Source: Rhizobium etli 8C-3 (lineage in GTDB: Bacteria > Pseudomonadota > Alphaproteobacteria > Rhizobiales > Rhizobiaceae). From it: a stretch of DNA of 64,000 bases. A program made the position numbers and the translations under genes. Below the pieces are notes generated by a model. That model was given only the letters and a program-made list of their open reading frames with translations. It was not told the origin of the DNA and searched no databases. Positions 1-64,000 of this stretch are shown here, piece after piece. Location: NCBI RefSeq assembly GCF_001908375.1, contig NZ_CP017241.1, positions 2,235,001 to 2,299,000 on the forward strand, written 5' to 3'. The first letter of the stretch is position 1, and each line of letters begins with the position of its first letter.

Positions 1-1257
1 CCGTACGATTTCACCGGATTTCCCAGCACTCGCCTTGGTCTCGGCGACCATCTCGCGGGCTTCGGTCGCCCGTTCGGACGCGGTCCGCACCGTTGCGGTG
101 ATCTCATCGAGTGCGGCTGCCGTCTCTTCGAGCGCAGCAGCCTGCTGCTCGGTGCGCTTCGACAGATTGTTGGTGGCCTCGCTGATACCCGATGCGTTGT
201 CGTTCACGACATTGCTCGATTCGGCGATCGCCTGGATGACGTCGTTGAGGGCGCCGACGGCAGCATTGAAGTCGGAGCGCAGCTTTGAATAGTCCTCGCC
301 CAGATCGCCGATCGAAACCGTGAGGTCGCCCATTGCAAGCTTCTCGAGGCCGGCGCCCAGCGCCTGCATCGCGTGGTTCTGGCGCTCGGCTGCAGCACGC
401 AGGCTCTCTTCATTGCCTCGGCGTTCGCCGTCGATCTCGCGCTGGCGCTCGTCTTCACGGGCACGCATTCTGCTGCGGTCGAGCATCGAGTCGCGCAATA
501 CCAGCAGGGCCTTTGCCATGTGGCCGATCTCGTCACGCCGGTCGCTGTCGGAGACTTCGACCGCACCGTTTTCGCCGGCGATCTCATGCATCGCCGCGCC
601 GATGCGTGCGACAGGTGCGGTAACGCTCTTGACGATCGCATAGGCAACGGAAACGATGATTGCAGCCCCGATCGCGCAAAATATCGCCGTCCAGATCGCA
701 TTCTGCCAGTAGAGCGCTGCAAGATCGTCGGAATAGACGCCGGTGCCGACGATCCAGCCCCATGGCTCGAAGCCAGCAACGTGCGAGTATTTCAGGACGG
801 GCTGATCAGCACCCGGTTTAGGCCAATAGTAGTCGACAAAACCCTCGCCATGGGCCTTCACGACATTGACGAACTCCATGAAAAGGAATTTGCCGGCCGG
901 GTCCTTGTTCTGCGAAAGGTCGGTACCGTTCAGCTCCGGCTTGATCGGGTGCATCACCATGACAGGGCGCATGTCGTTGATCCAGAAGTAGCCGCTGCCG
1001 CCATAGCGCATGGCGGCGACCACGTCTTTGGCAGCCTTTTGCGCCTCATCGCGCGTCAGCGTCCCTGCCTGTTCCATCTTGTAGTATTTCTGCAGGATGT
1101 TGACCGCCGTCGAGTCCATCTGCGCAAGACCCGATTTTCTCTCCATTTCCAGTTCGGAATAAGAATAGTTCAGAAAGAAAATCATCGTCGCGACAAAGAT
1201 CGCCAGCGTCAGGCCGACGAGACAATAGAGACGCGTTGATATCTTGATGTTACGCAT
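1..1257 (-). CDS. Methyl-accepting chemotaxis protein (C-terminus beyond left edge)
   Basis: This is a membrane chemoreceptor that passes ligand binding to CheA/CheW. Translating the minus strand from the ATG at 1257 gives an open frame to the window edge (about 419 residues). It begins MRNIKISTRLY and has a first membrane segment near residues 10-28. A periplasmic region follows with single-Cache hallmarks (GYFWINDM, MHPIKPELNG, GWIVGTGVY). A second membrane segment lies near 185-207, then a HAMP-like stretch and the start of the cytoplasmic coiled coil (TEQQAAALEETAAALDEI). The signalling hairpin tip and C-terminus lie outside the window. The Cache type often binds small carboxylates, but the ligand cannot be read here. 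Confidence 0.9.
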   Translation of the reverse strand, partial: MRNIKISTRLYCLVGLTLAIFVATMIFFLNYSYSELEMERKSGLAQMDSTAVNILQKYYKMEQAGTLTRDEAQKAAKDVVAAMRYGGSGYFWINDMRPVMVMHPIKPELNGTDLSQNKDPAGKFLFMEFVNVVKAHGEGFVDYYWPKPGADQPVLKYSHVAGFEPWGWIVGTGVYSDDLAALYWQNAIWTAIFCAIGAAIIVSVAYAIVKSVTAPVARIGAAMHEIAGENGAVEVSDSDRRDEIGHMAKALLVLRDSMLDRSRMRAREDERQREIDGERRGNEESLRAAAERQNHAMQALGAGLEKLAMGDLTVSIGDLGEDYSKLRSDFNAAVGALNDVIQAIAESSNVVNDNASGISEATNNLSKRTEQQAAALEETAAALDEITATVRTASERATEAREMVAETKASAGKSGEIVR

Positions 1258-1553
1258 GAATTCCCCCGGCATTCCCATGCAGAATCGATTTTTCGATGAT
1301 GAGTAGGATCCATTACTGGACGGTGAACTAATATTAGAGTGAGGCGACATAACGTTACGGAAGGTGTGGTCGCCCACGGTCCGTCTCGCGTTGCAACAGA
1401 CTGAATTGTCTTTGATTCTCATATCGAAGCGATTTATTTCAGCACCCGCGGCGGCCCTTGCATAAACCGCTTGTCGTTTGCGTGTTCATTTCGCGTGCGC
1501 TTTGCATTACCGTGCGGGCGGAATCGAAACCTGAAACATCGCGAAGTGGGACC
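1258..1553. other. Intergenic region between divergent receptor and thioesterase genes
   Basis: These 296 bases separate two divergently transcribed genes and must hold both promoters. No convincing extra gene, RNA or hairpin was seen. An in-frame upstream extension of the thioesterase to 1458 exists, but its residues do not look like the family. Confidence 0.5.
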
Positions 1554-1940
1554 ATGACCGAGACCGTAAGGCCGAAAGGCGAATTGACGCTCCGCACGCT
1601 TGCCATGCCCGGCGATGCCAACCCCGCAGGCGATATCTTCGGCGGATGGGTTATGGCGCAGATGGACCTGGCGAGCGGGATTCGCGCCGCCGAACGCGCC
1701 AGGGGCCGCGTGGTCACCGCAGCTGTCAAGGAAATGGCCTTCCAGTTGCCGGTGAAGATCGGCGACACGCTTTCGGTCTTTACCGATATCGACCGCGTCG
1801 GCCGCACCTCGATTACCCTTTGCGTCGAGGCCTGGGCGCACCGTTCTCGCTACAACAAGATGGAAAAGGTCACGGCCGGCACCTTCATCATGGTGGCGCT
1901 CGACGAGAACGGGGCGCCGAAGCCGGTCCCCGAGGATTGA
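1554..1940 (+). CDS. Acyl-CoA thioesterase, YciA-like hotdog protein
   Basis: A cytoplasmic 128-residue hotdog-fold thioesterase that probably hydrolyses acyl-CoA to free acid and CoA. The N-terminal TLAMPGDANPAGDIFGGWVM is the hallmark of the YciA/BACH group: it contains the catalytic Asp and the conserved GDIFGGW helix start. It is followed by VTAAVKEMAFQLPVKIGD and a strand ending in the usual FIMVALDENG. The ATG at 1554 was chosen because homology starts at MTETV; the upstream extension is atypical. A small membrane protein follows after 5 bases, so the two are probably co-transcribed. Substrate chain length cannot be inferred. Confidence 0.88.
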   Translation: MTETVRPKGELTLRTLAMPGDANPAGDIFGGWVMAQMDLASGIRAAERARGRVVTAAVKEMAFQLPVKIGDTLSVFTDIDRVGRTSITLCVEAWAHRSRYNKMEKVTAGTFIMVALDENGAPKPVPED

Positions 1941-1945
1941 CATCT

Positions 1946-2533
1946 ATGCAGGCGGCGGCGACACCGGAGGTCTTCGTTTATATCCGCGCCATAATGGCGA
2001 TGATCATCGGTCTCAGTCTCACCCGCCTGCTCACGGGCCTCGCCGGCATCGTACAGTCGCCAAAGAAACACCGCGTCTACCATGTCCATCTCGGCTGGGT
2101 CGCATCGATGTTCCTCTTCATCATCCATTTCTGGTGGTGGGAGTATCGCCTCGGCTCGCTGGTCGTCATCACCTTCGGCGTTTACCTCTTCCTGATCAGC
2201 TTCTGCTGCCTGTTCTATTTCCTCAGCGTCCTGCTCTTCCCCACCTCGATCGAGGAGTATGGCGACTACGAGGACTATTTCATCTCCCGGCGCATCTGGT
2301 TCTTCGGCATGCTGGCGCTGACCTATGGCGTGGACCTCGGCGATACCTGGCTGAAGGGCGAGGCTTATGTCCATGTGCTCGGCCGGGAATACCTCATCCG
2401 CAACCTCGCCTATATCGCCTCTTGCGCCGTCGCGGCTTGGACGCGCAACCGGCGCTTCCACATCGCCTTCGTCACCCTCGGCCTGCTCTATCAGATCAGC
2501 TGGATCTTTCGGCTCTACGATGTGCTTGGGTGA
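1946..2533 (+). CDS. Conserved integral membrane protein, function unknown
   Basis: A 195-residue protein starting 5 bases after the thioesterase stop. It contains about six hydrophobic segments (around residues 10-30, 45-60, 68-95, 115-130, 150-165 and 170-185), rich in aromatic residues. It has the look of an uncharacterised rhizobial inner-membrane family. No catalytic motif is visible. The close spacing suggests an operon with the thioesterase, but this gives no firm functional clue. The start ATG is in the only frame with a sensible membrane pattern. Confidence 0.7.
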   Translation: MQAAATPEVFVYIRAIMAMIIGLSLTRLLTGLAGIVQSPKKHRVYHVHLGWVASMFLFIIHFWWWEYRLGSLVVITFGVYLFLISFCCLFYFLSVLLFPTSIEEYGDYEDYFISRRIWFFGMLALTYGVDLGDTWLKGEAYVHVLGREYLIRNLAYIASCAVAAWTRNRRFHIAFVTLGLLYQISWIFRLYDVLG

Positions 2534-2699
2534 GGTGCGCTTGGGGCTCCGTGTCATCGCGCGGAGCGGGTGAATTCAGCTTTTATGGCGACGATTGGTC
2601 TTGTCCATCCTCTTCCTGTGCTGTGACGGCGTGCACGAGGGCGCACGCGCCGGGTTGGGGCTGGTTTTCGCACTTCTGGGCGCTGTATTTCTCACTGGC

Positions 2700-3512
2700 T
2701 TAGGCTGGAAAGCCATTGAACTTACGCAAGATTCCGTCAATTACTCGTTCCGGCAGGTAGCGACGCAGGGCGCGGACCTGACCGGACTGCTTGCCGGCAG
2801 TGTAGCGCAGGTTGGGCTTCTTCGCCTTCGCGGCCTTGATCACCGTGTCCGCAACGACCTGCGGAGCGTCTCCATCTTCGACCCACTTGCGCATCAGGAT
2901 TTCGCTGCGCGCCCGCTCGGAAGCATATACTGGCAGCGGCTTATCGGCGCGCGTCAGATTTTCTTCGAACGAGGTGCGCGTCACTCCGGGTTCGACGAGC
3001 ACAACACGGATACCAAAAGCGCGCACCTCATGATCGAGTGATTCCGAGTAGCCTTCGATGGCATGCTTAGTCGAGGCATAGAAGGCATTGAACGGAGACG
3101 GGATCAGGCCAAGGATCGAACTCATGTTGATGATCCGACCGCTTTTCTGTGCACGCATGACTGGCAATACTGCATTGACGATGCGAGCAACTCCAAACAC
3201 GTTGACGTCGAACAGTCGCTGTGCCTGGGCAATGGAAGACTCTTCCGCACCACCGAGGAGGCCTACGCCGGCATTATTAACGACCAGGTCGATGCGTCCG
3301 GTCTGCGTGATGATCTCGGCAATCATTGCCTGTACCGAGGCTTCGTCCGTGACGTCGCAGACGAGCATCGTTATGCCTTGCGGACCGACCACCGGTTTGC
3401 GGCTGGTGCCGAACACGCGATATCCGGCCTTAACCAATGCTTGCGCGGTTACAAGTCCAATGCCCGAGGAAGCACCGGTCACTAACGCGACGCCGCTGTT
3501 TTGACTGCTCAT
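2700..3512 (-). CDS. Short-chain dehydrogenase/reductase
   Basis: A 270-residue NAD(P)-dependent oxidoreductase of the classical SDR family. It shows the cofactor motif TGASSGIG at residues 12-19, NNAG in the central fold, the catalytic Ser in NMSSILG and the YASTK active-site tetrad. The extended C-terminus (RALRRYLPERVIDGILRKF) resembles SDRs annotated as oxidoreductases of unknown substrate. The start was set at MSSQNSG because an AGGACGAC ribosome-binding sequence precedes it. It is divergent from an HxlR-type regulator across a 13-bp palindrome, the standard arrangement for a regulator and its quinone/aldehyde-type oxidoreductase target. Confidence 0.9.
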   Translation of the reverse strand: MSSQNSGVALVTGASSGIGLVTAQALVKAGYRVFGTSRKPVVGPQGITMLVCDVTDEASVQAMIAEIITQTGRIDLVVNNAGVGLLGGAEESSIAQAQRLFDVNVFGVARIVNAVLPVMRAQKSGRIINMSSILGLIPSPFNAFYASTKHAIEGYSESLDHEVRAFGIRVVLVEPGVTRTSFEENLTRADKPLPVYASERARSEILMRKWVEDGDAPQVVADTVIKAAKAKKPNLRYTAGKQSGQVRALRRYLPERVIDGILRKFNGFPA

Positions 3513-3559
3513 GTCGTCCTCTTTCAATTGGAGTGGATCGCTGTCCGGACCGGTGTTAC

Positions 3560-3594
3560 TATCTTTTCGATATCGTGTCACTATCGAAAAGATA
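3560..3594. promoter_or_regulatory. 13-bp perfect inverted repeat, probable HxlR-type operator
   Basis: TATCTTTTCGATA (3560-3572) and its exact reverse complement TATCGAAAAGATA (3582-3594) are separated by 9 bases in the divergent SDR/HxlR promoter region. HxlR/DUF24 winged-helix dimers typically bind such palindromes between themselves and a divergent target. The right arm ends only 4 bases before the regulator ATG. Confidence 0.72.
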
Positions 3595-3598
3595 CTAA

Positions 3599-4008
3599 AT
3601 GGAAAATAATTCGCTTTCCCAGTGCCCTGTCGCACGCGCCCTTCAGTCGGTTGGCGATACGTGGAGCGTTCTTCTCCTCAGGGATGCCCATGCAGGACTC
3701 ACTCGTTTTGGCCAGTTCAGGAAGAGCCTCGGCATCGTGCCAACCATGCTAACGAAGCGCTTAAGGCTTTGACGAGAGATGGGTTGATGGAAAAGCGCCT
3801 TTGTTGCGAACATCCGCCCCGCGATGAATATGTTCTCACGGAAGCGGGTCGCGATTTCCTGCCGGTCCTGATGATGATCGGTGCGTGGGCGCAACGTTAC
3901 TGCGACCATCGGGATGTTGCTGATGAAACGGGTTTAGATATTGGAGCCGGTGGCAATCGATGCCGTCACGGCAACAAAGCTCGGGACCGTAAAGATTCGC
4001 ATGGGTAG
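3599..4008 (+). pseudogene. HxlR-family transcriptional regulator, frameshifted
   Basis: From the ATG at 3599 the frame reads MENNSLSQCPVARALQSVGD, then TWSVLLLRDA and TRFGQFRKSLGIVPTMLTKRL. This is an archetypal HxlR winged-helix N-terminus (helices 1-3). It stops at 3770-3772. The family continuation (ALTRDGLMEKRLCCEHPPRD, then EYVLTEAGRDFLPVLMMIGAWAQRY) is in the +1 frame from about 3762 to a TAG at 4006-4008. A single missing base near 3760 in the run coding KRLKAL explains both halves. It is either a recent loss of function or a sequencing error. The regulator would control the divergent SDR. Confidence 0.85.
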
Positions 4009-4238
4009 CGGCTTGTTTTAGAGAAGAACCGAGGCCTGTCAGTCGGCGAGCACAGATCGTACGGGGCCTCGGTCCGAATCCCGTGACTTCGGCCCGCAAT
4101 TACCGGCGTTTTCCGGCCATTGTCGACCTGATGCAAACCTTTGTTGTCTCCAGCGCAATTCACAGAGCGCTTGCGTCGGAAACGAGATCGTCGAAGCACT
4201 TAATCTTCAACCTGGATGGGAAGCATTTGAGCCGTTGC

Positions 4239-4565
4239 CTAGGCTGCCGGTGGACGATACTGAATCGACTTGGCCTTTCCCAAGGCTTCAATCGTATCCT
4301 CGACGCTGAGGAGGACAGTGGTCTCGATAGAGCTGAGCGCGCCTCCTGCGCCGATAGCAAGTGCGACGGCTGCCATCGATGCGTTATCAGGCGCCTCCCA
4401 GAGATTCCAACCATCATGCTCGCCAAAGGCATACCAGAACCCATGGAGTTTTCCGCCCACGGATTCAATGTAAGTACGTGCCGCCTCTCGGCGATCCTCG
4501 GGGTTTTCAATCATGCGCGCCCACGTCTCGGGCGTGTAGCTGAAGCGCGTGAGATACATGGCCAT
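4239..4565 (-). CDS. GYD-domain protein
   Basis: A 108-residue small cytoplasmic protein whose sequence (YLTRFSYTPETWARMIENPE, the FGEHDGWNLWEAPD region and the alternating VALAIGAGGALSSIETTVLL) matches the GYD family, a ferredoxin-like dimeric alpha/beta-barrel fold. No catalytic residues are known for the family. It stands alone between the SDR/HxlR locus and an IS remnant. An in-frame second ATG lies at 4559. The function is unknown. Confidence 0.8.
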   Translation of the reverse strand: MAMYLTRFSYTPETWARMIENPEDRREAARTYIESVGGKLHGFWYAFGEHDGWNLWEAPDNASMAAVALAIGAGGALSSIETTVLLSVEDTIEALGKAKSIQYRPPAA

Positions 4566-4761
4566 GGCTTACCTCCTCCTCCGTCAGAACAACAGTTAAC
4601 GCTCAAGCCGGGAAGAACGCGAGTCATTTCCAATCTGCGGAACAGGGTCTCCTGCGTCCTTCGGTCGCAAAAGGACAAGACTTATGGGGACCACGATTGA
4701 TGCTGTGGACGGCTCCTCCGCCGGCATCGCGATGTGCCATGGTCGTGGTTTGTCAGGAAGC

Positions 4762-5040
4762 ACATGGGAGGAGCCACCGATAAGAGAGATTGCCAGGCTT
4801 GGACTCGACTTTGCCGAGTTGGTGTTCCAGGTGCACGCCATTTCCGCAACCAGCACGGACATCGTTCGCCCGCCAGCTTAAACGCCGCAGCTATGTTGCT
4901 CAGTCGTGCAGGGCTTAGATCTTGTCCGAGGCACATGGAACCTGTGCGCCCCCTTTCGTCAGCGGGGCGCGAGTCGGCAAAACTCGCACACGAGGTCCGG
5001 CTGATGCGCCATGGTCGCCACCAGCGCCCGCTCGGGCGTT
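4762..5040 (+). pseudogene. Decayed IS110-family transposase remnant (N-terminal part)
   Basis: Three frames must be stitched together. Around 4780-4850 the frame reads REIARLGLDFAELVFQVHAI, close to the IS110-family DEDD transposase start (LGLDLAK.VFQVH). Around 4868-4915 it reads RQLKRRSYVA in the +1 frame. Around 4965-5007 it reads ESAKLAHEVRLM, close to the WARELAKLGHEVRLMPP block. Several frameshifts and the missing remainder show it is dead. No terminal repeats are expected in this family. Confidence 0.65.
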
Positions 5041-5144
5041 ATGACGGTATGCGTACTCGGCATGTTTGTTACTGTAACATACTTGCGCTTTCGCGCTTCA
5101 GACGCACCATCCACCCTCACGTCTGGTGTTGAGGGGGATATGCC

Positions 5145-6557
5145 GTGAACATAACAAAACGCGATTTCACGAAGGGTCTGGTTTTGGCTGCGGGGTTTGC
5201 TGGGTTTGGCTCCGCGACGGCTCAAGCCGCCGACATCGTTGAGACGGAGGCGCGCGCCATCGCCAAGGAGGCCTATATCTACGGCTTTCCGCTGGTCGAC
5301 AACTACCGCATTCAGCACGCCTACTTCGTCGACGCCAAGAATCCCGAATACAAAGGCCCCTGGAACCAGCTCGTCAATATCCCGCGTGTCTATACGCCAG
5401 CCGACACGGCGGTTCAGACACCCAACTCGGATACACCCTACTCGATGATCGGCATGGACTTGCGCGCAGAACCGATGGTGCTGACGGTGCCACCCATCGA
5501 GAAGGATCGCTATTTCAGTATTCAGTTGATCGACGCGTACACTTTCAATTTCGACTACATAGGCAGCCGTGCGACTGGCAACGACGGCGGCAGCTTCCTT
5601 ATCGCCGGACCCGGCTGGAAGGGCGAGACGCCCCAAGGCATCAAGAAGGTCTTCATCTCGGAAACCGAGCTTATCATCGCAGCCTACCGCACGCAGCTCT
5701 TCAATGCGGATGATCTCGACAACGTCAAGAAAATCCAGGCTGGCTACAAGGCAGAGCCGCTGTCCAAATTTCTCGGCCAGACCGCGGTGGAAAGCGCGCC
5801 TGCGATCGATTTCATCAAGCCGCTGACGCCGGAAGAAGAGAAGACCTCGCCCGAGTTTTTTAACATCCTGAACTTCATCCTGCAGTACTGTCCGACCGAT
5901 CCGTCCGAAACCGAGCTCATGGCGCGTTTCGCCAAAATCGGGGTCGGGCCAGGCAAGACCTTTGACGCCAGCACACTTTCACCCGAAACGAAAACCGCCC
6001 TCGATCAGGGAATGGCCGACGCCTGGGCTGATCTTGCGGCCTTGCGTAAACGCGTCGACGCGGGGGAAGTGACCTCCGGCGATATGTTTGGCACACGCGA
6101 ATATCTGAAGAACAATTATCTCTACCGCATGGCAGCTGCTGTGCTCGGCATCTACGGCAATTCAAAACAGGAGGCGATGTATCCGATCTATGCCGTCGAT
6201 TCCGATGGCAAGAAACTTGACGGAGCTAACAAATACACCGTCCACTTCGCAGCTGACCAATTGCCCCCGGTCAGCGCGTTTTGGTCGCTGACCATGTACA
6301 ATCTGCCGGAGAGCCTGCTCGTCGCCAACCCGATCAACCGTTACTTGCTCAATTCCCCAATGCTGCCGCAGTTTGTCAAGGACCCCGATGGCGGACTGAC
6401 GTTTTATGTCCAGAACGAATCCCCCGGCAAGGACAAGGAGCCGAATTGGCTGCCTGCGCCCAAGGGACCGTTCTTCATTGCAATGCGCCTCTACTGGCCG
6501 AAGCAAGCGGCACTCGAGGGCACGTGGAAGCAGCCGCCCATGACGCCTGCGTCATAA
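5145..6557 (+). CDS. DUF1254/DUF1214 domain exported protein
   Basis: A 470-residue protein with a secretion signal (MNITKRDFTKGLVLAAGFAG, cleavage near TAQAA at about 29). It then shows the DUF1254 hallmarks (EAYIYGFPLVDNYR, TPADTAVQTPNSDTPYSMI, DRYFSIQLID) and a C-terminal DUF1214 region (YTVHFAADQLPPVSAFWSLT, YNLPESLLVANPINRYLLNS). Such proteins are periplasmic and of unknown chemistry. The GTG start at 5145 is preceded by GAGGGGG at good spacing; the ATG at 5140 is out of frame. It lies alone between two IS110 remnants in opposite orientation, which suggests it was carried or rearranged by those elements. Confidence 0.88.
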   Translation: MNITKRDFTKGLVLAAGFAGFGSATAQAADIVETEARAIAKEAYIYGFPLVDNYRIQHAYFVDAKNPEYKGPWNQLVNIPRVYTPADTAVQTPNSDTPYSMIGMDLRAEPMVLTVPPIEKDRYFSIQLIDAYTFNFDYIGSRATGNDGGSFLIAGPGWKGETPQGIKKVFISETELIIAAYRTQLFNADDLDNVKKIQAGYKAEPLSKFLGQTAVESAPAIDFIKPLTPEEEKTSPEFFNILNFILQYCPTDPSETELMARFAKIGVGPGKTFDASTLSPETKTALDQGMADAWADLAALRKRVDAGEVTSGDMFGTREYLKNNYLYRMAAAVLGIYGNSKQEAMYPIYAVDSDGKKLDGANKYTVHFAADQLPPVSAFWSLTMYNLPESLLVANPINRYLLNSPMLPQFVKDPDGGLTFYVQNESPGKDKEPNWLPAPKGPFFIAMRLYWPKQAALEGTWKQPPMTPAS

Positions 6558-6576
6558 ACCGCAAGACCAATACGGG

Positions 6577-6802
6577 TCGGAGCAAGCATGGAATCTGGCA
6601 CGAGGAATTTCAGGAGAGCTTGCAGCCATCGGATCTCGTTTTCGAGATCGATGCATTTCCGCTGCATGACCCCTTGCGGCTGGCGTGCAAGCGCTCGGAA
6701 GTAATCACTTTCGACGCTTTTCACGTGGACCCGACTGAACCGACCCGATTGCAGGATTAGAGCCAGGCCTCGGGCATCGTGCTTGCCCGTCCTGTTACCC
6801 AT
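6577..6802 (-). pseudogene. IS110-family transposase internal fragment
   Basis: The minus-strand frame reads GNRTGKHDARGLALILQSGR, then FSRVHVKSVESDYFRALARQ and VMQRKCIDLENEIR. This corresponds to the central block of IS110-type transposases (KTDRNDARGLA, VHVKS, IDIENEIRG). It lacks the N-terminal DEDD start and the C-terminal Ser-containing domain, and runs out near 6577. It is a dead internal fragment oriented opposite to the remnant at 4762-5040. Confidence 0.65.
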
Positions 6803-6847
6803 GGCTGAGAGTGTCGCCTCGCGGGCCCACTCCGGTCATCAGCCCTC

Positions 6848-7759
6848 TTAGGTCGCTTGAGAAGTCATTTCCTTTGCAAGTTCGCCGATCATCGAACGCA
6901 GCCACCTATGGGCCGGGTCGTGGCGGTAGCGAACGTGCCAAGCCATCTGCACTGGAAAAGTGCCAAGGTCGACGGGCGCCGGTAATACCTTCAGGCGCCG
7001 ATCCCGCTCAAGGCTTCGACAGATAAGGCTCGGCAGCGTTGCGCAGTAGTCCGTAACAACAAGCATCTCTGGCACGGCAAGGAAGTGCGTGACTGAAACG
7101 GCAACCTCTCGTTTGAGGTTATGCTGCCCCAATGCCTGAAAGAGGCCGGCGCGCAGCCTACCAGGTGGGAGCACGTTCACGTGCTTGAGTCTTTCATACT
7201 GTTCTCGGGAAATATGGTCCCCAACGTCGGGATGGTCCTTGCTCACCACGCAGGCCAGCCCATCGTCCATCAGATGCTGGACGACAAGGTTGTCCGGCGG
7301 ATCGACGATCCGGCCAAGCACCATCGCCGTGGTACCGGAAATGACGCCCGTCTCGGCGAGATCGTTGCCAAATGCTGTCATGCGCAGCTTGATGCCCGGC
7401 GCCAGCTCTCGCGTCCTCGCGACAAGCGCCGGCATCAACACAAGTTCCACGTAGCTGTTGGGGGCAAGCGTGAACAGTCGCTGGGCGTTTGCTGGCTGAA
7501 ACTCCTGCTGATTCAAAATGAGATCGTCGAGTTGTGCCAGCGCTGCTTCGATTGTCGGAGCGATCTCCTCGGCCAGTTGCGTCGGCTTTATGCCGTACCT
7601 TTCCCGGATGAACAGCGGATCCCGCAGGGTGTCGCGCAGGCGGTTCAATGAATTCGACAGCGCCGGCTGGGTGATGCCCAGTCGCGCGGCCGCCCGTGTC
7701 ACGCTCCGCTCCTCCATCAGGGCCAGGAAAACCGGAAGCAGATTCAGATCGTATCTCAT
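6848..7759 (-). CDS. LysR-family transcriptional regulator
   Basis: A 303-residue LysR regulator. The N-terminal winged helix-turn-helix (DLNLLPVFLALMEERSVTRA, LGITQPALSNSLNRLRD) is followed by a type 2 periplasmic-binding-like effector domain from about residue 90 to the end. The DLNLL start and the layout of the C-terminal domain resemble the NodD/PA2206-type subgroup. It is divergent from the DJ-1/PfpI-like gene at 7914 and very probably regulates it. A tandem 15-bp repeat overlaps its own start codon, consistent with autoregulation. Confidence 0.92.
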   Translation of the reverse strand: MRYDLNLLPVFLALMEERSVTRAAARLGITQPALSNSLNRLRDTLRDPLFIRERYGIKPTQLAEEIAPTIEAALAQLDDLILNQQEFQPANAQRLFTLAPNSYVELVLMPALVARTRELAPGIKLRMTAFGNDLAETGVISGTTAMVLGRIVDPPDNLVVQHLMDDGLACVVSKDHPDVGDHISREQYERLKHVNVLPPGRLRAGLFQALGQHNLKREVAVSVTHFLAVPEMLVVTDYCATLPSLICRSLERDRRLKVLPAPVDLGTFPVQMAWHVRYRHDPAHRWLRSMIGELAKEMTSQAT

Positions 7760-7783
7760 CGAGATATAATCTCATCGAAATAT
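7753..7783. promoter_or_regulatory. Tandem 15-bp repeat at the LysR/DJ-1 divergent promoter
   Basis: ATCTCATCGARATAT occurs at 7753-7767 and 7769-7783 (period 16). The first copy covers the ATG of the LysR gene. The helical phasing and position suggest a regulator-binding site; LysR proteins often bind near their own start. Confidence 0.45.
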
Positions 7784-7913
7784 CTAAAATAAAGGAAGTA
7801 AATTTCTGCAATATGTGGGCAGGTGCCATTATGAGCTCATCGACAGGCCGATGCGGCTGGTCGTGCTGCAAACAACCAACCGCGACGCCTCACCGCCACG
7901 AAAGGATCCGACG

Positions 7914-8612
7914 ATGAAAATCCTGGTCGTACTCACCTCCCACGACACCCTCGGCGACACCGGCAAGAAGACCGGCTTTTGGCTCGAGGAGCTGGCAGCG
8001 CCATACTACGTGTTCAAGAATGCCGGTGCTGAAATCACCCTCGCCTCTCCGAACGGCGGCCAGCCGCCCCTCGACCCGAAGAGCGACGAGCCGATGTTCC
8101 AGACCGAACTTACGCGGCGCTTCAACGCTGACGAGGCTGCCAAGGCGCAGCTCGCAGAAACCGTGCGCCTGGGCAGCGTCGACCACAAGGACTTCGATAC
8201 GGTCTTCTACCCCGGAGGCCACGGCCCGTTGTGGGATCTGGCCGAAGATCCGAATTCGATCAAGCTGATCGAATCCTTCATCGCGGCCGGCAAGCCGATC
8301 GCTCTCGTTTGCCATGCACCGGGCGTCCTGCATCGCGTGACCAATCCCAACGGCACCCCGTTTGTTCAAGGCCGCTACGTCACCGGGTTCACCAACAGCG
8401 AGGAAGAGGCCGTAGGTCTTACGCAGGTCGTGCCGTTCCTCGTCGAGGACGAGCTCATCAGCCTCGGTGCGGTCTTCTCCAGGGTCAAAGACTGGGGCGT
8501 GCATACAGTCGTCGACGGCCAGCTCATTACCGGTCAGAACCCGGCATCATCGAGCGAGGCAGCAGAGGCGCTTGTGGCTGCTCTGGACCAAATGAAGACC
8601 AAGACCGCCTGA
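7914..8612 (+). CDS. DJ-1/PfpI superfamily protein (type 1 glutamine amidotransferase-like, Hsp31-like)
   Basis: A 232-residue cytoplasmic protein of the DJ-1/ThiJ/PfpI fold. Visible catalytic features are Cys133-His134 in LVCHAPG (nucleophile elbow), the conserved Glu near residue 25-26 in GFWLEE, and PGGHG at 100-104. Long homologues of this type act as glyoxalase III or Hsp31-type chaperones/deglycases. This one ends SSSEAAEALVAAL like the stress-induced subgroup. The start at 7914 (MKILVVLTSH) has AAAGGA upstream. It is divergent from the LysR gene, so probably induced by that regulator. Confidence 0.88.
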   Translation: MKILVVLTSHDTLGDTGKKTGFWLEELAAPYYVFKNAGAEITLASPNGGQPPLDPKSDEPMFQTELTRRFNADEAAKAQLAETVRLGSVDHKDFDTVFYPGGHGPLWDLAEDPNSIKLIESFIAAGKPIALVCHAPGVLHRVTNPNGTPFVQGRYVTGFTNSEEEAVGLTQVVPFLVEDELISLGAVFSRVKDWGVHTVVDGQLITGQNPASSSEAAEALVAALDQMKTKTA

Positions 8613-8627
8613 GGGGACCGGAACATC

Positions 8628-8659
8628 GTGATCTGCCACGCCTTGCGTCGGCAGATCAC
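8628..8659 (+). terminator. Hairpin downstream of DJ-1-like gene, possible terminator
   Basis: GTGATCTGCC (8628-8637) pairs perfectly with GGCAGATCAC (8650-8659) across a 12-base loop, 15 bases after the stop. No U-tract follows, so it may be a weak or Rho-assisted terminator or an mRNA-stabilising stem. Confidence 0.45.
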
Positions 8660-9054
8660 CTTCAGAAGTCGGAGTTTGTCATCTCCTCCCTGAGTTTCAC
8701 GATATTGCCGTCGGACGCCCGGAATCGGACGCCAGTCGCCGCCGCGCTGAATGTTGCCTGCTCAATCACTGTCGTCGACTAATCTCCCGCCTCAGCTCGG
8801 GATGGAGACTGGCGGCGCGTCTAGGTCCTCAGATATTCAATCCGGAATATCCTCTGAGAAGCCAATGGTGGCTTTAAATACCCTTTAGCTGGGCGGGACT
8901 CGCCGCTGGCAGAAAAATCGGGTCGGAGGTGAACACCACGCCTTCAGTGGCCGTGTGAGTTCGGGCGGCGCCTGCCTCATTTTCTCGACGCCCCCATGCC
9001 ATGTTCGACATTGGCATCATGAAACCTTTTGATTTTTAAGCCGTTGTCGTGCTT
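8660..9054. other. Gene-free stretch upstream of ABC exporter
   Basis: About 395 bases with no recognisable gene. A minus-strand GTG frame of about 36 codons near 8670-8775 could be a small protein but has no family resemblance. The region before 9055 must hold the exporter promoter. Confidence 0.4.
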
Positions 9055-11061
9055 ATGACCGACGCAAAATCTCATCCGAACTCGGTCGACGGCACCAAGC
9101 CGAACGGTGCCGAGACGTCGCGCCAGGATAAGGCATCGACTGTCGAGGTCGCGCCGCCCCCGAATGTCATCGAACCCGATACAGACTTGACGCCTGAGGA
9201 TGCCGAGCAGGCGCGCAAGAGGTATTTGCTAAGGCGTTTCTGGATCAGCGCGCGCGGTTACTGGGGCCGCAGCGGCGACAGACTCGCTTGGCCGTGCTCA
9301 ATCGCGCTGTTGACCCTGATCGGCATCAATGTCGGCTTCCAGTATGGAATCAATGTCTGGAATCGCGCAATCTTTGACGCCATAGAGCAACACGATGCCC
9401 GCACAGTCTATTTTCTGAGCGCCGTATTCCTGCCACTGGTGCTCGGGACCATAGCCCTTGTCGTTGCACAGGTCTCCCTTCGGATGACGATTCAGCGCCG
9501 CTGGCGTTGCTGGCTCACGACCGCAGTCATCGCGCGCTGGCTCGCAAACGGCCGCTATTATCAGTTGAATCTCATCGGCGGCGACCACAAGAATCCCGAA
9601 GCGCGGATCGCCGAAGATTTGCGGATTGCCACTGAATCCCCCGTCGATTTCATCGCGGGTGTCATTTCCGCATTTCTGTCGGCCTCGACCTTCATCGTGG
9701 TGCTTTGGACGATCGGCGGGTCCCTCACTCTGACAATCGCGGGTTCGACTTTCAGTGTTCCTGGCTTCCTTGTCATCACCGCGGTTCTCTACGCCGCCAT
9801 CACGTCGAGCTCGATGGCGGTCATCGGCCGCCATTTCGTCCAGGTCTCTGAGGTCAAAAATCAGGCGGAAGCCGAATTCCGCTATACACTGACGCATGTG
9901 CGGGAAAACGGCGAGAGTATTGCATTGCTCGGCGGTGAAGAGGAGGAACGCAACGACGTCGAGAAGACGTTCGCCAAGGTGCTCAGGCAATGGGCGCTTC
10001 TTGCTCGTCAACACATGCGCACGGCGCTTGTGTCGCAGGGCTCGAGCCTGTTTGCCCCAGTCGTGCCGGTTTTGCTTTGTGCTCCGAAGTTTCTCGAAGG
10101 CAGCATGACCCTCGGACAGGTGATGCAGGCTGCCTCTGCCTTTGCCATCGTTCAAAGCGCGTTCGGATGGCTGGTCGACAACTATCCTCGACTCGCCGAT
10201 TGGAATGCCTGTGCGCGCCGCATCGCTTCGCTGATGATGTCGCTAGACGGGCTCGAGCGCGCAGAACAGAGCAATGCCCTGGGACGCATCAGGCAAGGTG
10301 AGACGGAAGGCGATACGATGCTCAGCCTAAACGATCTTTCCGTGTCGCTTGACGATGGCACCGCCGTTGTCAAGGAAACCCAGGTCGTTATCGAACCAGG
10401 CGAGCGAGTGCTCGTAGCCGGAGAATCCGGTTCAGGCAAGAGCACGCTCGTACGTGCCATCGCAGGTCTTTGGCCGTGGGGTGAGGGAAGCGTCAACTTC
10501 CACGCCGACAGACGACTATTCATGTTGCCGCAGCGGCCTTATATTCCTTCCGGCACGCTTCGCCGTGCAGTCGCCTATCCTCGCGCCGCAGATAGCTGGA
10601 CGCCGGATAAGATCAAGGCAGCGCTCGACAAGGTGGGGCTCGATTACCTGAACGACAAGATCGAGGACGACGCGCCATGGGACCAGACTTTGTCGGGCGG
10701 CGAAAAGCAGCGACTCGCGTTTGCGCGTCTCCTGCTACACACTCCCGATATCATCGTCCTGGATGAGGCAACCTCAGCACTCGATGAGAAGAGCCAGGAC
10801 AAGATGATGGAGATGTTGATCCATGAGTTGCCGAAGGTAACCATCATAAGCGTAGCGCATCGGGCTGAGCTGGAGGCCTTCCATAGCCGCAAGATCACAT
10901 TGGAGCGGCGCGAGGGCGGTGCAAAGCTTGTCAGTGATATCGATCTTGTCCAGCGCAAGAGAAAGCGGAATTTGCTTCTGCGCCTTTTGGAGGACCGGCG
11001 CTTTCCAGCAAGCGGGCGCACTGCCTCGACTGACGCGGCGCTGTCCCAGAAAAAAAACTGA
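9055..11061 (+). CDS. SbmA/BacA-like ABC transporter with fused ATPase (BclA/YddA type)
   Basis: A 668-residue inner-membrane half-transporter. After a hydrophilic N-terminus (about 60 residues), an SbmA/BacA-type membrane domain spans roughly 75-390, containing NPEARIAEDLR and the family's REN and GGE.EE segments. The ABC ATPase follows, with Walker A GESGSGKS near 456-463, signature LSGGEKQR and Walker B IIVLDEATSALD. The family moves peptides, vitamin B12-like compounds or long-chain fatty acids. Bradyrhizobium BclA, with the same fused layout, imports host antimicrobial peptides. The ATG at 9055 was preferred over an in-frame GTG at 9049; neither has a strong ribosome site. It stands alone. 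Confidence 0.9.
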   Translation: MTDAKSHPNSVDGTKPNGAETSRQDKASTVEVAPPPNVIEPDTDLTPEDAEQARKRYLLRRFWISARGYWGRSGDRLAWPCSIALLTLIGINVGFQYGINVWNRAIFDAIEQHDARTVYFLSAVFLPLVLGTIALVVAQVSLRMTIQRRWRCWLTTAVIARWLANGRYYQLNLIGGDHKNPEARIAEDLRIATESPVDFIAGVISAFLSASTFIVVLWTIGGSLTLTIAGSTFSVPGFLVITAVLYAAITSSSMAVIGRHFVQVSEVKNQAEAEFRYTLTHVRENGESIALLGGEEEERNDVEKTFAKVLRQWALLARQHMRTALVSQGSSLFAPVVPVLLCAPKFLEGSMTLGQVMQAASAFAIVQSAFGWLVDNYPRLADWNACARRIASLMMSLDGLERAEQSNALGRIRQGETEGDTMLSLNDLSVSLDDGTAVVKETQVVIEPGERVLVAGESGSGKSTLVRAIAGLWPWGEGSVNFHADRRLFMLPQRPYIPSGTLRRAVAYPRAADSWTPDKIKAALDKVGLDYLNDKIEDDAPWDQTLSGGEKQRLAFARLLLHTPDIIVLDEATSALDEKSQDKMMEMLIHELPKVTIISVAHRAELEAFHSRKITLERREGGAKLVSDIDLVQRKRKRNLLLRLLEDRRFPASGRTASTDAALSQKKN

Positions 11062-11150
11062 AGTCCGCCTGGCCGGGGTTCCCGGAAGGACCTGGAGCAT
11101 CAAACCCGGCAGGAGCAAAGAGCTCCTGACAACCTGACGCTCGAGCTTCA

Positions 11151-12323
11151 TTAAACTTTCAAGAACTGCGAACCGTTGTCGAAGCTTAGTCCCGGGAAAA
11201 TCTTTCCCGTCAGATCGCGCGCCGTCACGTCGAACTGCCGGTAGAGCATCGCGGCGGCAATCTCGCGCACGTCGGCCGTCGGCATCAGGTCCCGGTCGTC
11301 GAGCAGTTGGCCGTCTCCAATGCCGGGCCATTGACCGAGAATACGTCCGCCATTGATCGCCCCGCCCGCCAGCACCGCGCAGCCGCCGGTGCCGTGGTCG
11401 GTGCCGCCGGAGCCGTTCTGACGCACGGTGCGGCCGAATTCCGTCATCGCCAGCACCACGGTCTTCGACCAGACTTCCGGACCGACCACAGCCTTCAGTG
11501 TATTGATCGCCCGAGCCAGATCCTGCACTGGCCGATTAAACTGTCCATTCTGCGCCACATGCGTATCCCAGCCGGTAATCGAGAAGCTCGCGATGCGATA
11601 GTCGCCCTTCAGCATATTGGCGGCGAGCATCGCAACGTCGGCGATCTTGCCGCCGCGCTTGCCCTCCGGCTCGGTGATCATCGCCGCATTGTTTGCGCGC
11701 GTCGCCTCTTCCATCGCCTCGGCAAAGGCCGGATCGCCGGCATAAAGCCGCATCAGAAACTGCATCTCGTCCTTCGCCGTTCCAAGATCGGAATCCGGGG
11801 CCCAGACGTCGACATTGTTCGGACCTGAAAGGATCAGCTCCGTCGAGGTATTCACGTCGATCGCCTTGCGGACATCCGAACGCGGGATCACCGAAAGCGC
11901 CCGGTTCAGCCAGCCGGTCTTCTGCTCGGCCGCATGTTCGCCGCCCGTCTCCAGCATGTCCTGGCCGTCGAAATGGCTGCGCTGGTCGCGATAGGGCGTC
12001 GAAACCGCATGCACGAAGGCAAGCTCCCTGCTCTTCCAGAGCGGCATCAGATCGGCCGCCGCCGGATTGAGCCCGAAATGCCCGTCGAGGTCGAGGAGCC
12101 CCCTATCCGGCGTCAGCGCCAACTTCGGCCTTAGCGCCGCAAAGCCTGCCTCGCCGTAAGGCTGCACCAGGTCGAGGCCGTCCATCGCCCCGCGCAGCAC
12201 GATGGTCACGAAGCGGTTGTCTCCGGGTGTGGCGGCGAAGGTGACCGGCGTGAAGATCGGAGCGGCGGCAAGGCAACAGGCCGAAGCGAGAAAGGCGCGG
12301 CGGGAAAGCGTAGTCTCGATCAT
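11151..12323 (-). CDS. DUF1501 domain exported protein
   Basis: A 390-residue protein with a twin-arginine signal (LSRRAFLASACCLAAAPIF) followed by the DUF1501 pattern: VLRGAMDGLDLVQPYG, FDGQDMLETGG, STELILSGPNNVDVWAP, VLAMTEFGRTVRQNGSGGTD and HGTGGCAVLAGG. The fold is related to alkaline phosphatase/sulfatase, but the activity is unknown. It starts 9 bases after the DUF1800 gene stop and is surely co-transcribed with it. Folded export by Tat suggests a cofactor or metal. Confidence 0.93.
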   Translation of the reverse strand: MIETTLSRRAFLASACCLAAAPIFTPVTFAATPGDNRFVTIVLRGAMDGLDLVQPYGEAGFAALRPKLALTPDRGLLDLDGHFGLNPAAADLMPLWKSRELAFVHAVSTPYRDQRSHFDGQDMLETGGEHAAEQKTGWLNRALSVIPRSDVRKAIDVNTSTELILSGPNNVDVWAPDSDLGTAKDEMQFLMRLYAGDPAFAEAMEEATRANNAAMITEPEGKRGGKIADVAMLAANMLKGDYRIASFSITGWDTHVAQNGQFNRPVQDLARAINTLKAVVGPEVWSKTVVLAMTEFGRTVRQNGSGGTDHGTGGCAVLAGGAINGGRILGQWPGIGDGQLLDDRDLMPTADVREIAAAMLYRQFDVTARDLTGKIFPGLSFDNGSQFLKV

Positions 12324-12332
12324 GTCCAGCTC

Positions 12333-13856
12333 CTATCGACGGTTGAATTCGGGGGAGGCAAGAACCAGCGTCAGGCCGCTGATCTTGGTCGGCGCCTGCG
12401 AAACCACGCGGATCGTCTCGTCGCGCGCCGCATCGGCAAGCGTCGATCTTAAAAATTCGCGCGGATCCTCGTCCTTGCCGAACTGGGCGGAAGCTCGCCG
12501 CGCCCAGGCAAGCCGCTCGGCAAGCTGGCTTGCCGTTATCCAGGCGGAGAAGTTTTCCTCGAAGCCTGCGGGGCTTGGCGGAAGCCAGGTCGGCTGGCCC
12601 ATGCGGCGAAGCGCATCCTGCCCCAGGGCGCGTGCCGTCTGGAAGGACTTGCGCCGCTTGGACCTGGCTTCGTTGGCAGGATCGGGCGCAATCGCGCCCG
12701 CATCGCCGCCCAGGGCATCGTCTTGTCCCGCCATGTCCTTCGGGCGCGCCATCACATCGTCGTCTTCTTCCTGAGCCGCCTTCATGAAGTCGCCCGAAAT
12801 ACCGTTGCCGCTGCCAGCGTTCAGCGCCCTCAGGCCCGTCACTATATAGTCGAAAGGCTGGCGCGCCTTCGCGCCCTCGTCGCGCCAGGCTGCGGGATGA
12901 TCGAACATAGCGCCATAAACGGCCGTCAGGTCGCCATCCGTCCTTTTCCAAACATCCGCCATCGCCGTCACCATCTCCTCAGGTGGCTGGTCGGAGACGA
13001 AGTGAGCGGCAAGCTTGTGACTGATATGCTGAGCCGTCTTCTGATGGACAGCCAGATCGTCGAGCAGCGCCAGATAGTTCTTCCGCGACCTTATCGCGCC
13101 GCCATAGCTGACACCGAGAACCGTGTGTCTGCCGGGCTCCGAGATGCCGGGACGGAAAGTCACGTCCATTTCCTCGCGATCGATCGTCAGTCCGGTCAAT
13201 ACCATTGCCGCAGCGCGCACGTCGGCTTGCGTATAGCCGCTGCCTGCACCCAGCGTATGCAGTTCCAGCAGTTCGCGGCCGAGGTTCTCGTTGAGCCCCT
13301 TGTTCTGCTTCATGCCGCGGGCCGATTCCGGCCCCTGCGATTGCACCTGATCGAGATAGATGAGCATCGCCGGATGCTCCGTCGCGGCCCGCAGCAGGTC
13401 ACGGAACGAGCCGCCGATATTGGGCCGGATCGCCTCCGCCTCGTAAAGCGGAACGATCATCCACATCGGCAGGCTTTTGGCGGCGCTCGTCGAGAAATGA
13501 TTGGTCCAGAAGGTCGCAAGCCGCTCGTAAAATCCGTTCGGCGAAAGCACGGCCTGCATCAGCCGCGCGCTTGCATCGCGTTGGAACCGCTGCTGCACCT
13601 GCTTCTGGATTGCCTTGCGGCTTTTGCGGCGCAATTGATCATCACTGCCGCTCTGGCGCATCTCCCGGAGCCGCTCCTGCAGATCGACAATTTGCCGATG
13701 GCGTCCATCGATGCCGCCGACCGGAAAAGACGGCGCTCGCCGGCTGGCGTCCTTCACCTGGCCAAGCAGCTGATCGCGGTTCTGCGGCAGCGCCTCGCCC
13801 GGTCGGAATCCATAGCCGAACCGGATTGCCGCCATCGTCTGGAAAGAGAGGCTCAT
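12333..13856 (-). CDS. DUF1800 domain protein
   Basis: A 507-residue DUF1800 protein, first gene of the common DUF1800-DUF1501 pair. Typical motifs are AAIRFGYGFRPGE at the start, LATFWTNHFS, ENLGRELLELHTLG, GYTQADVRAAAMVLTGLTID, HFVSDQPPEEMV and WLPPSPAGFEEN. The NENLGRELLELH block is the most conserved part of the family. No biochemical role is established; the pair is often annotated as an exported two-protein system. An insertion rich in Asp/Glu (around residues 355-400) is unusual in composition. The GGTGACC upstream could serve as ribosome site. Confidence 0.92.
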   Translation of the reverse strand: MSLSFQTMAAIRFGYGFRPGEALPQNRDQLLGQVKDASRRAPSFPVGGIDGRHRQIVDLQERLREMRQSGSDDQLRRKSRKAIQKQVQQRFQRDASARLMQAVLSPNGFYERLATFWTNHFSTSAAKSLPMWMIVPLYEAEAIRPNIGGSFRDLLRAATEHPAMLIYLDQVQSQGPESARGMKQNKGLNENLGRELLELHTLGAGSGYTQADVRAAAMVLTGLTIDREEMDVTFRPGISEPGRHTVLGVSYGGAIRSRKNYLALLDDLAVHQKTAQHISHKLAAHFVSDQPPEEMVTAMADVWKRTDGDLTAVYGAMFDHPAAWRDEGAKARQPFDYIVTGLRALNAGSGNGISGDFMKAAQEEDDDVMARPKDMAGQDDALGGDAGAIAPDPANEARSKRRKSFQTARALGQDALRRMGQPTWLPPSPAGFEENFSAWITASQLAERLAWARRASAQFGKDEDPREFLRSTLADAARDETIRVVSQAPTKISGLTLVLASPEFNRR

Positions 13857-13965
13857 GGGCGGTCACCTCCTCATCACTGGATGGTGACAGCCTCCCAGCC
13901 AAATGCGTCCGCAATTCGGTGATTTTTAGACATGGACGAATTGTAATCCATTGGAAAGGTTGCGT

Positions 13966-14319
13966 TCATGCGCGAAAGATGAAGGAGGCGCCGATGGCGA
14001 TCAGGGCAAATCCGATGGCATGGTTCCAGGTCAGGTTCTCGCCGAGCCAGAAAACCGAAAATCCGGAGAAGACCATCAGAGTGATCACCTCCTGCATCGT
14101 CTTCAACTGCGCCGTCGTATAGACCGCCGAGCCGATACGATTTGCTGGCACGGCGAGGCAGTATTCGAAAAAGGCAATCGCCCAACTCACGACGATGGCA
14201 AGGGCGATCGCACTGCCCTTGTGTTTCAGGTGCCCGTACCAGGCAAAAGTCATGAAGATATTGGAGGCGAAAAGCATGACGACCGGCCAGATGGCGGCGG
14301 GGCTGAGCGAAAAATACAT
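13966..14319 (-). CDS. DUF486 / DMT-superfamily small membrane protein
   Basis: A 117-residue inner-membrane protein with four hydrophobic segments. The DUF486 signature is visible in FASNIFMTFAWYGHLKH, AIAFFEYCLAVPANRIG and LKTMQEVITLMVFSGFSVFW. DUF486 proteins belong to the drug/metabolite transporter superfamily and look like half-size EmrE-type units, but no substrate is known. The start at MYFSLS (14319) was chosen because the upstream extension is not conserved-looking. It is monocistronic, between DUF1800 and YCII genes. Confidence 0.88.
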   Translation of the reverse strand: MYFSLSPAAIWPVVMLFASNIFMTFAWYGHLKHKGSAIALAIVVSWAIAFFEYCLAVPANRIGSAVYTTAQLKTMQEVITLMVFSGFSVFWLGENLTWNHAIGFALIAIGASFIFRA

Positions 14320-14460
14320 GGGCGAATCCGATGGGAGAGAACTGCCGGCAGCTTGTATATCCAATTAGCCGGGGCTCAAGGGGTTATGGCGACGTGCCGC
14401 AGCCCTTCCCCACCGAAATGTTGGTATGGTGGCCCAAGGCCACCCGCCGACATCGCGCGC

Positions 14461-14844
14461 CTAACCTTCGTCCCGAAACGCCAGTGGCGCGCCAGGAAGA
14501 TAAAGCGAGATCGGCCGGATTTCATAGACTGCGGTGGGATTGGCGCGTCGCAGGTCGCGCGCTGCTGCCACGGCTTCCTCAAGACTTGGATAATCCACGA
14601 CATAGAAGCCGAGCAATTGCTCCTTGGTTTCAGCAAAGGGGCCGTCCGTGACCAAGCCGGCTCCCGTCCCCCGCAAGGTCACCGCGCGCCCCGTCGGGCC
14701 AAGTCGCGCGGCCGGTCCCAAATGCTTTTCCTCGACCAGGCGATCGTTGACCTGGAGCAGCTCGCTCATCAGAGCCTCGTCCTCCTCTTTGGTCCAGGAT
14801 TCGACCACTTTCTCGTCGTGATATGCCAGGATGGCGTAAAGCAT
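14461..14844 (-). CDS. YCII-related domain protein
   Basis: A 127-residue protein beginning MLYAILAYHDEKVVESWTKE, with the later block TDGPFAETKEQLLGFYVVDY that defines the DGPF/YCII family of small alpha/beta-barrel proteins. In many genomes these are co-encoded with ECF sigma factors, but none is visible here. The enzyme activity is unknown; a conserved His-Asp pair (AYHDE) is present. A GGAGGAGGGA-like ribosome site lies just upstream of the ATG at 14844. Confidence 0.88.
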   Translation of the reverse strand: MLYAILAYHDEKVVESWTKEEDEALMSELLQVNDRLVEEKHLGPAARLGPTGRAVTLRGTGAGLVTDGPFAETKEQLLGFYVVDYPSLEEAVAAARDLRRANPTAVYEIRPISLYLPGAPLAFRDEG

Positions 14845-15214
14845 GAAATGTCCCTCCTCCTGCGTCCATCATTTTCCACTCGAACGTCATCGCACACGGC
14901 TCTCTCGGTCCAGGCGCCTCTCAGTCGACGCGGATCCACTCTCCGGAAATCAAGTGCGCGCGGTTCAGGTTTGATACCTGCGAGCACTGCGGTTTGAGGC
15001 GCATACACCCGTCCCATCGCAAGACACCATAATGCGCCAAAAGGTTGCGATAGAACCGGTTCAAATCGCCCGTGAGCCATTGATATGGTCTGCTCGAAGG
15101 GGAAGGCAACGCCCAGATTGTCGACCGTTGCTGCGGCTGGCGGAATTTTCTCCGCTGCAAGCGTTGGAACGGCGCGAAGGAAACGATCCGCGCCTTCATG
15201 TAAGAGGCAAGGCC
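14845..15214. other. Gene-free stretch
   Basis: About 370 bases between the YCII gene and the decayed sensor. The open frames here are short and have no family resemblance. It may be degenerated sequence belonging to the neighbouring pseudogene. Confidence 0.4.
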
Positions 15215-15744
15215 TAAGCCAGGATCGCAATGCGGGCGATGATCGCCGTCACCACGAGCCCCGAAACCGCAAGCAGCATCGTGTCGGCTTAGTGCTTCGC
15301 CCGGCGCGCCATATTGACCAGCGCGAAACCCAGCAGCGACGCCCAGGCAAGGTCATGCAGCAGCAGTTCGGCCCAAAAGGCTCTGCGCAACGATGACCGC
15401 GTAGAGGTCCGAGCATAGATGCTCGCGGAGAAGGCGAGGCGCAGCGCGGCAAGAAGATCGGCTAAAGTGGCACAGGAGCGCGCTGCCATAGAAAGACGGA
15501 AATAGCGCATCGGCGATAAGCGATGCCACGGCGCCGGAGCCTCGACGGGGGTCATGGGCAAAAAACGAAGAAGCAGGAACGATTTAGCCCGATCACCCCA
15601 ATGCCTGTATTCGCGCGGGTCCGAACCGGCGACGACCAGGAAGGTGCAGCCGAAAGTGAGCATGATGACGGGCAGCAGAAAGGCGAAATTGTCGGTAAAA
15701 GCCGTGCGGCGGGACGCAATACCTGACCTCCGCGCGACAAACAT
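15215..15744 (-). pseudogene. Decayed membrane sensor part of a diguanylate-cyclase-like gene
   Basis: The minus-strand frame from 15744 contains NFAFLLPVIMLTFGCTFLVV, later ELLLHDLAWASLLGFALVNM with a TAA after RRAKH, and then LLAVSGLVVTAIIARIAILA to about 15215. A second frame in between reads SLIADALFPSFYGSALL. These blocks match the order of N-terminal multi-membrane sensors common in rhizobial GGDEF proteins (LPV..L.FG..FLVV; ADALF..; LLHD...LLGFALV). The GGDEF domain is absent and at least two frameshifts are needed, so this is a remnant. Confidence 0.5.
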
Positions 15745-15821
15745 TAGCGTCGCGTGGTTAAGAAAGGCCTATGGCAGGACGATGAGGAAGCCGTCTGAGA
15801 TCGCGCAAGGTCCCTCGCCGT

Positions 15822-17072
15822 TCAGCTGCGCAAAACGCCCTGCGGCGTTTCGGCCTCCTGCGTGCCGAAACGGACGTCCTTCTTCTCGTAGCCGAAGCCG
15901 GAAAGAAGCGCGACGGCTACCGCCACCGCACTGGCGACGATGAGCAGCGCCGTCGCATAGTCGCCGTTCCAGCGCACCGCGAGCCCCGCCTGCATCGTGG
16001 CGTTGCCGGAGGCAAAGAGGTTGCCGAGCTGGTAGGCAAAGCCCGGGAAGGTGCCGCGCACCTCGTCGGGCGACAGCTCGTTGAGATGCGCCGGCACGAT
16101 GCCCCAGGCGCCCTGCACGAAGAACTGCATCACGAAGGCACCGACGGCGAGCAACACCGGCCCCGGCGCATGGACCCAGATCGGCGCGACGGGCACGGCG
16201 AGCAGCGCGGCGATGACGATCGCCCGCTTCCGTCCGATCCGCTGGGATAGCTGGCCGAAGTACAGCCCACCGCAGATCGCGCCGATATTGTAGACGATGG
16301 CGATCGCGCCGGTCGTGTAGCTGTCGTAGTTGCGCTGCGTTTCCAAGAAGGTCGGATAGATGTCCTGCGTGCCGTGGCTCAAAAGGTTGAATGCCGTCAT
16401 CAGCAGCACCGACCAGACGAACAGCGGAATGTTTTGCCTAAGGATGGTGAGGAACGGCCGCCGCCCCTCCGCTTGCCGCTTCAGGAACACCGGGCTTTCG
16501 GCGACATTGCGGCGGATATAGAGCACCAGGAGCGCCGGCAGGGCGCCGACGAAGAACATGCCGCGCCAGCCGATCACCGGAAAGAGCAGGAAGAAGACGA
16601 TCGAGGCGACGAGATAGCCGGAGGGATAGCCGGCCTGCAGGATGCCGGAGACGATGCCGCGGCTTTCTTCCGGCACGCTCTCCATGACCAGCGAGGCGCC
16701 GACGCCCCATTCCCCGCCCATGGCGATGCCGTAGAACGCGCGCAGCACGAGGAACATGGCCAGGCCCGTCGAGAATCCGGTCAGAAATTCGAACAGCGAA
16801 TACAGCAGCACGTCGGCCATAAGCGCCACGCGGCGCCCGAACCTGTCGGCCGCAAGCCCGAAAACAAGCGCTCCCACCGCCCGCATCGCAAGCGTCAGGA
16901 AGATCGCCACCGAAACAGCCGGGACGTCGGTGTGGAACTCATCGGCAATATGCTTGAGAACGAAAACGAGAATGAAGAAATCGAAGGCATCGAGCGTCCA
17001 CCCGAGATAGCTGGCAATGACGGTGTTGCGCTGCTGGTGGCTGAGCGCGCGCAGGCTTTCGAATGCGGACAT
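15822..17072 (-). CDS. MFS transporter, SHS/carboxylate-sialate type
   Basis: A 416-residue 12-segment major facilitator. Motifs are YLGWTLDAFDFFILVFVLKH (helix 1 with the DAFDFF acidic signature of the sugar acid/lactate:H+ symporter group), GLAADRFGRRVALMADVLLY (loop 2-3), and GGEWGVGASLVMESVPEESR. The C-terminal half contains LFVWSVLLMTAFNLLSHGTQ and SQRIGRKRAI. The probable substrates are monocarboxylates or sialic acid, by family only. Two adjacent ATGs (17075, 17072) follow GGAGGAAGC; the second gives the better spacing. It is monocistronic. Confidence 0.9.
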   Translation of the reverse strand: MSAFESLRALSHQQRNTVIASYLGWTLDAFDFFILVFVLKHIADEFHTDVPAVSVAIFLTLAMRAVGALVFGLAADRFGRRVALMADVLLYSLFEFLTGFSTGLAMFLVLRAFYGIAMGGEWGVGASLVMESVPEESRGIVSGILQAGYPSGYLVASIVFFLLFPVIGWRGMFFVGALPALLVLYIRRNVAESPVFLKRQAEGRRPFLTILRQNIPLFVWSVLLMTAFNLLSHGTQDIYPTFLETQRNYDSYTTGAIAIVYNIGAICGGLYFGQLSQRIGRKRAIVIAALLAVPVAPIWVHAPGPVLLAVGAFVMQFFVQGAWGIVPAHLNELSPDEVRGTFPGFAYQLGNLFASGNATMQAGLAVRWNGDYATALLIVASAVAVAVALLSGFGYEKKDVRFGTQEAETPQGVLRS

Positions 17073-17257
17073 CATGCTTCCTCCGTCCGAAAGCGGCGGC
17101 GAGGCGGGCAATGTCCGGATGCCGTCGAAGAGAGGTTGGCCCGAAACGGGGTTGCCGGACGGCAACGCCGGACAACGGCAGCACTCCTGCCCATGTTCCG
17201 CGGCTGCGACAGTTTGACCGCCACAAAGCACCGGTCTGGCCGGAGCGCCTGCTCGCC

Positions 17258-17917
17258 TCAGCTCAGGTTCCGGCGCCGCTCAAGCTCTGCCGCGGACGGG
17301 TTTTCGAATGCGAATGAGCCGGTGACGACGTCGCCGTCCCGGACATATTTGTTGATCGTGACACCGGTTCCGGAAACCTTCGAGCCGAGAAGTTTCAGCT
17401 TGCCTGGATAAGCGCCGTCGCCGAACAGTTTCTTGCCCTTCCCGAGCACGACCGGGAAGACGAAGACATTGATTTCATCGACCAGGTCGTTGCTGAACAG
17501 GGTCTGGAGAAAGTCGGTCGAGCCCTGAGTAAGCAGATCCGGCCCCTTTTCGCTTTTCAGCGTCCTGAGTGCGCCGACCACGTCCGCCCCGAGCACCTGG
17601 CTGTTCTGCCAGCTGAGCTTGAAGTTGCGATTGCGGGTGGCGACATATTTGGTGACGCGGTCGAAAAGCGGGCCGATCGGGTCGTCGGCAGCGACATAGG
17701 GCCAATGCGCGGCGAAAATGTCGTAGGTCTTGCGGCCGAGAAGGAGGTCGAACGCCCCGGCAAACATCTCGCCCACGGCATCCCCCATCGCCTCATCGAA
17801 ATAAGGGGCAACCCAGCCGCCGTACTTGAAGCCACCGACTGGGTCTTCGTCCGGGCCGCCCGGGGCCTGCATGACGCCGTCGAGACTGACAAATGCACCA
17901 ATGATGATCTTTCTCAT
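17258..17917 (-). CDS. Dihydrofolate reductase-fold protein (RibD C-terminal domain-like)
   Basis: A 219-residue protein of the DHFR-like RibD_C family: [20 protein letters not shown] is the standard start. It is followed by [23 protein letters not shown] and [20 protein letters not shown]. This family of small NADPH-binding reductases is distinct from FolA, and substrates are unknown for most members. The start at 17917 has GGAGAGC upstream. Gene neighbours give no pathway. Confidence 0.9.
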
Positions 17918-18138
17918 GTCTGCTCTCCTTCGTGGTTCCCTTGGCCCGTTGTAATGGCCCGTCGCTGCCCCGTTGCATGTCAAGGACGTGGGGCAGCCGT
18001 CGGCGCCGACAACGGCGCGAAAAAACCAGGATGAAAGACATTGATCGATACTATTCACGAAATCCGAACGATTCATTCGTTTCCCTTTTGTACTCTTTGC
18101 CTCTTCCCTTTAGCGCTGACTCTCTCCATATTCCGCCC

Positions 18139-21100
18139 ATGGCCAAATCGACGAAGAAATCCCCCACCCCGAACGGCTTCGAGGAAGCCCCGCAGACGTC
18201 CTTCGAAGGCGCTCCATTGGACGGCTCCGTCGCCGACTGGGTAAGGCAGCTCGAGGCCGATGCCGAGGCCTCGAGCGTCGAGACGCAGCGCGAGATAGCC
18301 TCCAAGGCCGGCAAGCACCGCAAGAAGGTGGAAATCGCAGCCTCGAAATCCGCGCGCGGCACCTCGATGGGCGGCTCGACCGATCCGAAGACCCGCGCCG
18401 CCGCCGGCCTCAATCCGGTCTCCGGCATGGATACGACGCTGGAGGAGGCCTCCTCGCTTTCGGCCGGCACTGCCGTTACAGCCACGGTCGAGGCGCTTTC
18501 GGCGCTAATCGAATCCGGCAATCCGCTTCACAAGAACGGCAAGATCTGGACGCCGCACCGCCCGGCCCGGCCGGATAAATCCGAAGGCGGAATCGCCATT
18601 CGCATGGCTTCGGACTACGAGCCCGCCGGCGACCAGCCGACCGCCATCAAGGACCTCGTCGAGGGCCTGGAAAACGGCGACCGCTCGCAGGTCTTGCTCG
18701 GAGTCACCGGCTCGGGCAAGACCTTCACCATGGCCAAGGTGATCGAGGCGACACAGCGCCCTGCCGTGATACTGGCGCCGAACAAGACGCTCGCCGCCCA
18801 GCTCTATTCCGAGTTCAAGAACTTCTTTCCGGACAACGCCGTCGAATATTTCGTCTCCTACTACGACTACTACCAGCCGGAGGCCTACGTCCCGCGCTCC
18901 GACACCTATATCGAAAAGGAATCCTCGATCAACGAGCAGATCGACCGCATGCGCCACTCGGCGACGCGCTCGCTGCTGGAGCGCGACGACTGCATCATCG
19001 TCGCCTCCGTGTCCTGCATCTACGGTATCGGCTCGGTCGAGACCTATACCGCCATGACCTTCCAGATGTCGGTCGGCGACCGCCTCGACCAGCGCCAGCT
19101 GCTCGCCGATCTCGTCGCCCAGCAATACAAGCGCCGCGACATGGATTTCCAGCGCGGCTCGTTCCGCGTCCGCGGCGACACCATCGAGCTCTTCCCCGCG
19201 CACCTGGAAGATGCCGCCTGGCGCATAAGCATGTTCGGCGACGAGATCGACGCCATCACCGAGTTCGACCCGCTGACCGGACAGAAGACCGGCGAGCTGA
19301 AATCGGTCAAGATCTACGCCAATTCGCACTATGTCACACCACGTCCTACCCTCAACGGCGCCATCAAGGCGATCAAAGAGGAGCTGAGGCTTCGCCTCGC
19401 CGAGTTGGAAAGGGCCGGCCGCCTGCTGGAGGCCCAGCGCCTGGAGCAGCGTACCCGTTACGACATCGAGATGCTGGAGGCCACCGGCTCATGCGCCGGC
19501 ATCGAGAACTATTCGCGTTATCTGACCGGCCGCGCCCCCGGCGAACCGCCGCCCACCCTCTTCGAATACATTCCCGACAACGCCCTGCTCTTCATCGATG
19601 AGAGCCACGTCACCGTGCCGCAGATCGGTGGCATGTACCGCGGTGACTTCCGCCGCAAGGCGACGCTCGCCGAATATGGTTTCCGCCTGCCCTCCTGCAT
19701 GGACAACCGTCCTTTGCGTTTCGAGGAATGGGATGCGATGCGCCCGGACACGGTCGCTGTGTCAGCCACGCCTGGCGGCTGGGAGATGGAGCAGGCAGGC
19801 GGCGTCTTCGCCGAACAGGTCATCCGTCCGACCGGCCTCATCGACCCGCCGGTGGAAGTCCGCTCCGCCCGCTCCCAGGTCGACGACGTGCTCGGCGAGA
19901 TCCGCGAGACTGCCGCCAAAGGTTACCGCACCCTCGTCACCGTGCTCACCAAGCGCATGGCCGAGGACCTCACCGAATACCTGCATGAGCAGGGCGTGCG
20001 CGTCCGCTACATGCATTCCGACATCGACACGCTAGAGCGCATCGAGATCATCCGCGACTTGCGCCTTGGCGCCTTCGACGTGCTGGTCGGCATCAACCTT
20101 TTGCGTGAGGGCCTCGATATCCCCGAATGCGGCTTCGTCGCCATCCTCGATGCCGACAAGGAGGGTTTCCTGCGCTCCGAAACCTCGCTTATCCAAACGA
20201 TCGGTCGCGCTGCGCGCAACGTCGACGGCAAGGTCATCCTCTATGCCGACACCATCACCGGCTCGATGAAACGGGCCATGGAAGAAACCAGCCGTCGCCG
20301 CGAAAAGCAGGTGGCCTACAACGAGGAACACGGCATCACCCCGGAATCGGTGAAGGCCCGCATCTCCGATATCCTTGATTCGGTCTACGAACGCGACCAC
20401 GTCCGCGCCGACATCTCCGGCGTCTCCGGCAAGGGTTTTGCCGACGGCGGCAACCTCGTCGGCAACAACTTGGCTGCCCATCTCAACGCGCTGGAAAAAC
20501 AGATGCGCGACGCTGCCGCCGACCTCGACTTCGAAAAAGCCGCCCGCCTCCGCGACGAAATCAAGCGCCTCAAGGCTGCCGAGCTGGCGGTCATGGACGA
20601 CCCGATGGCCCGCGAGGAGTCGCGGGCGATGGAAAGCGGACGTAAGGATGCTACGAGCCTTCGGTCCTCGACCTCCGCGCCTCAGCATGGGGGTGCCGCA
20701 AACTCAACAAATTCCTTCCCGCAAGCAACCGGGGCCAGCAGGAGACCTCGTGGTGAGGACGTTCAAAGGACCGCCTCGAACGGCAAACCCAGCCTCGACG
20801 ACATGGGACCCGGAATCGACGCCGCAAAACCGCTCTTCCGCAAGCCCGATCTGGATGACATGGGCCGCGACGTCGCCGAACCCACGAGAAAGCCCCTTTT
20901 CCGCAAAAACACCCTCGACGAAATGACCGTCGGCCGCACCGAAAAACCGGTCACCGGCAAGCTGCCGGTAAAGCCTGATGCCGCAAAAAGCACGAAGCTC
21001 ATCACACCGCCGCAAGAAGGCCAGCGGGAACGCGCCGACGCGCCAAGCTCTCCGCCATCCTCGGGCTTGACCCGAGGATCCAGCGACGACCCCCGCCCCC

Positions 21101-21198
21101 TCGTCCGGGGCAAGACGGGGGCCGGCTCCTACGAGGAGCCCGCGGATCAGAAGCGTAAGGGCAGCACGAAAGGCAAGACCGGGCGCCCGGGGCACTGA
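18139..21198 (+). CDS. uvrB: UvrB, excinuclease ABC subunit B, with long terminal extensions
   Basis: The damage-verifying helicase-like subunit of nucleotide excision repair, acting with UvrA and UvrC. It is 1019 residues against about 670 for the E. coli protein. The core starts near residue 155 ([20 protein letters not shown]). It shows Walker A GVTGSGKT near 188-195, the beta-hairpin tyrosines [41 protein letters not shown], and the UVR motif [20 protein letters not shown] near 784. A low-complexity tail of about 205 residues follows, with SLDDMG/PLFRK repeats. Two stretches in that tail look like palindromic repeat insertions read in frame. The start MAKSTKKS (18139) was chosen by family resemblance. 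Confidence 0.96.
20640..20790. repeat. Possible interspersed palindromic repeat inside uvrB tail
   Basis: The DNA coding the tail residues [16 protein letters not shown] through [11 protein letters not shown] contains CCTCGTGGTGAGG followed by CCGCCTCGAACG. This resembles the mosaic of palindromic repeats scattered in rhizobial chromosomes. It interrupts the otherwise UvrB-like tail composition. The match is from memory and weak. Confidence 0.35.
21057..21079. repeat. Palindromic repeat unit read in frame within uvrB
   Basis: ATCCTCGGG (21057-21065) and CCCGAGGAT (21071-21079) form a perfect 9-bp stem over CTTGA. This is the centre of a repeat very common between genes in Rhizobiales, often seen as 'tcgggcttgacccgaggat'. 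Here it is translated as SGLTRGSS in the UvrB tail. Confidence 0.65.
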
Positions 21199-21467
21199 AC
21201 TTTTCCCTCCCGGACTCCATCCGCGAACCAGCCACGTTCAGCGTCAAACCGCACATCACCGCACATCGATCTGCAGCACCTGCTCAAAATCACACTGTCG
21301 ATCGCAACATGCGAAAGCAGTTTCGGACCAATGGCCCGCACAGCGCCCATACGATCGAATTCTTGTGCCCGCGGTGCCGATGCACCTCGACGGGAACCGA
21401 TATCCGGAATTCGGCGCTTGCATGATTTGCGCGACCGCCCGAGGACGACCGCGAGCCGTGAAGCGCC

Positions 21468-22097
21468 CTACTCCGCAGCCTCGCCCCGCCGCTCCGTCAC
21501 GGTCGCTATCGCCACCATTTCCACCTCATACGAGTACCCTTCGAGCATCTGATATGCATGCTCGATCGCCTCGATCTGGCCCTCCGCCTTGCGGATGGCG
21601 TCAGTGATCGACTGGCTGCGGGCGCGCAGCATGGAGCCGAGCACGTCAGTTTCCGGGCGACGGCCGAGGCGGTCGATGTGCTGGCGCACGCGGTTGCGGT
21701 GGCGCTCCAGCTCCAGGATGTGGAAGCGGTTCTTGACGATGTCGTCGGAGAGCTTTCTGCGCATGGCCGCCACAGGGTCGAAGCTGCCGGGCTCGCGATC
21801 GTCGAGGATGACGTCGTTGACAAGCTTTTCCAGCATCAGCACGCCTTCGAGGTCCTTGGGGTCGGCAAGCTGCGGGTCGTAGCCGGTGTCGTCGTAGACC
21901 CGGCGGCGCACCGGATCCTTCAAGAGTTCGTAGGCGGTCTGCAGCCGGCCGAAATGCTCCGCATCTCCGCCCGAGTCGGGATGGGCTGTCTTGGCGGCCT
22001 TGCGCCAGGCGCTGCGGATCGCCTGCTCGCCGGCGTCGCGGTCAAGTCCGAGCAAAATATAGGGATCGATCAAACCGCCCACCTGTCCATCTAGCAT
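21468..22097 (-). CDS. J-domain (DnaJ-like) protein
   Basis: A 209-residue protein with an N-terminal J domain (residues about 11-72: DPYILLGLDRDAGEQAIRSA, WRKAAKTAHPDSGG with the HPD motif at 39-41, AYELLKDPVRRRVYDDTGYD). A helical C-terminal region follows (LELERHRNRVRQHIDRLGRR, DAIRKAEGQIEAIEHAYQML) that looks like a coiled coil. It lacks the Gly/Phe and zinc-finger regions, so it is a type III J-protein. It would stimulate DnaK towards a specific client, which is not known. The ATG is at 22097. Confidence 0.88.
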   Translation of the reverse strand: MLDGQVGGLIDPYILLGLDRDAGEQAIRSAWRKAAKTAHPDSGGDAEHFGRLQTAYELLKDPVRRRVYDDTGYDPQLADPKDLEGVLMLEKLVNDVILDDREPGSFDPVAAMRRKLSDDIVKNRFHILELERHRNRVRQHIDRLGRRPETDVLGSMLRARSQSITDAIRKAEGQIEAIEHAYQMLEGYSYEVEMVAIATVTERRGEAAE

Positions 22098-22664
22098 TCA
22101 TCTGTCCCCACCCCCGTGACCTACCCCCTCGGCCCTCCGGCATCAAGCCCGAAGCACCTGCACCGGCCATAATCGGGTCCAGTCGGGACGAAATTGTGGA
22201 GCGGCACGTGAATTCGCCGGGCCGCGAACCATTCGATTAGCCAATTTCGGCGGCCATTCCCCATCTCTATGCTTGTCGCGCGCGCCATGTCCATGGTTCG
22301 AAAGGCTCATTCAACATTGCAAGAAGGTTGGTTCACGGCGCCGACCGGCGTCGACGTGGTGAATTCCTGTTAAAACACAGTCGAATGATGGCGCGCGGAA
22401 GTGCGACGGAAAAGGAACCGTCAGGGCGTCAAGGCTGCAGTCGAGATCGCCGCGGAGCAAGGGGGGCGGTTCTGTTCCGAGACGGAATCCGCAAATGACA
22501 CAGATCGCCTTGTGAAAGGTAACATTTCGTCAAGTGTTTGAATCTTTGGCGTTTCCCGGCTTGCGTCAGCGCATGCCACAATATTGCCGCTTGCTTTTTT
22601 CCCGAAATGCTGTCACCAATTGCAGCACTCGGGCATTAGCATGCCGGTGACTGGACAGATGTGG
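22098..22664. other. Long intergenic stretch before cspA
   Basis: About 570 bases with no gene seen in any frame. It must contain the promoter of cspA and that of the divergent J-domain gene. No tRNA or obvious small RNA fold was recognised. Confidence 0.45.
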
Positions 22665-22843
22665 TAAAGCCTTCCGTTACGGAAGGCGGCGCGGGTAACC
22701 CCCGCCTGCGTAGACGTTCTTTCCCCGTACGTGACTTCTCCGACTGACCCTTCGTTCCGGTCTAACGGGACGAAAGCTAAAGCCGTCCGCTTCCTTTCGG
22801 GGGCGCGGATACCAGACAGACTAAGGGAAAAGGACTATCCCAC
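22665..22843 (+). promoter_or_regulatory. Structured 5' leader of cspA
   Basis: Consecutive stem-forming segments lie here: CCTTCCGTTACGGAAGG at about 22672-22688, GCGGG/CCCGC just after, and a longer pairing between GTTCCGGTC and GGGACGAAAGC. AAGGGAAAAGGA then supplies a ribosome site shortly before the ATG. Cold-shock genes of the CspA family are commonly controlled through long temperature-sensitive leaders, so a similar role is inferred. Confidence 0.5.
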
Positions 22844-23056
22844 ATGGCCACCAAAGGCGTCGTAAAATTCTTCAACCAGGACAAGGGTTTTGGTTTCATC
22901 ACTCCGGACGGCGGTGCAAAGGACGTATTCGTTCACATCTCCGCTCTCCAGGCATCCGGCATCCAGTCGCTCCGTGAAGGCCAGCAGGTCACCTTCGACA
23001 CCGAGCCGGACCGCATGGGCAAGGGCCCGAAGGCCGTCAACATCTCGGCCAACTGA
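22844..23056 (+). CDS. cspA: Cold-shock protein, CspA family
   Basis: A 70-residue single cold-shock domain. RNP1 (KGFGFI, residues 14-19) and RNP2 (VFVHI, 28-32) are intact. [19 protein letters not shown] is typical of alphaproteobacterial CspA. It binds single-stranded RNA/DNA and acts as an RNA chaperone. The full length matches the family. It is monocistronic, with a structured leader and an intrinsic terminator. Confidence 0.95.
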
Positions 23057-23084
23057 TTTTAATTTCTGCCACGGCAGGAATGAG

Positions 23085-23111
23085 AACGGCGTCTCATGGG
23101 CGCCGTTTTTT
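23085..23111 (+). terminator. Intrinsic terminator after cspA
   Basis: AACGGCG (23085-23091) pairs with CGCCGTT (23101-23107) over a 9-base loop, followed by a T-run, 29 bases after the cspA stop. dusA converges from the other side, so it may also insulate that gene. Confidence 0.82.
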
Positions 23112-23121
23112 GCTTTTGGCG

Positions 23122-24168
23122 TCAGGCGCTCAGCGCCTCCTTGGCACCGGGAAAATCCACCGCCGCAAAGGCCGCTGCGATCACCTCCGGCCCGGCGCCT
23201 GCCTTTGCCGCATCGCTCGACAGAATCTGTCGGTAGCGCCTGGCGCCTGGCAGACCGGTGAACAGCCCGACCATGTGCCGCGCCACATGTTGCAGGCGCC
23301 CGCCGCTTTCGAGATGCCGCGCGGCATAGGCCATCATGCGGTCGCGCAGCCCGTCCCAATCCGGCTCTGCCGCCGGTGCGCCGAAGAAGCGGTGATCGAG
23401 ATCGGCAAGGATCCCCGCATTCTGATAGGCCGCCCGACCCAGCATCACGCCGTCGACATGCTTCAGATGCGCCGCTGCTTCGTCCAACGTCAGGATGCCG
23501 CCGTTGATACCGATAAAGACCTCCGGCCACCGCTCCTTCATGCGATAGACGATGTCGTAGTCGAGCGGCGGGATCTCGCGGTTCTCCTTCGGACTCAGCC
23601 CTTTGAGCCAAGCCTTTCGTGCGTGGATCCACACCGCATCGGCACCTGCGTCCAGCACCCGCGCCAACAGTTCCGGCAGTGCCTCTTCCGGCTCCTGCTC
23701 GTCCACGCCGATCCGGCACTTTACCGTGACCGGTACATTGGAGACTGCCTTCATGGCCATAACGCAATTCGCCACCACCTTAGGCGTCAGCATCAGGCAG
23801 GCCCCGAAGGTTCCCGACTGCACCCGGTCCGAAGGACAGCCGACATTGAGATTGACCTCGTCGTAGCCGTAGGGCCCTGCGATCCGAAGCGCCTCGGCAA
23901 GTTTCACCGGATCCGATCCGCCGAGCTGCAGCGCCACCGGATGCTCGTCGCCATCAAACGACAGCAGCCTCTCGCGCGGCCCGTGAATGATCGCGTCCGC
24001 CACGACCATTTCAGTATAGAGCAATGCGTTCCGGCTGATCTGCCGGTGGAAATACCGGCAATGGCGGTCGGTCCAGTCGATCATAGGGGCGACCGCGAAA
24101 ATCGAAAGCCCTGATCTCCGGGCTTTTGCGTAGAAATTCAATTTGTTATGGCCGTTTGCTTGTGTCAC
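23122..24168 (-). CDS. dusA: tRNA-dihydrouridine(20/20a) synthase DusA, N-terminus supplied by an inserted element
   Basis: An FMN/NADPH-dependent enzyme reducing U20/U20a of tRNA. Features are AVAPMIDWTDRHCRYFHRQI, NVGCPSDRV near 109-116, the catalytic Cys124 in FGACLM, CRIGVDEQEP, WIHARKAWLKGLSPKENREI and GINGGI. At 348 residues it has normal length. The first 20 or so residues (MTQANGHNKLNFYAKARRSG) lie outside the conserved domain, and a GTG at 24168 starts translation. They derive from the integrated element, since the att-type core at 24071-24084 is inside the codons for MIDWT. Expression now depends on sequence brought by island 1. Confidence 0.95.
   Translation of the reverse strand: MTQANGHNKLNFYAKARRSGLSIFAVAPMIDWTDRHCRYFHRQISRNALLYTEMVVADAIIHGPRERLLSFDGDEHPVALQLGGSDPVKLAEALRIAGPYGYDEVNLNVGCPSDRVQSGTFGACLMLTPKVVANCVMAMKAVSNVPVTVKCRIGVDEQEPEEALPELLARVLDAGADAVWIHARKAWLKGLSPKENREIPPLDYDIVYRMKERWPEVFIGINGGILTLDEAAAHLKHVDGVMLGRAAYQNAGILADLDHRFFGAPAAEPDWDGLRDRMMAYAARHLESGGRLQHVARHMVGLFTGLPGARRYRQILSSDAAKAGAGPEVIAAAFAAVDFPGAKEALSA
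24071..24084. other. Attachment-site core, dusA/island 1 junction (attL)
   Basis: GTCCAGTCGATCAT, within codons for MIDWT of dusA, recurs exactly at 35266-35279 and 48029-48042. Similarity continues for about 15 further bases (GG.GCGAC.GCGAA). dusA is a known integration target of tyrosine recombinases. Confidence 0.85.
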
Positions 24169-24213
24169 GTTTTGTCAGTCTTTTTCAGCCTGTTGCACCA
24201 TTTTTCAGGGCGA

Positions 24214-24253
24214 GGTACAACATTGTCGTACTTCAACGGAGCAATGTTGTACC
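24214..24253. promoter_or_regulatory. 12-bp inverted repeat just upstream of the integrase
   Basis: GGTACAACATTG (24214-24225) and CAATGTTGTACC (24242-24253) are perfect inverted copies with a 16-base spacer, ending 3 bases before the integrase ATG. GGTACAACAT recurs at 35223-35232 near the other end of the island. It may be an integrase arm site, an operator, or a stem that hides the start codon. Confidence 0.5.
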
Positions 24254-24256
24254 GCA

Positions 24257-25354
24257 ATGGGAACCATCAACGCACGCAAGCGCAAAGACGGCACGGTCGG
24301 ATATACCGCACAAATCCTACGCAAGAAAGGCGGCGAGATCGTTTGGCGAGAGGCTAAGACCTTCGGCAGGAAGCGCGAGGCAGAAGCATGGATCCGCTGG
24401 CGCGAAGCGGAACTCGACAAGCCAGGCGCCATTGAGCAATTATCCAAGAGCGATTCCACGCTTGCCGACGCGATCGACAATTACGTGGATGCGAAAAGGA
24501 CGATTGGTCGGACGAAGGCGCAATGCCTGCGCAGCATCAAGACCTACGCTATAGCATCTAAAGACAGCCGCACCATCCGCAGCGTCGATATCGTTTCGTT
24601 CGCGGATGAGCTTCTGGCTGGCGGCCGAAAGCCTCAGACCGTCGCGAATTACATCAGCCACCTTGCCGCCGTCTTTCGCGATGCAAAGGCGGCATGGGAT
24701 ATCGACCTTGACTACGGCGAAATGCAAGCGGCCCAGCGAACCCTCATGCGCCTTGAGAAGACTTCCAAGTCGGAAGAGCGCACGCGCCGCCCTACCCTCG
24801 CCGAGCTCGACAAGTTGATGGAGCATTTCACCGATCGGCAGGTACGCGCGCCACACAGCGCCCCAATGTGCAAGCTTATCGCGTTCGCCATCTTCTCGAC
24901 GCGGCGGCAGGAGGAAATATCGCGCATCCTTTGGGATGACCTTGACGAGCCGCACAGCCGCATCTTGGTTCGCGACATGAAACATCCCGGACAAAAGCGC
25001 GGCAATCATACGTGGTGCGAACTGACGCCCGAGGCAATGGCCATCGTTAAATCGATGCCGCGGACCAAACCGGAGATCTTCCCGTACACCGGAGACGCCA
25101 TGTCCGCAGCCTTCACGCGGGCTTGCCAGTTCCTTGGCATTAACAAGGAAGATACACCAGAGGCGGATCGCCTTGTTTTCCATGACCTGCGGCACGAGGG
25201 TATTTCGCGCCTGTTTGAAATGGGCAGGACTATCCCGCTCGCCGCAAGCGTGTCAGGCCACCGCTCTTGGAACTCCCTGAAACGCTACGCGCAGATCAAG
25301 GAAGTCGGCGACAAGTTTGCTGGCTGGAAGTGGCTCGATGTCGTGACGAAGTAG
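24257..25354 (+). CDS. Tyrosine recombinase/integrase of island 1
   Basis: A 365-residue phage-type integrase. The N-terminus (MGTINARKRKDGTVGYTAQI) is the arm-binding AP2-like domain. A SAM-like core-binding domain spans about 65-165. The catalytic domain contains Arg at 216/217 (STRRQEEISRILWDDL), HDLRHE (His309, Arg312), His335 in SGHRS and Tyr344 in LKRYAQI. All catalytic residues are present, so it should be active. It starts right beside the dusA junction, as expected for a dusA-specific integrase. A related but gutted copy lies at 35461-35676. Confidence 0.93.
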   Translation: MGTINARKRKDGTVGYTAQILRKKGGEIVWREAKTFGRKREAEAWIRWREAELDKPGAIEQLSKSDSTLADAIDNYVDAKRTIGRTKAQCLRSIKTYAIASKDSRTIRSVDIVSFADELLAGGRKPQTVANYISHLAAVFRDAKAAWDIDLDYGEMQAAQRTLMRLEKTSKSEERTRRPTLAELDKLMEHFTDRQVRAPHSAPMCKLIAFAIFSTRRQEEISRILWDDLDEPHSRILVRDMKHPGQKRGNHTWCELTPEAMAIVKSMPRTKPEIFPYTGDAMSAAFTRACQFLGINKEDTPEADRLVFHDLRHEGISRLFEMGRTIPLAASVSGHRSWNSLKRYAQIKEVGDKFAGWKWLDVVTK

Positions 25355-25382
25355 GAGACGAGAGGAAAAAATCTGACAAAGC

Positions 25383-25411
25383 TTGACAGCGGCACGTGTT
25401 GCCGCTATATT
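25383..25411 (+). promoter_or_regulatory. Sigma70-type promoter with operator-like palindrome in the spacer
   Basis: TTGACA (25383-25388) and TATATT (25406-25411) are 17 bases apart. The spacer is itself GCGGCA-CGTGT-TGCCGC, a perfect 6-bp inverted repeat. A repressor bound there would block RNA polymerase. It drives the excisionase/replication operon starting at 25486. Confidence 0.68.
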
Positions 25412-25485
25412 CCCCTGTTATGCGCATAAACGCTCTGCGCTTATTTTAATTTCACTGTCAACTTTATACAGGGTGTAAACAGATC

Positions 25486-25710
25486 ATGTCAAGCGAAAAA
25501 TTCAAGACGAATGAAGCAGCCGCATACATCGGCAAGTCGGCATCGTGGCTTAATAAAACCCGCATGACCGGCATCGGGCCAGTCTACATGAAAATCGGCG
25601 GCGGCGTGGTCTACGCCAAATCCGATCTTGACGCGTTCCTAGCCGGAGCGCGACGCACCGCAGTCTACGCGCACGCAAACGACAACAAGCGTGCGGCAAC
25701 GGCGGCATAA
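25486..25710 (+). CDS. AlpA/excisionase-like helix-turn-helix protein
   Basis: A 74-residue protein with a MerR/AlpA-type winged helix: FKTNEAAAYIGKSASWLNKT, then GPVYMKIGGGVVYAKSDLDA with the typical Tyr-x-x-x-Asp-Leu wing. In satellites AlpA-like proteins activate or act as excisionase; in prophages they assist excision. It is first in the operon downstream of the promoter at 25383-25411. It is likely to be the switch or directionality factor for island 1. Confidence 0.8.
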   Translation: MSSEKFKTNEAAAYIGKSASWLNKTRMTGIGPVYMKIGGGVVYAKSDLDAFLAGARRTAVYAHANDNKRAATAA

Positions 25711-25730
25711 ACCCCACCACAGGAGACGAT

Positions 25731-25982
25731 ATGGAGATTCACAACCTCCGGCCAGCAGCCGGAAGGAACGAGCGCGCCATCTTTGACGTGCAGATCGGGC
25801 CGCACCTACGGCTCTACAGCCTCACCCTGAAAGAAGGCCCCGACGGCAGGTTGCGCACGTTCGCACCGAAAGCCTTCGGCAAGCATGCTGCATCGTTCCA
25901 CCCGGAACTTGCCCAGCAAATCACCAATGCCGCAGTAGCGGCCATGAACGGCGGAGCAGCCAGTGACCGTAGCGCAGCGTAA
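25731..25982 (+). CDS. Small conserved element protein, unknown function
   Basis: An 83-residue protein (MEIHNLRPAAGRNERAIFDV...) 20 bases after the AlpA-like gene, with GGAGACG before its ATG. It overlaps the next gene by 20 bases. The short beta-rich N-terminal half and the FAPKAFGKHAASFHPELAQQ segment have no family I can name. The overlap with the ATPase suggests a role in replication or regulation of the element. Confidence 0.65.
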   Translation: MEIHNLRPAAGRNERAIFDVQIGPHLRLYSLTLKEGPDGRLRTFAPKAFGKHAASFHPELAQQITNAAVAAMNGGAASDRSAA

Positions 25983-27651
25983 GAAATTCATCCTCAATGG
26001 CCATGCCGCCGCCGACGACTTCGATGCCGTCGCCTCGGTGTATTACGGAATTTATGACCGCCTCACCGACTGGGGGCACGCCACTGCAAACGTCGTCGTC
26101 GCCCCTGCCAAGGAAGACGGCCAGCCCGATTGGGACCGCGCCGGCCCGACGAACCTAGAGAAGCCATCCAGCGATAGCGGGCCAGCCGACATGGCTGAAG
26201 CAAGCCGCTTGGCAATCCTAGTTGACGAAATCGATGGCTGCGACTCCGCAACCTCTCTGCTGCTATGGCTTGATCCCGAAACGGGCAATCCCAACATGGG
26301 GCAGATCGCCGGCCCGGAAGCTGACGGCGACATTGCCATGCGCATCATCGGCCGTGACATCGGCGCCGCACCACCGGCGAAGGAATACAAGCCAGGACCT
26401 CTTTCGGCGAGCCTTCTGAAGCTCGCGGAAAAGATCAGCCCTCCGCCTGCCGCCAACGACAACGAACCCCAGATCGACAAGCGGCTGATAGCTTTTGGCG
26501 ACGCGTACGGCGGCCAGATTATCGGCAATACGCTGTTCAGCGCCAAGGTCGACGGCGCGCTGGGTCAAATCGTCTTCTCGGCTGACGGCAACGCGTGGTT
26601 CCACACATCCAAGGGAGCTCGCCGGATTGGCCTTCCTGAGAAGCCAAAAGACCGCTTCGCCGTCGACTGGTTTGGCGATCTGGAAGAAGACATGCCGAAA
26701 GAGACGATCGTTAAAGGCGTCTTCGGAGTCAACGAATTCACCATGCTCTCTGGCAAGCCAGGATCAGGCAAGTCCGTCATCACCACAGACCTGGCTTGCC
26801 ACGTTGCGGCCGGCATGGAGTGGCATGGCAGGAAGGTCAAGCAAGGGCTTGTCGTCTATGTAGCCGCCGAGCGGCGCGCGCTTACCAAGCGGCGCATGAT
26901 GGCTTTCCGCAAGCATCATGGCATCGGCACGATACCGCTAGCCGTGATTGGCGGCAGGCTGGACATGACGAGCTCGGTTGCCGACGCTGAAGCCCTTGCC
27001 GCGTCAATCCGCCAGTTGGAGGAAGACTGCGGCCACAAGTGTGTGTGGATTGTCATCGACACCTTGACGCGCGTTTTCGGCCCCGGCGATCAGAACGCCA
27101 CGAAGGACATGGGCAAATTCGTCCTATCGTGCGACGCACTTCGTGAGGCTGTGCCGGATTCCCACGTCACCGTTATCCACCACACCGGATGGGCTGGCGA
27201 CCGCGGCAAGGGTGCGATCGATCTGGACGGCGCGGTGGACGCTTCCTTCCTTGTGAAGAAAGAGGCCGCCGGCTACATCCTTGAGTGCGACGGCGCGAAC
27301 GATGGCGACGAGGGTGTGATTGCGCACTTCCGTATGGAAGGCGTCCAGGTGGGTGTTGACGCTGACGGCGAGCCGACGATGGCGCCTGTGGTTGTGCCTG
27401 GCGCGGGTGAAGGCCCCGCCGAGAAGCTGCTTAGCGGGCCAAAACGAAAGGCGATCCATGCGCTTGCTGAGCTTTCGGTGGACGGCGAGCCGGTGCCTAT
27501 GGCCCTCTGGCGTGCCAAGTGCCGAGAGCTATTCGATAATGGTGGCGGCAAGTCACAAGACGCACTCAACAAGCAGTTCGAGCGAGCCAAGCGGTCACTG
27601 CTGGACGAGGGTCTAGTCCAGCAAGTGGACGCTGGGTTTTTGCCATCGTGA
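25963..27651 (+). CDS. Replication-type AAA ATPase (RepA/AAA_25-like)
   Basis: A 562-residue protein. The N-terminal 160 residues have a DUF-type/primase-like look (VASVYYGIYDRLTDWGHATA; no clear catalytic motif). A RecA-type ATPase follows: Walker A GKPGSGKS at 264-271, VVYVAAERR, Walker B WIVIDTLTRVFG, VTVIHHTGWAGDRGKGAIDL and DASFLVKKE. A C-terminal winged-helix-like region is LSGPKRKAIHALAELS to the end. This matches RepA-like hexameric helicases of plasmids and phage satellites. The start is a GTG (25963) with GGAG upstream. It would replicate the excised island. Confidence 0.82.
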   Translation: MTVAQRKKFILNGHAAADDFDAVASVYYGIYDRLTDWGHATANVVVAPAKEDGQPDWDRAGPTNLEKPSSDSGPADMAEASRLAILVDEIDGCDSATSLLLWLDPETGNPNMGQIAGPEADGDIAMRIIGRDIGAAPPAKEYKPGPLSASLLKLAEKISPPPAANDNEPQIDKRLIAFGDAYGGQIIGNTLFSAKVDGALGQIVFSADGNAWFHTSKGARRIGLPEKPKDRFAVDWFGDLEEDMPKETIVKGVFGVNEFTMLSGKPGSGKSVITTDLACHVAAGMEWHGRKVKQGLVVYVAAERRALTKRRMMAFRKHHGIGTIPLAVIGGRLDMTSSVADAEALAASIRQLEEDCGHKCVWIVIDTLTRVFGPGDQNATKDMGKFVLSCDALREAVPDSHVTVIHHTGWAGDRGKGAIDLDGAVDASFLVKKEAAGYILECDGANDGDEGVIAHFRMEGVQVGVDADGEPTMAPVVVPGAGEGPAEKLLSGPKRKAIHALAELSVDGEPVPMALWRAKCRELFDNGGGKSQDALNKQFERAKRSLLDEGLVQQVDAGFLPS

Positions 27652-27720
27652 TCCCCATGGACGGTGAGCGTCCATCATGGATGTCCATGCCGTCCATCTA
27701 TCAACCACGACACCTTCTCG

Positions 27721-27768
27721 CATGGATGGACATGGACACACCCCTTTAGGGGTGTCCGTCCGTCCATG
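27721..27768. promoter_or_regulatory. Long imperfect hairpin between ATPase and HNH genes
   Basis: CATGGATGGACATGGACACA continues into CCCCT, then a TTA loop, then AGGGGTGTCC and GTCCGTCCATG. Nearly all of it pairs, with small bulges. The surrounding 27655-27790 repeats CCATGGA/TGGACATG words. It may terminate the early operon or be a protein-binding array. Confidence 0.5.
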
Positions 27769-27799
27769 CAGAGAGTCCATAAAAAAGAGAATCTGACCA

Positions 27800-28258
27800 A
27801 TGGCTAAATGGCCATACTCAACAGCAGCTTGGCAGCGTTTGCGTGCTGCTAAGCTCTCTATCCAGCCGTTGTGCGAAGTCTGCATTCGGCGGGAAGTCGT
27901 AGAGCCTGCCACCGTCGTTGACCACGTCGTCGCTATCAATGCGGGCGGCGATCCGTTCCCTCCCCTCGATGGTCTCATGTCCATGTGCACTGAGTGCCAC
28001 AACATCAAGACCAACGCCAAGGACCATCCGAATGCAACGGGCTTCCGTCGCGCTCTGAAGGGCTACGACGTGGACGGCAACCCAATCGACGTCGAAGGCT
28101 GGGAACGCACCAGCGAGGCGCTGGGTGGCGATGCAGAGCCGGCGGCCTTCGGATCACGGCGATCGACGGGCCAAGGACCGGCGCGGGAGACGCGCAAAGA
28201 CTTAGTTTCATGCGACTCATTCGCAACTAGCGAAAAGGAGGGCGACCTATGGGTTTAA
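27800..28258 (+). CDS. HNH endonuclease of a phage packaging module
   Basis: A 152-residue protein with the phage HNH pattern: MAKWPYSTAAWQRLRAAKLS, CEVCIRR, VDHVVAINAGGDP and MCTECHNIKT. The two CxxC pairs (zinc) and the DH/H residues are intact. Such HNH proteins are encoded next to terminase in HK97-like phages and are needed for specific cos cleavage. It overlaps the terminase start by 10 bases, so they are translationally coupled. Confidence 0.87.
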   Translation: MAKWPYSTAAWQRLRAAKLSIQPLCEVCIRREVVEPATVVDHVVAINAGGDPFPPLDGLMSMCTECHNIKTNAKDHPNATGFRRALKGYDVDGNPIDVEGWERTSEALGGDAEPAAFGSRRSTGQGPARETRKDLVSCDSFATSEKEGDLWV

Positions 28259-29895
28259 GAGGCCCCGGCGCAAAGCCCAAATCTGCCAAGGTCGCTGCCA
28301 ACGACAATCTGCGCGAGGAGCTCCCATGGGAGGCTGAAGGGCTGACACGGATAGAGCGCGTAGTCGCGTTCTGCGAGGACATGCCAGTCACCCAGGGCAA
28401 GCTTGCCGGAACAAAGCTGAAGCTGCGCGAATGGCAAATCGAGGAGTTCCTCGAGCCCGTTTACGCAGAAGATGACGACGGCAAGCGGCAGGTTCGGACT
28501 GCCGTGTTCTCGATGGGCAGAAAGAACGGAAAAACCGGCATTTCGGCGGCGTTGGCGCTTTGCCACCTCGTGGGACCGGAGGCAGAAGAGCGCGGCGAAA
28601 TCTATTTTTGCGCAATGGACAAGGCGCAGGCGGCGAAGGCATGGGCGGAGTGCAAAGCCATGTTGGAAGCCCATCCGGAGCTTTCGCAGCGCGTCAATAT
28701 CATCCGGTTCTCGAAAGAGATTGAAGTGCTCGACGGCGCCGGCAAAGGCTCGGTCCTCAAAGCCTTGTCAGCCGACGCTGATAGCAAACTTGGCCTGTCG
28801 CCCTCATTCGTTCTGTGTGACGAGATCGGGTACTGGCCGAAGCGCGATCTATTCGACGCGATGGACTCCGCCCTCGGCGCGCGTGACGAGCCGCTAATCG
28901 TGGCCATCAGCACGCAAGCCAAGGACGACACGCATTTCTTCTCGGAAATGATTGACTACGGCTTGAAGATCAAGACCGGCGAAGTCGAGGACGAATCCTT
29001 CCACCTCGCCATGTTCGCGGCTGGCCCGAATGACGATCCGTGGGATCCAGCTACATGGGAGAAGGCTAACCCGGCGCTCGGCGACTTCCTGTCATATGAG
29101 CAAGTCGAGCGCCAGGCGATGCAGGCGCAGCGCATCCCGTCGAAGGAAGCGGATTTTCGGAACAAAGTCCTCAATCAGCGGGTAGACGGCACGGTGCGCT
29201 TTATCGCGGCCAGAGAATGGAACGACTGCGATCTTGGCCCCATCGACGACAAAGAACTGGAAGGGCGCGAATGCTTCGGGGCGTTGGATTTGAGCGCGGC
29301 ACGCGATCTTACAGCATTTGTGCTCGTGTTTCCCGAAGAGGATGGCCGCTACACGGTCCTGCCGCGGTTCTTCCTTCCCGAGTTCGATATTGACGGCAAG
29401 AGCGATACCGACCGCGTGCCGTACAACGTCTGGGCGAAACAGGCGGACGCGCGCCTGACCCTGCTTCCCGGCAAGGTCATCGATCCGGCGCTCGTAGCCG
29501 AATACATCGCCGACGAGGCGGCCCGCTTCGATATCAAGGAGATCGCCTTCGATCGTTGGCGGATCGAGGACTTGAAGCGCGAGCTCGAAAAGCTATCCGT
29601 CGAGTTGCCGCTTGTGCCGTTCGGCCAGGGCTACAAGGATATGTCGCCAGCCGTGGACGTTCTGGAGGTCACAGTGGCCCAGCAGAAGCTAAACCACGCC
29701 GGCAACCCCCTGATGCGCATGTGCGCCGCCAACGCTGTCGTCACGAAAGACCCGGCTGGCGCGCGCAAGCTTGACAAGTCTAAGGCGAGTGGGCGCATAG
29801 ATGGTATCGTCGCGCTTGCAATGGGCTTGAAAATCGCACAGGGCCACGAGGAAGAAACAATGCCAGGCTGCTTGCTGGCCATGCTGGCGGCATAA
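28249..29895 (+). CDS. Phage terminase large subunit
   Basis: A 548-residue packaging motor. The ATPase part has the variant Walker A MGRKNGKT, FCAMDKAQAAKAWAE, and Walker B FVLCDEIGYW. The nuclease part has FGALDLSAARDLTAFVLVF, IAFDRWRIEDLKREL and SGRIDGIVALAMGL, carrying the metal-binding Asp residues. It begins MGLRGPGAKPKSAK, a basic start seen in P27-type terminases. No separate small subunit was found next to it. It cuts and pumps DNA into the prohead formed by the downstream genes. Confidence 0.93.
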   Translation: MGLRGPGAKPKSAKVAANDNLREELPWEAEGLTRIERVVAFCEDMPVTQGKLAGTKLKLREWQIEEFLEPVYAEDDDGKRQVRTAVFSMGRKNGKTGISAALALCHLVGPEAEERGEIYFCAMDKAQAAKAWAECKAMLEAHPELSQRVNIIRFSKEIEVLDGAGKGSVLKALSADADSKLGLSPSFVLCDEIGYWPKRDLFDAMDSALGARDEPLIVAISTQAKDDTHFFSEMIDYGLKIKTGEVEDESFHLAMFAAGPNDDPWDPATWEKANPALGDFLSYEQVERQAMQAQRIPSKEADFRNKVLNQRVDGTVRFIAAREWNDCDLGPIDDKELEGRECFGALDLSAARDLTAFVLVFPEEDGRYTVLPRFFLPEFDIDGKSDTDRVPYNVWAKQADARLTLLPGKVIDPALVAEYIADEAARFDIKEIAFDRWRIEDLKRELEKLSVELPLVPFGQGYKDMSPAVDVLEVTVAQQKLNHAGNPLMRMCAANAVVTKDPAGARKLDKSKASGRIDGIVALAMGLKIAQGHEEETMPGCLLAMLAA

Positions 29896-29908
29896 CTAGG
29901 AGATTGGA

Positions 29909-30121
29909 ATGGCACAGGGATTAGCGATAACGCGCGGGCAGTTGGCCATGATGAGGGGCAAGGCTGCCGACGCTGTTAAGGACCAGAACGACAAGGAAGC
30001 GTTGGCGGAGGTTATACGCCTGCATATTGCAATACAGGCGATCGATGCCGTTCTCGTCGAGCGAGGCGCTGGCAATCAGGAGTCGCCTTGGAACGATCCC
30101 ACCTTTCGGCTCAACCGCTGA
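29909..30121 (+). CDS. Small helical protein after terminase, unknown
   Basis: A 70-residue protein (MAQGLAITRGQLAMMRGKAA...) starting 13 bases after the terminase stop with GGAGATTGGA upstream. It is predicted mostly helical (KDQNDKEALAEVIRLHIAIQ, AIDAVLVERG). It is too short and unlike known small terminases to call it one, but its place makes a packaging accessory role plausible. Confidence 0.55.
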   Translation: MAQGLAITRGQLAMMRGKAADAVKDQNDKEALAEVIRLHIAIQAIDAVLVERGAGNQESPWNDPTFRLNR

Positions 30122-30820
30122 TCTATTGCCAATCAGCAACACCTTGCCGCTATCCATTGGCGGCGGGGTAAGTTTTTTCGCCGGAAATGTCGGCTTTCCG
30201 GGTTTTCGTGGTGAGTATAGTAGAGGGGTGCGAAACGAGTACGGACTCAAACGGTGCGCCGAGCGGTTAGTATGAGAGGCGAGAGCGGTCCCTTTCCGCG
30301 TTTTCGGCGGGTGTATAGGTGAGCCAGTATATACTCAAACGCCCCTAGCTTCCTAATAAGTGGGAAGCATGCTTCGACCGGCCCGAAGTTTGTAATAAGG
30401 GGGGAACGTCTCCCACGCGCACTCAAGTCCCCAAGGGGTGAGGCATACCTGAAACAGTGCGCCGAGCGGTAGGAGTGGAAGGTATACCTCAAACCGCCTC
30501 AGAATGACTAGGGATGAGAGAGGCACTTTTGGCATTTCGTCCCCCTTTATAGTGAGAGGTCATGACCTGATTGCCCTGGAAGTGACTAGGGATAGCAGGA
30601 ACGCATGCGCTGATTAGCGCGCGGATGACTAGAAGTAGATAGACAATTTCGATTTCAGGCGGCTATCTCCCTTGGGGCTTGGCCAGTCCTTAAAGCATGC
30701 ATCGCTGCCGCCACCTGTAAGGGACATGGGCGGTGCAGGCACGGCAAGTCGTTGGAGTTGTGACCCCGCGCAAATTGCAACGGATCTGCCGATCCATTGC
30801 TGCCCTTGATTGGGCATAGC
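30122..30820. repeat. Gene-free region with dispersed direct repeats inside the satellite
   Basis: About 700 bases with stop codons in all frames and recurring words. GTGCGCCGAGCGGT occurs near 30248 and 30457; CTCAAAC or CTGAAAC preceded by TA.AC occurs near 30245, 30331, 30447 and 30490; TGACTAGGGAT occurs near 30506 and 30582, with TGACTAGAAGT near 30626. It lies between terminase and capsid genes, where coding density is otherwise high. It could be a packaging (cos/pac) site, an origin or a regulatory RNA region. Confidence 0.55.
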
Positions 30821-30853
30821 GGGAGGCGGGCTTCGGCCCGCTTCCCCTTTTTT
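30821..30853 (+). terminator. Intrinsic terminator before the capsid operon
   Basis: GGGAGGCGGGC and GCCCGCTTCCC form a stem capped by a TTCG tetraloop, then a T-run at 30848-30853. It separates the terminase transcription unit (with the repeat region) from the MerR-like/capsid unit. Confidence 0.85.
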
Positions 30854-30893
30854 ATCCAACATAGAATCCTACAACTGATGAAAGGAAACGGCG

Positions 30894-31325
30894 ATGGCCG
30901 ACCCTTGGCGCGAGCGCGCCTATTCCGTCGGCGAGGCCGCAACCCTTGCCGGCATACGACGCAGCACCCTCGACGTCTGGTGCATCAGGCAACCCCATGA
31001 GCTTTTTAGCGAAAAGCGCGGGCACCGCCGCTGGTTTAGTCCCAAGGACATCGCAGTGCTGCGGATGGCCCATGAGCTGGAGCGCGGGGGCATGGTCCTT
31101 CTAACCGCGATCGCGTGCGCCTACGAGCACATGCAGGAGCCGCCAGCCGCGGACGCAGTTTTCGTTATCCCAGCCGGCAAGCTATCGCCTCGGTCAGGCT
31201 GGTTCATCAGCGACCGCGACGTGCCCCGGCTCGCCATCGACAAATCGATCATTCTCATTCCCATCGGCCAGTTGGTCGCCGGGATAATCGCGGCCTGCGC
31301 AGAGCTTCGCTCACGCGCCGCATAA
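30894..31325 (+). CDS. MerR-like DNA-binding protein of island 1
   Basis: A 143-residue protein with an N-terminal MerR-type winged helix (RAYSVGEAATLAGIRRSTLD, HRRWFSPKDIAVLRMAHELE). A 70-residue C-terminal part has no metal-binding Cys. An AAGGAAACGGCG ribosome site precedes the ATG. It is placed directly upstream of the capsid gene after a strong terminator, so it may control late expression. Small-terminase function (DNA recognition by an HTH) is a second possibility, given that no TerS is otherwise seen. Confidence 0.65.
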   Translation: MADPWRERAYSVGEAATLAGIRRSTLDVWCIRQPHELFSEKRGHRRWFSPKDIAVLRMAHELERGGMVLLTAIACAYEHMQEPPAADAVFVIPAGKLSPRSGWFISDRDVPRLAIDKSIILIPIGQLVAGIIAACAELRSRAA

Positions 31326-31411
31326 GCAAGCGGGACCATGGCCCGCATCATCGCGGCTACGGCCGCACAACGGGCGCCTGAAGGGCGCCTTTTCCATATG
31401 GAGAAACTACT

Positions 31412-32566
31412 TTGAACATTGCACACCTGCAGGAAAACCGCGCCTCTAAGATCGCTGAGCTGCGCAAGGTAACGGACAACCCGGAACGCTTTGACGCTCT
31501 GGAAGCTGAAGTCCGCGCGCTCGACAAGGATATCCGCCGCGCCGCAACGCTCGCCGAATTTGAGCGCCAGGCTGAGGCCAAGCCGGATGCACGGCTCGAA
31601 AACGAGATCCGCGATTATTCCGTCGCAAAGGCTATCCGCGAGTCCGTCGCTGGCAATCTGACTGGCCGCGAAGCTGAAGTTTCGGCAGAGCTCGGCAAGG
31701 GTCGCGAAGTCCGCGGCGTTATGGTCCCTACTTCGGCAATCTTCGGCGAACAGCGCGCCATGCTCACCACCGGCTCGGCTGGTAACACGGTTGCGACCGC
31801 GATGGGTGGTCTGATCGACCGCCTGCGTCCCGTCCTTGCCGTGCAGGGCATGGGCGCCACGATCATTAGCGGCCTGACTGGCAACCTCGACCTGCCGCGC
31901 CTGACGGCTGGCCCGACTGCCTACTGGGTGGCTGAAGACGGCGCGCCGACTGCTTCGGATTCGACCTTCGACAAGGTTTCTCTGGCGCCGAAGACCGTTG
32001 CCGGCGAGATGTACCTTTCCCGCCGCCTGACGCTGCAGAATGGCGTTGCGCTGGAAAACGTACTCCGCAATGACCTTGCGTTCATTCTCGCTCAGGCGCT
32101 CGACAAGGCGGCTATCCAGGGTGGCGGCACGAATGAGCCGGATGGGATTCTTTCTGTGATAACCGAGAATGTGACGGCAGCGACGGCGCTTTCCGACATT
32201 GCGGCTGACCTAATTGCCGCGCTGGAAATCGACGACGTGACCGGCACGACGGGCTTCCTCACCAATGCCGCCCTCATGGGTGCGGTTCGCAAGGTCAAGG
32301 ACACGACGGGCCGCGTCATTCCGGCGTCGGAAATCTTCCACGGCGAGCGCGTCGTTTCGAGCAACAACGTTCCGGTTGTTGCAGCTGAAAACCCGCTGAT
32401 CTTCGGAGCCTGGTCGAATCTGGTCCTCGGCATGTGGAGCGGCGTTGACATTCTTGCCAACCCGTACAGCGACGCCAGCAAGGGCGGCCTGCGCCTGCAC
32501 GCGTTCCTCGATGCGGATATCGCGATCCGCCATACCGAGGCGTTCTCTTACAAGAACGTCGCCTAA
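31412..32566 (+). CDS. HK97-family major capsid protein
   Basis: A 384-residue capsid precursor. The N-terminal 60 or so residues form a charged coiled coil (RASKIAELRKVTDNPERFDA, LEAEVRALDKDIRRAATLAE), the delta/scaffold domain removed by the protease. The HK97 fold follows, with GNTVATAMGGLIDRLRPVLA, GPTAYWVAEDGAPTASDSTF, TVAGEMYLSRRLTLQNGVAL, IQGGGTNEPDGIL and RLHAFLDADIAIRHTEAFSY. The TTG start (31412) is preceded by ATGGAGAAA; no alternative ATG fits. Its stop overlaps the next ATG. Confidence 0.93.
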   Translation: MNIAHLQENRASKIAELRKVTDNPERFDALEAEVRALDKDIRRAATLAEFERQAEAKPDARLENEIRDYSVAKAIRESVAGNLTGREAEVSAELGKGREVRGVMVPTSAIFGEQRAMLTTGSAGNTVATAMGGLIDRLRPVLAVQGMGATIISGLTGNLDLPRLTAGPTAYWVAEDGAPTASDSTFDKVSLAPKTVAGEMYLSRRLTLQNGVALENVLRNDLAFILAQALDKAAIQGGGTNEPDGILSVITENVTAATALSDIAADLIAALEIDDVTGTTGFLTNAALMGAVRKVKDTTGRVIPASEIFHGERVVSSNNVPVVAAENPLIFGAWSNLVLGMWSGVDILANPYSDASKGGLRLHAFLDADIAIRHTEAFSYKNVA

Positions 32567-32844
32567 TGGAGGCCGTCACCCTCGCTGAAGCGAAGGCGCA
32601 CTTGCGCATCGGATTCACGTCCGATGACGCCTATGTGACTTCGCTCCTAGAGGCGGCCGAGGGGTACGTGTCGGAGATCGGGGTGGCGCTTGCCGCCCCG
32701 GTTCCCGCGCCCGTTAAGCACGCCATCCTCTTGCTTGTGTCGCACTGGTATTCCGCGCGCGAAGCTGCGGCGACCGAACCGCCACGCGCCATTGCATTCG
32801 GTGTAGACGCCCTTCTCCAGCCCTTTAGGGAGCAATCACTGTGA
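32566..32844 (+). CDS. Head-tail connector protein (gp6-like)
   Basis: A 92-residue protein: MEAVTLAEAKAHLRI, DDAYVTSLLEAAEGYVSEIG and the HAILLLVSHWYSAREAA helix are typical of the HK97 gp6/phage_connect_1 family that makes the ring below the portal. It overlaps the capsid stop by one base and the protease start by four. Full length for the family. Confidence 0.87.
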   Translation: MEAVTLAEAKAHLRIGFTSDDAYVTSLLEAAEGYVSEIGVALAAPVPAPVKHAILLLVSHWYSAREAAATEPPRAIAFGVDALLQPFREQSL

Positions 32845-33383
32845 TTGAGAAACGTATCGCGACTGAGGTTCGCGCCGAAGGCCGAAAGCTGACCGGGTAC
32901 GCGGCGACGTTCGGCACAGAAACCCGGATCCTCGACTTTAACGAGACGATCGCCCCCGGCGCCTTCGCGGCCAGTCTGCGCGGCCAGCCCGACATTCTGG
33001 CGTTGGTCGATCACGACACTGGCAAGGTGTTGGCAAGGACGGCTAGCGGGACGTTGCAGCTCTCCGAAGACGCGCGCGGACTCAAGTTCTCGATAGACGT
33101 TCCGGATACAAGCCTTGGCCGCGATATCCTCGCCATGGCGGCCCGTTCCGACCTAGGCGGAATGTCGTTTGGCTTCACCGTCCCTGAAGGCGGAGACGAG
33201 TGGCGCGGCGATAAGCGCACGCTCCGCAACGTTGTGCTCCACGAAATTAGCGTCGTGCAGAGCTTCCCCGCGTACGGCGGCACGTCCATTCAGGCACGAG
33301 CTCGCCAGCAGCGCACCGATACCGACCGTCGGCTAGCAATCCTAGAACTGGAGGCTTCCCATGTGGCCATTCCGCAAAACTGA
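32841..33383 (+). CDS. HK97-family prohead protease
   Basis: A 180-residue S78 serine protease: IATEVRAEGRKLTGYAATFG, DFNETIAPGAFAASL, LVDHDTGKVLART (catalytic His58), GGMSFGFTVPEGGDEW (catalytic Ser109) and VVLHEISVVQSFPAYGGTSI. It processes the capsid delta domain during prohead maturation. The GTG start overlaps the connector stop; the end overlaps the portal start by 23 bases. In most HK97-like modules it precedes the capsid; here it follows it. Confidence 0.93.
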   Translation: MIEKRIATEVRAEGRKLTGYAATFGTETRILDFNETIAPGAFAASLRGQPDILALVDHDTGKVLARTASGTLQLSEDARGLKFSIDVPDTSLGRDILAMAARSDLGGMSFGFTVPEGGDEWRGDKRTLRNVVLHEISVVQSFPAYGGTSIQARARQQRTDTDRRLAILELEASHVAIPQN

Positions 33384-34563
33384 AACGCGCATCGCTACTA
33401 GCGACCCGTTCCTCGGCGAGTTCCTTGGCGCGCGCTGGCAGGCTAGCGCTGACATTGAGAAGGCAAGCGGCCACGCTGTCGCACACCGCTGCATCAGCGT
33501 CATCGCCGAAAACCTCGCAAGCGTGCCGCTGAAGGTCTACAAGAGGACCGAAGATGGCGGACGGGAAGCCGCAACAGAGCATCCGCTCTATGGCGTGCTG
33601 CACGACGAGACCGCGCCAGGGCTTACCGCCTTCGAGGCTCGAGAGTGGTTGCTTGCGTCTGCGCTTACCCAGGGCAATGCCTATGCTCGTATCGATCGCA
33701 ACGGCCGTGGCCAGGTAACGGCACTGCATCCCCTCGTAGCCGGCACGGTCACGGTCGAAGTGCTCAAGTCTGGCCGTCTGCGCTATAAGCACGCCCTGCC
33801 CGACGGCGGCACCGAAACGCTGCTGCAAGACGAGGTGCTGCACATCCGCTATCGGACCAAGGACGGCATTCTCGGCATGTCGCCCATCCAGATTGCAGCG
33901 GCTGCTTTCGGCCTTGCATTGGCGCAGCAGGACCAAGCCGGCGCTGCCGCGGAGAATGCGTTCCGTCCTGCCGGCGCGCTCGTGTTTCCCGACAAGATCG
34001 GCGGGGCCGGCAAGGAGTCCGTGACTGCGAAGTTCAAGGAACGCTTCGTCGGCGCGCTCAAGGCCAACGAGGTAATGATCCTCGACGGCGGAGCGAAGTT
34101 TGAGACCTTCAGCTTTAACAGCAAGGACTCCGAGTTTCTGGATTCGCGCAAGCTGTCTAACCTCGACATCTGCCGCGTCTTCGGCGTGCCGCCTAGCGTA
34201 GCCGGCATCACCGACGATGCGACCTACAGCAACATCGGCGAGGAATCCCGCGCCCTCGTCATGCGGTGCCTGGCACCATGGGCCAAGCGCGTCGAGATGG
34301 CCATGAATATCGCTCTCCTGTCGCCAGAGGCGCGCAAGACGCTCTTTATTGAGCACGACCTAAACGCGCTTACCAGAGGCGATCTGTCGACCCGCTATGC
34401 GGCTTACCGCATGGCGCGTGAGGGCGGCTGGCTTTCCGCAAACGATATTCGCGGATACGAGAACATGAGCAGGATCGAAGGCGGCGATGAATATATCCAG
34501 CCGTTGAACATGGGCTTGCTCGGCGCGAACGACAATCGCTCAAAGCTGGATGATGCAGCATGA
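33361..34563 (+). CDS. Phage portal protein, HK97 type
   Basis: A 400-residue portal forming the dodecameric DNA gate. Typical features are GHAVAHRCISVIAENLASVP, HPLYGVLHDETAPGLTAFEA, ALTQGNAYARIDRNGRGQVT, LHIRYRTKDGILGMSPI, FRPAGALVFPDK and FGVPPSVAGI, and YSNIGEESRALVMRCLAPWA. Full length. It overlaps the head-closure gene by four bases (ATGA). It sits downstream of capsid and protease, the reverse of the usual portal-protease-capsid order. Confidence 0.93.
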   Translation: MWPFRKTETRIATSDPFLGEFLGARWQASADIEKASGHAVAHRCISVIAENLASVPLKVYKRTEDGGREAATEHPLYGVLHDETAPGLTAFEAREWLLASALTQGNAYARIDRNGRGQVTALHPLVAGTVTVEVLKSGRLRYKHALPDGGTETLLQDEVLHIRYRTKDGILGMSPIQIAAAAFGLALAQQDQAGAAAENAFRPAGALVFPDKIGGAGKESVTAKFKERFVGALKANEVMILDGGAKFETFSFNSKDSEFLDSRKLSNLDICRVFGVPPSVAGITDDATYSNIGEESRALVMRCLAPWAKRVEMAMNIALLSPEARKTLFIEHDLNALTRGDLSTRYAAYRMAREGGWLSANDIRGYENMSRIEGGDEYIQPLNMGLLGANDNRSKLDDAA

Positions 34564-34898
34564 CCGGCGCTGGTGATCTGCGGGAAGTCGTCAATTTCCA
34601 GTTTTACGAGGAAATTGATGACGGCTACGGAAATGTGTACGGCGACTGGGTAACGGTCTTTTCCGCCCATGCCCGAATCCAGATCCTTCGCGGCACGGAA
34701 ACGGTTATGGCGGGCCGCCTTGCCGGCAAGCAAACCGTTGCGCTGACAATCCGCTGGCAAACCGAAGTCGCCACCATGCACAGCGGCTTTCGGGCCGTTA
34801 ACGCGCGCAGCGGCGAAGTCTACAACGTCAAAAGCGTTGAACCAGACGAGCGGCGGGCGTTCGTCAACATTCTAGTCGAGTCGGGCGTGGCGACATAA
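34560..34898 (+). CDS. Phage head closure / head-tail adaptor protein
   Basis: A 112-residue beta-barrel adaptor: MTGAGDLREVVNFQFYEEID, DGYGNVYGDWVTVFSAHARI, RLAGKQTVALTIRWQTEVAT and EVYNVKSVEPDERRAFVNIL match the SPP1 gp16/HK97 gp7-like family. It closes the filled head and offers the docking surface for a tail. No tail genes follow, so the tail would have to come from a helper phage. Confidence 0.88.
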   Translation: MTGAGDLREVVNFQFYEEIDDGYGNVYGDWVTVFSAHARIQILRGTETVMAGRLAGKQTVALTIRWQTEVATMHSGFRAVNARSGEVYNVKSVEPDERRAFVNILVESGVAT

Positions 34899-34999
34899 AC
34901 GCGGGCCGCCTCGTGCGGCCTGCACAACCTTGACGATCTGCCTATTTCGTGCAATACGAGCGTGCCCCAACAATAACAACAATAAAGGGAGGCCACGCT

Positions 35000-35206
35000 A
35001 TGAAGCTCGCCGTTGCGCGCGAAATCAAATCCATTGCAGCCGAAGCCGGCGCGGACAGTTGGAAGCTGATCCGCGAAGGGAAGCACCTGATAATTGACTT
35101 CCGATTCGCTGAGAAGACCGTGCGGCAGGTGCTGGCCGCTACGCCTTCCGGGCCGCGAGCACGACGCAACGAAGTGGCGTGGTTACGACGGCAGGTTGCC
35201 GCTTGA
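35000..35206 (+). CDS. Small conserved satellite/phage protein, possibly HicA-like
   Basis: A 68-residue basic protein starting at an ATG with GGGAGG at ideal spacing. WKLIREGKHLIIDFRFAEKT and RARRNEVAWLRRQVA suggest a small alpha-beta fold like HicA-type double-stranded RNA-binding proteins. However, the catalytic His context (GxxH) is only partly present. No HicB partner is nearby. It ends 60 bases before the right att core, a typical place for accessory cargo of satellites. Confidence 0.55.
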   Translation: MKLAVAREIKSIAAEAGADSWKLIREGKHLIIDFRFAEKTVRQVLAATPSGPRARRNEVAWLRRQVAA

Positions 35207-35258
35207 GTGCGGTACGACGCGCGGTACAACATGGCCCGCTGCACCGCCTGATTCTAGG

Positions 35259-35369
35259 CTAATTCGTCCAGTCGATCATCGGCGCGACGGCGAAGACGGG
35301 AGCTTTGAAGTAGTTGCCTTTTTCTTTTTTTTCAGGCGCTTGCAACAGTTTTTTCTCCGTCTTGTTCAC
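35259..35369 (-). pseudogene. Displaced dusA 5' end belonging to island 2
   Basis: From a GTG at 35369 the minus strand reads MNKTEKKLLQAPEKKEK, then GNYFKAPVFAVAPMIDWTN and stop (36 codons). FAVAPMIDWT is the same conserved start as the intact DusA. This was the functional dusA start before, or without, island 1; it is now cut off from the gene body 11 kb away. Confidence 0.72.
35266..35279. other. Attachment-site core between the two islands
   Basis: GTCCAGTCGATCAT, identical to 24071-24084 and 48029-48042, with CGGCGCGACGGCGAAG following. It is the right end of island 1 and the left end of island 2. GGTACGAC and GGTACAACAT (35211, 35223) beside it may be arm-type sites of the integrase. 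Confidence 0.82.
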
Positions 35370-35460
35370 GCTTGTTTTATGCCAAATCCGCCGATTTCGA
35401 CGCCGGACTTGGCACAATGCACCAACTGGAATCGCCATGTACCAAATGAGGATGCGGTCA

Positions 35461-35676
35461 TGGGAACTATCACCGCGCGAAAGCGAAAAGATGGTAGCGT
35501 CGGCTACGGGGCACGCGTGCGCGTTATGCGGGATGGCCTCACTTATCATGAGACAGAGACTTTTGATAGGCGGCCGGAGGCAATGGGTCCGCCTCAAGCG
35601 TTACACGCATCTTCGCGAAACCGGCGACAACTATGCTAGCTGGGGCGGCCCCCAGTCGGCGGTCGAGACCAGATAG
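35461..35676 (+). pseudogene. Integrase remnant with internal deletion
   Basis: The 5' part reads MGTITARKRKDGSVGYGARV, parallel to the start of the island 1 integrase. After about 40 codons the sequence jumps, near 35582, to WVRLKRYTHLRETGDNYASW in another frame. This is the C-terminal tail with the catalytic Tyr (compare LKRYAQIKEVGDKFAGW). Roughly 300 central codons, including Arg and His catalytic residues, are gone. Confidence 0.85.
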
Positions 35677-35777
35677 CAAGCGCATGCGCCGCTTGGACGA
35701 GGCTTTTTCTGCTGCGGAGGAGCCTCCACAATCGAGTCAGGGAAATTTACTTGCGCTCGGGCACGCTGCCCGCAGCT

Positions 35778-36914
35778 TCAACGTCGGAACAGAGCCGGTG
35801 AAGAGCCTTGTGCCCCCGCGTCCTTCAGCGCGCGGAGGAAATGGTCGTTTTCCCGGATCGAACCGACGCTGACACGAATGAAGGTCTCGAAGCCTGTCTG
35901 CTTCCACGGCTTGACGATGACACCGCGTTCGAGCAGGGCCACGGCCAGTTGGGTGGAGTTTTTCCCTGTGTCGACGAACAGGAAATTGCATTTCGAAGGC
36001 GCCATCCGGTAGCCCATGGCGGCAAGGCTTGCAGCCATCCGTTGACGTTCGAGACTGGCGGCCTCGATGGACCGTTTCAGGTGGCCCGCATCGTCCAGCG
36101 CGGAAATTGCCGAAACCTGGGCTATGGCATTCGTGTTGAACGGGGTGCGGGCGCGGTTGAAGAAATCGCAAAGGCCGCCATCGCTGACGATGCCGTAGCC
36201 AATGCGCAGGCCGGCCAGGCCGTAGGCCTTGGAAAAGGTGCGCAGCACGACCCAGTTGCAACCGCTATCCTTCAGCATGTCGGCTGCGCTGGGATAGTCA
36301 TCGCCTGCCGCATATTCGGCATAAGCCTCGTCTACAACGATGAGAGTTTCCGGATCGAGCGCAGCGATAGCCTTCGCTAGTTCACTGGGTGTCAGCCATG
36401 AGCCGACCGGGTTCATAGGATTGGAGAACATCAGCATGCGCGGCTTGCGGGCGATCGCGGCAAGAAGCGCATTCATGTCGATGGTGAGATCCGCTGTGAC
36501 GGTGACGCGCTCGACCTTTCCGCCCATCAGGGTCACGTAGTCCTCGTGCAGAGGGAAGGATGGATAGAGCGTCGCCATGGTATCGGCCGGGCGCACTACC
36601 GACCGGCAGATGACGGCGATCAGGTCTTCCGAGCCGTTGCCTAGAATGACTTGGTTGGCCTCCACGTCAAAGTTGGCCGCCAGTCGAGCGCACAGGGCGC
36701 GGCCCTGCGGATCGGGATAGAGCCGGGCAAGCTCGCCGATATCGGGAAAGAGCGTGCGCACCATCGGCGAAGGGCCGAGAGGGTTCTCGTTGGAGCCAAG
36801 CTTGGCGATGTCGTCGATATGGTATTTCGCCCGCACCTCCTCCAGCGTCAATCCGGCATTGTAAGGAGCGATCGAGCGGATTTCCTCCCGGATAGGGCTT
36901 GAAGCATTTGCCAT
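35778..36914 (-). CDS. HisC-like class I/II aminotransferase
   Basis: A 378-residue PLP enzyme of the histidinol-phosphate aminotransferase family: KLGSNENPLGPSP, ARLYPDPQGRALCARLA, GNGSEDLIAVICRS, FSNPMNPVGSWLTPSELAKA, VDEAYAEYA, RTFSKAYGLAGLRIGYG (PLP lysine) and FNTNAIAQVSAISALDD. It carries out amino group transfer with glutamate/2-oxoglutarate. Its place in a catabolic island, divergent from an SDR and next to an operator-like site, argues for a degradative paralogue rather than histidine synthesis. Substrate unknown. The ATG is at 36914. Confidence 0.88.
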   Translation of the reverse strand: MANASSPIREEIRSIAPYNAGLTLEEVRAKYHIDDIAKLGSNENPLGPSPMVRTLFPDIGELARLYPDPQGRALCARLAANFDVEANQVILGNGSEDLIAVICRSVVRPADTMATLYPSFPLHEDYVTLMGGKVERVTVTADLTIDMNALLAAIARKPRMLMFSNPMNPVGSWLTPSELAKAIAALDPETLIVVDEAYAEYAAGDDYPSAADMLKDSGCNWVVLRTFSKAYGLAGLRIGYGIVSDGGLCDFFNRARTPFNTNAIAQVSAISALDDAGHLKRSIEAASLERQRMAASLAAMGYRMAPSKCNFLFVDTGKNSTQLAVALLERGVIVKPWKQTGFETFIRVSVGSIRENDHFLRALKDAGAQGSSPALFRR

Positions 36915-36963
36915 TTGCAGTCTCCATGGGCGCGCTTGCTACGCGACATTCAGGATGTGCGTA

Positions 36964-36984
36964 TATGTATAGACATGTCAACAC
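36964..36984. promoter_or_regulatory. GntR/HutC-type operator-like site 1
   Basis: TATGTATAGACATGTCAACAC in the divergent aminotransferase/SDR promoter contains GTATAGAC (36967-36974), which fits the HutC-subfamily consensus GTMTAKAC. A near copy occurs at 37990-38010. The cluster encodes one HutC-type regulator (44637-45368). Confidence 0.62.
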
Positions 36985-37025
36985 AAGTATGCTTCATTCC
37001 ATCAGAGAACAAGAAGGGAGCCGCT

Positions 37026-37793
37026 ATGACCCGTGCGAGTTTTGATCTTTCCGGCCGCCGCGCTCTCGTCACCGGCGCAAGCCGCGGCATAGGGCAGGCG
37101 ATCGCGGTTGCCCTGGCTGAGGCCGGTGCGGATGTGGCGGTCACAGCGCGGGCGGTCGAGGGACTAGCCGAAACCCGGGCGCTGGTCGAGGGCGCCGGCA
37201 GGCGCTCGGTGACGATCGCCCAGGACGTACGCGACGTCGAGTCCTGCGGACACGTCACGAGAGCGGCGTCCGAGGCGCTGGGCGGCCTCGACATCCTGGT
37301 CAACAATGCGGGATTCGAAAATGTCCGGCCCTCCTTCGATGTGGATGAGGCGCTCTGGGAATCGATCCTGTCGACCAATCTGAAGGGGGCTTTCTTCTGC
37401 TCTCAGGCGGCCGGCCGGATCATGGCCGAAGCAGGCGGCGGCGCTATCGTCAATCTCTGCTCGCTGACCTCCTATGTCGGCGTTCCGACCGCTGTGCCTT
37501 ACGGCGCCTCGAAGTCCGGACTTCTCGGCGTGACGCGGGCGCTGGCCACCGAATGGGCAGTGCACAACATCCGGGTCAACGCCATTGCGCCCGGCTATTT
37601 TCGCACGGCCATGACCGAGGTCTTCTACGAGAACGAGGACTGGCAGTTGCGTATGCTGGACAAGATCCCGCAGCGCCGTTTCGGCAAGGAAAGCGACATC
37701 GGCGGGGTCGCGGTCTTTCTCTGCAGCGATGCTGCGGCATACGTCACCGGGCAGTGCATTCCAGTCGACGGCGGCTTTCTCGCTTCAATCTGA
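37026..37793 (+). CDS. Short-chain dehydrogenase/reductase of the catabolic island
   Basis: A 255-residue classical SDR: VTGASRGIGQAIAVALAEAG, ILVNNAGFENVRPSFDVDE, NLCSLTSYVGVPTAVPYGAS with the YGASK catalytic tetrad, and GYFRTAMTE. It ends SDAAAYVTGQCIPVDGGF. It is an NAD(P)-dependent alcohol/ketone interconverting enzyme. The start at 37026 has AAGGGAGCC upstream. It is divergent from the HisC-like gene across operator site 1. It probably oxidises a secondary alcohol of the imported compound. Confidence 0.9.
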   Translation: MTRASFDLSGRRALVTGASRGIGQAIAVALAEAGADVAVTARAVEGLAETRALVEGAGRRSVTIAQDVRDVESCGHVTRAASEALGGLDILVNNAGFENVRPSFDVDEALWESILSTNLKGAFFCSQAAGRIMAEAGGGAIVNLCSLTSYVGVPTAVPYGASKSGLLGVTRALATEWAVHNIRVNAIAPGYFRTAMTEVFYENEDWQLRMLDKIPQRRFGKESDIGGVAVFLCSDAAAYVTGQCIPVDGGFLASI

Positions 37794-37989
37794 GATCTCG
37801 GCCAGCTTCGCCCGAGTGGTTAGTAGAATGGCGGCAAACACCGCCGCCCCCTCAGGCGCTTGCCTTTTTGCTCGCGTGCGACAAAATCTCGATCGAGATG
37901 CGCGAGACTTTTCGCAACTGCACAAAACTTAGCCAGACGACATTGCGGCAAAAAAAATACGCAAGTTTGATTGACGGTACTTGTACAAA

Positions 37990-38010
37990 TATGTATAGAC
38001 AAGTTAACGT
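37990..38010 (+). promoter_or_regulatory. GntR/HutC-type operator-like site 2
   Basis: TATGTATAGACAAGTTAACGT, 90 bases before the ABC transporter start, repeats site 1 with few changes and the same GTATAGAC core (37993-38000). It lies in a 306-base gene-free gap (37794-38099), so it probably marks the promoter of the transporter-hisD-adh-regulator operon. Confidence 0.62.
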
Positions 38011-38099
38011 GAAACTCGATCGGTTGGCTGCCGTCGCGACGGCAGAATGAAGCTTCGGGACGGCACCGTTCGTCAAGCCGGGCAACACAGGGGAATCTC

Positions 38100-39233
38100 A
38101 TGGGCGTTGTTGCTGCCGGCCTCCGTCCGGCCGGAATGACTGGTCAGATTGCTGTTTCCGTCAAAGATGTCAGCATGGTTTTCGGCAATGTCCATGCCGT
38201 CAAGAATGCCTTCTTCGACCTGCCGAAGGGCAAGTTCCTGACCATTCTCGGCCCGTCAGGTTCCGGCAAGACGACCCTCCTGCGTATGATTGCCGGCTTC
38301 GATCGCCCGACCAGCGGCGAAATCTTCATCAACGGCCAGCCGGTCAGTGCCGTGCCGCCGCACAGGCGCGCGATCGGCATGGTGTTTCAAAAGCTCGCGC
38401 TCTTCCCGCACATGACGGCGGCTGAAAACGTCGCCTTTCCGCTTAAGATGCGCCGCCATGATGCCCGCACGATCCCGGAGAAAGTCGAGCGCTATCTCGA
38501 TCTCGTGCGGCTCGGCGGCTATGGCGGCCGGCGCATCAATGAGTTGTCCGGCGGCCAGCAGCAGCGTGTCGCCATCGCTCGCGCCCTGGTGTTCGAACCG
38601 GACCTGCTCCTGCTTGACGAACCGCTCGCCGCGCTCGATCGGAAGCTTCGTGAGGAAATGCAGCTCGAATTCCGCCGCATCCAGAAGGAACTCGGGGTGA
38701 CGACGATCAACGTCACCCATGACCAGCGCGAGGCGCTGGTGGTCTCCGACGAGATCATCGTCATGAGCGGTGGCGAAATTCAGCAGAAGGCTCGTCCAGT
38801 CGACGCTTATCGCGCTCCGTCCAATGCCTTCGTCGCCAACTTCATTGGTGTTACCAATTTCATCGAGGGCGAGGTCGTCGATTTGACCTCTGCGGGCGTC
38901 GTGTTTGAGGCGAATGGCCTGCGCTTTTCCGGTGTCGTCACCGATGCTGCGCTTGCCGCCGGTGCGCCCTGTGCCGCTGCGGTCCGCGCCGAGCAGATCC
39001 GCATCGCCCCGAAGGACGGAAGCCTCGGCGATCTCGAAGCAGTGGTTGACGGCAAGGTGGTCGACTGCATCTTTGAAGGCGAGCGCCTGGTCTACGAAAT
39101 TCGGGTTCCGGGGCTGGCCGGCGTTCTGATGCGTGTCTTCGACCACGACCCAGAATCCCACTTGCAGTTCGGTCCGGGCGAAGACGTTCGTCTCGGCTGG
39201 AACGCAAGGGATATGAATGTTTTTCAAAAATGA
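38100..39233 (+). CDS. ABC transporter ATP-binding protein, PotA-like
   Basis: A 377-residue ATPase of the polyamine/iron-type importer group: Walker A GPSGSGKT, Q-loop VFQKLALFPHMTAAENVAFP, signature LSGGQQQR, Walker B LLLLDEPLAALDRKLREEMQ, switch His in INVTHDQ. A C-terminal TOBE domain from about residue 290 follows. It energises import together with the three following genes. The first gene of the operon, with GGGGAATCTC before the ATG. Confidence 0.92.
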   Translation: MGVVAAGLRPAGMTGQIAVSVKDVSMVFGNVHAVKNAFFDLPKGKFLTILGPSGSGKTTLLRMIAGFDRPTSGEIFINGQPVSAVPPHRRAIGMVFQKLALFPHMTAAENVAFPLKMRRHDARTIPEKVERYLDLVRLGGYGGRRINELSGGQQQRVAIARALVFEPDLLLLDEPLAALDRKLREEMQLEFRRIQKELGVTTINVTHDQREALVVSDEIIVMSGGEIQQKARPVDAYRAPSNAFVANFIGVTNFIEGEVVDLTSAGVVFEANGLRFSGVVTDAALAAGAPCAAAVRAEQIRIAPKDGSLGDLEAVVDGKVVDCIFEGERLVYEIRVPGLAGVLMRVFDHDPESHLQFGPGEDVRLGWNARDMNVFQK

Positions 39234-39266
39234 CCCCGAGAAGGTCCAGCCAGAGGAGAATGTATA

Positions 39267-40382
39267 ATGTCGCATGAAAAGTTCCTGTCCGCGCAAATTC
39301 GCCGCCGAACACTGCTTGCGTCCATGGCCGCAGCCGGCGCCTCGGCCGGCCTCTCGACGCTTGGCGCGAGCCGCGCCTTTGCCCAAGAGCCGGAAAAGCC
39401 GGCCGAAATCATCGTTCGCGCCTGGGGCGGCAGCTGGGTCGATGCTCTGAAGGCCGGCGTGTCCGACAGCTTCACCAAGATGACTGGCATTGCCGTTCGC
39501 CACGACCTGACCGAGGACAACGAGATCCAGCCCAAGGTGTGGGCTGCCGTCGCACAGAAGCGTGTCCCGCCGATCCACATCAACTGGGATACGACGACCA
39601 ACGCCACCAAGTCGGCGCTGCGCGGCGTGACTGAGGACCTGTCGGATCTGTCGAACATCAAGAACACCACCGACCTTGCCAAGCCCGTGGGGCTCGACGG
39701 CTATCCGATCGTCAACACCTACGGTTATGTCTACGTGCTCGCCTATCGCCCGTCGGCCTTCCCTGATGGTGCGCCGAAGTCCTGGAAGGATCTGCTCGAC
39801 CCCAAACTTAAGGGCCGCATCGCTCTATACAACGACGGCATTGGCTTCCATTTTCCGGCCCAGGTCGCCGGTGGCGGCAAGCTGGAGGATATTCCCGGCA
39901 ACATGCAGCCGGCCTGGGACTTTATTTCCAAGATCAAGGAACAGCAGCCGCTGCTCGGCGAAGACCCTGACTTTACTACCTGGTTCCAGAAGGGCGAGAT
40001 CGACGCCGCATGCACCATTTCGACCAATGCGCGCGAAGCCAAGAAGAACGGCATCGAGATCGCCTGGGTCGTGCCGGAGGAAGGGGCCAAGTTCGACACC
40101 GACGGCCTTTGGATCCCGAAGGGCTTGCCGGAAAACGAGCTTTACTGGGCCAAGCAGTACATCAACCACGCCCTGACCAAGGAAGCCCAGCAAATCTGGC
40201 TGGACGGTCTCGGCCTCCCAGGCGTCGTCCCCGGCCTGACACCGCCGGCTGATCTCGTAGGCGATCCGTCCTATCCGACCAAGGAAGAGGACTTCAAACA
40301 CCTGATCCGGATCTCGTCCAAGGTGCAGGTCGAAAACGAGAGCCAGTGGTTCGCCAAGTTCAAGGAAATCATGCAGGGCTGA
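39267..40382 (+). CDS. Extracytoplasmic solute-binding protein, PotD-like
   Basis: A 371-residue periplasmic receptor. A twin-arginine-like signal (QIRRRTLLASMAAAGASAGL, cleavage near AFAQ at about 38) is followed by IIVRAWGGSWVDALKAGVSD, VPPIHINWDTTTNATKSALR, DGYPIVNTYGYVYVLAYRPS and WKDLLDPKLKGRIALYNDG. The fold is of the spermidine/putrescine/iron-binding type (PBP-like domain II). The ligand is unknown. The four-gene transport cassette has normal order. Confidence 0.92.
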   Translation: MSHEKFLSAQIRRRTLLASMAAAGASAGLSTLGASRAFAQEPEKPAEIIVRAWGGSWVDALKAGVSDSFTKMTGIAVRHDLTEDNEIQPKVWAAVAQKRVPPIHINWDTTTNATKSALRGVTEDLSDLSNIKNTTDLAKPVGLDGYPIVNTYGYVYVLAYRPSAFPDGAPKSWKDLLDPKLKGRIALYNDGIGFHFPAQVAGGGKLEDIPGNMQPAWDFISKIKEQQPLLGEDPDFTTWFQKGEIDAACTISTNAREAKKNGIEIAWVVPEEGAKFDTDGLWIPKGLPENELYWAKQYINHALTKEAQQIWLDGLGLPGVVPGLTPPADLVGDPSYPTKEEDFKHLIRISSKVQVENESQWFAKFKEIMQG

Positions 40383-40450
40383 GGCCCTGTGCGCCCGCCG
40401 CGTCCTCTCTGGCGGCGGGCAACCTCCTTTCGTGAAACAGGATTGGTAAC

Positions 40451-41395
40451 ATGCGCGCCTCCCCCGCCGCATATCCCCTGACATGGCGCGTCATGGATGT
40501 GCTCGAACGCCTTGCGGCGATGGTCTGGCCGTCGAGTTTCCAGCGAGGCCTGCCCTATCTCATGCTGGCGCCGGCGCTGCTGCTTGTCGGACTGCTTGTG
40601 CTCGGCCTTTTTCAGATCGGCGACGCCAGCCTCCGGACGCTCGACACCACTACCTTCCTGATGTCGGAAAGCTATACGCTTGCCAACTACCAGCGCGTGC
40701 TGTCGGAGAGCTTCTTCGCCACAGTGGCCGGACGAAGTCTGATTGGCTCTGTGATCGTGACCGTAGTCACGCTGCTGTTCGCCTTTCCATACGCCTATCT
40801 GATGGTGCGTACGCCTTCATCGGCGCTCCGCAAGTTCCTGCTCGTGGCGCTCTTCCTGCCATTCTTCATCGGACAGGTGGTGCGGGCCTATGGCTGGCTC
40901 ATCATTCTCGGAAACCAGGGCATGGTCAACGAGGCGCTCGGTCTTGTCGGCGTGTCGCCTATGCGGCTGCTTTACAACTATCCGGCGGTTCTGTTCGGCC
41001 TTGTCCAATACATGCTGCCTTTCGCCGTGTTGATGCTGGCTCCGGCGCTCACGGCGATCCCGACCGAGTTGGAATCCGCAGCCGCCTCCCTCGGTGCCGG
41101 CTGGGTCCGAACCTTCCGCCATATCGTCCTGCCGCTTTCGCGGCCAGGACTCGTCGGTGCGGGTCTCGTGGTCGTCACGCTCTCGCTCACCGATTTTGCC
41201 ATTCCCGCCATCCTCGGCGGCGGCACCCAGGATTTTATCGCCAATGCGATCTACGACCAGTTCTTCCGCACCTCCGACCAGGGTCTCGGCGCGACGCTTT
41301 CGCTCATGCTTGTCGCCGTCGGCTCCATCCTCGTCGGCGTCGTTTTCATGCTCTTCGGCGCGGGCACGCTTGCCATGGGAGGAGACCGCAAATGA
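40451..41395 (+). CDS. ABC transporter permease, PotB-like
   Basis: A 314-residue inner-membrane permease with six core helices. The first hydrophobic segment is PYLMLAPALLLVGLLVLGLF. The EAA-type cytoplasmic loop is near LESAAASLGAGWVRTFRHIV, LPLSRPGLVG. It pairs with the next permease and the PotA-like ATPase. Its stop overlaps the next start (ATGA), giving coupled translation. Confidence 0.9.
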   Translation: MRASPAAYPLTWRVMDVLERLAAMVWPSSFQRGLPYLMLAPALLLVGLLVLGLFQIGDASLRTLDTTTFLMSESYTLANYQRVLSESFFATVAGRSLIGSVIVTVVTLLFAFPYAYLMVRTPSSALRKFLLVALFLPFFIGQVVRAYGWLIILGNQGMVNEALGLVGVSPMRLLYNYPAVLFGLVQYMLPFAVLMLAPALTAIPTELESAAASLGAGWVRTFRHIVLPLSRPGLVGAGLVVVTLSLTDFAIPAILGGGTQDFIANAIYDQFFRTSDQGLGATLSLMLVAVGSILVGVVFMLFGAGTLAMGGDRK

Positions 41396-42192
41396 TCGAC
41401 AGCCGAAGCAAGTCCATCGTCATCTGGGCTTTCGTCGCAACTGCCCTCGTTATGCTCTCAGCGCCCACCATTGTGGTGCTCGGGGCCTCCTTCACGGCCG
41501 GAAACATCATCACTTTCCCGCCTGACGGTCTGTCGCTCAAATGGTATGGCGCAATCGCGCAGGCGAGTGATCTCCGCCAAGCCTTCCTGCGCTCGCTGAT
41601 CGTCGCCACGATCTGCACGGTGATTGCCATTCCCGCCGGCACGCTCGCCGGCATCGCACTCGCCAAGTATCGGGTGCGGTTTGCGCGCTCCATCCAGATC
41701 TACCTGCTGCTGCCCTTTACCATTCCGCTGATCGGTTCCGGCATCGGGATGATGCTTGTCTTCGGCCAGATGAACGTCCTCGGCAAACTGTGGCCCGTGG
41801 GCATCGCCTGCTGTGTGATCAATCTGCCCTTCATGATCTGGGCCGTGACGGCGAGCGCTAGCAACCTGTCGCCCGATCTCGAACTGGCTGCGGCCAATTG
41901 TGGAGCCCCGCCCCTGCAGCGTTTCCTGTACATCACCCTTCCGGCGGTGCTGCCGGGCGTGATCACCGGATCGCTGTTGATGTTCATCCTCGCGCTCAAC
42001 GAGTTCCTGGTGAGCCTGCTGCTGGTCGATGCCCGAAGCGTGACGCTGCCGGTGCAGATCTACAATTCCATCCGCTCGATCATCACACCAGATTTGGCCG
42101 CAATCTCCGTGGTGTTCATCGCCTGCGCCGGACTTGCGATCGCACTGCTCGACCGACTGGTCGGTCTCGACATCTTCCTCAAATCGAAATGA
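41392..42192 (+). CDS. ABC transporter permease, PotC-like
   Basis: A 266-residue permease: MIDSRSKSIVIWAFVATALV, GLSLKWYGAI, LFLRSLIVATICTVIAIPAG-type second segment, and the EAA loop LELAAANCGAPPLQRFLYIT, LPAVLPGVITGS. It ends in LDRLVGLDIFL, as in PotC/ModB-like permeases. The start ATG at 41392 overlaps the preceding stop. It is the last transport gene, 40 bases before the HisD-family gene. Confidence 0.9.
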   Translation: MIDSRSKSIVIWAFVATALVMLSAPTIVVLGASFTAGNIITFPPDGLSLKWYGAIAQASDLRQAFLRSLIVATICTVIAIPAGTLAGIALAKYRVRFARSIQIYLLLPFTIPLIGSGIGMMLVFGQMNVLGKLWPVGIACCVINLPFMIWAVTASASNLSPDLELAAANCGAPPLQRFLYITLPAVLPGVITGSLLMFILALNEFLVSLLLVDARSVTLPVQIYNSIRSIITPDLAAISVVFIACAGLAIALLDRLVGLDIFLKSK

Positions 42193-42232
42193 CCCTTCTG
42201 CCCTGCACGGGCCAGACATCAAGGACAAGACG

Positions 42233-43561
42233 ATGACATCAGTGTCTTTCTATGAATATTCCAAGCTGAACGCCGAGGAAAAGGCCGCGCTGCTGCGCCG
42301 CTCGGAAACCGACATATCGAGCTTCATCGAGAAGGTCACGCCGATACTGGAAGCCGTGCGTATCGAGGGTGACAAGGCGCTCGCGCGCTTTGGCCGAGAA
42401 CTCGACAAGGCCAATGTCACGGAAGCCAATCTCAAGGTCAGCGAGGCGGAGTTCGACGCGGCCTTCAAGTCGGTCGACGCGAGCGTCATCGAGTCCATCC
42501 AGTTTGGCATCGACAATATCCGCACGTTCCACGAGGAGCAGCGCCCGGAAGCCATGTGGCTGAAGGAAATCCGCCCCGGCGCCTTTGCCGGCGACCGCTT
42601 CACGCCCATCCGGTCGGTTGCGCTCTACGTGCCGCGCGGCAAGGGATCCTTCCCGTCGGTGACGATGATGACCTCAGTTCCGGCCGTGGTCGCGGGCGTC
42701 CCGAACCTGGCGATCGTCACGCCACCAGCACCTGACGGTTCGGTCGATGCCGCAACCCTCGTTGCCGCGCGGCTTGCCGGCGTCGAAACCGTCTACAAGG
42801 TGGGAGGCGCGCAAGCCGTGGCGGCGGTTGCCTACGGCACCGAAACCGTCAAACCAGCGCTGAAGATTGTTGGCCCCGGCAGCCCGTGGGTGGTCGCCGC
42901 CAAGCGCTCGCTGGCGGGCGTCATCGACACCGGTCTTCCCGCCGGTCCGTCCGAGGTGATGGTCCTTGCCGATGACACCGTCCATGGTGGACTTGCTGCG
43001 CTCGACCTGCTGATCGAGGCAGAACATGGCCCGGATTCGTCGGCCTATCTCGTTACCCACAGCCGCCGCGTCGCCGAAGAGGCGCTCGCAGCCCTTCCCG
43101 AACACTGGGCGAAAATGACCGAGCAGCGGGTCGCCTTCTCCAAGGCCGTGCTCACCGGCAAGACGGGCGGCGTGGTGCTCACCTCCTCACTCGAGGAAAG
43201 CTATGCGTTCGTCAACGCCTACGCGCCGGAGCATCTTGAGCTGTTGTCGGAAGAGCCCTTTATCCATCTCGGCCACATCACCGAGGCGTCCGAAATCCTG
43301 ATGGGCACCCATACACCGGTCAGCATCGCCAATTTCTCGCTCGGCCCGAACGCGGTGCTGCCGACCAGCCGTTGGGCGCGCACGTTCGGTCCGCTCTCTG
43401 TCACTGATTTCGTCAAGCGCAGCTCGATCGGTTATGTCACGGCACCCGCCTACCCGGAATTCGCAAGGCATTCCCATAATCTGGCCATCTACGAGGGTTT
43501 CTCCTCGCATGCGCTTGCCGTCTCACCGGTACGCGATGCTTACCTGAAGAAAGGTGCCTAA
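42233..43561 (+). CDS. HisD-superfamily dehydrogenase, catabolic type
   Basis: A 442-residue NAD-dependent enzyme of the histidinol dehydrogenase family: VALYVPRGKGSFPSVTMMTS, VGGAQAVAAVAYGTETVKPA, TGLPAGPSEVMVLADDT, AYAPEHLELLSEEPF. The zinc-ligand positions differ from biosynthetic HisD: the usual SQAEH reads IEAEH, and the usual GDYASGTNH region reads ANFSLGPNA. The C-terminal GFSSHALAVSP His is kept. Such divergent members include sulfopropanediol dehydrogenase HpsN, which oxidises a primary alcohol to an acid in two steps. A role in oxidising the imported substrate is inferred; histidine synthesis is unlikely. Confidence 0.85.
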   Translation: MTSVSFYEYSKLNAEEKAALLRRSETDISSFIEKVTPILEAVRIEGDKALARFGRELDKANVTEANLKVSEAEFDAAFKSVDASVIESIQFGIDNIRTFHEEQRPEAMWLKEIRPGAFAGDRFTPIRSVALYVPRGKGSFPSVTMMTSVPAVVAGVPNLAIVTPPAPDGSVDAATLVAARLAGVETVYKVGGAQAVAAVAYGTETVKPALKIVGPGSPWVVAAKRSLAGVIDTGLPAGPSEVMVLADDTVHGGLAALDLLIEAEHGPDSSAYLVTHSRRVAEEALAALPEHWAKMTEQRVAFSKAVLTGKTGGVVLTSSLEESYAFVNAYAPEHLELLSEEPFIHLGHITEASEILMGTHTPVSIANFSLGPNAVLPTSRWARTFGPLSVTDFVKRSSIGYVTAPAYPEFARHSHNLAIYEGFSSHALAVSPVRDAYLKKGA

Positions 43562-43563
43562 CC

Positions 43564-44577
43564 ATGAAGGCCGTGCGGCTCTACGACGCCCGGGACTTGC
43601 GAGTGGAAGAGATGCCTCAGCCATCGGCTCCGGCGTCGGGCTTCGTCAATATCGAGGTCAGGGCCGCCGGTATCTGTGGCTCCGACCTTCACAACTACCG
43701 TACCGGCCAGTGGATCTCGCGCCGACCCTCGACGGCAGGCCATGAATTCTGCGGTCGCGTGACCGCGGTCGGAGAAGGCGTTGGCCATCTTGTACTCGGC
43801 GATGTCGTGTCGGCGGACTCACGCATGTGGTGCGGCACCTGCCCGGCCTGCAAGAGCGGCCGCAGCAATGTCTGCGAGACGCTCGGTTTCGTCGGCGAGG
43901 TTTGCGACGGCGGCTTTGCCGAGGCGGTGCAACTGCCGGCGCGCCTGGTCGTCCGTCACGATCCGCAGCTTTCGCCGCATGTCGCCGCCATGGCCGAACC
44001 GCTGGCCGTGGCCTTGCATGCCGTACGTCGCCTCGCCGCCCCCGACGGCGAACCGGTTCTCGTCGTCGGCTGCGGCACGATCGGCGGGTTGAGCGCCCTT
44101 CTTCTCTCCCGGCTGCATGACGGCCCGCTGCTACTGGCCGATCTGAACGCCGAGAGGGCCGCCCTCGTTGCCGACGTAACCGGCGGCACGTTTGTTGCTC
44201 TCGACAAGGCGGCGATCGAAGCCGTACTTTCCCGCGGACGGCTGCGCCATGCGCTGGATGCCACAGGCAGCATCCAGGCGATTGTCCAGGCGCTCGACAT
44301 CCTGTCGGGCGGCGGAGCGCTGGCGCTCGTCGGGATCAGCCACGGCAAGCTCGACTTCGACCCGAACCTTCTGGTCGAGCGGGAGATATCGCTGGTCGGT
44401 TGCCATGCCTTTGCCGACGAACTGCCCGAGGCCATTGGGCTGCTTGTCGATCTCGCGCCCGCGCTGCAGCGGTTCATCGAAGTGGTGCCGGCGCTCGACG
44501 AGGTTCCCGCAGCCTATGAACGGCTGTTGAGAGGCGAGAGCAAGGCGCTGAAGACGATCATCGAGGTGACGGGCTAG
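43564..44577 (+). CDS. Zinc-dependent alcohol dehydrogenase (threonine/sorbitol dehydrogenase-like)
   Basis: A 337-residue medium-chain dehydrogenase. Catalytic zinc ligands are Cys38 (GICGSDLH), His60 and Glu61 (GHEFCGR). The structural zinc loop is CGTCPACKSGRSNVC. The NAD-binding motif appears as VVGCGTIGGLSALLL. It starts 2 bases after the HisD-family stop. Together with the SDR and HisD homologue it gives three different alcohol-oxidising enzymes in one cluster, a pattern known from dihydroxypropanesulfonate degradation (HpsN/O/P). No sulfo-lyase is present here. Confidence 0.9.
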   Translation: MKAVRLYDARDLRVEEMPQPSAPASGFVNIEVRAAGICGSDLHNYRTGQWISRRPSTAGHEFCGRVTAVGEGVGHLVLGDVVSADSRMWCGTCPACKSGRSNVCETLGFVGEVCDGGFAEAVQLPARLVVRHDPQLSPHVAAMAEPLAVALHAVRRLAAPDGEPVLVVGCGTIGGLSALLLSRLHDGPLLLADLNAERAALVADVTGGTFVALDKAAIEAVLSRGRLRHALDATGSIQAIVQALDILSGGGALALVGISHGKLDFDPNLLVEREISLVGCHAFADELPEAIGLLVDLAPALQRFIEVVPALDEVPAAYERLLRGESKALKTIIEVTG

Positions 44578-44636
44578 TCCGGCCCGTCATGTCATCTGAA
44601 TGCCGGCCTGTCAGGCGGCGCTGGAGACCTGGCCCC

Positions 44637-45368
44637 ATGAACACTCTTTCCGATTCCGCGTCACCCCTCTACGAGAAGGTGAAGGATTTCGTCCTCGGCA
44701 ATATTGGTAGCGGAAAATGGGGGCGCAACGCTCGCCTTCCGTCGGAGAACGAACTCGTCTCGACGCTTGGCGTCTCCCGCATGACCGTTCACCGGGCGCT
44801 GCGCGAACTCACCTCAGAGGGGCATCTTCGCCGCATCCAAGGCGTCGGAACCTTTGTCGCGCCACCGAAGCCGCAATCGACGTTGATCGAGATCAGCAAC
44901 ATTATCACCGAGATCAAGGCGCGCGGCAGCCGGCACCGGGCCGAGGTGGTCGTCCTCGAACGTATCAAACGACCGGAGCCAGAGCTACTGCTTGCCTTCG
45001 AGTTCGAGACGGTGAAGCCCGTCGACCACTCGGTCGTCATCCATTTCGAGAACGACCTGCCGGTCCAGCTTGAGGAACGCTTTGTCAATCCCGCCCTCGT
45101 TTCCGGCTATGTCGAGCAGGATTTCAGCGCCATCGCGACCTACGACTATCTGCAGAACGCCACCCCGCTGACCGAAGTGGAACACCTCATCAGTGCCCTG
45201 CCGGCCAGCGCGGACCAGGCGCGCCTGCTGCATATCCGTCCCAACGAGTGTTGCCTTGTCCTCCACCGCAAGACCTGGTCCGGCCCGGTCATCGCCACCG
45301 TCAACACGCTGACCTATGTCGGCAGCCGCTATTCGCTCGGCAGCCGCTATCTGCACGGCAGCAAGTGA
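44637..45368 (+). CDS. GntR/HutC-family transcriptional regulator
   Basis: A 243-residue regulator: N-terminal GntR winged helix (SPLYEKVKDFVLGNIGSGKW, LPSENELVSTLGVSRMTVHR, GHLRRIQGVGTFVA) and a C-terminal UTRA effector domain (about 90-240: EISNIITEIKARGSRHRAEV, VIHFENDLPVQLEERFVNP, TPLTEVEHLISALP). It closely resembles HutC histidine-utilisation repressors. By position it controls the island cluster through the two GTATAGAC sites. The start at 44637 was chosen because the preceding 16 residues are not family-like. Confidence 0.88.
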   Translation: MNTLSDSASPLYEKVKDFVLGNIGSGKWGRNARLPSENELVSTLGVSRMTVHRALRELTSEGHLRRIQGVGTFVAPPKPQSTLIEISNIITEIKARGSRHRAEVVVLERIKRPEPELLLAFEFETVKPVDHSVVIHFENDLPVQLEERFVNPALVSGYVEQDFSAIATYDYLQNATPLTEVEHLISALPASADQARLLHIRPNECCLVLHRKTWSGPVIATVNTLTYVGSRYSLGSRYLHGSK

Positions 45369-45411
45369 CCGCGGGTCCTTTTGACCAGAAGCCCCATCCG
45401 GAAAGAACGCC

Positions 45412-46704
45412 ATGAGCCAGCCCACGAGCCGCACTGCCGAAATCAGGAAGATCGCCAAAACCGGGGACGGCAAGGCGGAACAATTGCTGGCCGAGCTTCT
45501 GCGCGACCTTTTCAGGATTGAGGCGAGGAATGTTGTGATCAATCACGACCAGTACAGCCTCAATTCGCTTAACGGCTTCTTCGAAACCGCCGATGGAGCC
45601 TTCTTCTTCAAGTTCCACCAGGAAGAGGGCGAAGAGGCCATGAGCGGTGAATATTACCGCGCCGACATCCTGGCCCGCGCCGGCCTGCCCGTGGACCAGC
45701 CGCTGCTGATGTCGGTGCTTCCGGGCGAACAGATCCTCGTCTATCACAGGCGGACCGACCCGCGCTTTTCCGATGTGCTGCGGGCGCTGGACTTGAAGGA
45801 CGACCCTGCAGCGCGAAAAAGGGCTGTCGAAGCCGAACGCAGGCTGAGCGAAGCCGTGCTGAAAGTCTATCTCGACACGTTGCATCCGGTGAGCGCCGGG
45901 GAGGTTGCGGCCGAGCCGATCCACCGGCTGTTCTATGAACGCCTCATTGACCCTCCGACCGGCGCCTATCCGGGCGGGCGCATGGCGAGCTTCTACGTCG
46001 GCAAGGACTTTTCCTTGCCCGGCCTCATGCTGAATTGGGAGGCGTTTTCACGCTGCCGTTTTCTTGTCAATGGCATTGAATACCGGGACAGCATCGGCAC
46101 TCTTTTCGACGCCGCGCACGAGAGACTGAGCCCGTTGCGGCTCGCAGATGCGGGTGGGGTGACGGCACATGGCGACGCCCACAACGCGAATGTCTGGTAC
46201 GAGGACCGCGATGGCGAGGCCAGCTTGTCGTTCTTCGACCCCGCATTTGCCGGCGAGAACATTCCGACGCTGCTTGCCGAGGTGAAGACCACCTTCCATA
46301 ATATCCTCGCCCATCCACTATGGCTCTACGATCCGGCCATGGCGACCGAACAATACGAGGCGAGCGTGGTACTTGACGGCGATCTGCTGCGGGTGACGAC
46401 CGATTTCGAGCTGAGCCCCGTCCGGCGCGCGCTGCTAGACGTGAAAGCTGAAGCCTTGTGGCGTCCGCTGCTTGCCGAACTGAAGGCGCGGGGCATGCTT
46501 CCGGCCGACTGGCGCCGGGTTATCCGGCTCGGTCTCTTCCTCTGCCCGACGCTGGTGATGAACCTGCGTGCCGGCGCTGCGAGCCACAACCCGGTTTCCT
46601 CGCTGATCGGCTTTTCCATCGCGGTCGCGGCCGGCAGTGAGCCGGTGGCAGGGAAAGATGACATTTCCAGCTTCCTCGACCTGATCGATCCCGACAGAGA
46701 CTGA
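45412..46704 (+). CDS. APH-like small-molecule kinase, unknown substrate
   Basis: A 430-residue protein with aminoglycoside-phosphotransferase/choline-kinase fold marks: the Brenner motif THGDAHNANVW is visible as TAHGDAHNANVWYE (catalytic Asp), and a DFG-like LSFFDPAFAGENIPTLLAEV. The N-terminus has the nucleotide-binding strand pattern GAFFFKFHQEEGEE. It would phosphorylate a hydroxyl or amino substrate. In this cluster a kinase beside HisC- and HisD-like enzymes raises the idea of phosphorylated intermediates. It starts 44 bases after the regulator. Confidence 0.72.
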   Translation: MSQPTSRTAEIRKIAKTGDGKAEQLLAELLRDLFRIEARNVVINHDQYSLNSLNGFFETADGAFFFKFHQEEGEEAMSGEYYRADILARAGLPVDQPLLMSVLPGEQILVYHRRTDPRFSDVLRALDLKDDPAARKRAVEAERRLSEAVLKVYLDTLHPVSAGEVAAEPIHRLFYERLIDPPTGAYPGGRMASFYVGKDFSLPGLMLNWEAFSRCRFLVNGIEYRDSIGTLFDAAHERLSPLRLADAGGVTAHGDAHNANVWYEDRDGEASLSFFDPAFAGENIPTLLAEVKTTFHNILAHPLWLYDPAMATEQYEASVVLDGDLLRVTTDFELSPVRRALLDVKAEALWRPLLAELKARGMLPADWRRVIRLGLFLCPTLVMNLRAGAASHNPVSSLIGFSIAVAAGSEPVAGKDDISSFLDLIDPDRD

Positions 46705-46705
46705 C

Positions 46706-47857
46706 ATGAACCCGGTCAACATCCACGACTTCCGCGATGTCGCCCGGCGGAAGCTGCCGAAGATCTTCTTCGACTATATCGATGGCGGATCCTTCGAGGA
46801 GGAAACGATGCGGGCGAACCGATCGGACTTTTCCCGCATTGCCCTGCGCCAGAACGTCCTGGTCGAACCGCGGCCGCAGGACCTCTCGACGACCTATCTC
46901 GGGCGCCGCCATCCCCTGCCCTTCATGCTCGGTCCAGTCGGATTCCTCGGTCTCTATTCCGGCAAGGGCGAGATCAAGGCCGCTCGAGCAGCGCATGCCG
47001 CCGCCATTCCCTTTTGTTTGTCGACCTTTTCCATCGCCTCGCTGGCCGATCTGCGCGCAAAGACGGACGGGCCGCTCCATTTCCAGCTCTACGTTCTTAA
47101 TGACCGCTCGCTGTGTGAGGAATTTCTCGACTCGGCGGAGAAGGCTGGCGTCGATACTCTATTCGTCACGGTCGATACCGCCATAACCGGCATCCGCGAG
47201 CGTGACGTGCGCAACGGCTTTCGTTCTCTCACTCGCGTCACACCGGCGCTTCTTGCCCGTCTGCTGATGCGGCCCCGATGGCTAGCCGACATCGCCCTCA
47301 CCGGTATGCCGTCGGTCAGGGCAATCGAGCACCGGCCAGAATTCGGCCGCGGCGCGCTGGAGCAGGCGGCCAATCTCTCGCGTCGAATCGACAAGACGCT
47401 GTCGTGGAAGGACATTGCCTTGTTGCGCGAGCGTTGGACGGGCAAGCTTGTGATCAAAGGAGTTCTCACACCCGAGGATGCTGTGTCCGCCCGCGACCTT
47501 GGCTGTGATGGCGTGGTGATTTCCAATCACGGCGGACGTCAGCTCGACGGGGCCTCGAGCACGATCCGCGCCCTGCCCGGCATCCGCGCTGCCGTCGGAA
47601 ACGACTTCTGCCTGATGCTCGACGGCGGTATTCTTCGTGGCGCGGACGTCATCAAGGCGATTGCGCTCGGAGCTGACGGCGTAATGCTTGGCCGGGCATA
47701 TGCCTACGGCCTCTCGGCCGCCGGCGAGGCGGGGGTCGCCGAGGTGATCGCCATCCTCGAGCGGGAGATTTCGATCAGCCTTGCGCTGATGGGCATTGCG
47801 TCCATCGATCAGCTGAAAGGCTCAGGGAGTTCCGCTGTCGTACGGTATGAGACTTGA
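46706..47857 (+). CDS. FMN-dependent alpha-hydroxy-acid oxidase/dehydrogenase
   Basis: A 383-residue enzyme of the L-lactate dehydrogenase/glycolate oxidase family: IFFDYIDGGSFEEETMRANR, FMLGPVGFLGLYSGKGEIKA, FQLYVLNDR, LFVTVDTAITGIRERDVRNG, LVIKGVLTPEDAV and VISNHGGRQLDG (active-site His). It ends LDGGILRGADVIKAIALGAD, VMLGRAYAYGL. It oxidises a 2-hydroxy acid to a 2-oxo acid, which could feed the HisC-like aminotransferase. It starts one base after the kinase stop, the last gene of the cluster. Confidence 0.9.
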   Translation: MNPVNIHDFRDVARRKLPKIFFDYIDGGSFEEETMRANRSDFSRIALRQNVLVEPRPQDLSTTYLGRRHPLPFMLGPVGFLGLYSGKGEIKAARAAHAAAIPFCLSTFSIASLADLRAKTDGPLHFQLYVLNDRSLCEEFLDSAEKAGVDTLFVTVDTAITGIRERDVRNGFRSLTRVTPALLARLLMRPRWLADIALTGMPSVRAIEHRPEFGRGALEQAANLSRRIDKTLSWKDIALLRERWTGKLVIKGVLTPEDAVSARDLGCDGVVISNHGGRQLDGASSTIRALPGIRAAVGNDFCLMLDGGILRGADVIKAIALGADGVMLGRAYAYGLSAAGEAGVAEVIAILEREISISLALMGIASIDQLKGSGSSAVVRYET

Positions 47858-47958
47858 TAGGGCCTCGCAACTTCGACAGTGGTTGCTTCGCTAGACTCGG
47901 GAGTAGCAAAGCGCTCGATCCGTTGTTCTCCAGCGCTGATTCCCGGCCTGAACTGACC

Positions 47959-48102
47959 TCAATTTGGTATCTGGTACACGGCAACAGCGCCAAATAGTTG
48001 TTGAATAATCAACAAATTCGCACCGTCCGTCCAGTCGATCATCGGCGCAACGGAAAACACCGGGCCATTGGAATAATGCCCCTTTCCGTCTGCCACAGAC
48101 AT
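47959..48102 (-). pseudogene. Orphan original 5' end of dusA
   Basis: From the ATG at 48102 the minus strand reads MSVADGKGHYSNG, PVFSVAPMIDWTDGA, then unrelated island sequence to a TGA at 47959-47961 (47 codons). The PVFSVAPMIDWTD part is the conserved DusA start, and the upstream region (48103 on) should hold the native promoter. Integration at the att core removed the rest of the gene to 24 kb. Confidence 0.75.
48029..48042. other. Attachment-site core, island 2/chromosome junction (attR)
   Basis: Third copy of GTCCAGTCGATCAT, followed by CGGCGCAACGGAAAA. It lies inside the orphan dusA start. Chromosomal sequence resumes beyond it. The 47858-48028 stretch before it has no gene except the end of the orphan frame. 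Confidence 0.82.
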
Positions 48103-48239
48103 CCTGCCGCCTTGCGTGATTTTAAGCTCGATCTCGTTTCGCTACCGCCCCGCGCTCGACCGCAGCATGGTGAGCATAGCTCACGCGGGACGAGGGATTC
48201 TAGCGAAGAAATAGGACCAAGGCCAGCTTGGGCCGCCGC

Positions 48240-48779
48240 TTAAGCGGCAATGAGCAGGAGCACATAGGCAATGACGGTCACCATCAGCCCGCGGAAGGCG
48301 AAGGTCACGCAGCGATATTTTCCTCGGGCGATTGCCGAAAGAATATCGGCATTGTTCAGATACTCGTTGAAAAGATAGACCTCGTCCCGGCGCTGCGCTG
48401 CATCCCAGAAGCGATGGCGGTGCTTGCCCCATGACCCCCAGAACAGGGAGGTCGACTTGTTAACGTGGCGCGGCAGCACTGCGAGGATGGCCGATATGAT
48501 TGAAAAGACCGAGGCCGCGGCAAGCAATCCCGAGAAAAGCATGCTCTGCTGGTACCCGTTCACATAGCGCTCCAAGGTAAATACGCTGCGAACCTCACTC
48601 GAACTAACCAAGAATGCGAGCATGAAAGTAAAAATATAGGCAGCTTTCTGATCTGAAATCTTGATCTGGTCGTAAAATATATCGTTAATTTTCTTTATGT
48701 GATCAAAATACTCTGCACCTATATCCTCTGTCGAGGGCCCACTCCTCATAAGCTCAGCCGCACTTTCAAAATCGGTCAC
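48240..48779 (-). CDS. Pycsar-effector-like membrane protein
   Basis: A 179-residue inner-membrane protein: a helical start (EYFDHIKKINDIFYDQIKIS, DQKAAYIF), two hydrophobic segments (about 48-62 and 78-103), a soluble loop with LFWGSWGKHRHRFWD and LFNEYLNNADILSAIARGKY, and a C-terminal segment (FRGLMVTVIAYVLLLIA). This order matches the transmembrane effector domain of Pycsar systems, where cyclic CMP/UMP triggers membrane damage. The start is a GTG with TGGAG upstream. It is divergent from the FecR/CHASE2-cyclase operon; a functional link is inferred only from position. Confidence 0.62.
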   Translation of the reverse strand: MTDFESAAELMRSGPSTEDIGAEYFDHIKKINDIFYDQIKISDQKAAYIFTFMLAFLVSSSEVRSVFTLERYVNGYQQSMLFSGLLAAASVFSIISAILAVLPRHVNKSTSLFWGSWGKHRHRFWDAAQRRDEVYLFNEYLNNADILSAIARGKYRCVTFAFRGLMVTVIAYVLLLIAA

Positions 48780-48893
48780 GTTCTCAACTCCAGCCTAAAA
48801 GTGTTTCCGTGATATTACACTTCACAGCCAAAGCAATAGCGCGCATGCAGCGCATCTTGACTTTTCAACTTCATATAGACAAACGCATTAGAC

Positions 48894-51800
48894 ATGAGGG
48901 GAAAATTCATCAGTTCCATGTCCGCCGTTACGGCGTTGAGCGTGGCGTGCTGTCTTGGGCGGCCGGCAGCCGCTGAACCCGTACGCCGCGCGGCACCGGC
49001 TGCAGGCTCCGTGATCGACCGCAGGGTCGGCGAGGAAGTCCGGTTCGTCGACCTGTCCAACTGGCAGAATGTCGACCTTAACCAGGAGCTTTTGGGCGGC
49101 GACGTGCTGCGTACCAATGCCACCGGCCAACTCGCGGTCCTGTTCGCGGACCGCACGCAGGTACGCCTCGGCCGGAATTCGTCGCTGCAGGTCAAGCAGA
49201 TGGCGCCGGCGGGCGATACGATCCTCAACCTCCAGTCCGGCACGATGTGGGCCCGCGCCCAGCGCGGCGGCTCGGGCCTGACCGTCCAGACACCGGCCGC
49301 AGCAGCTGCCATCCGCGGCACCGACTGGACGCTGACGGTCAAGGGAGACCAAACCTCGCTGATCGTGCTGGAAGGCCGCGTCGAGCTGAAGAACGAGCAC
49401 GGTAGCGTCGAGGTCACGCAGGGCCAAGCGGCCGTCGCCACCATCGGACAGGCGCCCCGCAAGCTTGTCATCGTTGCGCCGGACGACCGCGAGCAGATGC
49501 TGTTCTACCTGACGCTGCGCGGCGGTTTCACCTTCATGCCCGCCTCGCCGCTTCCGGTCCAGAAGATGCGCAGCGAACGCAGCCGCATCGAAGCCAGGGC
49601 ACCTGAGGCAAGAAGTGCGGAGGACTGGCTGACGCTTTCAGAGGTACAACTGTCACTCGACGGCCGGCAGAAGGCGCAGGAATCGCTGGCGAATGCGCGC
49701 ATGTTCAAGCTTTCCGCCGCCCAGCGCGCTCGTGCCGACCTGATCGACGCCCTGATTGCCGGCGCCGAAAAGCGATATGACGAGGCAGCAAAATTGTTCT
49801 CGCGGGCTGAACGGGTGCTCGATCCGCAGCGCCGGAGCATCGCGGCCTATGGCAGCTATTATTCGCGTTCCCTGCGTGATCCCAGTCATGCCGAAAAGCC
49901 GCCGGCAAACGTCACGGGCCCCTATTCTGCCGTGATGAAGGCTTACACTTCAGGGTTCCTTGAGGACATCCCGGCCGCGATAGCGACGATGAAGCAGGCG
50001 GAAGCGCGATATCCCAACGATTCCACCCTGCCCGCCTTGCGCGCCCAGCTCGCGATGCTGATCAACGACCGAGTCCAGATGAAAGAGGCGATCGACCGAT
50101 CGCTCTCGATCGACCCGACCGATCCCAATGCGTTGCAGGCCCGAGCCCGCATGCGCGCCGATTATGAAGGTAATCTCGATGGCGCGCTTATGGACCTGAA
50201 CAATGCGATCAGTATCGCGCCGGGCTCGTCCAGCGCCTGGAACGACCTCGGCCTGCTCCAGGATGCCCGCGGTGCGACGCGCGAAGCGGAAGCCGCGCTC
50301 AAGAAGTCCATCGAGCTTGATCCAGACGATCCGGTTGGCCATGCAAATCTCGCGATCCTCTATCTCGACCAGTCGCGTATGAAAGAGGCCAAGCGCGAGA
50401 TCGATTTGGCGCTTGCCGCCGACCCTGCCTTCAACATCGCCATTTTGGCACGCGGCCGCTATTATCTGCAGATGAACGAGAGGGAAAAAGCGGTCGATGA
50501 CCTGCTCGCCTCCTCGACTGCCAACCCCGGCTATTCGCAGGCCCAGCTCATGCTCGCCGCCGGCCACTACGAGAATGGCGACCGCGAAGCCTCCAGTCAG
50601 GCGCTCGATAATGCCGATCGGCTGGACAAGAACGATCCTTCTGTCGCAGCATTCCGCGCAGCCGTCGCAATAGACGACTATGACTCAGATGGCGCGATGA
50701 AGAGTGCCCGTGAATATCTCAAGCGATCGCGCGCGCGGGGAGGATATTACGCCTCGCTTGGAGCCAACCAAAACGGCGGCTCGACGCTCAATGCAGCTTT
50801 TCGCCTCCAGGGTTTGGACGCCTGGGGTCAATACTACGGCGATGCGGTCTTCGATCCGTTTTCGGGCAGCAGCTATTTCGACCAGACTTTTCGTGGAAGC
50901 GTAAACCCGCTCGCCAATTCATTTCTTTATGGCGGGAACGTGGTCACCAACACCGCAAACGCGTCATCCTATTCATCCTTCATTCAAGGATTATTGTTTG
51001 ATCCCCACATGCTTTCGGGTCGCTCGCGGTCGGCAAATCTTGCGCGCATGCCCTTCCTGGAAGGCTCGATTGGCGCTGGAACGACGCTGACGCAAGAAAG
51101 TGCGGGCTCGTTGGGTGAGGCTGAGATCCAGGGCTTTTCCAATGAACCCCGGCCCATCAGCTTCTTCGCAAATTTCCAGTGGGAAAAGACCTCTGACACG
51201 ACACGCGAATACAATAACGGTGCGCTTGATTTAAACACCGATACGAAGCTTGTCGCCGGCAATGGCTACGTGACGGCATCGATAACTCCGGACGATCGTT
51301 TCGTCGCATTCCTCAATCATTCAGATTCAAAATACGATCTCGACATTCCGTCCAGAGCATTTCTGCCGCTGGTGCCAGGCCTCTACTATGGCCTTGATAA
51401 CCAATTTACCATTGCCGGCGTCGGCTTGAGCCATACTTTCGGATATCGGAACGTCGTAAATTCAGCTTTCTTCTATTCATCAGTTGATTCTTCGATGGAT
51501 CAAAACATTCTCGTTCCGCCACTAATTCCCGGTCTGTTTTCAAGCCTAATACTCACTAAGCAGGAAAATTACGTCGGCGCGATAAATCACACCTACGGTA
51601 TGGACGACCTGACCTGGCGCTATGGGATCGAAGGAGGATGGATCGACACAGAAACGACCACGGGCGTTTCATTCGCTGGTATCCCTCTCGGTGAGGTCGA
51701 GGAACGCACCGGTACTCGCTATGGCAAGGTATACATCGATCTCCTTCACGAGACAACGCCCGATTTGACGGCGCAGTACGGGCTCTTCGGGACCTTTTAC

Positions 51801-52538
51801 CAAGGCGACGAGGTAGACATTCAACGTCTCGAGCCCCGTATAGGAGTCGCTTGGTCGCCGGCGGTGGGCCATTGGCTGCGAGCCGGTTACTTGCGACAAG
51901 GCACGAACGGGACCACGCCGACCCTTGCCCCGGTCGGCATCGTCGGCCTGCAGCCTAACACATTCGGCACCGATCTTTCAGGGTATGCGGATACGTTCAC
52001 TGTTCGATGGGATGCTGAATGGAATGATTGGTTGTTTACGGCTGTAGACTTCCAGCATCAGGAACTCCGCGACCTCTCAATCGACAACATCATTGCTCTG
52101 GAGAGCTTTGACACCCGCAAAGCGCGCGCAGATCGTGCTTCGTTTACAGCAAACGTTGCTTTGGGACATGGGTTTGGCTTGGCTGCGACATACGCCCTCA
52201 GCGATTCCGAAGATAACGATCCGTCGAGCGGCGGTTATGGACAAGAATTGCCATTCCTTCCAAGGCACTCGGGACAAATTGCCCTCACCTGGGTGAACGA
52301 AGCCAATGTGAAAGCTACGCTTGCGGCCAACTACGTCGGCGAACGCCATGGCGATCAGTCCGACGAGATTCTCGATGATTACTGGACGCTCGATGCAAAT
52401 CTTGTCTGGGAGCCACTTGATAAGCGGTTCGCACTCGAAGCAGCAGCTTACAATCTGCTTGATGAGGATTTTGAGGTCGCCTCAGGATTCAATGGCTGGG
52501 GCCGCGTGTTCAAAGGCACGCTTGAAATTCGCTTCTGA
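48894..52538 (+). CDS. FecR-domain/TPR/outer-membrane barrel protein
   Basis: A 1214-residue exported protein. The signal peptide (to about AAAEP, residue 24) is followed by a FecR domain about 35-180 (GEEVRFVDLSNWQNVDLNQE, LLGGDVLRTNATGQLAVLFA, DRTQVRLGRNSSLQV, TPAAAAAIRGTDW). A TPR array covers about 240-600 (SAWNDLGLLQDARGATREAE, AALKKSIELDPDDPVGHANL). A beta-rich C-terminal half ends in Phe (GTLEIRF), as in outer-membrane barrels. It overlaps the cyclase gene by one base, so the two work together, plausibly as surface sensor and output. Confidence 0.82.
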   Translation: MRGKFISSMSAVTALSVACCLGRPAAAEPVRRAAPAAGSVIDRRVGEEVRFVDLSNWQNVDLNQELLGGDVLRTNATGQLAVLFADRTQVRLGRNSSLQVKQMAPAGDTILNLQSGTMWARAQRGGSGLTVQTPAAAAAIRGTDWTLTVKGDQTSLIVLEGRVELKNEHGSVEVTQGQAAVATIGQAPRKLVIVAPDDREQMLFYLTLRGGFTFMPASPLPVQKMRSERSRIEARAPEARSAEDWLTLSEVQLSLDGRQKAQESLANARMFKLSAAQRARADLIDALIAGAEKRYDEAAKLFSRAERVLDPQRRSIAAYGSYYSRSLRDPSHAEKPPANVTGPYSAVMKAYTSGFLEDIPAAIATMKQAEARYPNDSTLPALRAQLAMLINDRVQMKEAIDRSLSIDPTDPNALQARARMRADYEGNLDGALMDLNNAISIAPGSSSAWNDLGLLQDARGATREAEAALKKSIELDPDDPVGHANLAILYLDQSRMKEAKREIDLALAADPAFNIAILARGRYYLQMNEREKAVDDLLASSTANPGYSQAQLMLAAGHYENGDREASSQALDNADRLDKNDPSVAAFRAAVAIDDYDSDGAMKSAREYLKRSRARGGYYASLGANQNGGSTLNAAFRLQGLDAWGQYYGDAVFDPFSGSSYFDQTFRGSVNPLANSFLYGGNVVTNTANASSYSSFIQGLLFDPHMLSGRSRSANLARMPFLEGSIGAGTTLTQESAGSLGEAEIQGFSNEPRPISFFANFQWEKTSDTTREYNNGALDLNTDTKLVAGNGYVTASITPDDRFVAFLNHSDSKYDLDIPSRAFLPLVPGLYYGLDNQFTIAGVGLSHTFGYRNVVNSAFFYSSVDSSMDQNILVPPLIPGLFSSLILTKQENYVGAINHTYGMDDLTWRYGIEGGWIDTETTTGVSFAGIPLGEVEERTGTRYGKVYIDLLHETTPDLTAQYGLFGTFYQGDEVDIQRLEPRIGVAWSPAVGHWLRAGYLRQGTNGTTPTLAPVGIVGLQPNTFGTDLSGYADTFTVRWDAEWNDWLFTAVDFQHQELRDLSIDNIIALESFDTRKARADRASFTANVALGHGFGLAATYALSDSEDNDPSSGGYGQELPFLPRHSGQIALTWVNEANVKATLAANYVGERHGDQSDEILDDYWTLDANLVWEPLDKRFALEAAAYNLLDEDFEVASGFNGWGRVFKGTLEIRF

Positions 52539-54520
52539 TGATCGCGGTCGCAGATACCGGGCGCAAAATACGCCAACCAGGCTGGCCGTTCAGCAGCCGA
52601 CCGGTGCGGCTGGCGGTTCTGGTGCTTTTGACGCTGATTGCCATTTCGCTGCTATCGCGTCTGCCGGCCTGGTCGCTGCTGGAACTGCGGAGCTTCGATT
52701 ATCTTTCGACCGTCGACGATCCGCTGCCGCCTGCTGATGCGCCGGTGATCGTGGCGATCGACGAGCCGTCGCTTGCGGAGATCAACGAGCAATGGCCCTG
52801 GCCGCGCAGCCTGCATGCCCGGCTGATCCGGCAGCTGCGCGCAGCGGGCGCCAAGACAATCGGCCTCGATATCATCATGGCCGAACAGTCTTCGCGAGAG
52901 GACGATGCCGCAATAACTGCGGCCGTTGGGCCGGACATTGTGCTTGCCGGCGACGAAACGCTGATCCAGACGCCGCAGGCCGACCAGTTGATCCGCGCCA
53001 CGCCGATGCCGCAACTGACGGAAGCCGGCGCGAGAACCGGCATCGCTTCGATCGATCTCGGCGGCGACGGCGTCTTCCGCACCATCCCGCCCTATCAGGA
53101 CGGCTTTGCCATCACCCTTGCGCAGGCAGCCGGGACGGCACCGGGCCGCCTGCCCGCCAACGCGCTCATTCAGTCATTCGGACCATCACGAAGTTACCCG
53201 ACGGTTTCTTATTATCAGGCGCTGGACCCAGAGAACTTTCTGCCGAAGGATTTCTTCAAGGACCGCGTGGTACTCGTCGGGCTCAGCCTGCAGAATGCGC
53301 CGGAAATCGACAAAGGCGGTGCAGATGCCTTTGCCACGCCTTACACGGTCCATACCGGCAGACTGATCGCCGGCGTCGAAATCCAGGCGACGATCTATGA
53401 CAACATCGTGCACCGTTATTCGATCGAGCTGGCGCGCCTTCCAGTGGTTGCCTTCGCCATTCTGATCGCCGCCATCCTCGCTGCAGCGACCGTCTGGAAA
53501 TCCACGGGCTGGCCGACATCCGCCGCCACGGTTGTCTTCATCGGTGTCGCGGCGGCGCTGAGCTATGCCGGCATCCGCTTCGGCAATCTGTTCGTCTCGC
53601 CGCTGGGGCCGGTCGTAGCTTATGTGTCGGTCGCCTTCGGCCAGGCGGCATTCGATTTTGCCGAAGAGCGACGCAAGAAGAAGCAGATCACTCTCGCCTT
53701 CTCGCAATATATATCGCCCGATCTCGTCAAACGGCTTTCCGAGGATCCATCACAGCTGAAGCTCGGCGGCGAGCGGCGGACGCTATCGGTCCTGTTTTCG
53801 GACGTGCGCGGTTTCACGACGATTGCCGAAACGCTGAAGGACGATCCGGAGCAGCTCACCGGCCTCATCAACCGCCTCCTGACACCGCTTTCCGATGTCG
53901 TGATGGATCACGCCGGGACGATCGACAAGTATATGGGCGATTGCATCATGGCCTTCTGGAACGCGCCCCTCGACGATGCGGATCATGCGCTGCATGCCGT
54001 TGCGGCCTCGCTCGCGATGCAAGAAGCGATCGCAAGCCTGAACAGGCAGCTCGAGAAGGAGGCCAGGATAAACGGAACGCCGCTGCATGCGCTGAAAATG
54101 GGCGTCGGCATCAATACCGGCGAGTGCGTTGTAGGCAACATGGGCTCGCACCGGCGTTTCGATTATTCCTGTCTCGGGGACGCGGTCAATCTCGCCTCGC
54201 GCCTGGAGGGAGTCTCGAAAAATTATGGTGTCGCTCTGCTTCTCGGCGAGCAGACTGCAAAGCTTGTGGCAGACACCTATACCGTCGCCGAGCTCGACCG
54301 TGTCATGGTCAAAGGCAAGACGCTCCCCACGCCGGTTTTCACGGTGCTGCATCACGCAGATGCCGCGTCGCTGGCAGCGCACCAGGCTTTCGTCGAAATG
54401 AAATATGCGGGCAGGCTTTCGCCGAACGATCCCGTATTCGATACGCTGCCGCAGGCGATCCCCGAACTTGCGGCCTATTATCAGATCGTCCGCAGCGATG
54501 TCTCGGGCACGGAAGGATAA
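52538..54520 (+). CDS. CHASE2-domain class III nucleotide cyclase
   Basis: A 660-residue membrane enzyme: first membrane segment about 26-45, periplasmic CHASE2 domain about 46-300 (SFDYLSTVDDPLPPADAPVI, WPWPRSLHARLIRQLRAAGA), three membrane segments about 305-375, and a catalytic domain about 415-610. Metal-binding Asp residues are in LFSDVRGFTTIAETL and DKYMGDCIMAFWNAP; transition-state Asn/Arg are in DAVNLASRLEG. It is expected to make cAMP (or another cyclic nucleotide) in response to an envelope signal. ATGATG overlap with the FecR/barrel gene shows coupling. Confidence 0.9.
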   Translation: MIAVADTGRKIRQPGWPFSSRPVRLAVLVLLTLIAISLLSRLPAWSLLELRSFDYLSTVDDPLPPADAPVIVAIDEPSLAEINEQWPWPRSLHARLIRQLRAAGAKTIGLDIIMAEQSSREDDAAITAAVGPDIVLAGDETLIQTPQADQLIRATPMPQLTEAGARTGIASIDLGGDGVFRTIPPYQDGFAITLAQAAGTAPGRLPANALIQSFGPSRSYPTVSYYQALDPENFLPKDFFKDRVVLVGLSLQNAPEIDKGGADAFATPYTVHTGRLIAGVEIQATIYDNIVHRYSIELARLPVVAFAILIAAILAAATVWKSTGWPTSAATVVFIGVAAALSYAGIRFGNLFVSPLGPVVAYVSVAFGQAAFDFAEERRKKKQITLAFSQYISPDLVKRLSEDPSQLKLGGERRTLSVLFSDVRGFTTIAETLKDDPEQLTGLINRLLTPLSDVVMDHAGTIDKYMGDCIMAFWNAPLDDADHALHAVAASLAMQEAIASLNRQLEKEARINGTPLHALKMGVGINTGECVVGNMGSHRRFDYSCLGDAVNLASRLEGVSKNYGVALLLGEQTAKLVADTYTVAELDRVMVKGKTLPTPVFTVLHHADAASLAAHQAFVEMKYAGRLSPNDPVFDTLPQAIPELAAYYQIVRSDVSGTEG

Positions 54521-54595
54521 TCGTACCGTTGCGCTTTCCCCGCTTGCGATTTTCCGTTTAAGATCGTCGGATTCGATAACAGCTAGAGCATCTCA

Positions 54596-55297
54596 ATGTC
54601 AGCAAGAAGCCCCGCTACCGTCATTCCGCTTCCGCAGCCGGTTCTACTTCCCATCGAAGGCAGCAGCGACGTCTTTCCGGTACGCCGCGTCTATTGCGTC
54701 GGGCGCAACTATGCCGATCACGCAATCGAGATGGGGCACGACCCGAGCCGCGAGCCGCCGTTCTTCTTTCAAAAAAACGCTGACAACCTGCTGCCTCCCG
54801 GCAAGCCATTCCCCTATCCGTCCCTTTCCACTGATGTGCATTACGAGGCAGAATGCGTGATTGTGCTGAAATCCGGCGGCGGGAACATTCCCCTCAGCAG
54901 CGCGCTTGACTGCATCTATGGCTATGGCGTCGGCATCGATTTCACCCGCCGCGATCTGCAGGCCGAGGCAAAGAAGCTCGGCCGTCCCTGGGAAGTGGCA
55001 AAGGCCTTTGAATACTCGGCACCGGTTTCGGCAATCGTACCTGCAAGCCGCCTCGGCCATCCGGAGGCGGGCCGCATCTGGCTCGACCACAACGGCAAGC
55101 GCGTTCAGGACGGCGACATGAAGCAGATGATCTGGAAGATGCCGGAAATCATCGCTGAGCTCTCCAAGCTCTTCGTCCTGGCGCCCGGTGACGTCATCAT
55201 GACCGGCACGCCGGCCGGTGTCGGCGCCGTCGAGAAAGGCGATCGCGTCGAATGCGGCATTGATGGTATCGCGACGCTTGCCGTAACAGTCGCCTGA
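54596..55297 (+). CDS. Fumarylacetoacetate hydrolase-family protein
   Basis: A 233-residue FAH-fold enzyme: VYCVGRNYADHAIEMG, PFFFQKNADNLLPPG, VHYEAECVIVLKSGG, GYGVGIDFTRRDLQAEAKKL and PGDVIMTGTPAGVGAVEKGD. The metal-binding Glu residues (EAE) and the following Asp are intact. The short single-domain form resembles YcgM/acylpyruvate hydrolase or oxaloacetate decarboxylase. It is followed 10 bases later by gamma-carbonic anhydrase, a common rhizobial neighbour. Substrate unproven. Confidence 0.9.
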   Translation: MSARSPATVIPLPQPVLLPIEGSSDVFPVRRVYCVGRNYADHAIEMGHDPSREPPFFFQKNADNLLPPGKPFPYPSLSTDVHYEAECVIVLKSGGGNIPLSSALDCIYGYGVGIDFTRRDLQAEAKKLGRPWEVAKAFEYSAPVSAIVPASRLGHPEAGRIWLDHNGKRVQDGDMKQMIWKMPEIIAELSKLFVLAPGDVIMTGTPAGVGAVEKGDRVECGIDGIATLAVTVA

Positions 55298-55307
55298 GGA
55301 GATTGCC

Positions 55308-55838
55308 ATGCCCGTTTACACGCTTGGGGGATTGTCGCCGAAATTGCCGCCGAGCGGGCTCTACTGGATTGCGCCTGACGCGCATGTAATCGGGCAGACG
55401 GAGCTTGGCGAAGGCGTCGGCATCTGGTTCGGGGCCGTGCTTCGCGGCGACAACGAGACGGTCACCGTCGGCAGCAACACCAATATCCAGGAAGGCGCGA
55501 TGCTTCACACCGATCCGGGCTTTCCGGTGACGATCGGCCAAGGCTGCACCATCGGTCATCACGCGATCGTCCACGGCTGCACGATCGGCGACAATTCACT
55601 GATCGGCATGGGCGCAACCGTCTTGAACGGCGCGAAGATCGGAAACAACTGCCTTGTCGGTGCCAATGCCCTGGTGACGGAAGGCAAGGCATTTCCCGAC
55701 GGTTCACTGATCGTCGGCTCGCCTGCCCGCGCGATACGGACACTCGATGAAAAGGCGATAGAGGGGCTCAGGCGCTCGGCGGAAAAATATGTCGCCAACT
55801 GGCAGCGCTTCGCCCGCGACTTGAAGCGGATCGACTAG
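55308..55838 (+). CDS. Gamma-carbonic anhydrase-family protein
   Basis: A 176-residue left-handed beta-helix protein made of hexapeptide repeats (VIGQTELGEGVGIWFGAVLR, TIGQGCTIGHHAIVHGCTIG, LIGMGATVLNGAKIGNNCLV). Zinc-type His residues are present (MLHTDPG, GHHAIVHG). It belongs to the YrdA/PaaY group, metal-dependent carbonic anhydrases or thioesterase helpers. Directly downstream of the FAH-family gene and convergent with zur. Its metal need fits loosely with the zinc locus next door. Confidence 0.9.
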   Translation: MPVYTLGGLSPKLPPSGLYWIAPDAHVIGQTELGEGVGIWFGAVLRGDNETVTVGSNTNIQEGAMLHTDPGFPVTIGQGCTIGHHAIVHGCTIGDNSLIGMGATVLNGAKIGNNCLVGANALVTEGKAFPDGSLIVGSPARAIRTLDEKAIEGLRRSAEKYVANWQRFARDLKRID

Positions 55839-55854
55839 CCGGCGAGGAATTGTA

Positions 55855-56253
55855 CTAGGCGGCGCAGGTCTCGCAAAGACCGCGGATTTCGATCGTCGTC
55901 TTCTCCGCCTTGAACTTCTTGCCGCGGGTCCAGTTCATCAGCCGGTTATCGACGTCGTGATCGTGGAATTCCATAACATGGCCGCAGCTTTCGCAAATCG
56001 CGAAGGCAACGGTGCCGTGGCTGTGGCAATTCTCGTTCGGATGAGCGCAGACAACGAAGGAATTGATACTCTCCAGCCGATGCACGACGCCATATTCGAG
56101 CAGCTTCTCCAACGCACGGTAGACCTGCAGAGGGGCGCGGAACCCGTGGTCGCGCAACTTGTCGAGGATGGTATAGGCGCTGAGCGGGCCGTCGGCCTTT
56201 TCCAGCACGTCGAAGACCAGCGCCTGGTTCTTGGTCAGTTGAGGTGCGTTCAT
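55855..56253 (-). CDS. zur: Fur-family zinc regulator Zur
   Basis: A 132-residue Fur-type repressor: winged helix at the start (LTKNQALVFDVLEKADGPLS, AYTILDKLRD, QVYRALEKLLEYGVVHRLES), then the metal domain with CAHPNENCHSHG, CESCGHVMEFHDHDVD and a terminal CETC. Four CxxC-type cysteines suggest a structural zinc site. Its start overlaps the znuB stop by 4 bases, so it is the last gene of znuC-znuB-zur. It should repress the znu operons when zinc is ample. Confidence 0.93.
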   Translation of the reverse strand: MNAPQLTKNQALVFDVLEKADGPLSAYTILDKLRDHGFRAPLQVYRALEKLLEYGVVHRLESINSFVVCAHPNENCHSHGTVAFAICESCGHVMEFHDHDVDNRLMNWTRGKKFKAEKTTIEIRGLCETCAA

Positions 56254-57062
56254 GAGCCTTGTCCTTGCGGTTCCTTGCGCCCCAGCCGCGGCAGCAGGCT
56301 GAAGATGAAGAGAATGAGTGCGGCAACCACGATCGACGGGCCTGACGGGGTATCGTAGGTGAGCGAGCCGAACAGGCCGCCGACGACGGCGGCAGCACCG
56401 ATCAGAGACGCGAGAACGGCCATGAACTCCGGTGTCGACGAGAAACGGCGGGCCGCGGCCGCCGGGATGATCAGCAGCGACGTGATCAGCATTATGCCGA
56501 CGATCTTCATGGCAATGGCGATGACGATCGCCATCAGGAGCATGAAAAAGAGCTTCGCCCGTTCCGGTTGCAGCCCCTCGGCTTCGGCAAGCTCGGGGTT
56601 GACGGTCGACGCCAACAGCGGACGCCAGAGCCAGGCGATTGCAGCGACGACGAAGAAGCCGCCGCCCCAGATCAACGCGATATCGCTTTTCGCGACGGCG
56701 AGGATATCGCCGAAAAGGAAGGCGATGAGGTCGATGCGCACCCAACTCATGAAGGCGACCATGACGAGCCCGATCGCCAGCGTCGCGTGCGACAAGATGC
56801 CGAGCAGCGCATCGGCCGACAGCGCCTGCCGCTTCTGCAAGAAGAGCAACAGGATCGAAACTGTCGCCGCAACAGCAAAGACGGCTAACGTCAGGTTGAA
56901 CTCAAAGAGCAGCGACAGCGCAACACCAAGCAGCGCGGAATGAGCGATCGTATCGCCGAAATAGGCCATGCGCCGCCAGATGATGAAGCAGCCGAGCGGC
57001 CCGGTTGTGAGCGCCAGGCCGACACCGGCAAGGATCGCGCGGACGAAGAAATCGTCAAGCAT
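56250..57062 (-). CDS. znuB: Zinc ABC transporter permease ZnuB
   Basis: A 270-residue inner-membrane permease with about eight hydrophobic segments: DDFFVRAILAGVGLALTTGP, LGCFIIWRRMAYFGDTIAHS, ALLGVALSLLFEFNLT, SADALLGILSHATLAIGLV and LLMAIVIAIAMKIVGIMLIT. The C-terminus ends LFSLLPRLG-type sequence before the overlap with zur. The start at MLDDFF (57062) overlaps znuC by 8 bases. It forms the membrane channel with ZnuC and receives zinc from ZnuA. Confidence 0.93.
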   Translation of the reverse strand: MLDDFFVRAILAGVGLALTTGPLGCFIIWRRMAYFGDTIAHSALLGVALSLLFEFNLTLAVFAVAATVSILLLFLQKRQALSADALLGILSHATLAIGLVMVAFMSWVRIDLIAFLFGDILAVAKSDIALIWGGGFFVVAAIAWLWRPLLASTVNPELAEAEGLQPERAKLFFMLLMAIVIAIAMKIVGIMLITSLLIIPAAAARRFSSTPEFMAVLASLIGAAAVVGGLFGSLTYDTPSGPSIVVAALILFIFSLLPRLGRKEPQGQGS

Positions 57063-57921
57063 GGCGCTCTCCCGCATGATGGTGGCGCTCGTCATCGAAG
57101 TGATCGTGATCGTGGTGATGGCCGTCGTCGGGATGGCAATGATCCGTCACCGAACCATCTGAATGCAGCACGCGGCCGTCCGGCAGATGCGTGTGGTCGT
57201 GGTGGTGGCTGTAAACGGCGAGCGTCTTTGCCGCACGGGTGCCGAAGAGTCGCACATATTCCGGGCTCTGGCTGACCGTCTCCGGCGTGCCACGGCAGCA
57301 GACATGGCCATTGAGGCAAATGACCGTATCGGTCTCCGCCATGACGACATGGAGATCATGCGAGATCAAGAGGATTCCGCAGCCGGTGGAATTACGGATC
57401 TGCTTGATGAGATCGTATAGCGCGATCTCGCCGGAGAAATCGACGCCCTGAACCGGTTCATCCAGCACGAGCAGATCGGGCTTGCGGGCGATGGCACGCG
57501 CCATCAGCGCCCGCTGGAACTCGCCGCCGGAAAGGTGCTGCACCTCGGCATTCAGCATATGAGCCATGCCGGCGGCCTCGAGCGCGGCCATCATCTCGCC
57601 TTCGGGAAGCGAGCCGGTCAGTGTCATGAGGCGCCGGACGGTGAGCGGCAGCGTCCAGTCGATCGCAAGCTTCTGCGGCACGTAGCCGACCTTGAGGCTG
57701 CTTGCTCGCTCCACCTTGCCCTCATCTGGCTTCAAAATGCCGATCGCCGCCTTGGCGCTTGTCGATTTTCCGGAGCCGTTCGGGCCGATCAGGGTGACGA
57801 TCTCGCCGCGTGAAATCGAAAAATCCACGCCCCGGACGAGCCAGCGGCCATCCCGCCGGACACCCACATTGTGGAGAGAGACCAGCGGCTCCGAAGCAGG
57901 GTTTGCGGGAGATAACATCAT
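57055..57921 (-). CDS. znuC: Zinc ABC transporter ATPase ZnuC
   Basis: A 288-residue ATPase: Walker A GPNGSGKS, GYVPQKLAIDWTLPLTVRRL, signature LSGGEFQR, Walker B LLVLDEPVQGVDFSGEIALY, switch LISHDLHVVM. The C-terminal 50 residues are His-rich (YSHHHDHTHL, GHHHDHDHFDDERHHHAGER), which may buffer zinc or sense it. It starts the znuC-znuB-zur operon, divergent from znuA, and shares the Zur-controlled promoter region. Confidence 0.95.
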   Translation of the reverse strand: MMLSPANPASEPLVSLHNVGVRRDGRWLVRGVDFSISRGEIVTLIGPNGSGKSTSAKAAIGILKPDEGKVERASSLKVGYVPQKLAIDWTLPLTVRRLMTLTGSLPEGEMMAALEAAGMAHMLNAEVQHLSGGEFQRALMARAIARKPDLLVLDEPVQGVDFSGEIALYDLIKQIRNSTGCGILLISHDLHVVMAETDTVICLNGHVCCRGTPETVSQSPEYVRLFGTRAAKTLAVYSHHHDHTHLPDGRVLHSDGSVTDHCHPDDGHHHDHDHFDDERHHHAGERHA

Positions 57922-57958
57922 TTTTCCGACAGTGCTGTTGCCTCATGCTATCGCACAC

Positions 57959-57994
57959 GTTATAGCATTACGCAATTGATGTAATAACATTACA
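57959..57994. promoter_or_regulatory. Zur-binding sites between znuC and znuA
   Basis: TGTAATAACATTACA (57980-57994) is a 6-bp inverted repeat around AAC. GTTATAGCATTAC (57959-57971) just before it has the same GTTATA/TAAC style. Two AT-rich palindromes between divergent znu genes fit the alphaproteobacterial Zur box. Confidence 0.72.
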
Positions 57995-58018
57995 ACTGAA
58001 TTCAAGCGGAGCGTGAAC

Positions 58019-59005
58019 ATGAAAATGGCTATCGGCCTTTCCCTGGCGATCTCGGCAGTCCTGCTGGCCGGCGCATCCAAGGCGGCGGATGCACCGGCTG
58101 TCGTAACCTCGATCAAGCCGATCCATTCGCTGGTTTCGGCAATCATGCAGGGCATCGGGACGCCCGAACTCATCGTCGATGGCCCCGCCTCACCGCATAC
58201 CTACAATCTCAAGCCGTCGGACGCGAGCGCACTGCAGAGCGCCAAGGTGATCTTCTGGGTTGGTCCCGGCCTCGAAGCGTTCCTCGAAAAGCCGCTGGAA
58301 TCGCTGGGCTCCGGCGCCAGCATCGCCGAGCTGGAGGATGCGCCAGGCCTCGTGAAGCTGAAGTTCCGCGAAGGCGGCGCCTTCGAACCGCACGGTGATG
58401 GCGACGAGGCGGAAGCCGGACATAAGCATGAAGAGGCCGGGCACGATCATGACACGCATGCGCAAGACGATCACGCTCACGGCGAATTTGACACGCACCT
58501 CTGGCTCGACCCGATGAACGCCAAGGCCATGGCTGCGCAAATCACCACGACGCTGGTGGCCGCCGATCCCGCCAACGCGCTGACCTACCAGGCCAATGCC
58601 AAGGCCCTCGACGGAAAGATCGATGCGCTCGACCAGGAAATTACCGGCATCATTGCCCCGGTGAAGGACAGGCCTTTCATCGTCTTTCACGACGCCTATC
58701 AGTATTTCGAGCACCGTTATGGCGTCCGCGTCGCTGGCTCCATTACGGTGAGCCCGGAAAACATGCCCGGCGCCGAGCGCGTATCGGAGATCCACAAAAA
58801 GGTTGCCGACCTCAGCGCCACCTGCGTCTTCGCCGAACCGCAGTTCGAGCCGCGCCTGGTCGGCGTCGTCATCGAAGGAACCAATGCGAAAGCCGGCGTG
58901 CTCGACCCGGAGGCAGCAACGCTGGAGGCAGGTCCCGATCTTTATTTCACAATGATGCGCGGCATCGCCAACAGCTTGAAGGATTGCCTTTCGCGCGAAA
59001 GCTGA
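58019..59005 (+). CDS. znuA: Periplasmic zinc-binding protein ZnuA
   Basis: A 328-residue cluster A-I receptor. The signal peptide (MKMAIGLSLAISAVLLAGAS, cleavage near SKAADA) is followed by VVTSIKPIHSLVSAIMQGIG, SPHTYNLKPSDASALQSAKV, and the long His/Asp-rich loop (HKHEEAGHDHDTHAQDDHAH, about 137-158). HLWLDPMNAKAMAAQ, VFHDAYQYFEHRYGV and FAEPQFEP follow. Zinc-ligand histidines are all present. The ATG at 58019 follows CGGAG; an in-frame GTG lies 6 bases earlier. Confidence 0.95.
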   Translation: MKMAIGLSLAISAVLLAGASKAADAPAVVTSIKPIHSLVSAIMQGIGTPELIVDGPASPHTYNLKPSDASALQSAKVIFWVGPGLEAFLEKPLESLGSGASIAELEDAPGLVKLKFREGGAFEPHGDGDEAEAGHKHEEAGHDHDTHAQDDHAHGEFDTHLWLDPMNAKAMAAQITTTLVAADPANALTYQANAKALDGKIDALDQEITGIIAPVKDRPFIVFHDAYQYFEHRYGVRVAGSITVSPENMPGAERVSEIHKKVADLSATCVFAEPQFEPRLVGVVIEGTNAKAGVLDPEAATLEAGPDLYFTMMRGIANSLKDCLSRES

Positions 59006-59011
59006 GCCGCA

Positions 59012-59035
59012 AAGGCGAGCGTTTATGCTCGCCTT
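59012..59035 (+). terminator. Hairpin terminator after znuA
   Basis: AAGGCGAGC (59012-59020) pairs with GCTCGCCTT (59027-59035) over a 6-base loop, just after the znuA stop, followed by CTTCTTCG. The T content is modest. The next 250 bases up to 59286 contain no gene I can support. Confidence 0.68.
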
Positions 59036-59286
59036 CTTCGCAAGGTGGCCACTGCGCACAGCATGACGGCGATGAACTCAGGCCGCTTCGCTGCATCTTT
59101 AAGGAGCGTGAACCGTTGCCGCCGATCGAGGGACTGAGCGAACCCACGGACAATGAGGCTGCGTCCCGGGGAGTCTCGCCAGGGAAGATACTGCTATCTG
59201 CCGCGCAAAAGCTGCGTTGGAAACGGAAAGCCGCCTGAGAAATCGCGCCCGGCCCTCAATCTCAAGGACGCGGCATTCAACGGTTT

Positions 59287-60132
59287 TCAGATCGAGTAAA
59301 GCGCAATCGGCTTCTCAAAGCCCTTCAAGCGATATGCCCGACCTTTGCTGTCGGCCGTTTGGCTCTGCGCCCGCTCGCAAACGGCCTTGGTGACGAGAAT
59401 CCGCCCTGCGTCAGCAACCGACTGCGCGCGAGCAGCCGTATTCACAACAGTTCCAATCGCAGTCAGATCGCGATGCGATCGGCCGAACTCTCCGAAGCTG
59501 GCCTCGCCGGAATCGATGCCTATACCAACACCGAATTCACTTCCGTCCAGGCCGGCACCTTCAGCGATGTGACGTTCACGACGCAACTGGCAGCGGCGCT
59601 GAATCTCCCGGGCAGCGAGCACAGCACGTGCGGCGTGGTCCTGGTGGTGGATCGGAAAGTTGAATATAGCCATGATGGCGTCCCCGACCGTCTTGTTGAG
59701 AAGGCCGTCATATTCCCAAATTGCTGTGGCGCATTCATCGTAGAAATCATCCAGCAGCGAGGAGACAATATCTGCCGACAGCGACTGCGAAAGCGTCGTA
59801 TAGCCTCTCAGATCTGCAAAAAGTACGGATACATCAACATTAATCTTGCGGGCTTTCATCACGCGCGTGAACATAAGTTCGCAAATCGTGCAGGTGTTCG
59901 GATTCATCCGGCTCGGCCGTATGCCGAAGGCGCGGAAGGGAATGGAAGCCAGTCCGTGCAAGGGCACCGGGAGACGCATCTGCTGCCAGCAGCCCTTGCA
60001 AATCCTGGATTGAGAAAACGACATCTTGCCGCCGCCCTGTTTGCGTGCCGTTTTGCGACTTTCGCACATCCGGGCCAGAAAATCTTCAAAAAAGCCCGTA
60101 TTTGCGTTGTAACGGCGACCGCGCGCAGACAT
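59287..60132 (-). CDS. Class III adenylate/guanylate cyclase with N-terminal Cys motif
   Basis: A soluble cyclase of about 281 residues. The N-terminal region carries CKGCWQQMRLPVPLHG and NPNTCTICELMF, two CxxC pairs that could bind zinc or a cofactor. The catalytic domain has VLFADLRGYTTLSQSLSADI, DGLLNKTVGDAIMAIFNFP, GIGIDSGEASFGEFGRSHRD and TAIGTVVNTAARAQSVADAG, with both metal Asp and the Asn/Arg pair intact. The start is uncertain: ATGs at 60132 and further in, or a TTG at 60168. It is divergent from the GST gene. Confidence 0.85.
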   Translation of the reverse strand: MSARGRRYNANTGFFEDFLARMCESRKTARKQGGGKMSFSQSRICKGCWQQMRLPVPLHGLASIPFRAFGIRPSRMNPNTCTICELMFTRVMKARKINVDVSVLFADLRGYTTLSQSLSADIVSSLLDDFYDECATAIWEYDGLLNKTVGDAIMAIFNFPIHHQDHAARAVLAAREIQRRCQLRRERHIAEGAGLDGSEFGVGIGIDSGEASFGEFGRSHRDLTAIGTVVNTAARAQSVADAGRILVTKAVCERAQSQTADSKGRAYRLKGFEKPIALYSI

Positions 60133-60191
60133 GGGATGTCGGATTCTCGTCGAGCCACTCGTCTTCAAGACACCAGACGTGGAGAACAGCG

Positions 60192-60842
60192 ATGACTATT
60201 ACGATTACGGCCTTTGAACGGTCGCCCGATAGAGGCAAGGGACTGGCGCGCGACATGCGCGTTCGCTGGGCGCTCGAAGAAGTTGGCGAGCCTTACGAAG
60301 TTCGCCTGCTTTCGTTTAAAGCGTTGAAGAAACCCGCGCATCTCGCGCTACATCCTTTCGGGCAGATCCCGACCTATGAAGAAGGCGATCTCGCCCTGTT
60401 CGAGTCGGGGGCAATCGTGTTCCATATCGCGGAGTGCCATGCAGGTTTGCTGCCAGACGATGCGAATGCCCGGGCACGGGCGATCACATGGATGTTCGCG
60501 GCGCTCAATACGGTCGAAACGCCGATCTTCGACCGCGCCCTCTCCAAGATTCTCGAGCGCGACGAGCCTTGGTACGAGCAACGTCTGCGTGTGCTCGAAG
60601 ACAGCATTCGGAAGCGGCTGGGCGGCCTTTCCAGTCGTCTTGGCGATGCCGCCTGGCTGGACGGCGAGTTCAGCGCCGGTGACCTTCTGATGGTGTCGGT
60701 GCTGCTCAGGTTGAAAGGATCCGGTATACTGGAGGAATATCCGAACCTTTTCGCCTATGTCGCCCGCGGTGAAGCGCGGCCCGCATACAAGCGTGCTTTC
60801 GCCGCTCAGTTGGCGGTCTTCACTGCCGCATCGACCGGCTGA
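60192..60842 (+). CDS. Glutathione S-transferase family protein
   Basis: A 216-residue GST: thioredoxin-like N-terminal domain (RVRWALEEVGEPYEVRLLSF, HPFGQIPTYEEGDLALFESG, AIVFHIAECH), then the helical domain (RARAITWMFAALNTVETPIF, DAAWLDGEFSAGDLLMVSVL, PAYKRAFAAQLAVF). The ESGAI glutathione-binding motif is present. The first-turn residue suggests a Ser/Arg type catalytic site but this cannot be assigned. The start at 60192 follows GGAGAACAGC. Detoxification role by family. Confidence 0.88.
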   Translation: MTITITAFERSPDRGKGLARDMRVRWALEEVGEPYEVRLLSFKALKKPAHLALHPFGQIPTYEEGDLALFESGAIVFHIAECHAGLLPDDANARARAITWMFAALNTVETPIFDRALSKILERDEPWYEQRLRVLEDSIRKRLGGLSSRLGDAAWLDGEFSAGDLLMVSVLLRLKGSGILEEYPNLFAYVARGEARPAYKRAFAAQLAVFTAASTG

Positions 60843-60892
60843 CAAAGATCGGCTCCCAGGCAATCATGCGTCGTTCGCTCAGCCATGGGTCC

Positions 60893-60958
60893 TCATGCCA
60901 AAGCAATCGGCGTAATCAGGAAGGAAACGGAAAGCAGAGTTGTGAATATCTTCTTCAT
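60893..60958 (-). CDS. Tiny ORF encoding only a signal-peptide-like segment
   Basis: ATG at 60958, GAGGTTC upstream, reads MKKIFTTLLSVSFLITPIAL-Ala and stops (21 codons). It is a classical signal peptide ending in an ALA cleavage motif. Shifting frame by one base after it gives HEDPWLSERRMIAWEPIFVS, so it may be a frameshifted small exported protein or a real small membrane peptide. Confidence 0.3.
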   Translation of the reverse strand: MKKIFTTLLSVSFLITPIALA

Positions 60959-61097
60959 CGGGTGAACCTCATGTTTGCACGCCGAAGCTAATTTCACGAA
61001 GGTGAACCAAAGCTGAAGATAAAATTAAACTTTTCTAATAAAAACCGCCACTTGCAAGTTTATTCTTATATATTAGTTTCGCTTTTTGATCCGCATT

Positions 61098-61598
61098 TCA
61101 AGCCTCGCTGAAGATCAAAGCCATGTTGACGACGTCGATATAGCGGCCGTCGATCCGAACGGCGTCCTTGCTCACGCCCTCGCTGACGAAGCCAGCCTTC
61201 TCGTAAAGACGGATTGCGCGGGCGTTGTCGGCATGGACGCTGAGCTCCACCCGTATGATGTTGTATTCCCTTGCCTGCTTGAGCGTTGTCTCCATGAGGC
61301 GCGAGCCGATGCCCTGTCCGCGATGGGCAGAGATGATGCCCATGCCGAGCGATCCCCGGTGGGCATGCGACGGAAAGGAATGTCGCCGGATATCGCACCA
61401 CCCCACGACTTCACCGTCCCTCACGGCGACAAATTGCGGATGCTTGTTCTCGATCATGTCGAGCACGAATTCCCGTGTGCCTTCGAGCGGAGGAGCCTCA
61501 AGGAAGGTGAGATACCTTCGCTCACGCGAAACAACGTCGAGAGCCTGGTGATAGCTCTCGATGTGTCGCACGGCGATCGGTTCGATCACGATAGCCAT
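61098..61598 (-). CDS. GNAT-family N-acetyltransferase
   Basis: A 166-residue acetyltransferase. AVRDGEVVGWCDIRR and GSLGMGIISAHRGQGIGSRL (motif A, acetyl-CoA pyrophosphate loop RGQGIG) are clear. VELSVHADNARAIRLYEKAG and FVSEGVSKDAVRIDGRYIDV complete the RimI/L-amino-acid acetyltransferase-like fold. The ATG at 61598 is 3 bases after the upstream GH43 stop codon, so it is probably translated from the same mRNA. The acceptor is unknown. Confidence 0.9.
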   Translation of the reverse strand: MAIVIEPIAVRHIESYHQALDVVSRERRYLTFLEAPPLEGTREFVLDMIENKHPQFVAVRDGEVVGWCDIRRHSFPSHAHRGSLGMGIISAHRGQGIGSRLMETTLKQAREYNIIRVELSVHADNARAIRLYEKAGFVSEGVSKDAVRIDGRYIDVVNMALIFSEA

Positions 61599-61600
61599 TT

Positions 61601-63214
61601 TCAAAGCTCTTCATAACTGAACCAGTCGAAATCGGCTGTCTTGGCGCGGCCCGATGTGTCGAAGGCGAAGACGCCGGCGAAGGCACCGGTGAAGGAGCCG
61701 TGCTCTCCGCGGCCACCCTCGTCGGAGACGACGCCGGCATCGAGAACCGCGCCGATCGGCTGCCAGGCGCCCTTTCCTTCCGTCTGCCAGAAGAACTGCA
61801 GGTCGTTGTCGCGGATTTCCATGGAAAGCTGCACGCGGCCTTCCGCTGGAAGGGCGACGCCGCTGCCAGCCGGAAAGCTCAGTCGACCGTTTGGATAATC
61901 CCCGTTGCAGGAAAGGATGGTGACGCAGCGGCCGAGTTTCTCGTGCAGCGTCACGCCTATGGCATGCAACTTGTGGCGATTGTAGTAATGCGTCAGGCCG
62001 GCGACCTGCTGGTAGGTGTCCGGGTCGAACTCCACAACAGTCTCGGCGCGGAAACTGTGATGCTCCTGGCGGCGGGCGACGAGCGCCTGCTCGAACCATG
62101 AGCCGATGCTTTCGCGGGCGATGAGGCGCAGATGGCCGGGGCGCGCCGTGAGATCGAAGATGCGCTGCGGCTTCGGCGTGCGCAGCCACTGGAAATCCGC
62201 AGGTAACGTGCCGCCATCGAAACTGTATTCGGTGCGAATGGGTTTTTCGGTGCTAACTGCACCCTTGGGACCCGGAACTTCGACATCGGGCACCGTCGTG
62301 CCGTTTTCGAGGTAGAGCCAGTCGTCCGCCTTCCACACGCATTTCTGGAGATTGGTTTCGCGGCCAAGCGTGCAGCGGCGCTTCGGCGGGAGCGGCCGCC
62401 CGCAGAGATGGGTGTGATAGACTTGCCCATCGGGCGTCTCGACATACTGCCCGTGCCCTGCCCGCTGCAGAACGGCTTCCGGATTGTCCTTGGAAGTGAT
62501 GAGATGGATATTCGGATGCATCTCGTAGGAACCGGCAATGTTGCGCGAACGCGCCATGGTGACCGCATGATCATAGCCCGTGCCGCCTTCGGCGGTCGTT
62601 AGATAATAGTAGCCGTTGCGCTTGAAGAGATGCGGGCCCTCGACGAGGCCGAGCGGGCTGCCGGCGAAAATGTTTCTGATCGGACCCTTCAGCGCCTTCG
62701 TCACCGGATCCCATTCCTGCAGCAGGATGCCATCGAAGGCTGGATGCTTGGGCGCACCGCCATAGCTTTCCGTGCGGTGGTTCCACTGCATGTTGAGAAA
62801 CCACTTGCGGCCATCGTCGTCATGGAAGAGCGAGGGGTCGAAACCGGAGGAGTTGACGTAGACCGGATCAGACCAGCGGGCCTCGATTGTCGGCGAGGTG
62901 ACAATGTAGTTGTGCGCGTCCTTGAAGTTGCCGTCGAAGCGCTTGACGTCTGTATACACCAGCCAGAACTGCCCATCGGCATAGGAAAGACACGGCGCCC
63001 ATACGCCGCAGCTATCAGGATTGCCGCGCATGTCGAGCTGCGATTGGCGCTCCAGCGGACGGCGCACCAGTGTCCAGTTCACCAGATCGCGCGAATGATG
63101 GATCTGCACGCCCGGATACCATTCGAAGGTCGATGTCGCGATGTAATAATCGTCGCCGACGCGGCAGATAGACGGATCGGGATTGAAGCCCGGCAGAACG
63201 GGGTTGCGGATCAT
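61601..63214 (-). CDS. Glycoside hydrolase family 43 beta-xylosidase
   Basis: A 537-residue five-bladed propeller enzyme with a C-terminal beta-sandwich. NPVLPGFNPDPSICRVGDDY carries the catalytic base Asp. GVWAPCLSYADGQFWLVYTD and SSGFDPSLFHDDDGRKWFLN carry the pKa-modulating Asp, and SPLGLVEGPHLFKRNGYYYL the acid Glu. The C-terminal domain (about 325-535) is of the GH43 C2 type. It releases xylose or arabinose from oligosaccharides in the cytoplasm, as no signal peptide is seen. An AKR lies upstream in the same direction. Confidence 0.93.
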   Translation of the reverse strand: MIRNPVLPGFNPDPSICRVGDDYYIATSTFEWYPGVQIHHSRDLVNWTLVRRPLERQSQLDMRGNPDSCGVWAPCLSYADGQFWLVYTDVKRFDGNFKDAHNYIVTSPTIEARWSDPVYVNSSGFDPSLFHDDDGRKWFLNMQWNHRTESYGGAPKHPAFDGILLQEWDPVTKALKGPIRNIFAGSPLGLVEGPHLFKRNGYYYLTTAEGGTGYDHAVTMARSRNIAGSYEMHPNIHLITSKDNPEAVLQRAGHGQYVETPDGQVYHTHLCGRPLPPKRRCTLGRETNLQKCVWKADDWLYLENGTTVPDVEVPGPKGAVSTEKPIRTEYSFDGGTLPADFQWLRTPKPQRIFDLTARPGHLRLIARESIGSWFEQALVARRQEHHSFRAETVVEFDPDTYQQVAGLTHYYNRHKLHAIGVTLHEKLGRCVTILSCNGDYPNGRLSFPAGSGVALPAEGRVQLSMEIRDNDLQFFWQTEGKGAWQPIGAVLDAGVVSDEGGRGEHGSFTGAFAGVFAFDTSGRAKTADFDWFSYEEL

Positions 63215-63271
63215 AACGGCTGCTCCTCCGGATAGCCGCAGACTGCGGCACGTACATCAGACTGAATGAGA

Positions 63272-63299
63272 AACGCCCCGGCAGTTATGGCCGGGCGTT
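63272..63299 (-). terminator. Hairpin between the aldo/keto reductase and GH43 genes
   Basis: AACGCCCCGGC and GCCGGGCGTT form an imperfect GC-rich stem over a short loop, just after the reductase stop on the minus strand. It probably terminates the reductase transcript or reduces read-through into GH43. Confidence 0.5.
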
Positions 63300-63306
63300 C
63301 TTGCGC

Positions 63307-64000
63307 TTATTCTCGCTCTGCCGATTTCGCCCAGAGATTGACGTCGGCCCCACGGGCATAGACGTCGATCTCTTTCAGCTCATCCGCCGTAAACTCAAGA
63401 TTGTCGAGCGCCTTGACGCAATCGACGATCTGCGATGAGCGGCTGGCGCCGATCAGCGCCGACGTCACCCGGCCGCCGCGCAATACCCATGCGATAGCCA
63501 TCTGCGCTAGCGTCTGTCCGCGGCGTTCGGCGATGCTATTCAGCTTGCGGATGTTTTCGACGATCGACGGGCGGATGAAATCCCGCTTCAGAAAGTGGTT
63601 TAGCGCCGCACGGCTGTCTTCCGGGATGCCGGCGAGATACTTGGTCGTCAACATGCCCTGCGCCAGCGGTGAAAAGACGATCGATCCCATACCGACCTTG
63701 TCCAGCGTGTCGAGCAGCTTGTCGTCCTCAACCCAGCGGTTGAGCATGGAATAGCTTGGCTGGTGGATGAGGCACGGCGTACCGAGATCCTTGAGGATCG
63801 CGGCTGCCTCCTGGGTGCGCTGGGAATTGTAAGAGGAGATGCCGACATAGAGCGCCCGGCCGGAGCGCACGATATAGTCGAGCGCGCCGCACGTCTCTTC
63901 GAGAGGCGTATCCGGATCGAACCGGTGAGAATAGAAGATATCGACGTAGTTGAGGCCCATCCGCTTCAGGCTCTGGTCGCAGGAAGCGATCAGATACTTG
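63307..64000 (-). CDS. Aldo/keto reductase, YghZ/L-glyceraldehyde-3-phosphate reductase type (start beyond right edge)
   Basis: The frame is open to the window edge (231 residues seen). YLIASCDQSLKRMGLNYVDI, FYSHRFDPDTPLEETCGALD, GRALYVGISSYNSQRTQEAA, IHQPSYSMLNRWVE and VFSPLAQGMLTTKYL are typical of the YghZ/MgrA subgroup, related to potassium-channel beta subunits. The C-terminus (LIGASRSSQIVDCVKALDNL) carries the NADP-binding GASR motif. The catalytic Asp/Tyr/Lys lie in the missing N-terminal third. It may act in sugar metabolism with GH43. Confidence 0.9.
   Translation of the reverse strand, partial: KYLIASCDQSLKRMGLNYVDIFYSHRFDPDTPLEETCGALDYIVRSGRALYVGISSYNSQRTQEAAAILKDLGTPCLIHQPSYSMLNRWVEDDKLLDTLDKVGMGSIVFSPLAQGMLTTKYLAGIPEDSRAALNHFLKRDFIRPSIVENIRKLNSIAERRGQTLAQMAIAWVLRGGRVTSALIGASRSSQIVDCVKALDNLEFTADELKEIDVYARGADVNLWAKSAERE

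Follow-up and report, generated by a model that had tools for sequence, protein, structure and literature searches.

A cf-PICI-like candidate satellite inserted in dusA of Rhizobium etli 8C-3

The window, by which we mean the whole 64,000-nucleotide stretch of the Rhizobium etli 8C-3 genome that was analysed, carries an intact island of 11.2 kb within dusA, bounded at positions 24071-35294 by its end repeats and the gene calls. The flanking 29-nt repeats are imperfect, with 26 of 29 nt identical between the left, attL-like copy (24071..24099) and its right, attR-like partner (35266..35294), and lie 11,195 nt apart. The island supplies the 5′ end of dusA (23122..24168, minus strand; Dus domain, 6e-76), and a comparison of 20 dusA loci from the genus, counting that of the window, revealed differing 5′ ends and a conserved stretch that begins at ATGATCGACTGGAC. 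The repeats and this comparison together bear out the insertion in dusA that an earlier note on this DNA had proposed. With its integrase, its imperfect direct repeats and its location within the 5′ portion of dusA, the element belongs among the dusA-specific islands, which resemble it in insertion point, imperfect repeats and an island-replaced dusA 5′ end (PMC4482086); that class is set by insertion and integrase, size and cargo being highly variable, and dusA islands in general range from 4,758 to 184,808 bp. A second, shortened integrase of the same type, 51% identical to that of the island, lies just beyond the right end (35460-35639), evidence that the insertion site has been used more than once. 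The G+C content of the island is not distinct, and tRNA and Rfam scans of the window gave no matches.

The genes named in the earlier note are all present, open and co-oriented on the forward strand, as judged from the ORF list, Pfam and PHROGs, the terminase being recognisable by its large subunit alone. The island begins with a tyrosine integrase (24257..25354, scanned from 24260; PF00589, 3e-10; phrog_1). This is followed by an AlpA/excisionase-like helix-turn-helix protein (25486..25710), preceded by a promoter-like site, TTGACA-17-TATATT (25383..25411, plus strand), with 11 of 12 consensus matches; such sites were called by consensus match alone, and six were found against 3.3 in shuffles. 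The AlpA-like call is a weak one, made from position and from profile matches to HTH_17 (26.7 bits, just under the cut-off of 27) and phrog_66 ('excisionase and transcriptional regulator', 8e-4), and the protein is 80% identical to its counterpart in the related locus L047. An adjoining putative small protein (25731..25982) aligns with homologues in related elements and matches no Pfam or PHROG family. The next gene encodes a helicase-like replication ATPase (25963..27651; AAA_25, PF13481, 9e-31; phrog_906, 3e-50); Pfam recognised no primase domain in it, although phrog_906 is named DNA polymerase/primase, and there is thus no clear Pri-Rep like that of described cf-PICIs. Immediately behind it lies a candidate replication origin (27652..27799) with eight copies of GTCCAT/ATGGAC in 148 bp, the sole one among 1726 148-bp segments of the 64 kb to hold eight copies of any hexamer.

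The packaging and head genes occupy the remainder of the island. An HNH endonuclease (27800..28258; PF01844, 8e-6; phrog_2323) precedes the terminase large subunit, TerL (28249..29895; PF20441 and PF03354, with nuclease 1e-37 and ATPase 1e-17; phrog_9, 3e-141), which is followed by a small protein (29909..30121) without a family match, 37% identical to a protein in the same place in L034, and by a gene-poor stretch (30122..30893) ending in a terminator-like hairpin (30821-30846), a class of site found 13 times overall against 12.5 in shuffles. The interval between TerL and capsid is variable among relatives. Here it also holds a MerR-type regulator with a predicted CvkR-like fold (30894..31325), a second regulator alongside the AlpA-like one and an addition to the gene list of the earlier note. 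Beyond it are the HK97-type major capsid protein (31412..32566; PF05065, 8e-37), the head-tail connector Ad1 (32566..32844; PF05135, 9e-12; phrog_40), the S78 prohead protease (32841..33383; PF04586, 1e-40), the portal protein (33361..34563; PF04860, 2e-94) and the head closure/completion protein Hc1 (34560..34898; PF05521, 3e-17; phrog_25). A small protein near the right end (35000..35206, ORF listed from 34949; phrog_2053, 2e-4) is 71% identical to an L034 protein sited between TerL and capsid. None of the packaging genes is broken, and neither tail nor lysis genes were recognised in the window island with Pfam or PHROGs, both as the earlier note had claimed. No small terminase was recognised among the called genes with the same profiles, the sole trace being a weak match of the HNH region to phrog_4581. 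The MerR-type protein was considered as a hidden small terminase and rejected, its model matching CvkR and other MerR regulators; a faint Foldseek hit on the PICI packaging-redirection entry 6hlk (E 0.08, TMq 0.33) was absent from the 50 matches of a second look and was left aside.

This gene set is close to that of the capsid-forming PICIs (cf-PICIs), of which the type, EcCIEDL933, comes from an enterohaemorrhagic E. coli genome. By the published descriptions, on which the likeness was judged, both have an integrase, AlpA, their own HNH and TerL, a capsid, S78 protease, portal and connectors, and no tail (PMC10690885; PMC10448857). The integrase is accompanied in the island by flanking attachment sites, and the absence of both tail and lysis genes applies to the window island only. 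Unlike cf-PICIs, the island has no recognised small terminase or Pri-Rep, and it carries a MerR-type regulator and a repeat cluster 3′ of an AAA_25 gene. In PICIs the origin lies 3′ of the Pri-Rep gene. At about 11 kb it is also shorter than the cf-PICI average of 14 kb given in PMC10803314, where the list of main cf-PICI hosts omits rhizobia. Three clades of cf-PICI capsids are described in PMC11389934, and about 900 such capsids make up the published tree. The cf-PISP satellite-plasmids of Vibrio likewise combine a PF05065 capsid with a tail-less set of head and packaging genes, but are episomal, with parA/repA and without an integrase, whereas the island is integrated (PMC13230959). The Streptomyces phage satellites MulchRoom and MiniFlayer also have their own head genes, MulchRoom with a tail of helper length, but differ in their terminal repeats, virulent helpers and lack of a primase homologue (PMC10690885). 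A literature search, partly aimed at rhizobia and not covering the surveys Alqurainy 2023 and de Sousa 2023, found no rhizobial cf-PICI; as these two central surveys lay outside it, a rhizobial cf-PICI-like satellite is regarded as new only provisionally.

Many genomes of the order have a portal match (263 of 397 at E ≤ 1e-20), and so only those of at least 43% identity were followed. The related loci number 31 (L032-L062), in several genera, 22 of them distinct; the nine that duplicate another locus are L038, L040, L043, L045, L046, L051, L053, L056 and L059. The order of the head genes was kept in the 31 loci wherever at least two of these genes matched; L062 has a partial capsid alone and L060 no TerL match. 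From one flanking repeat to the other, twelve elements span 10,594-11,232 nt, with a mean of 11,035 and a CV of 2%, a set in which repeat pairs were sought only in chosen stretches around the expected ends and which omits sister elements of 9,898, 10,791 and 11,005 nt, together with the sister elements L103 and L112, which had only 13-14 scoring repeat pairs. In all eight of the twelve that were scanned for tRNAs, the repeat lay where a gene for tRNA-Arg, tRNA-Lys or tRNA-Ser has its 3′ end, and three others lie in dusA. Viral contigs with a capsid identity of at least 65% are all 4.1-17.0 kb long (n = 26). For the 120 capsid homologues listed, of 399, the longest contigs have a length peak at 11-12 kb: this bin holds 14 of the 47 contigs of 5-20 kb, whereas the three 1-kb bins beneath it hold 7, 7 and 4 and the next one up holds 1. 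Assembly breaks at end repeats may also contribute to this peak. No exact terminal repeat of 10-200 nt was present among the related loci listed, and hence no closed excised form was seen.

Repeat clusters recur at the same junction. At least six copies of one 7-mer per 150 bp were found in 12 of the 35 loci scanned, a scan that left out the nine duplicate loci, L054, L062 and L105, and nine different words were involved. Each of these 12 clusters lies at most about 0.45 kb upstream of the HNH gene, where the replication ORF ends or beyond that point; this ORF was not located in L111. In L032 the repeat cluster lies 0.8 kb before HNH; the 7-mer scan gave none in L033 and L042, and the sister loci have a junction cluster in only two of 12 cases (L111 and L113). 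To judge from sequence and position, the cluster between the replication gene end and HNH is likely an iteron origin.

The head genes are under purifying selection. Values of dN/dS were 0.05-0.39 for TerL, HNH, the MerR-type gene and the head genes against up to five relatives, in comparisons where dS was often above 1 and near saturation. In a capsid tree from which the nine duplicate loci, L054 and L062 were omitted, the family and sister capsids fall on one side of a 100/99 branch and 20 other capsids on the opposite side, these being two phages and 18 low-identity viral contigs of unchecked nature.

That the island is a decayed prophage, the head-gene remnant of a normal phage whose genes for tail, lysis and control were lost at this site, might be argued from its phage-type genes and from the shortened second integrase alongside, which shows decay at the locus. 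We regard this as very unlikely, since the layout is common to the 22 distinct loci in several genera, those with both ends known have the same length, the frames are open and dN/dS is below 0.4 for the head and packaging genes. The earlier note had held that full-length prophages as nearest kin, or broken packaging genes, would count against a satellite; the nearest kin found are islands that share its gene order and measure about 11 kb, and the genes are unbroken. Capsid matches turned up in 75 phage records, every one of them less than 60% identical (33.1% at the highest among the 25 listed), as were the plasmid capsids (34% at most among 15 listed of 29). A head kit with no tail is all that is recognised here, and it might belong to a gene-transfer-agent-like particle, one that transfers DNA tail-free or has been retained for some different purpose. 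This too is very unlikely: an integrase, repeats at both ends, origin-like repeats and a patchy distribution (11 of 394 family genomes at E ≤ 1e-80) are traits of mobile elements, and the island has two neck proteins, the connector and the head-closure protein. In phages these proteins sit between portal and tail.

An unexpected observation was that five related loci (L033, from Rhizobium herbae DSM 26427, L035, L049, L050 and L052) have a tail-tube gene in the interval from TerL to capsid, matching PF06199 in three of three tested and phrog_1407 in five of five. It might mean that the group makes part of its tail, some members reshaping or partly building it while the window element may need a helper for all of it. 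This is unlikely, as no tail-tube gene was recognised in the window element, and of the 34 families matched by 100 non-core ORFs, the 25 shown included no tape measure, terminator or tip family. These ORFs were 99 of 114 preselected ones and a single further one, chosen after manual removal of ORFs that were integrase-like or overlapped in antisense.

We consider it probable that the island is, as the earlier note suggested, a cf-PICI-like satellite that builds its own head of about 11 kb capacity and borrows helper tails, a proposal supported by the relatives of similar length and gene order and by the unbroken packaging genes. Points that weigh against it are the small terminase and primase domain that went unrecognised, the tail-tube gene of five relatives, the missing TerL match in L060 and the loci in which the repeat cluster is displaced or absent. 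Integrated in dusA, it would be quiet until growth of a tailed helper switched on the AlpA-like protein and led to excision, by analogy with PICIs. Replication might then be initiated by the AAA_25 protein at the cluster of repeats that follows its gene. The island's HNH and TerL would cleave the DNA and fill unit lengths of it into a small head assembled from the island's capsid, protease and portal, with an unrecognised island protein or the helper supplying the small-terminase role. The island's own connector and head-closure protein could seal this head, and a helper tail docking on the neck would complete a particle with a genome of about 11 kb. The earlier note had proposed a search for a helper prophage in the rest of the genome. 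Elsewhere on contig C1 there is a lambda-like prophage cluster at about 1.41-1.43 Mb, with terminase, portal, S49 protease, capsid E, tape measure and tail tip, as well as a P2-like tail cluster at about 3.32-3.33 Mb; PF04860 portal and PF03354 terminase each occur once in the genome, both inside the island.

More tentatively, and with somewhat less than even confidence, we propose that Alphaproteobacteria, including rhizobia, may have their own independently arisen radiation of head-building satellites. The replicon would be size-locked at about 11.0 kb, carry iterons specific to each lineage, lack a small terminase of its own and draw on several integrases and insertion sites that are interchangeable; one branch, having acquired a tail-tube gene, may tailor the borrowed tail. 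A satellite of the kind proposed for this island would bring nitrogen-fixing symbionts and their relatives into the host range of head-building satellites. It would also provide a compact family whose natural variants could be compared in head size, genome length and replication specificity. Because length stays nearly constant while integrase, site and cargo change, one can test directly whether a small head sets genome size, and the tail-tube branch could illustrate how a satellite begins to rebuild or retune a borrowed tail. Among 69 of the 153 region ORFs of the sister group, those within the judged element bounds, one matched a tail-fibre family (25 of 43 families shown) and, as the sole sign of defence cargo, one gave a PADLOC match (RTasDnaG-like, 1e-8).

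The island (24071–35294) is flanked by imperfect 29-nt repeats, one copy of which lies within dusA, and holds fourteen genes or small ORFs, all in the same orientation. Profile searches bore out the gene set proposed in the earlier note, recovering an integrase, the AAA_25 replication ATPase (25963–27651), HNH, the large terminase subunit (TerL), an HK97-type capsid, a connector, an S78 protease, a portal and a head-closure protein, together with a MerR-type regulator and, by a weak match, an AlpA-like helix-turn-helix protein. In the same searches no tail, lysis or small-terminase genes were recognised among the island genes. We think it likely that the island is a phage satellite. Judged by its parts, the family of 31 loci with a related capsid probably works like a capsid-forming phage-inducible chromosomal island (cf-PICI), which makes its own head and borrows a tail from a helper phage, a likeness drawn from gene content. 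Two features fit less clearly: no small terminase was recognised in the island, and its AAA_25 ATPase is an uncertain counterpart of the Pri-Rep of cf-PICIs.

The capsid scan yielded five loci in genome contigs (68–76% identity) and 44 in IMG/VR, 26 of these at 65–97% identity and 18 at 36% or less. The 31 close loci represent 22 distinct elements, and the order capsid, connector, protease, portal, head closure held wherever at least two of these genes matched. TerL lay upstream of the head genes in the loci long enough to reach that far, with two exceptions: L033 has an HNH match downstream, and L060 lacks a TerL match and instead has, before the capsid, a sigma-factor-like ORF as well as a weak match to a small terminase (L060:3003–4487). 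The integrase lies at the left end in some elements, the window's among them, and in others at the right end, downstream of the head genes. The small protein at 25731–25982 adjoins alpA, and distant possible homologues occur next to alpA in elements that have the other layout. A sister group, with capsids about 45–56% identical, keeps the same gene order wherever its genes gave matches. A tree built from 56 capsids places the 23 family rows together on one side of a 100/100 branch, and a 100/99 branch separates family plus sister group from 20 others, a limited sample of phages made up of viral contigs that the capsid scan matched at low identity, plus two phages. The earlier note had held that full-length prophages as closest kin of every gene would speak against a satellite; all phage records with a capsid match (75; highest 33.1% among the 25 listed) or a portal match (1640; highest 38.2% among the 20 listed) were less than 60% identical. 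Against up to five relatives, dN/dS was 0.05–0.39 for TerL, HNH, the MerR-type gene and the head genes and 0.19–0.58 for the ATPase gene, with dS above 1 in many comparisons and one protease comparison saturated.

Length is nearly constant among twelve elements, at 11,195 (window), 11,165, 10,910, 11,135, 10,644, 11,011, 10,970, 11,232, 10,594, 11,217, 11,175 and 11,177 nt from repeat to repeat (mean 11,035 nt, CV 2%), while integrase and insertion site vary. The element ends are sound, because the right-hand repeat falls at a tRNA gene's 3' terminus in all eight scanned (L032–L037, L099 and L101; Arg five, Ser two, Lys one) or the element lies in dusA (the window element, L047 and L048); L058, outside the tRNA scan, shares its repeat word with L034. 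Sister element L110 (11,005 nt) also occupies a tRNA-Arg site, and two further sister elements measure 9,898 and 10,791 nt. The relatives at tRNA-Arg, tRNA-Lys and tRNA-Ser 3' ends thus indicate that more than one integrase has been joined to the head module, several in all. Islands in dusA in general are reported to span 4.8 to 185 kb (PMC4482086). The simplest cause of the near-constant length would be a fixed head size. For 120 capsid homologues listed, the lengths of the longest contigs likewise peak at 11–12 kb (14 of the 47 between 5 and 20 kb), a peak that assembly breaks at the end repeats can also yield without excision.

Unexpectedly, five related loci that are otherwise tail-less carry a tail-tube gene, which lies between TerL and capsid (L033:9225–9671, L035:9277–9729, L049:7854–8300, L050:4207–4653 and L052:5488–5892; the L049 and L050 capsids are nearly the same in the tree). 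PF06199 scored above cut-off in all three tested and phrog_1407 matched all five, and the 25 of 34 families that were listed for relatives include neither a tape measure nor a tail tip. The absence of tail genes claimed in the earlier note therefore stands for the window element but not for every relative.

The search for a helper elsewhere in the host genome (7.3 Mb, four contigs) found two phage clusters on contig C1, both possible tail donors: a lambda-like prophage cluster at about 1411000–1431000, with GpA-type terminase, lambda-type portal, S49 protease, capsid E and tail tip, and a P2-like tail cluster at about 3318000–3334000, with baseplate J, tail I, tail tube and hub protein. PF10145 was found at two places in the genome, one in each cluster, the lambda-like cluster's own match being below cut-off, and PF04860 and PF03354 matched the island alone. 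The original host of a cf-PICI is reported not to need to carry its helper (PMC11389934). Capsid matches at E<=1e-80 occurred in 11 of 394 genomes of the host's family, its own included, and in none of the seven further genomes listed from the same genus; the distribution is therefore patchy, as for a mobile element. Capsids 98% identical to the island's are listed under the name Sinorhizobium meliloti.

The ATPase gene is followed by 148 bp (27652–27799) with eight copies of GTCCAT/ATGGAC, a density reached by any hexamer in no other of 1726 windows across the 64 kb. A hexamer occurs at least five times in the ATPase–HNH gap of 9 of 11 elements whose gap is 40–600 bp (exceptions L052 and L110). 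Clusters with at least six copies of a 7-mer per 150 bp were present in 12 of 35 loci scanned, and all twelve lie upstream of HNH at a distance of no more than about 0.45 kb, either past the end of the replication ORF or over its final part (in L111 that ORF was not identified). They use nine words, including CGTCACA, GGTAACA, AAAGTAG, AGGGACA and GGTGGAA. Clusters of 4–5 copies, which occur elsewhere too, mark the same junction in additional elements, among them that of the window by the 7-mer measure; the L032 cluster is 0.8 kb off it, the 7-mer scan found none in L033 or L042, and 2 of 12 sister loci (L111, L113) have one there. In Gram-positive PICIs the origin is reported to follow the initiator gene directly on its 3' side (PMC6092414). 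These sequences most likely mark an iteron origin served by an initiator that has its own specificity. The clusters are lineage-specific and are probably iteron origins; the AAA_25 ATPase would bind the repeats.

At the insertion site, dusA was present in all 40 genomes sampled from the genus, the host's own included. Across 20 dusA loci the conserved part begins at the repeat core and the 5' ends differ, and dusA-type islands are described as giving the gene a new 5' end (PMC4482086). Related integrases or their remnants adjoin dusA at two of the 20 (L122, L131) besides the window's own. Between TerL and capsid, the interval 30122–30893 (about 770 nt) has few genes and several short direct repeats, ends in a terminator-like hairpin, and varies among relatives. 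To the right of the island's second repeat, a shortened second integrase of dusA type (35460–35639) is what is left of a different element, earlier or tandem, in this site.
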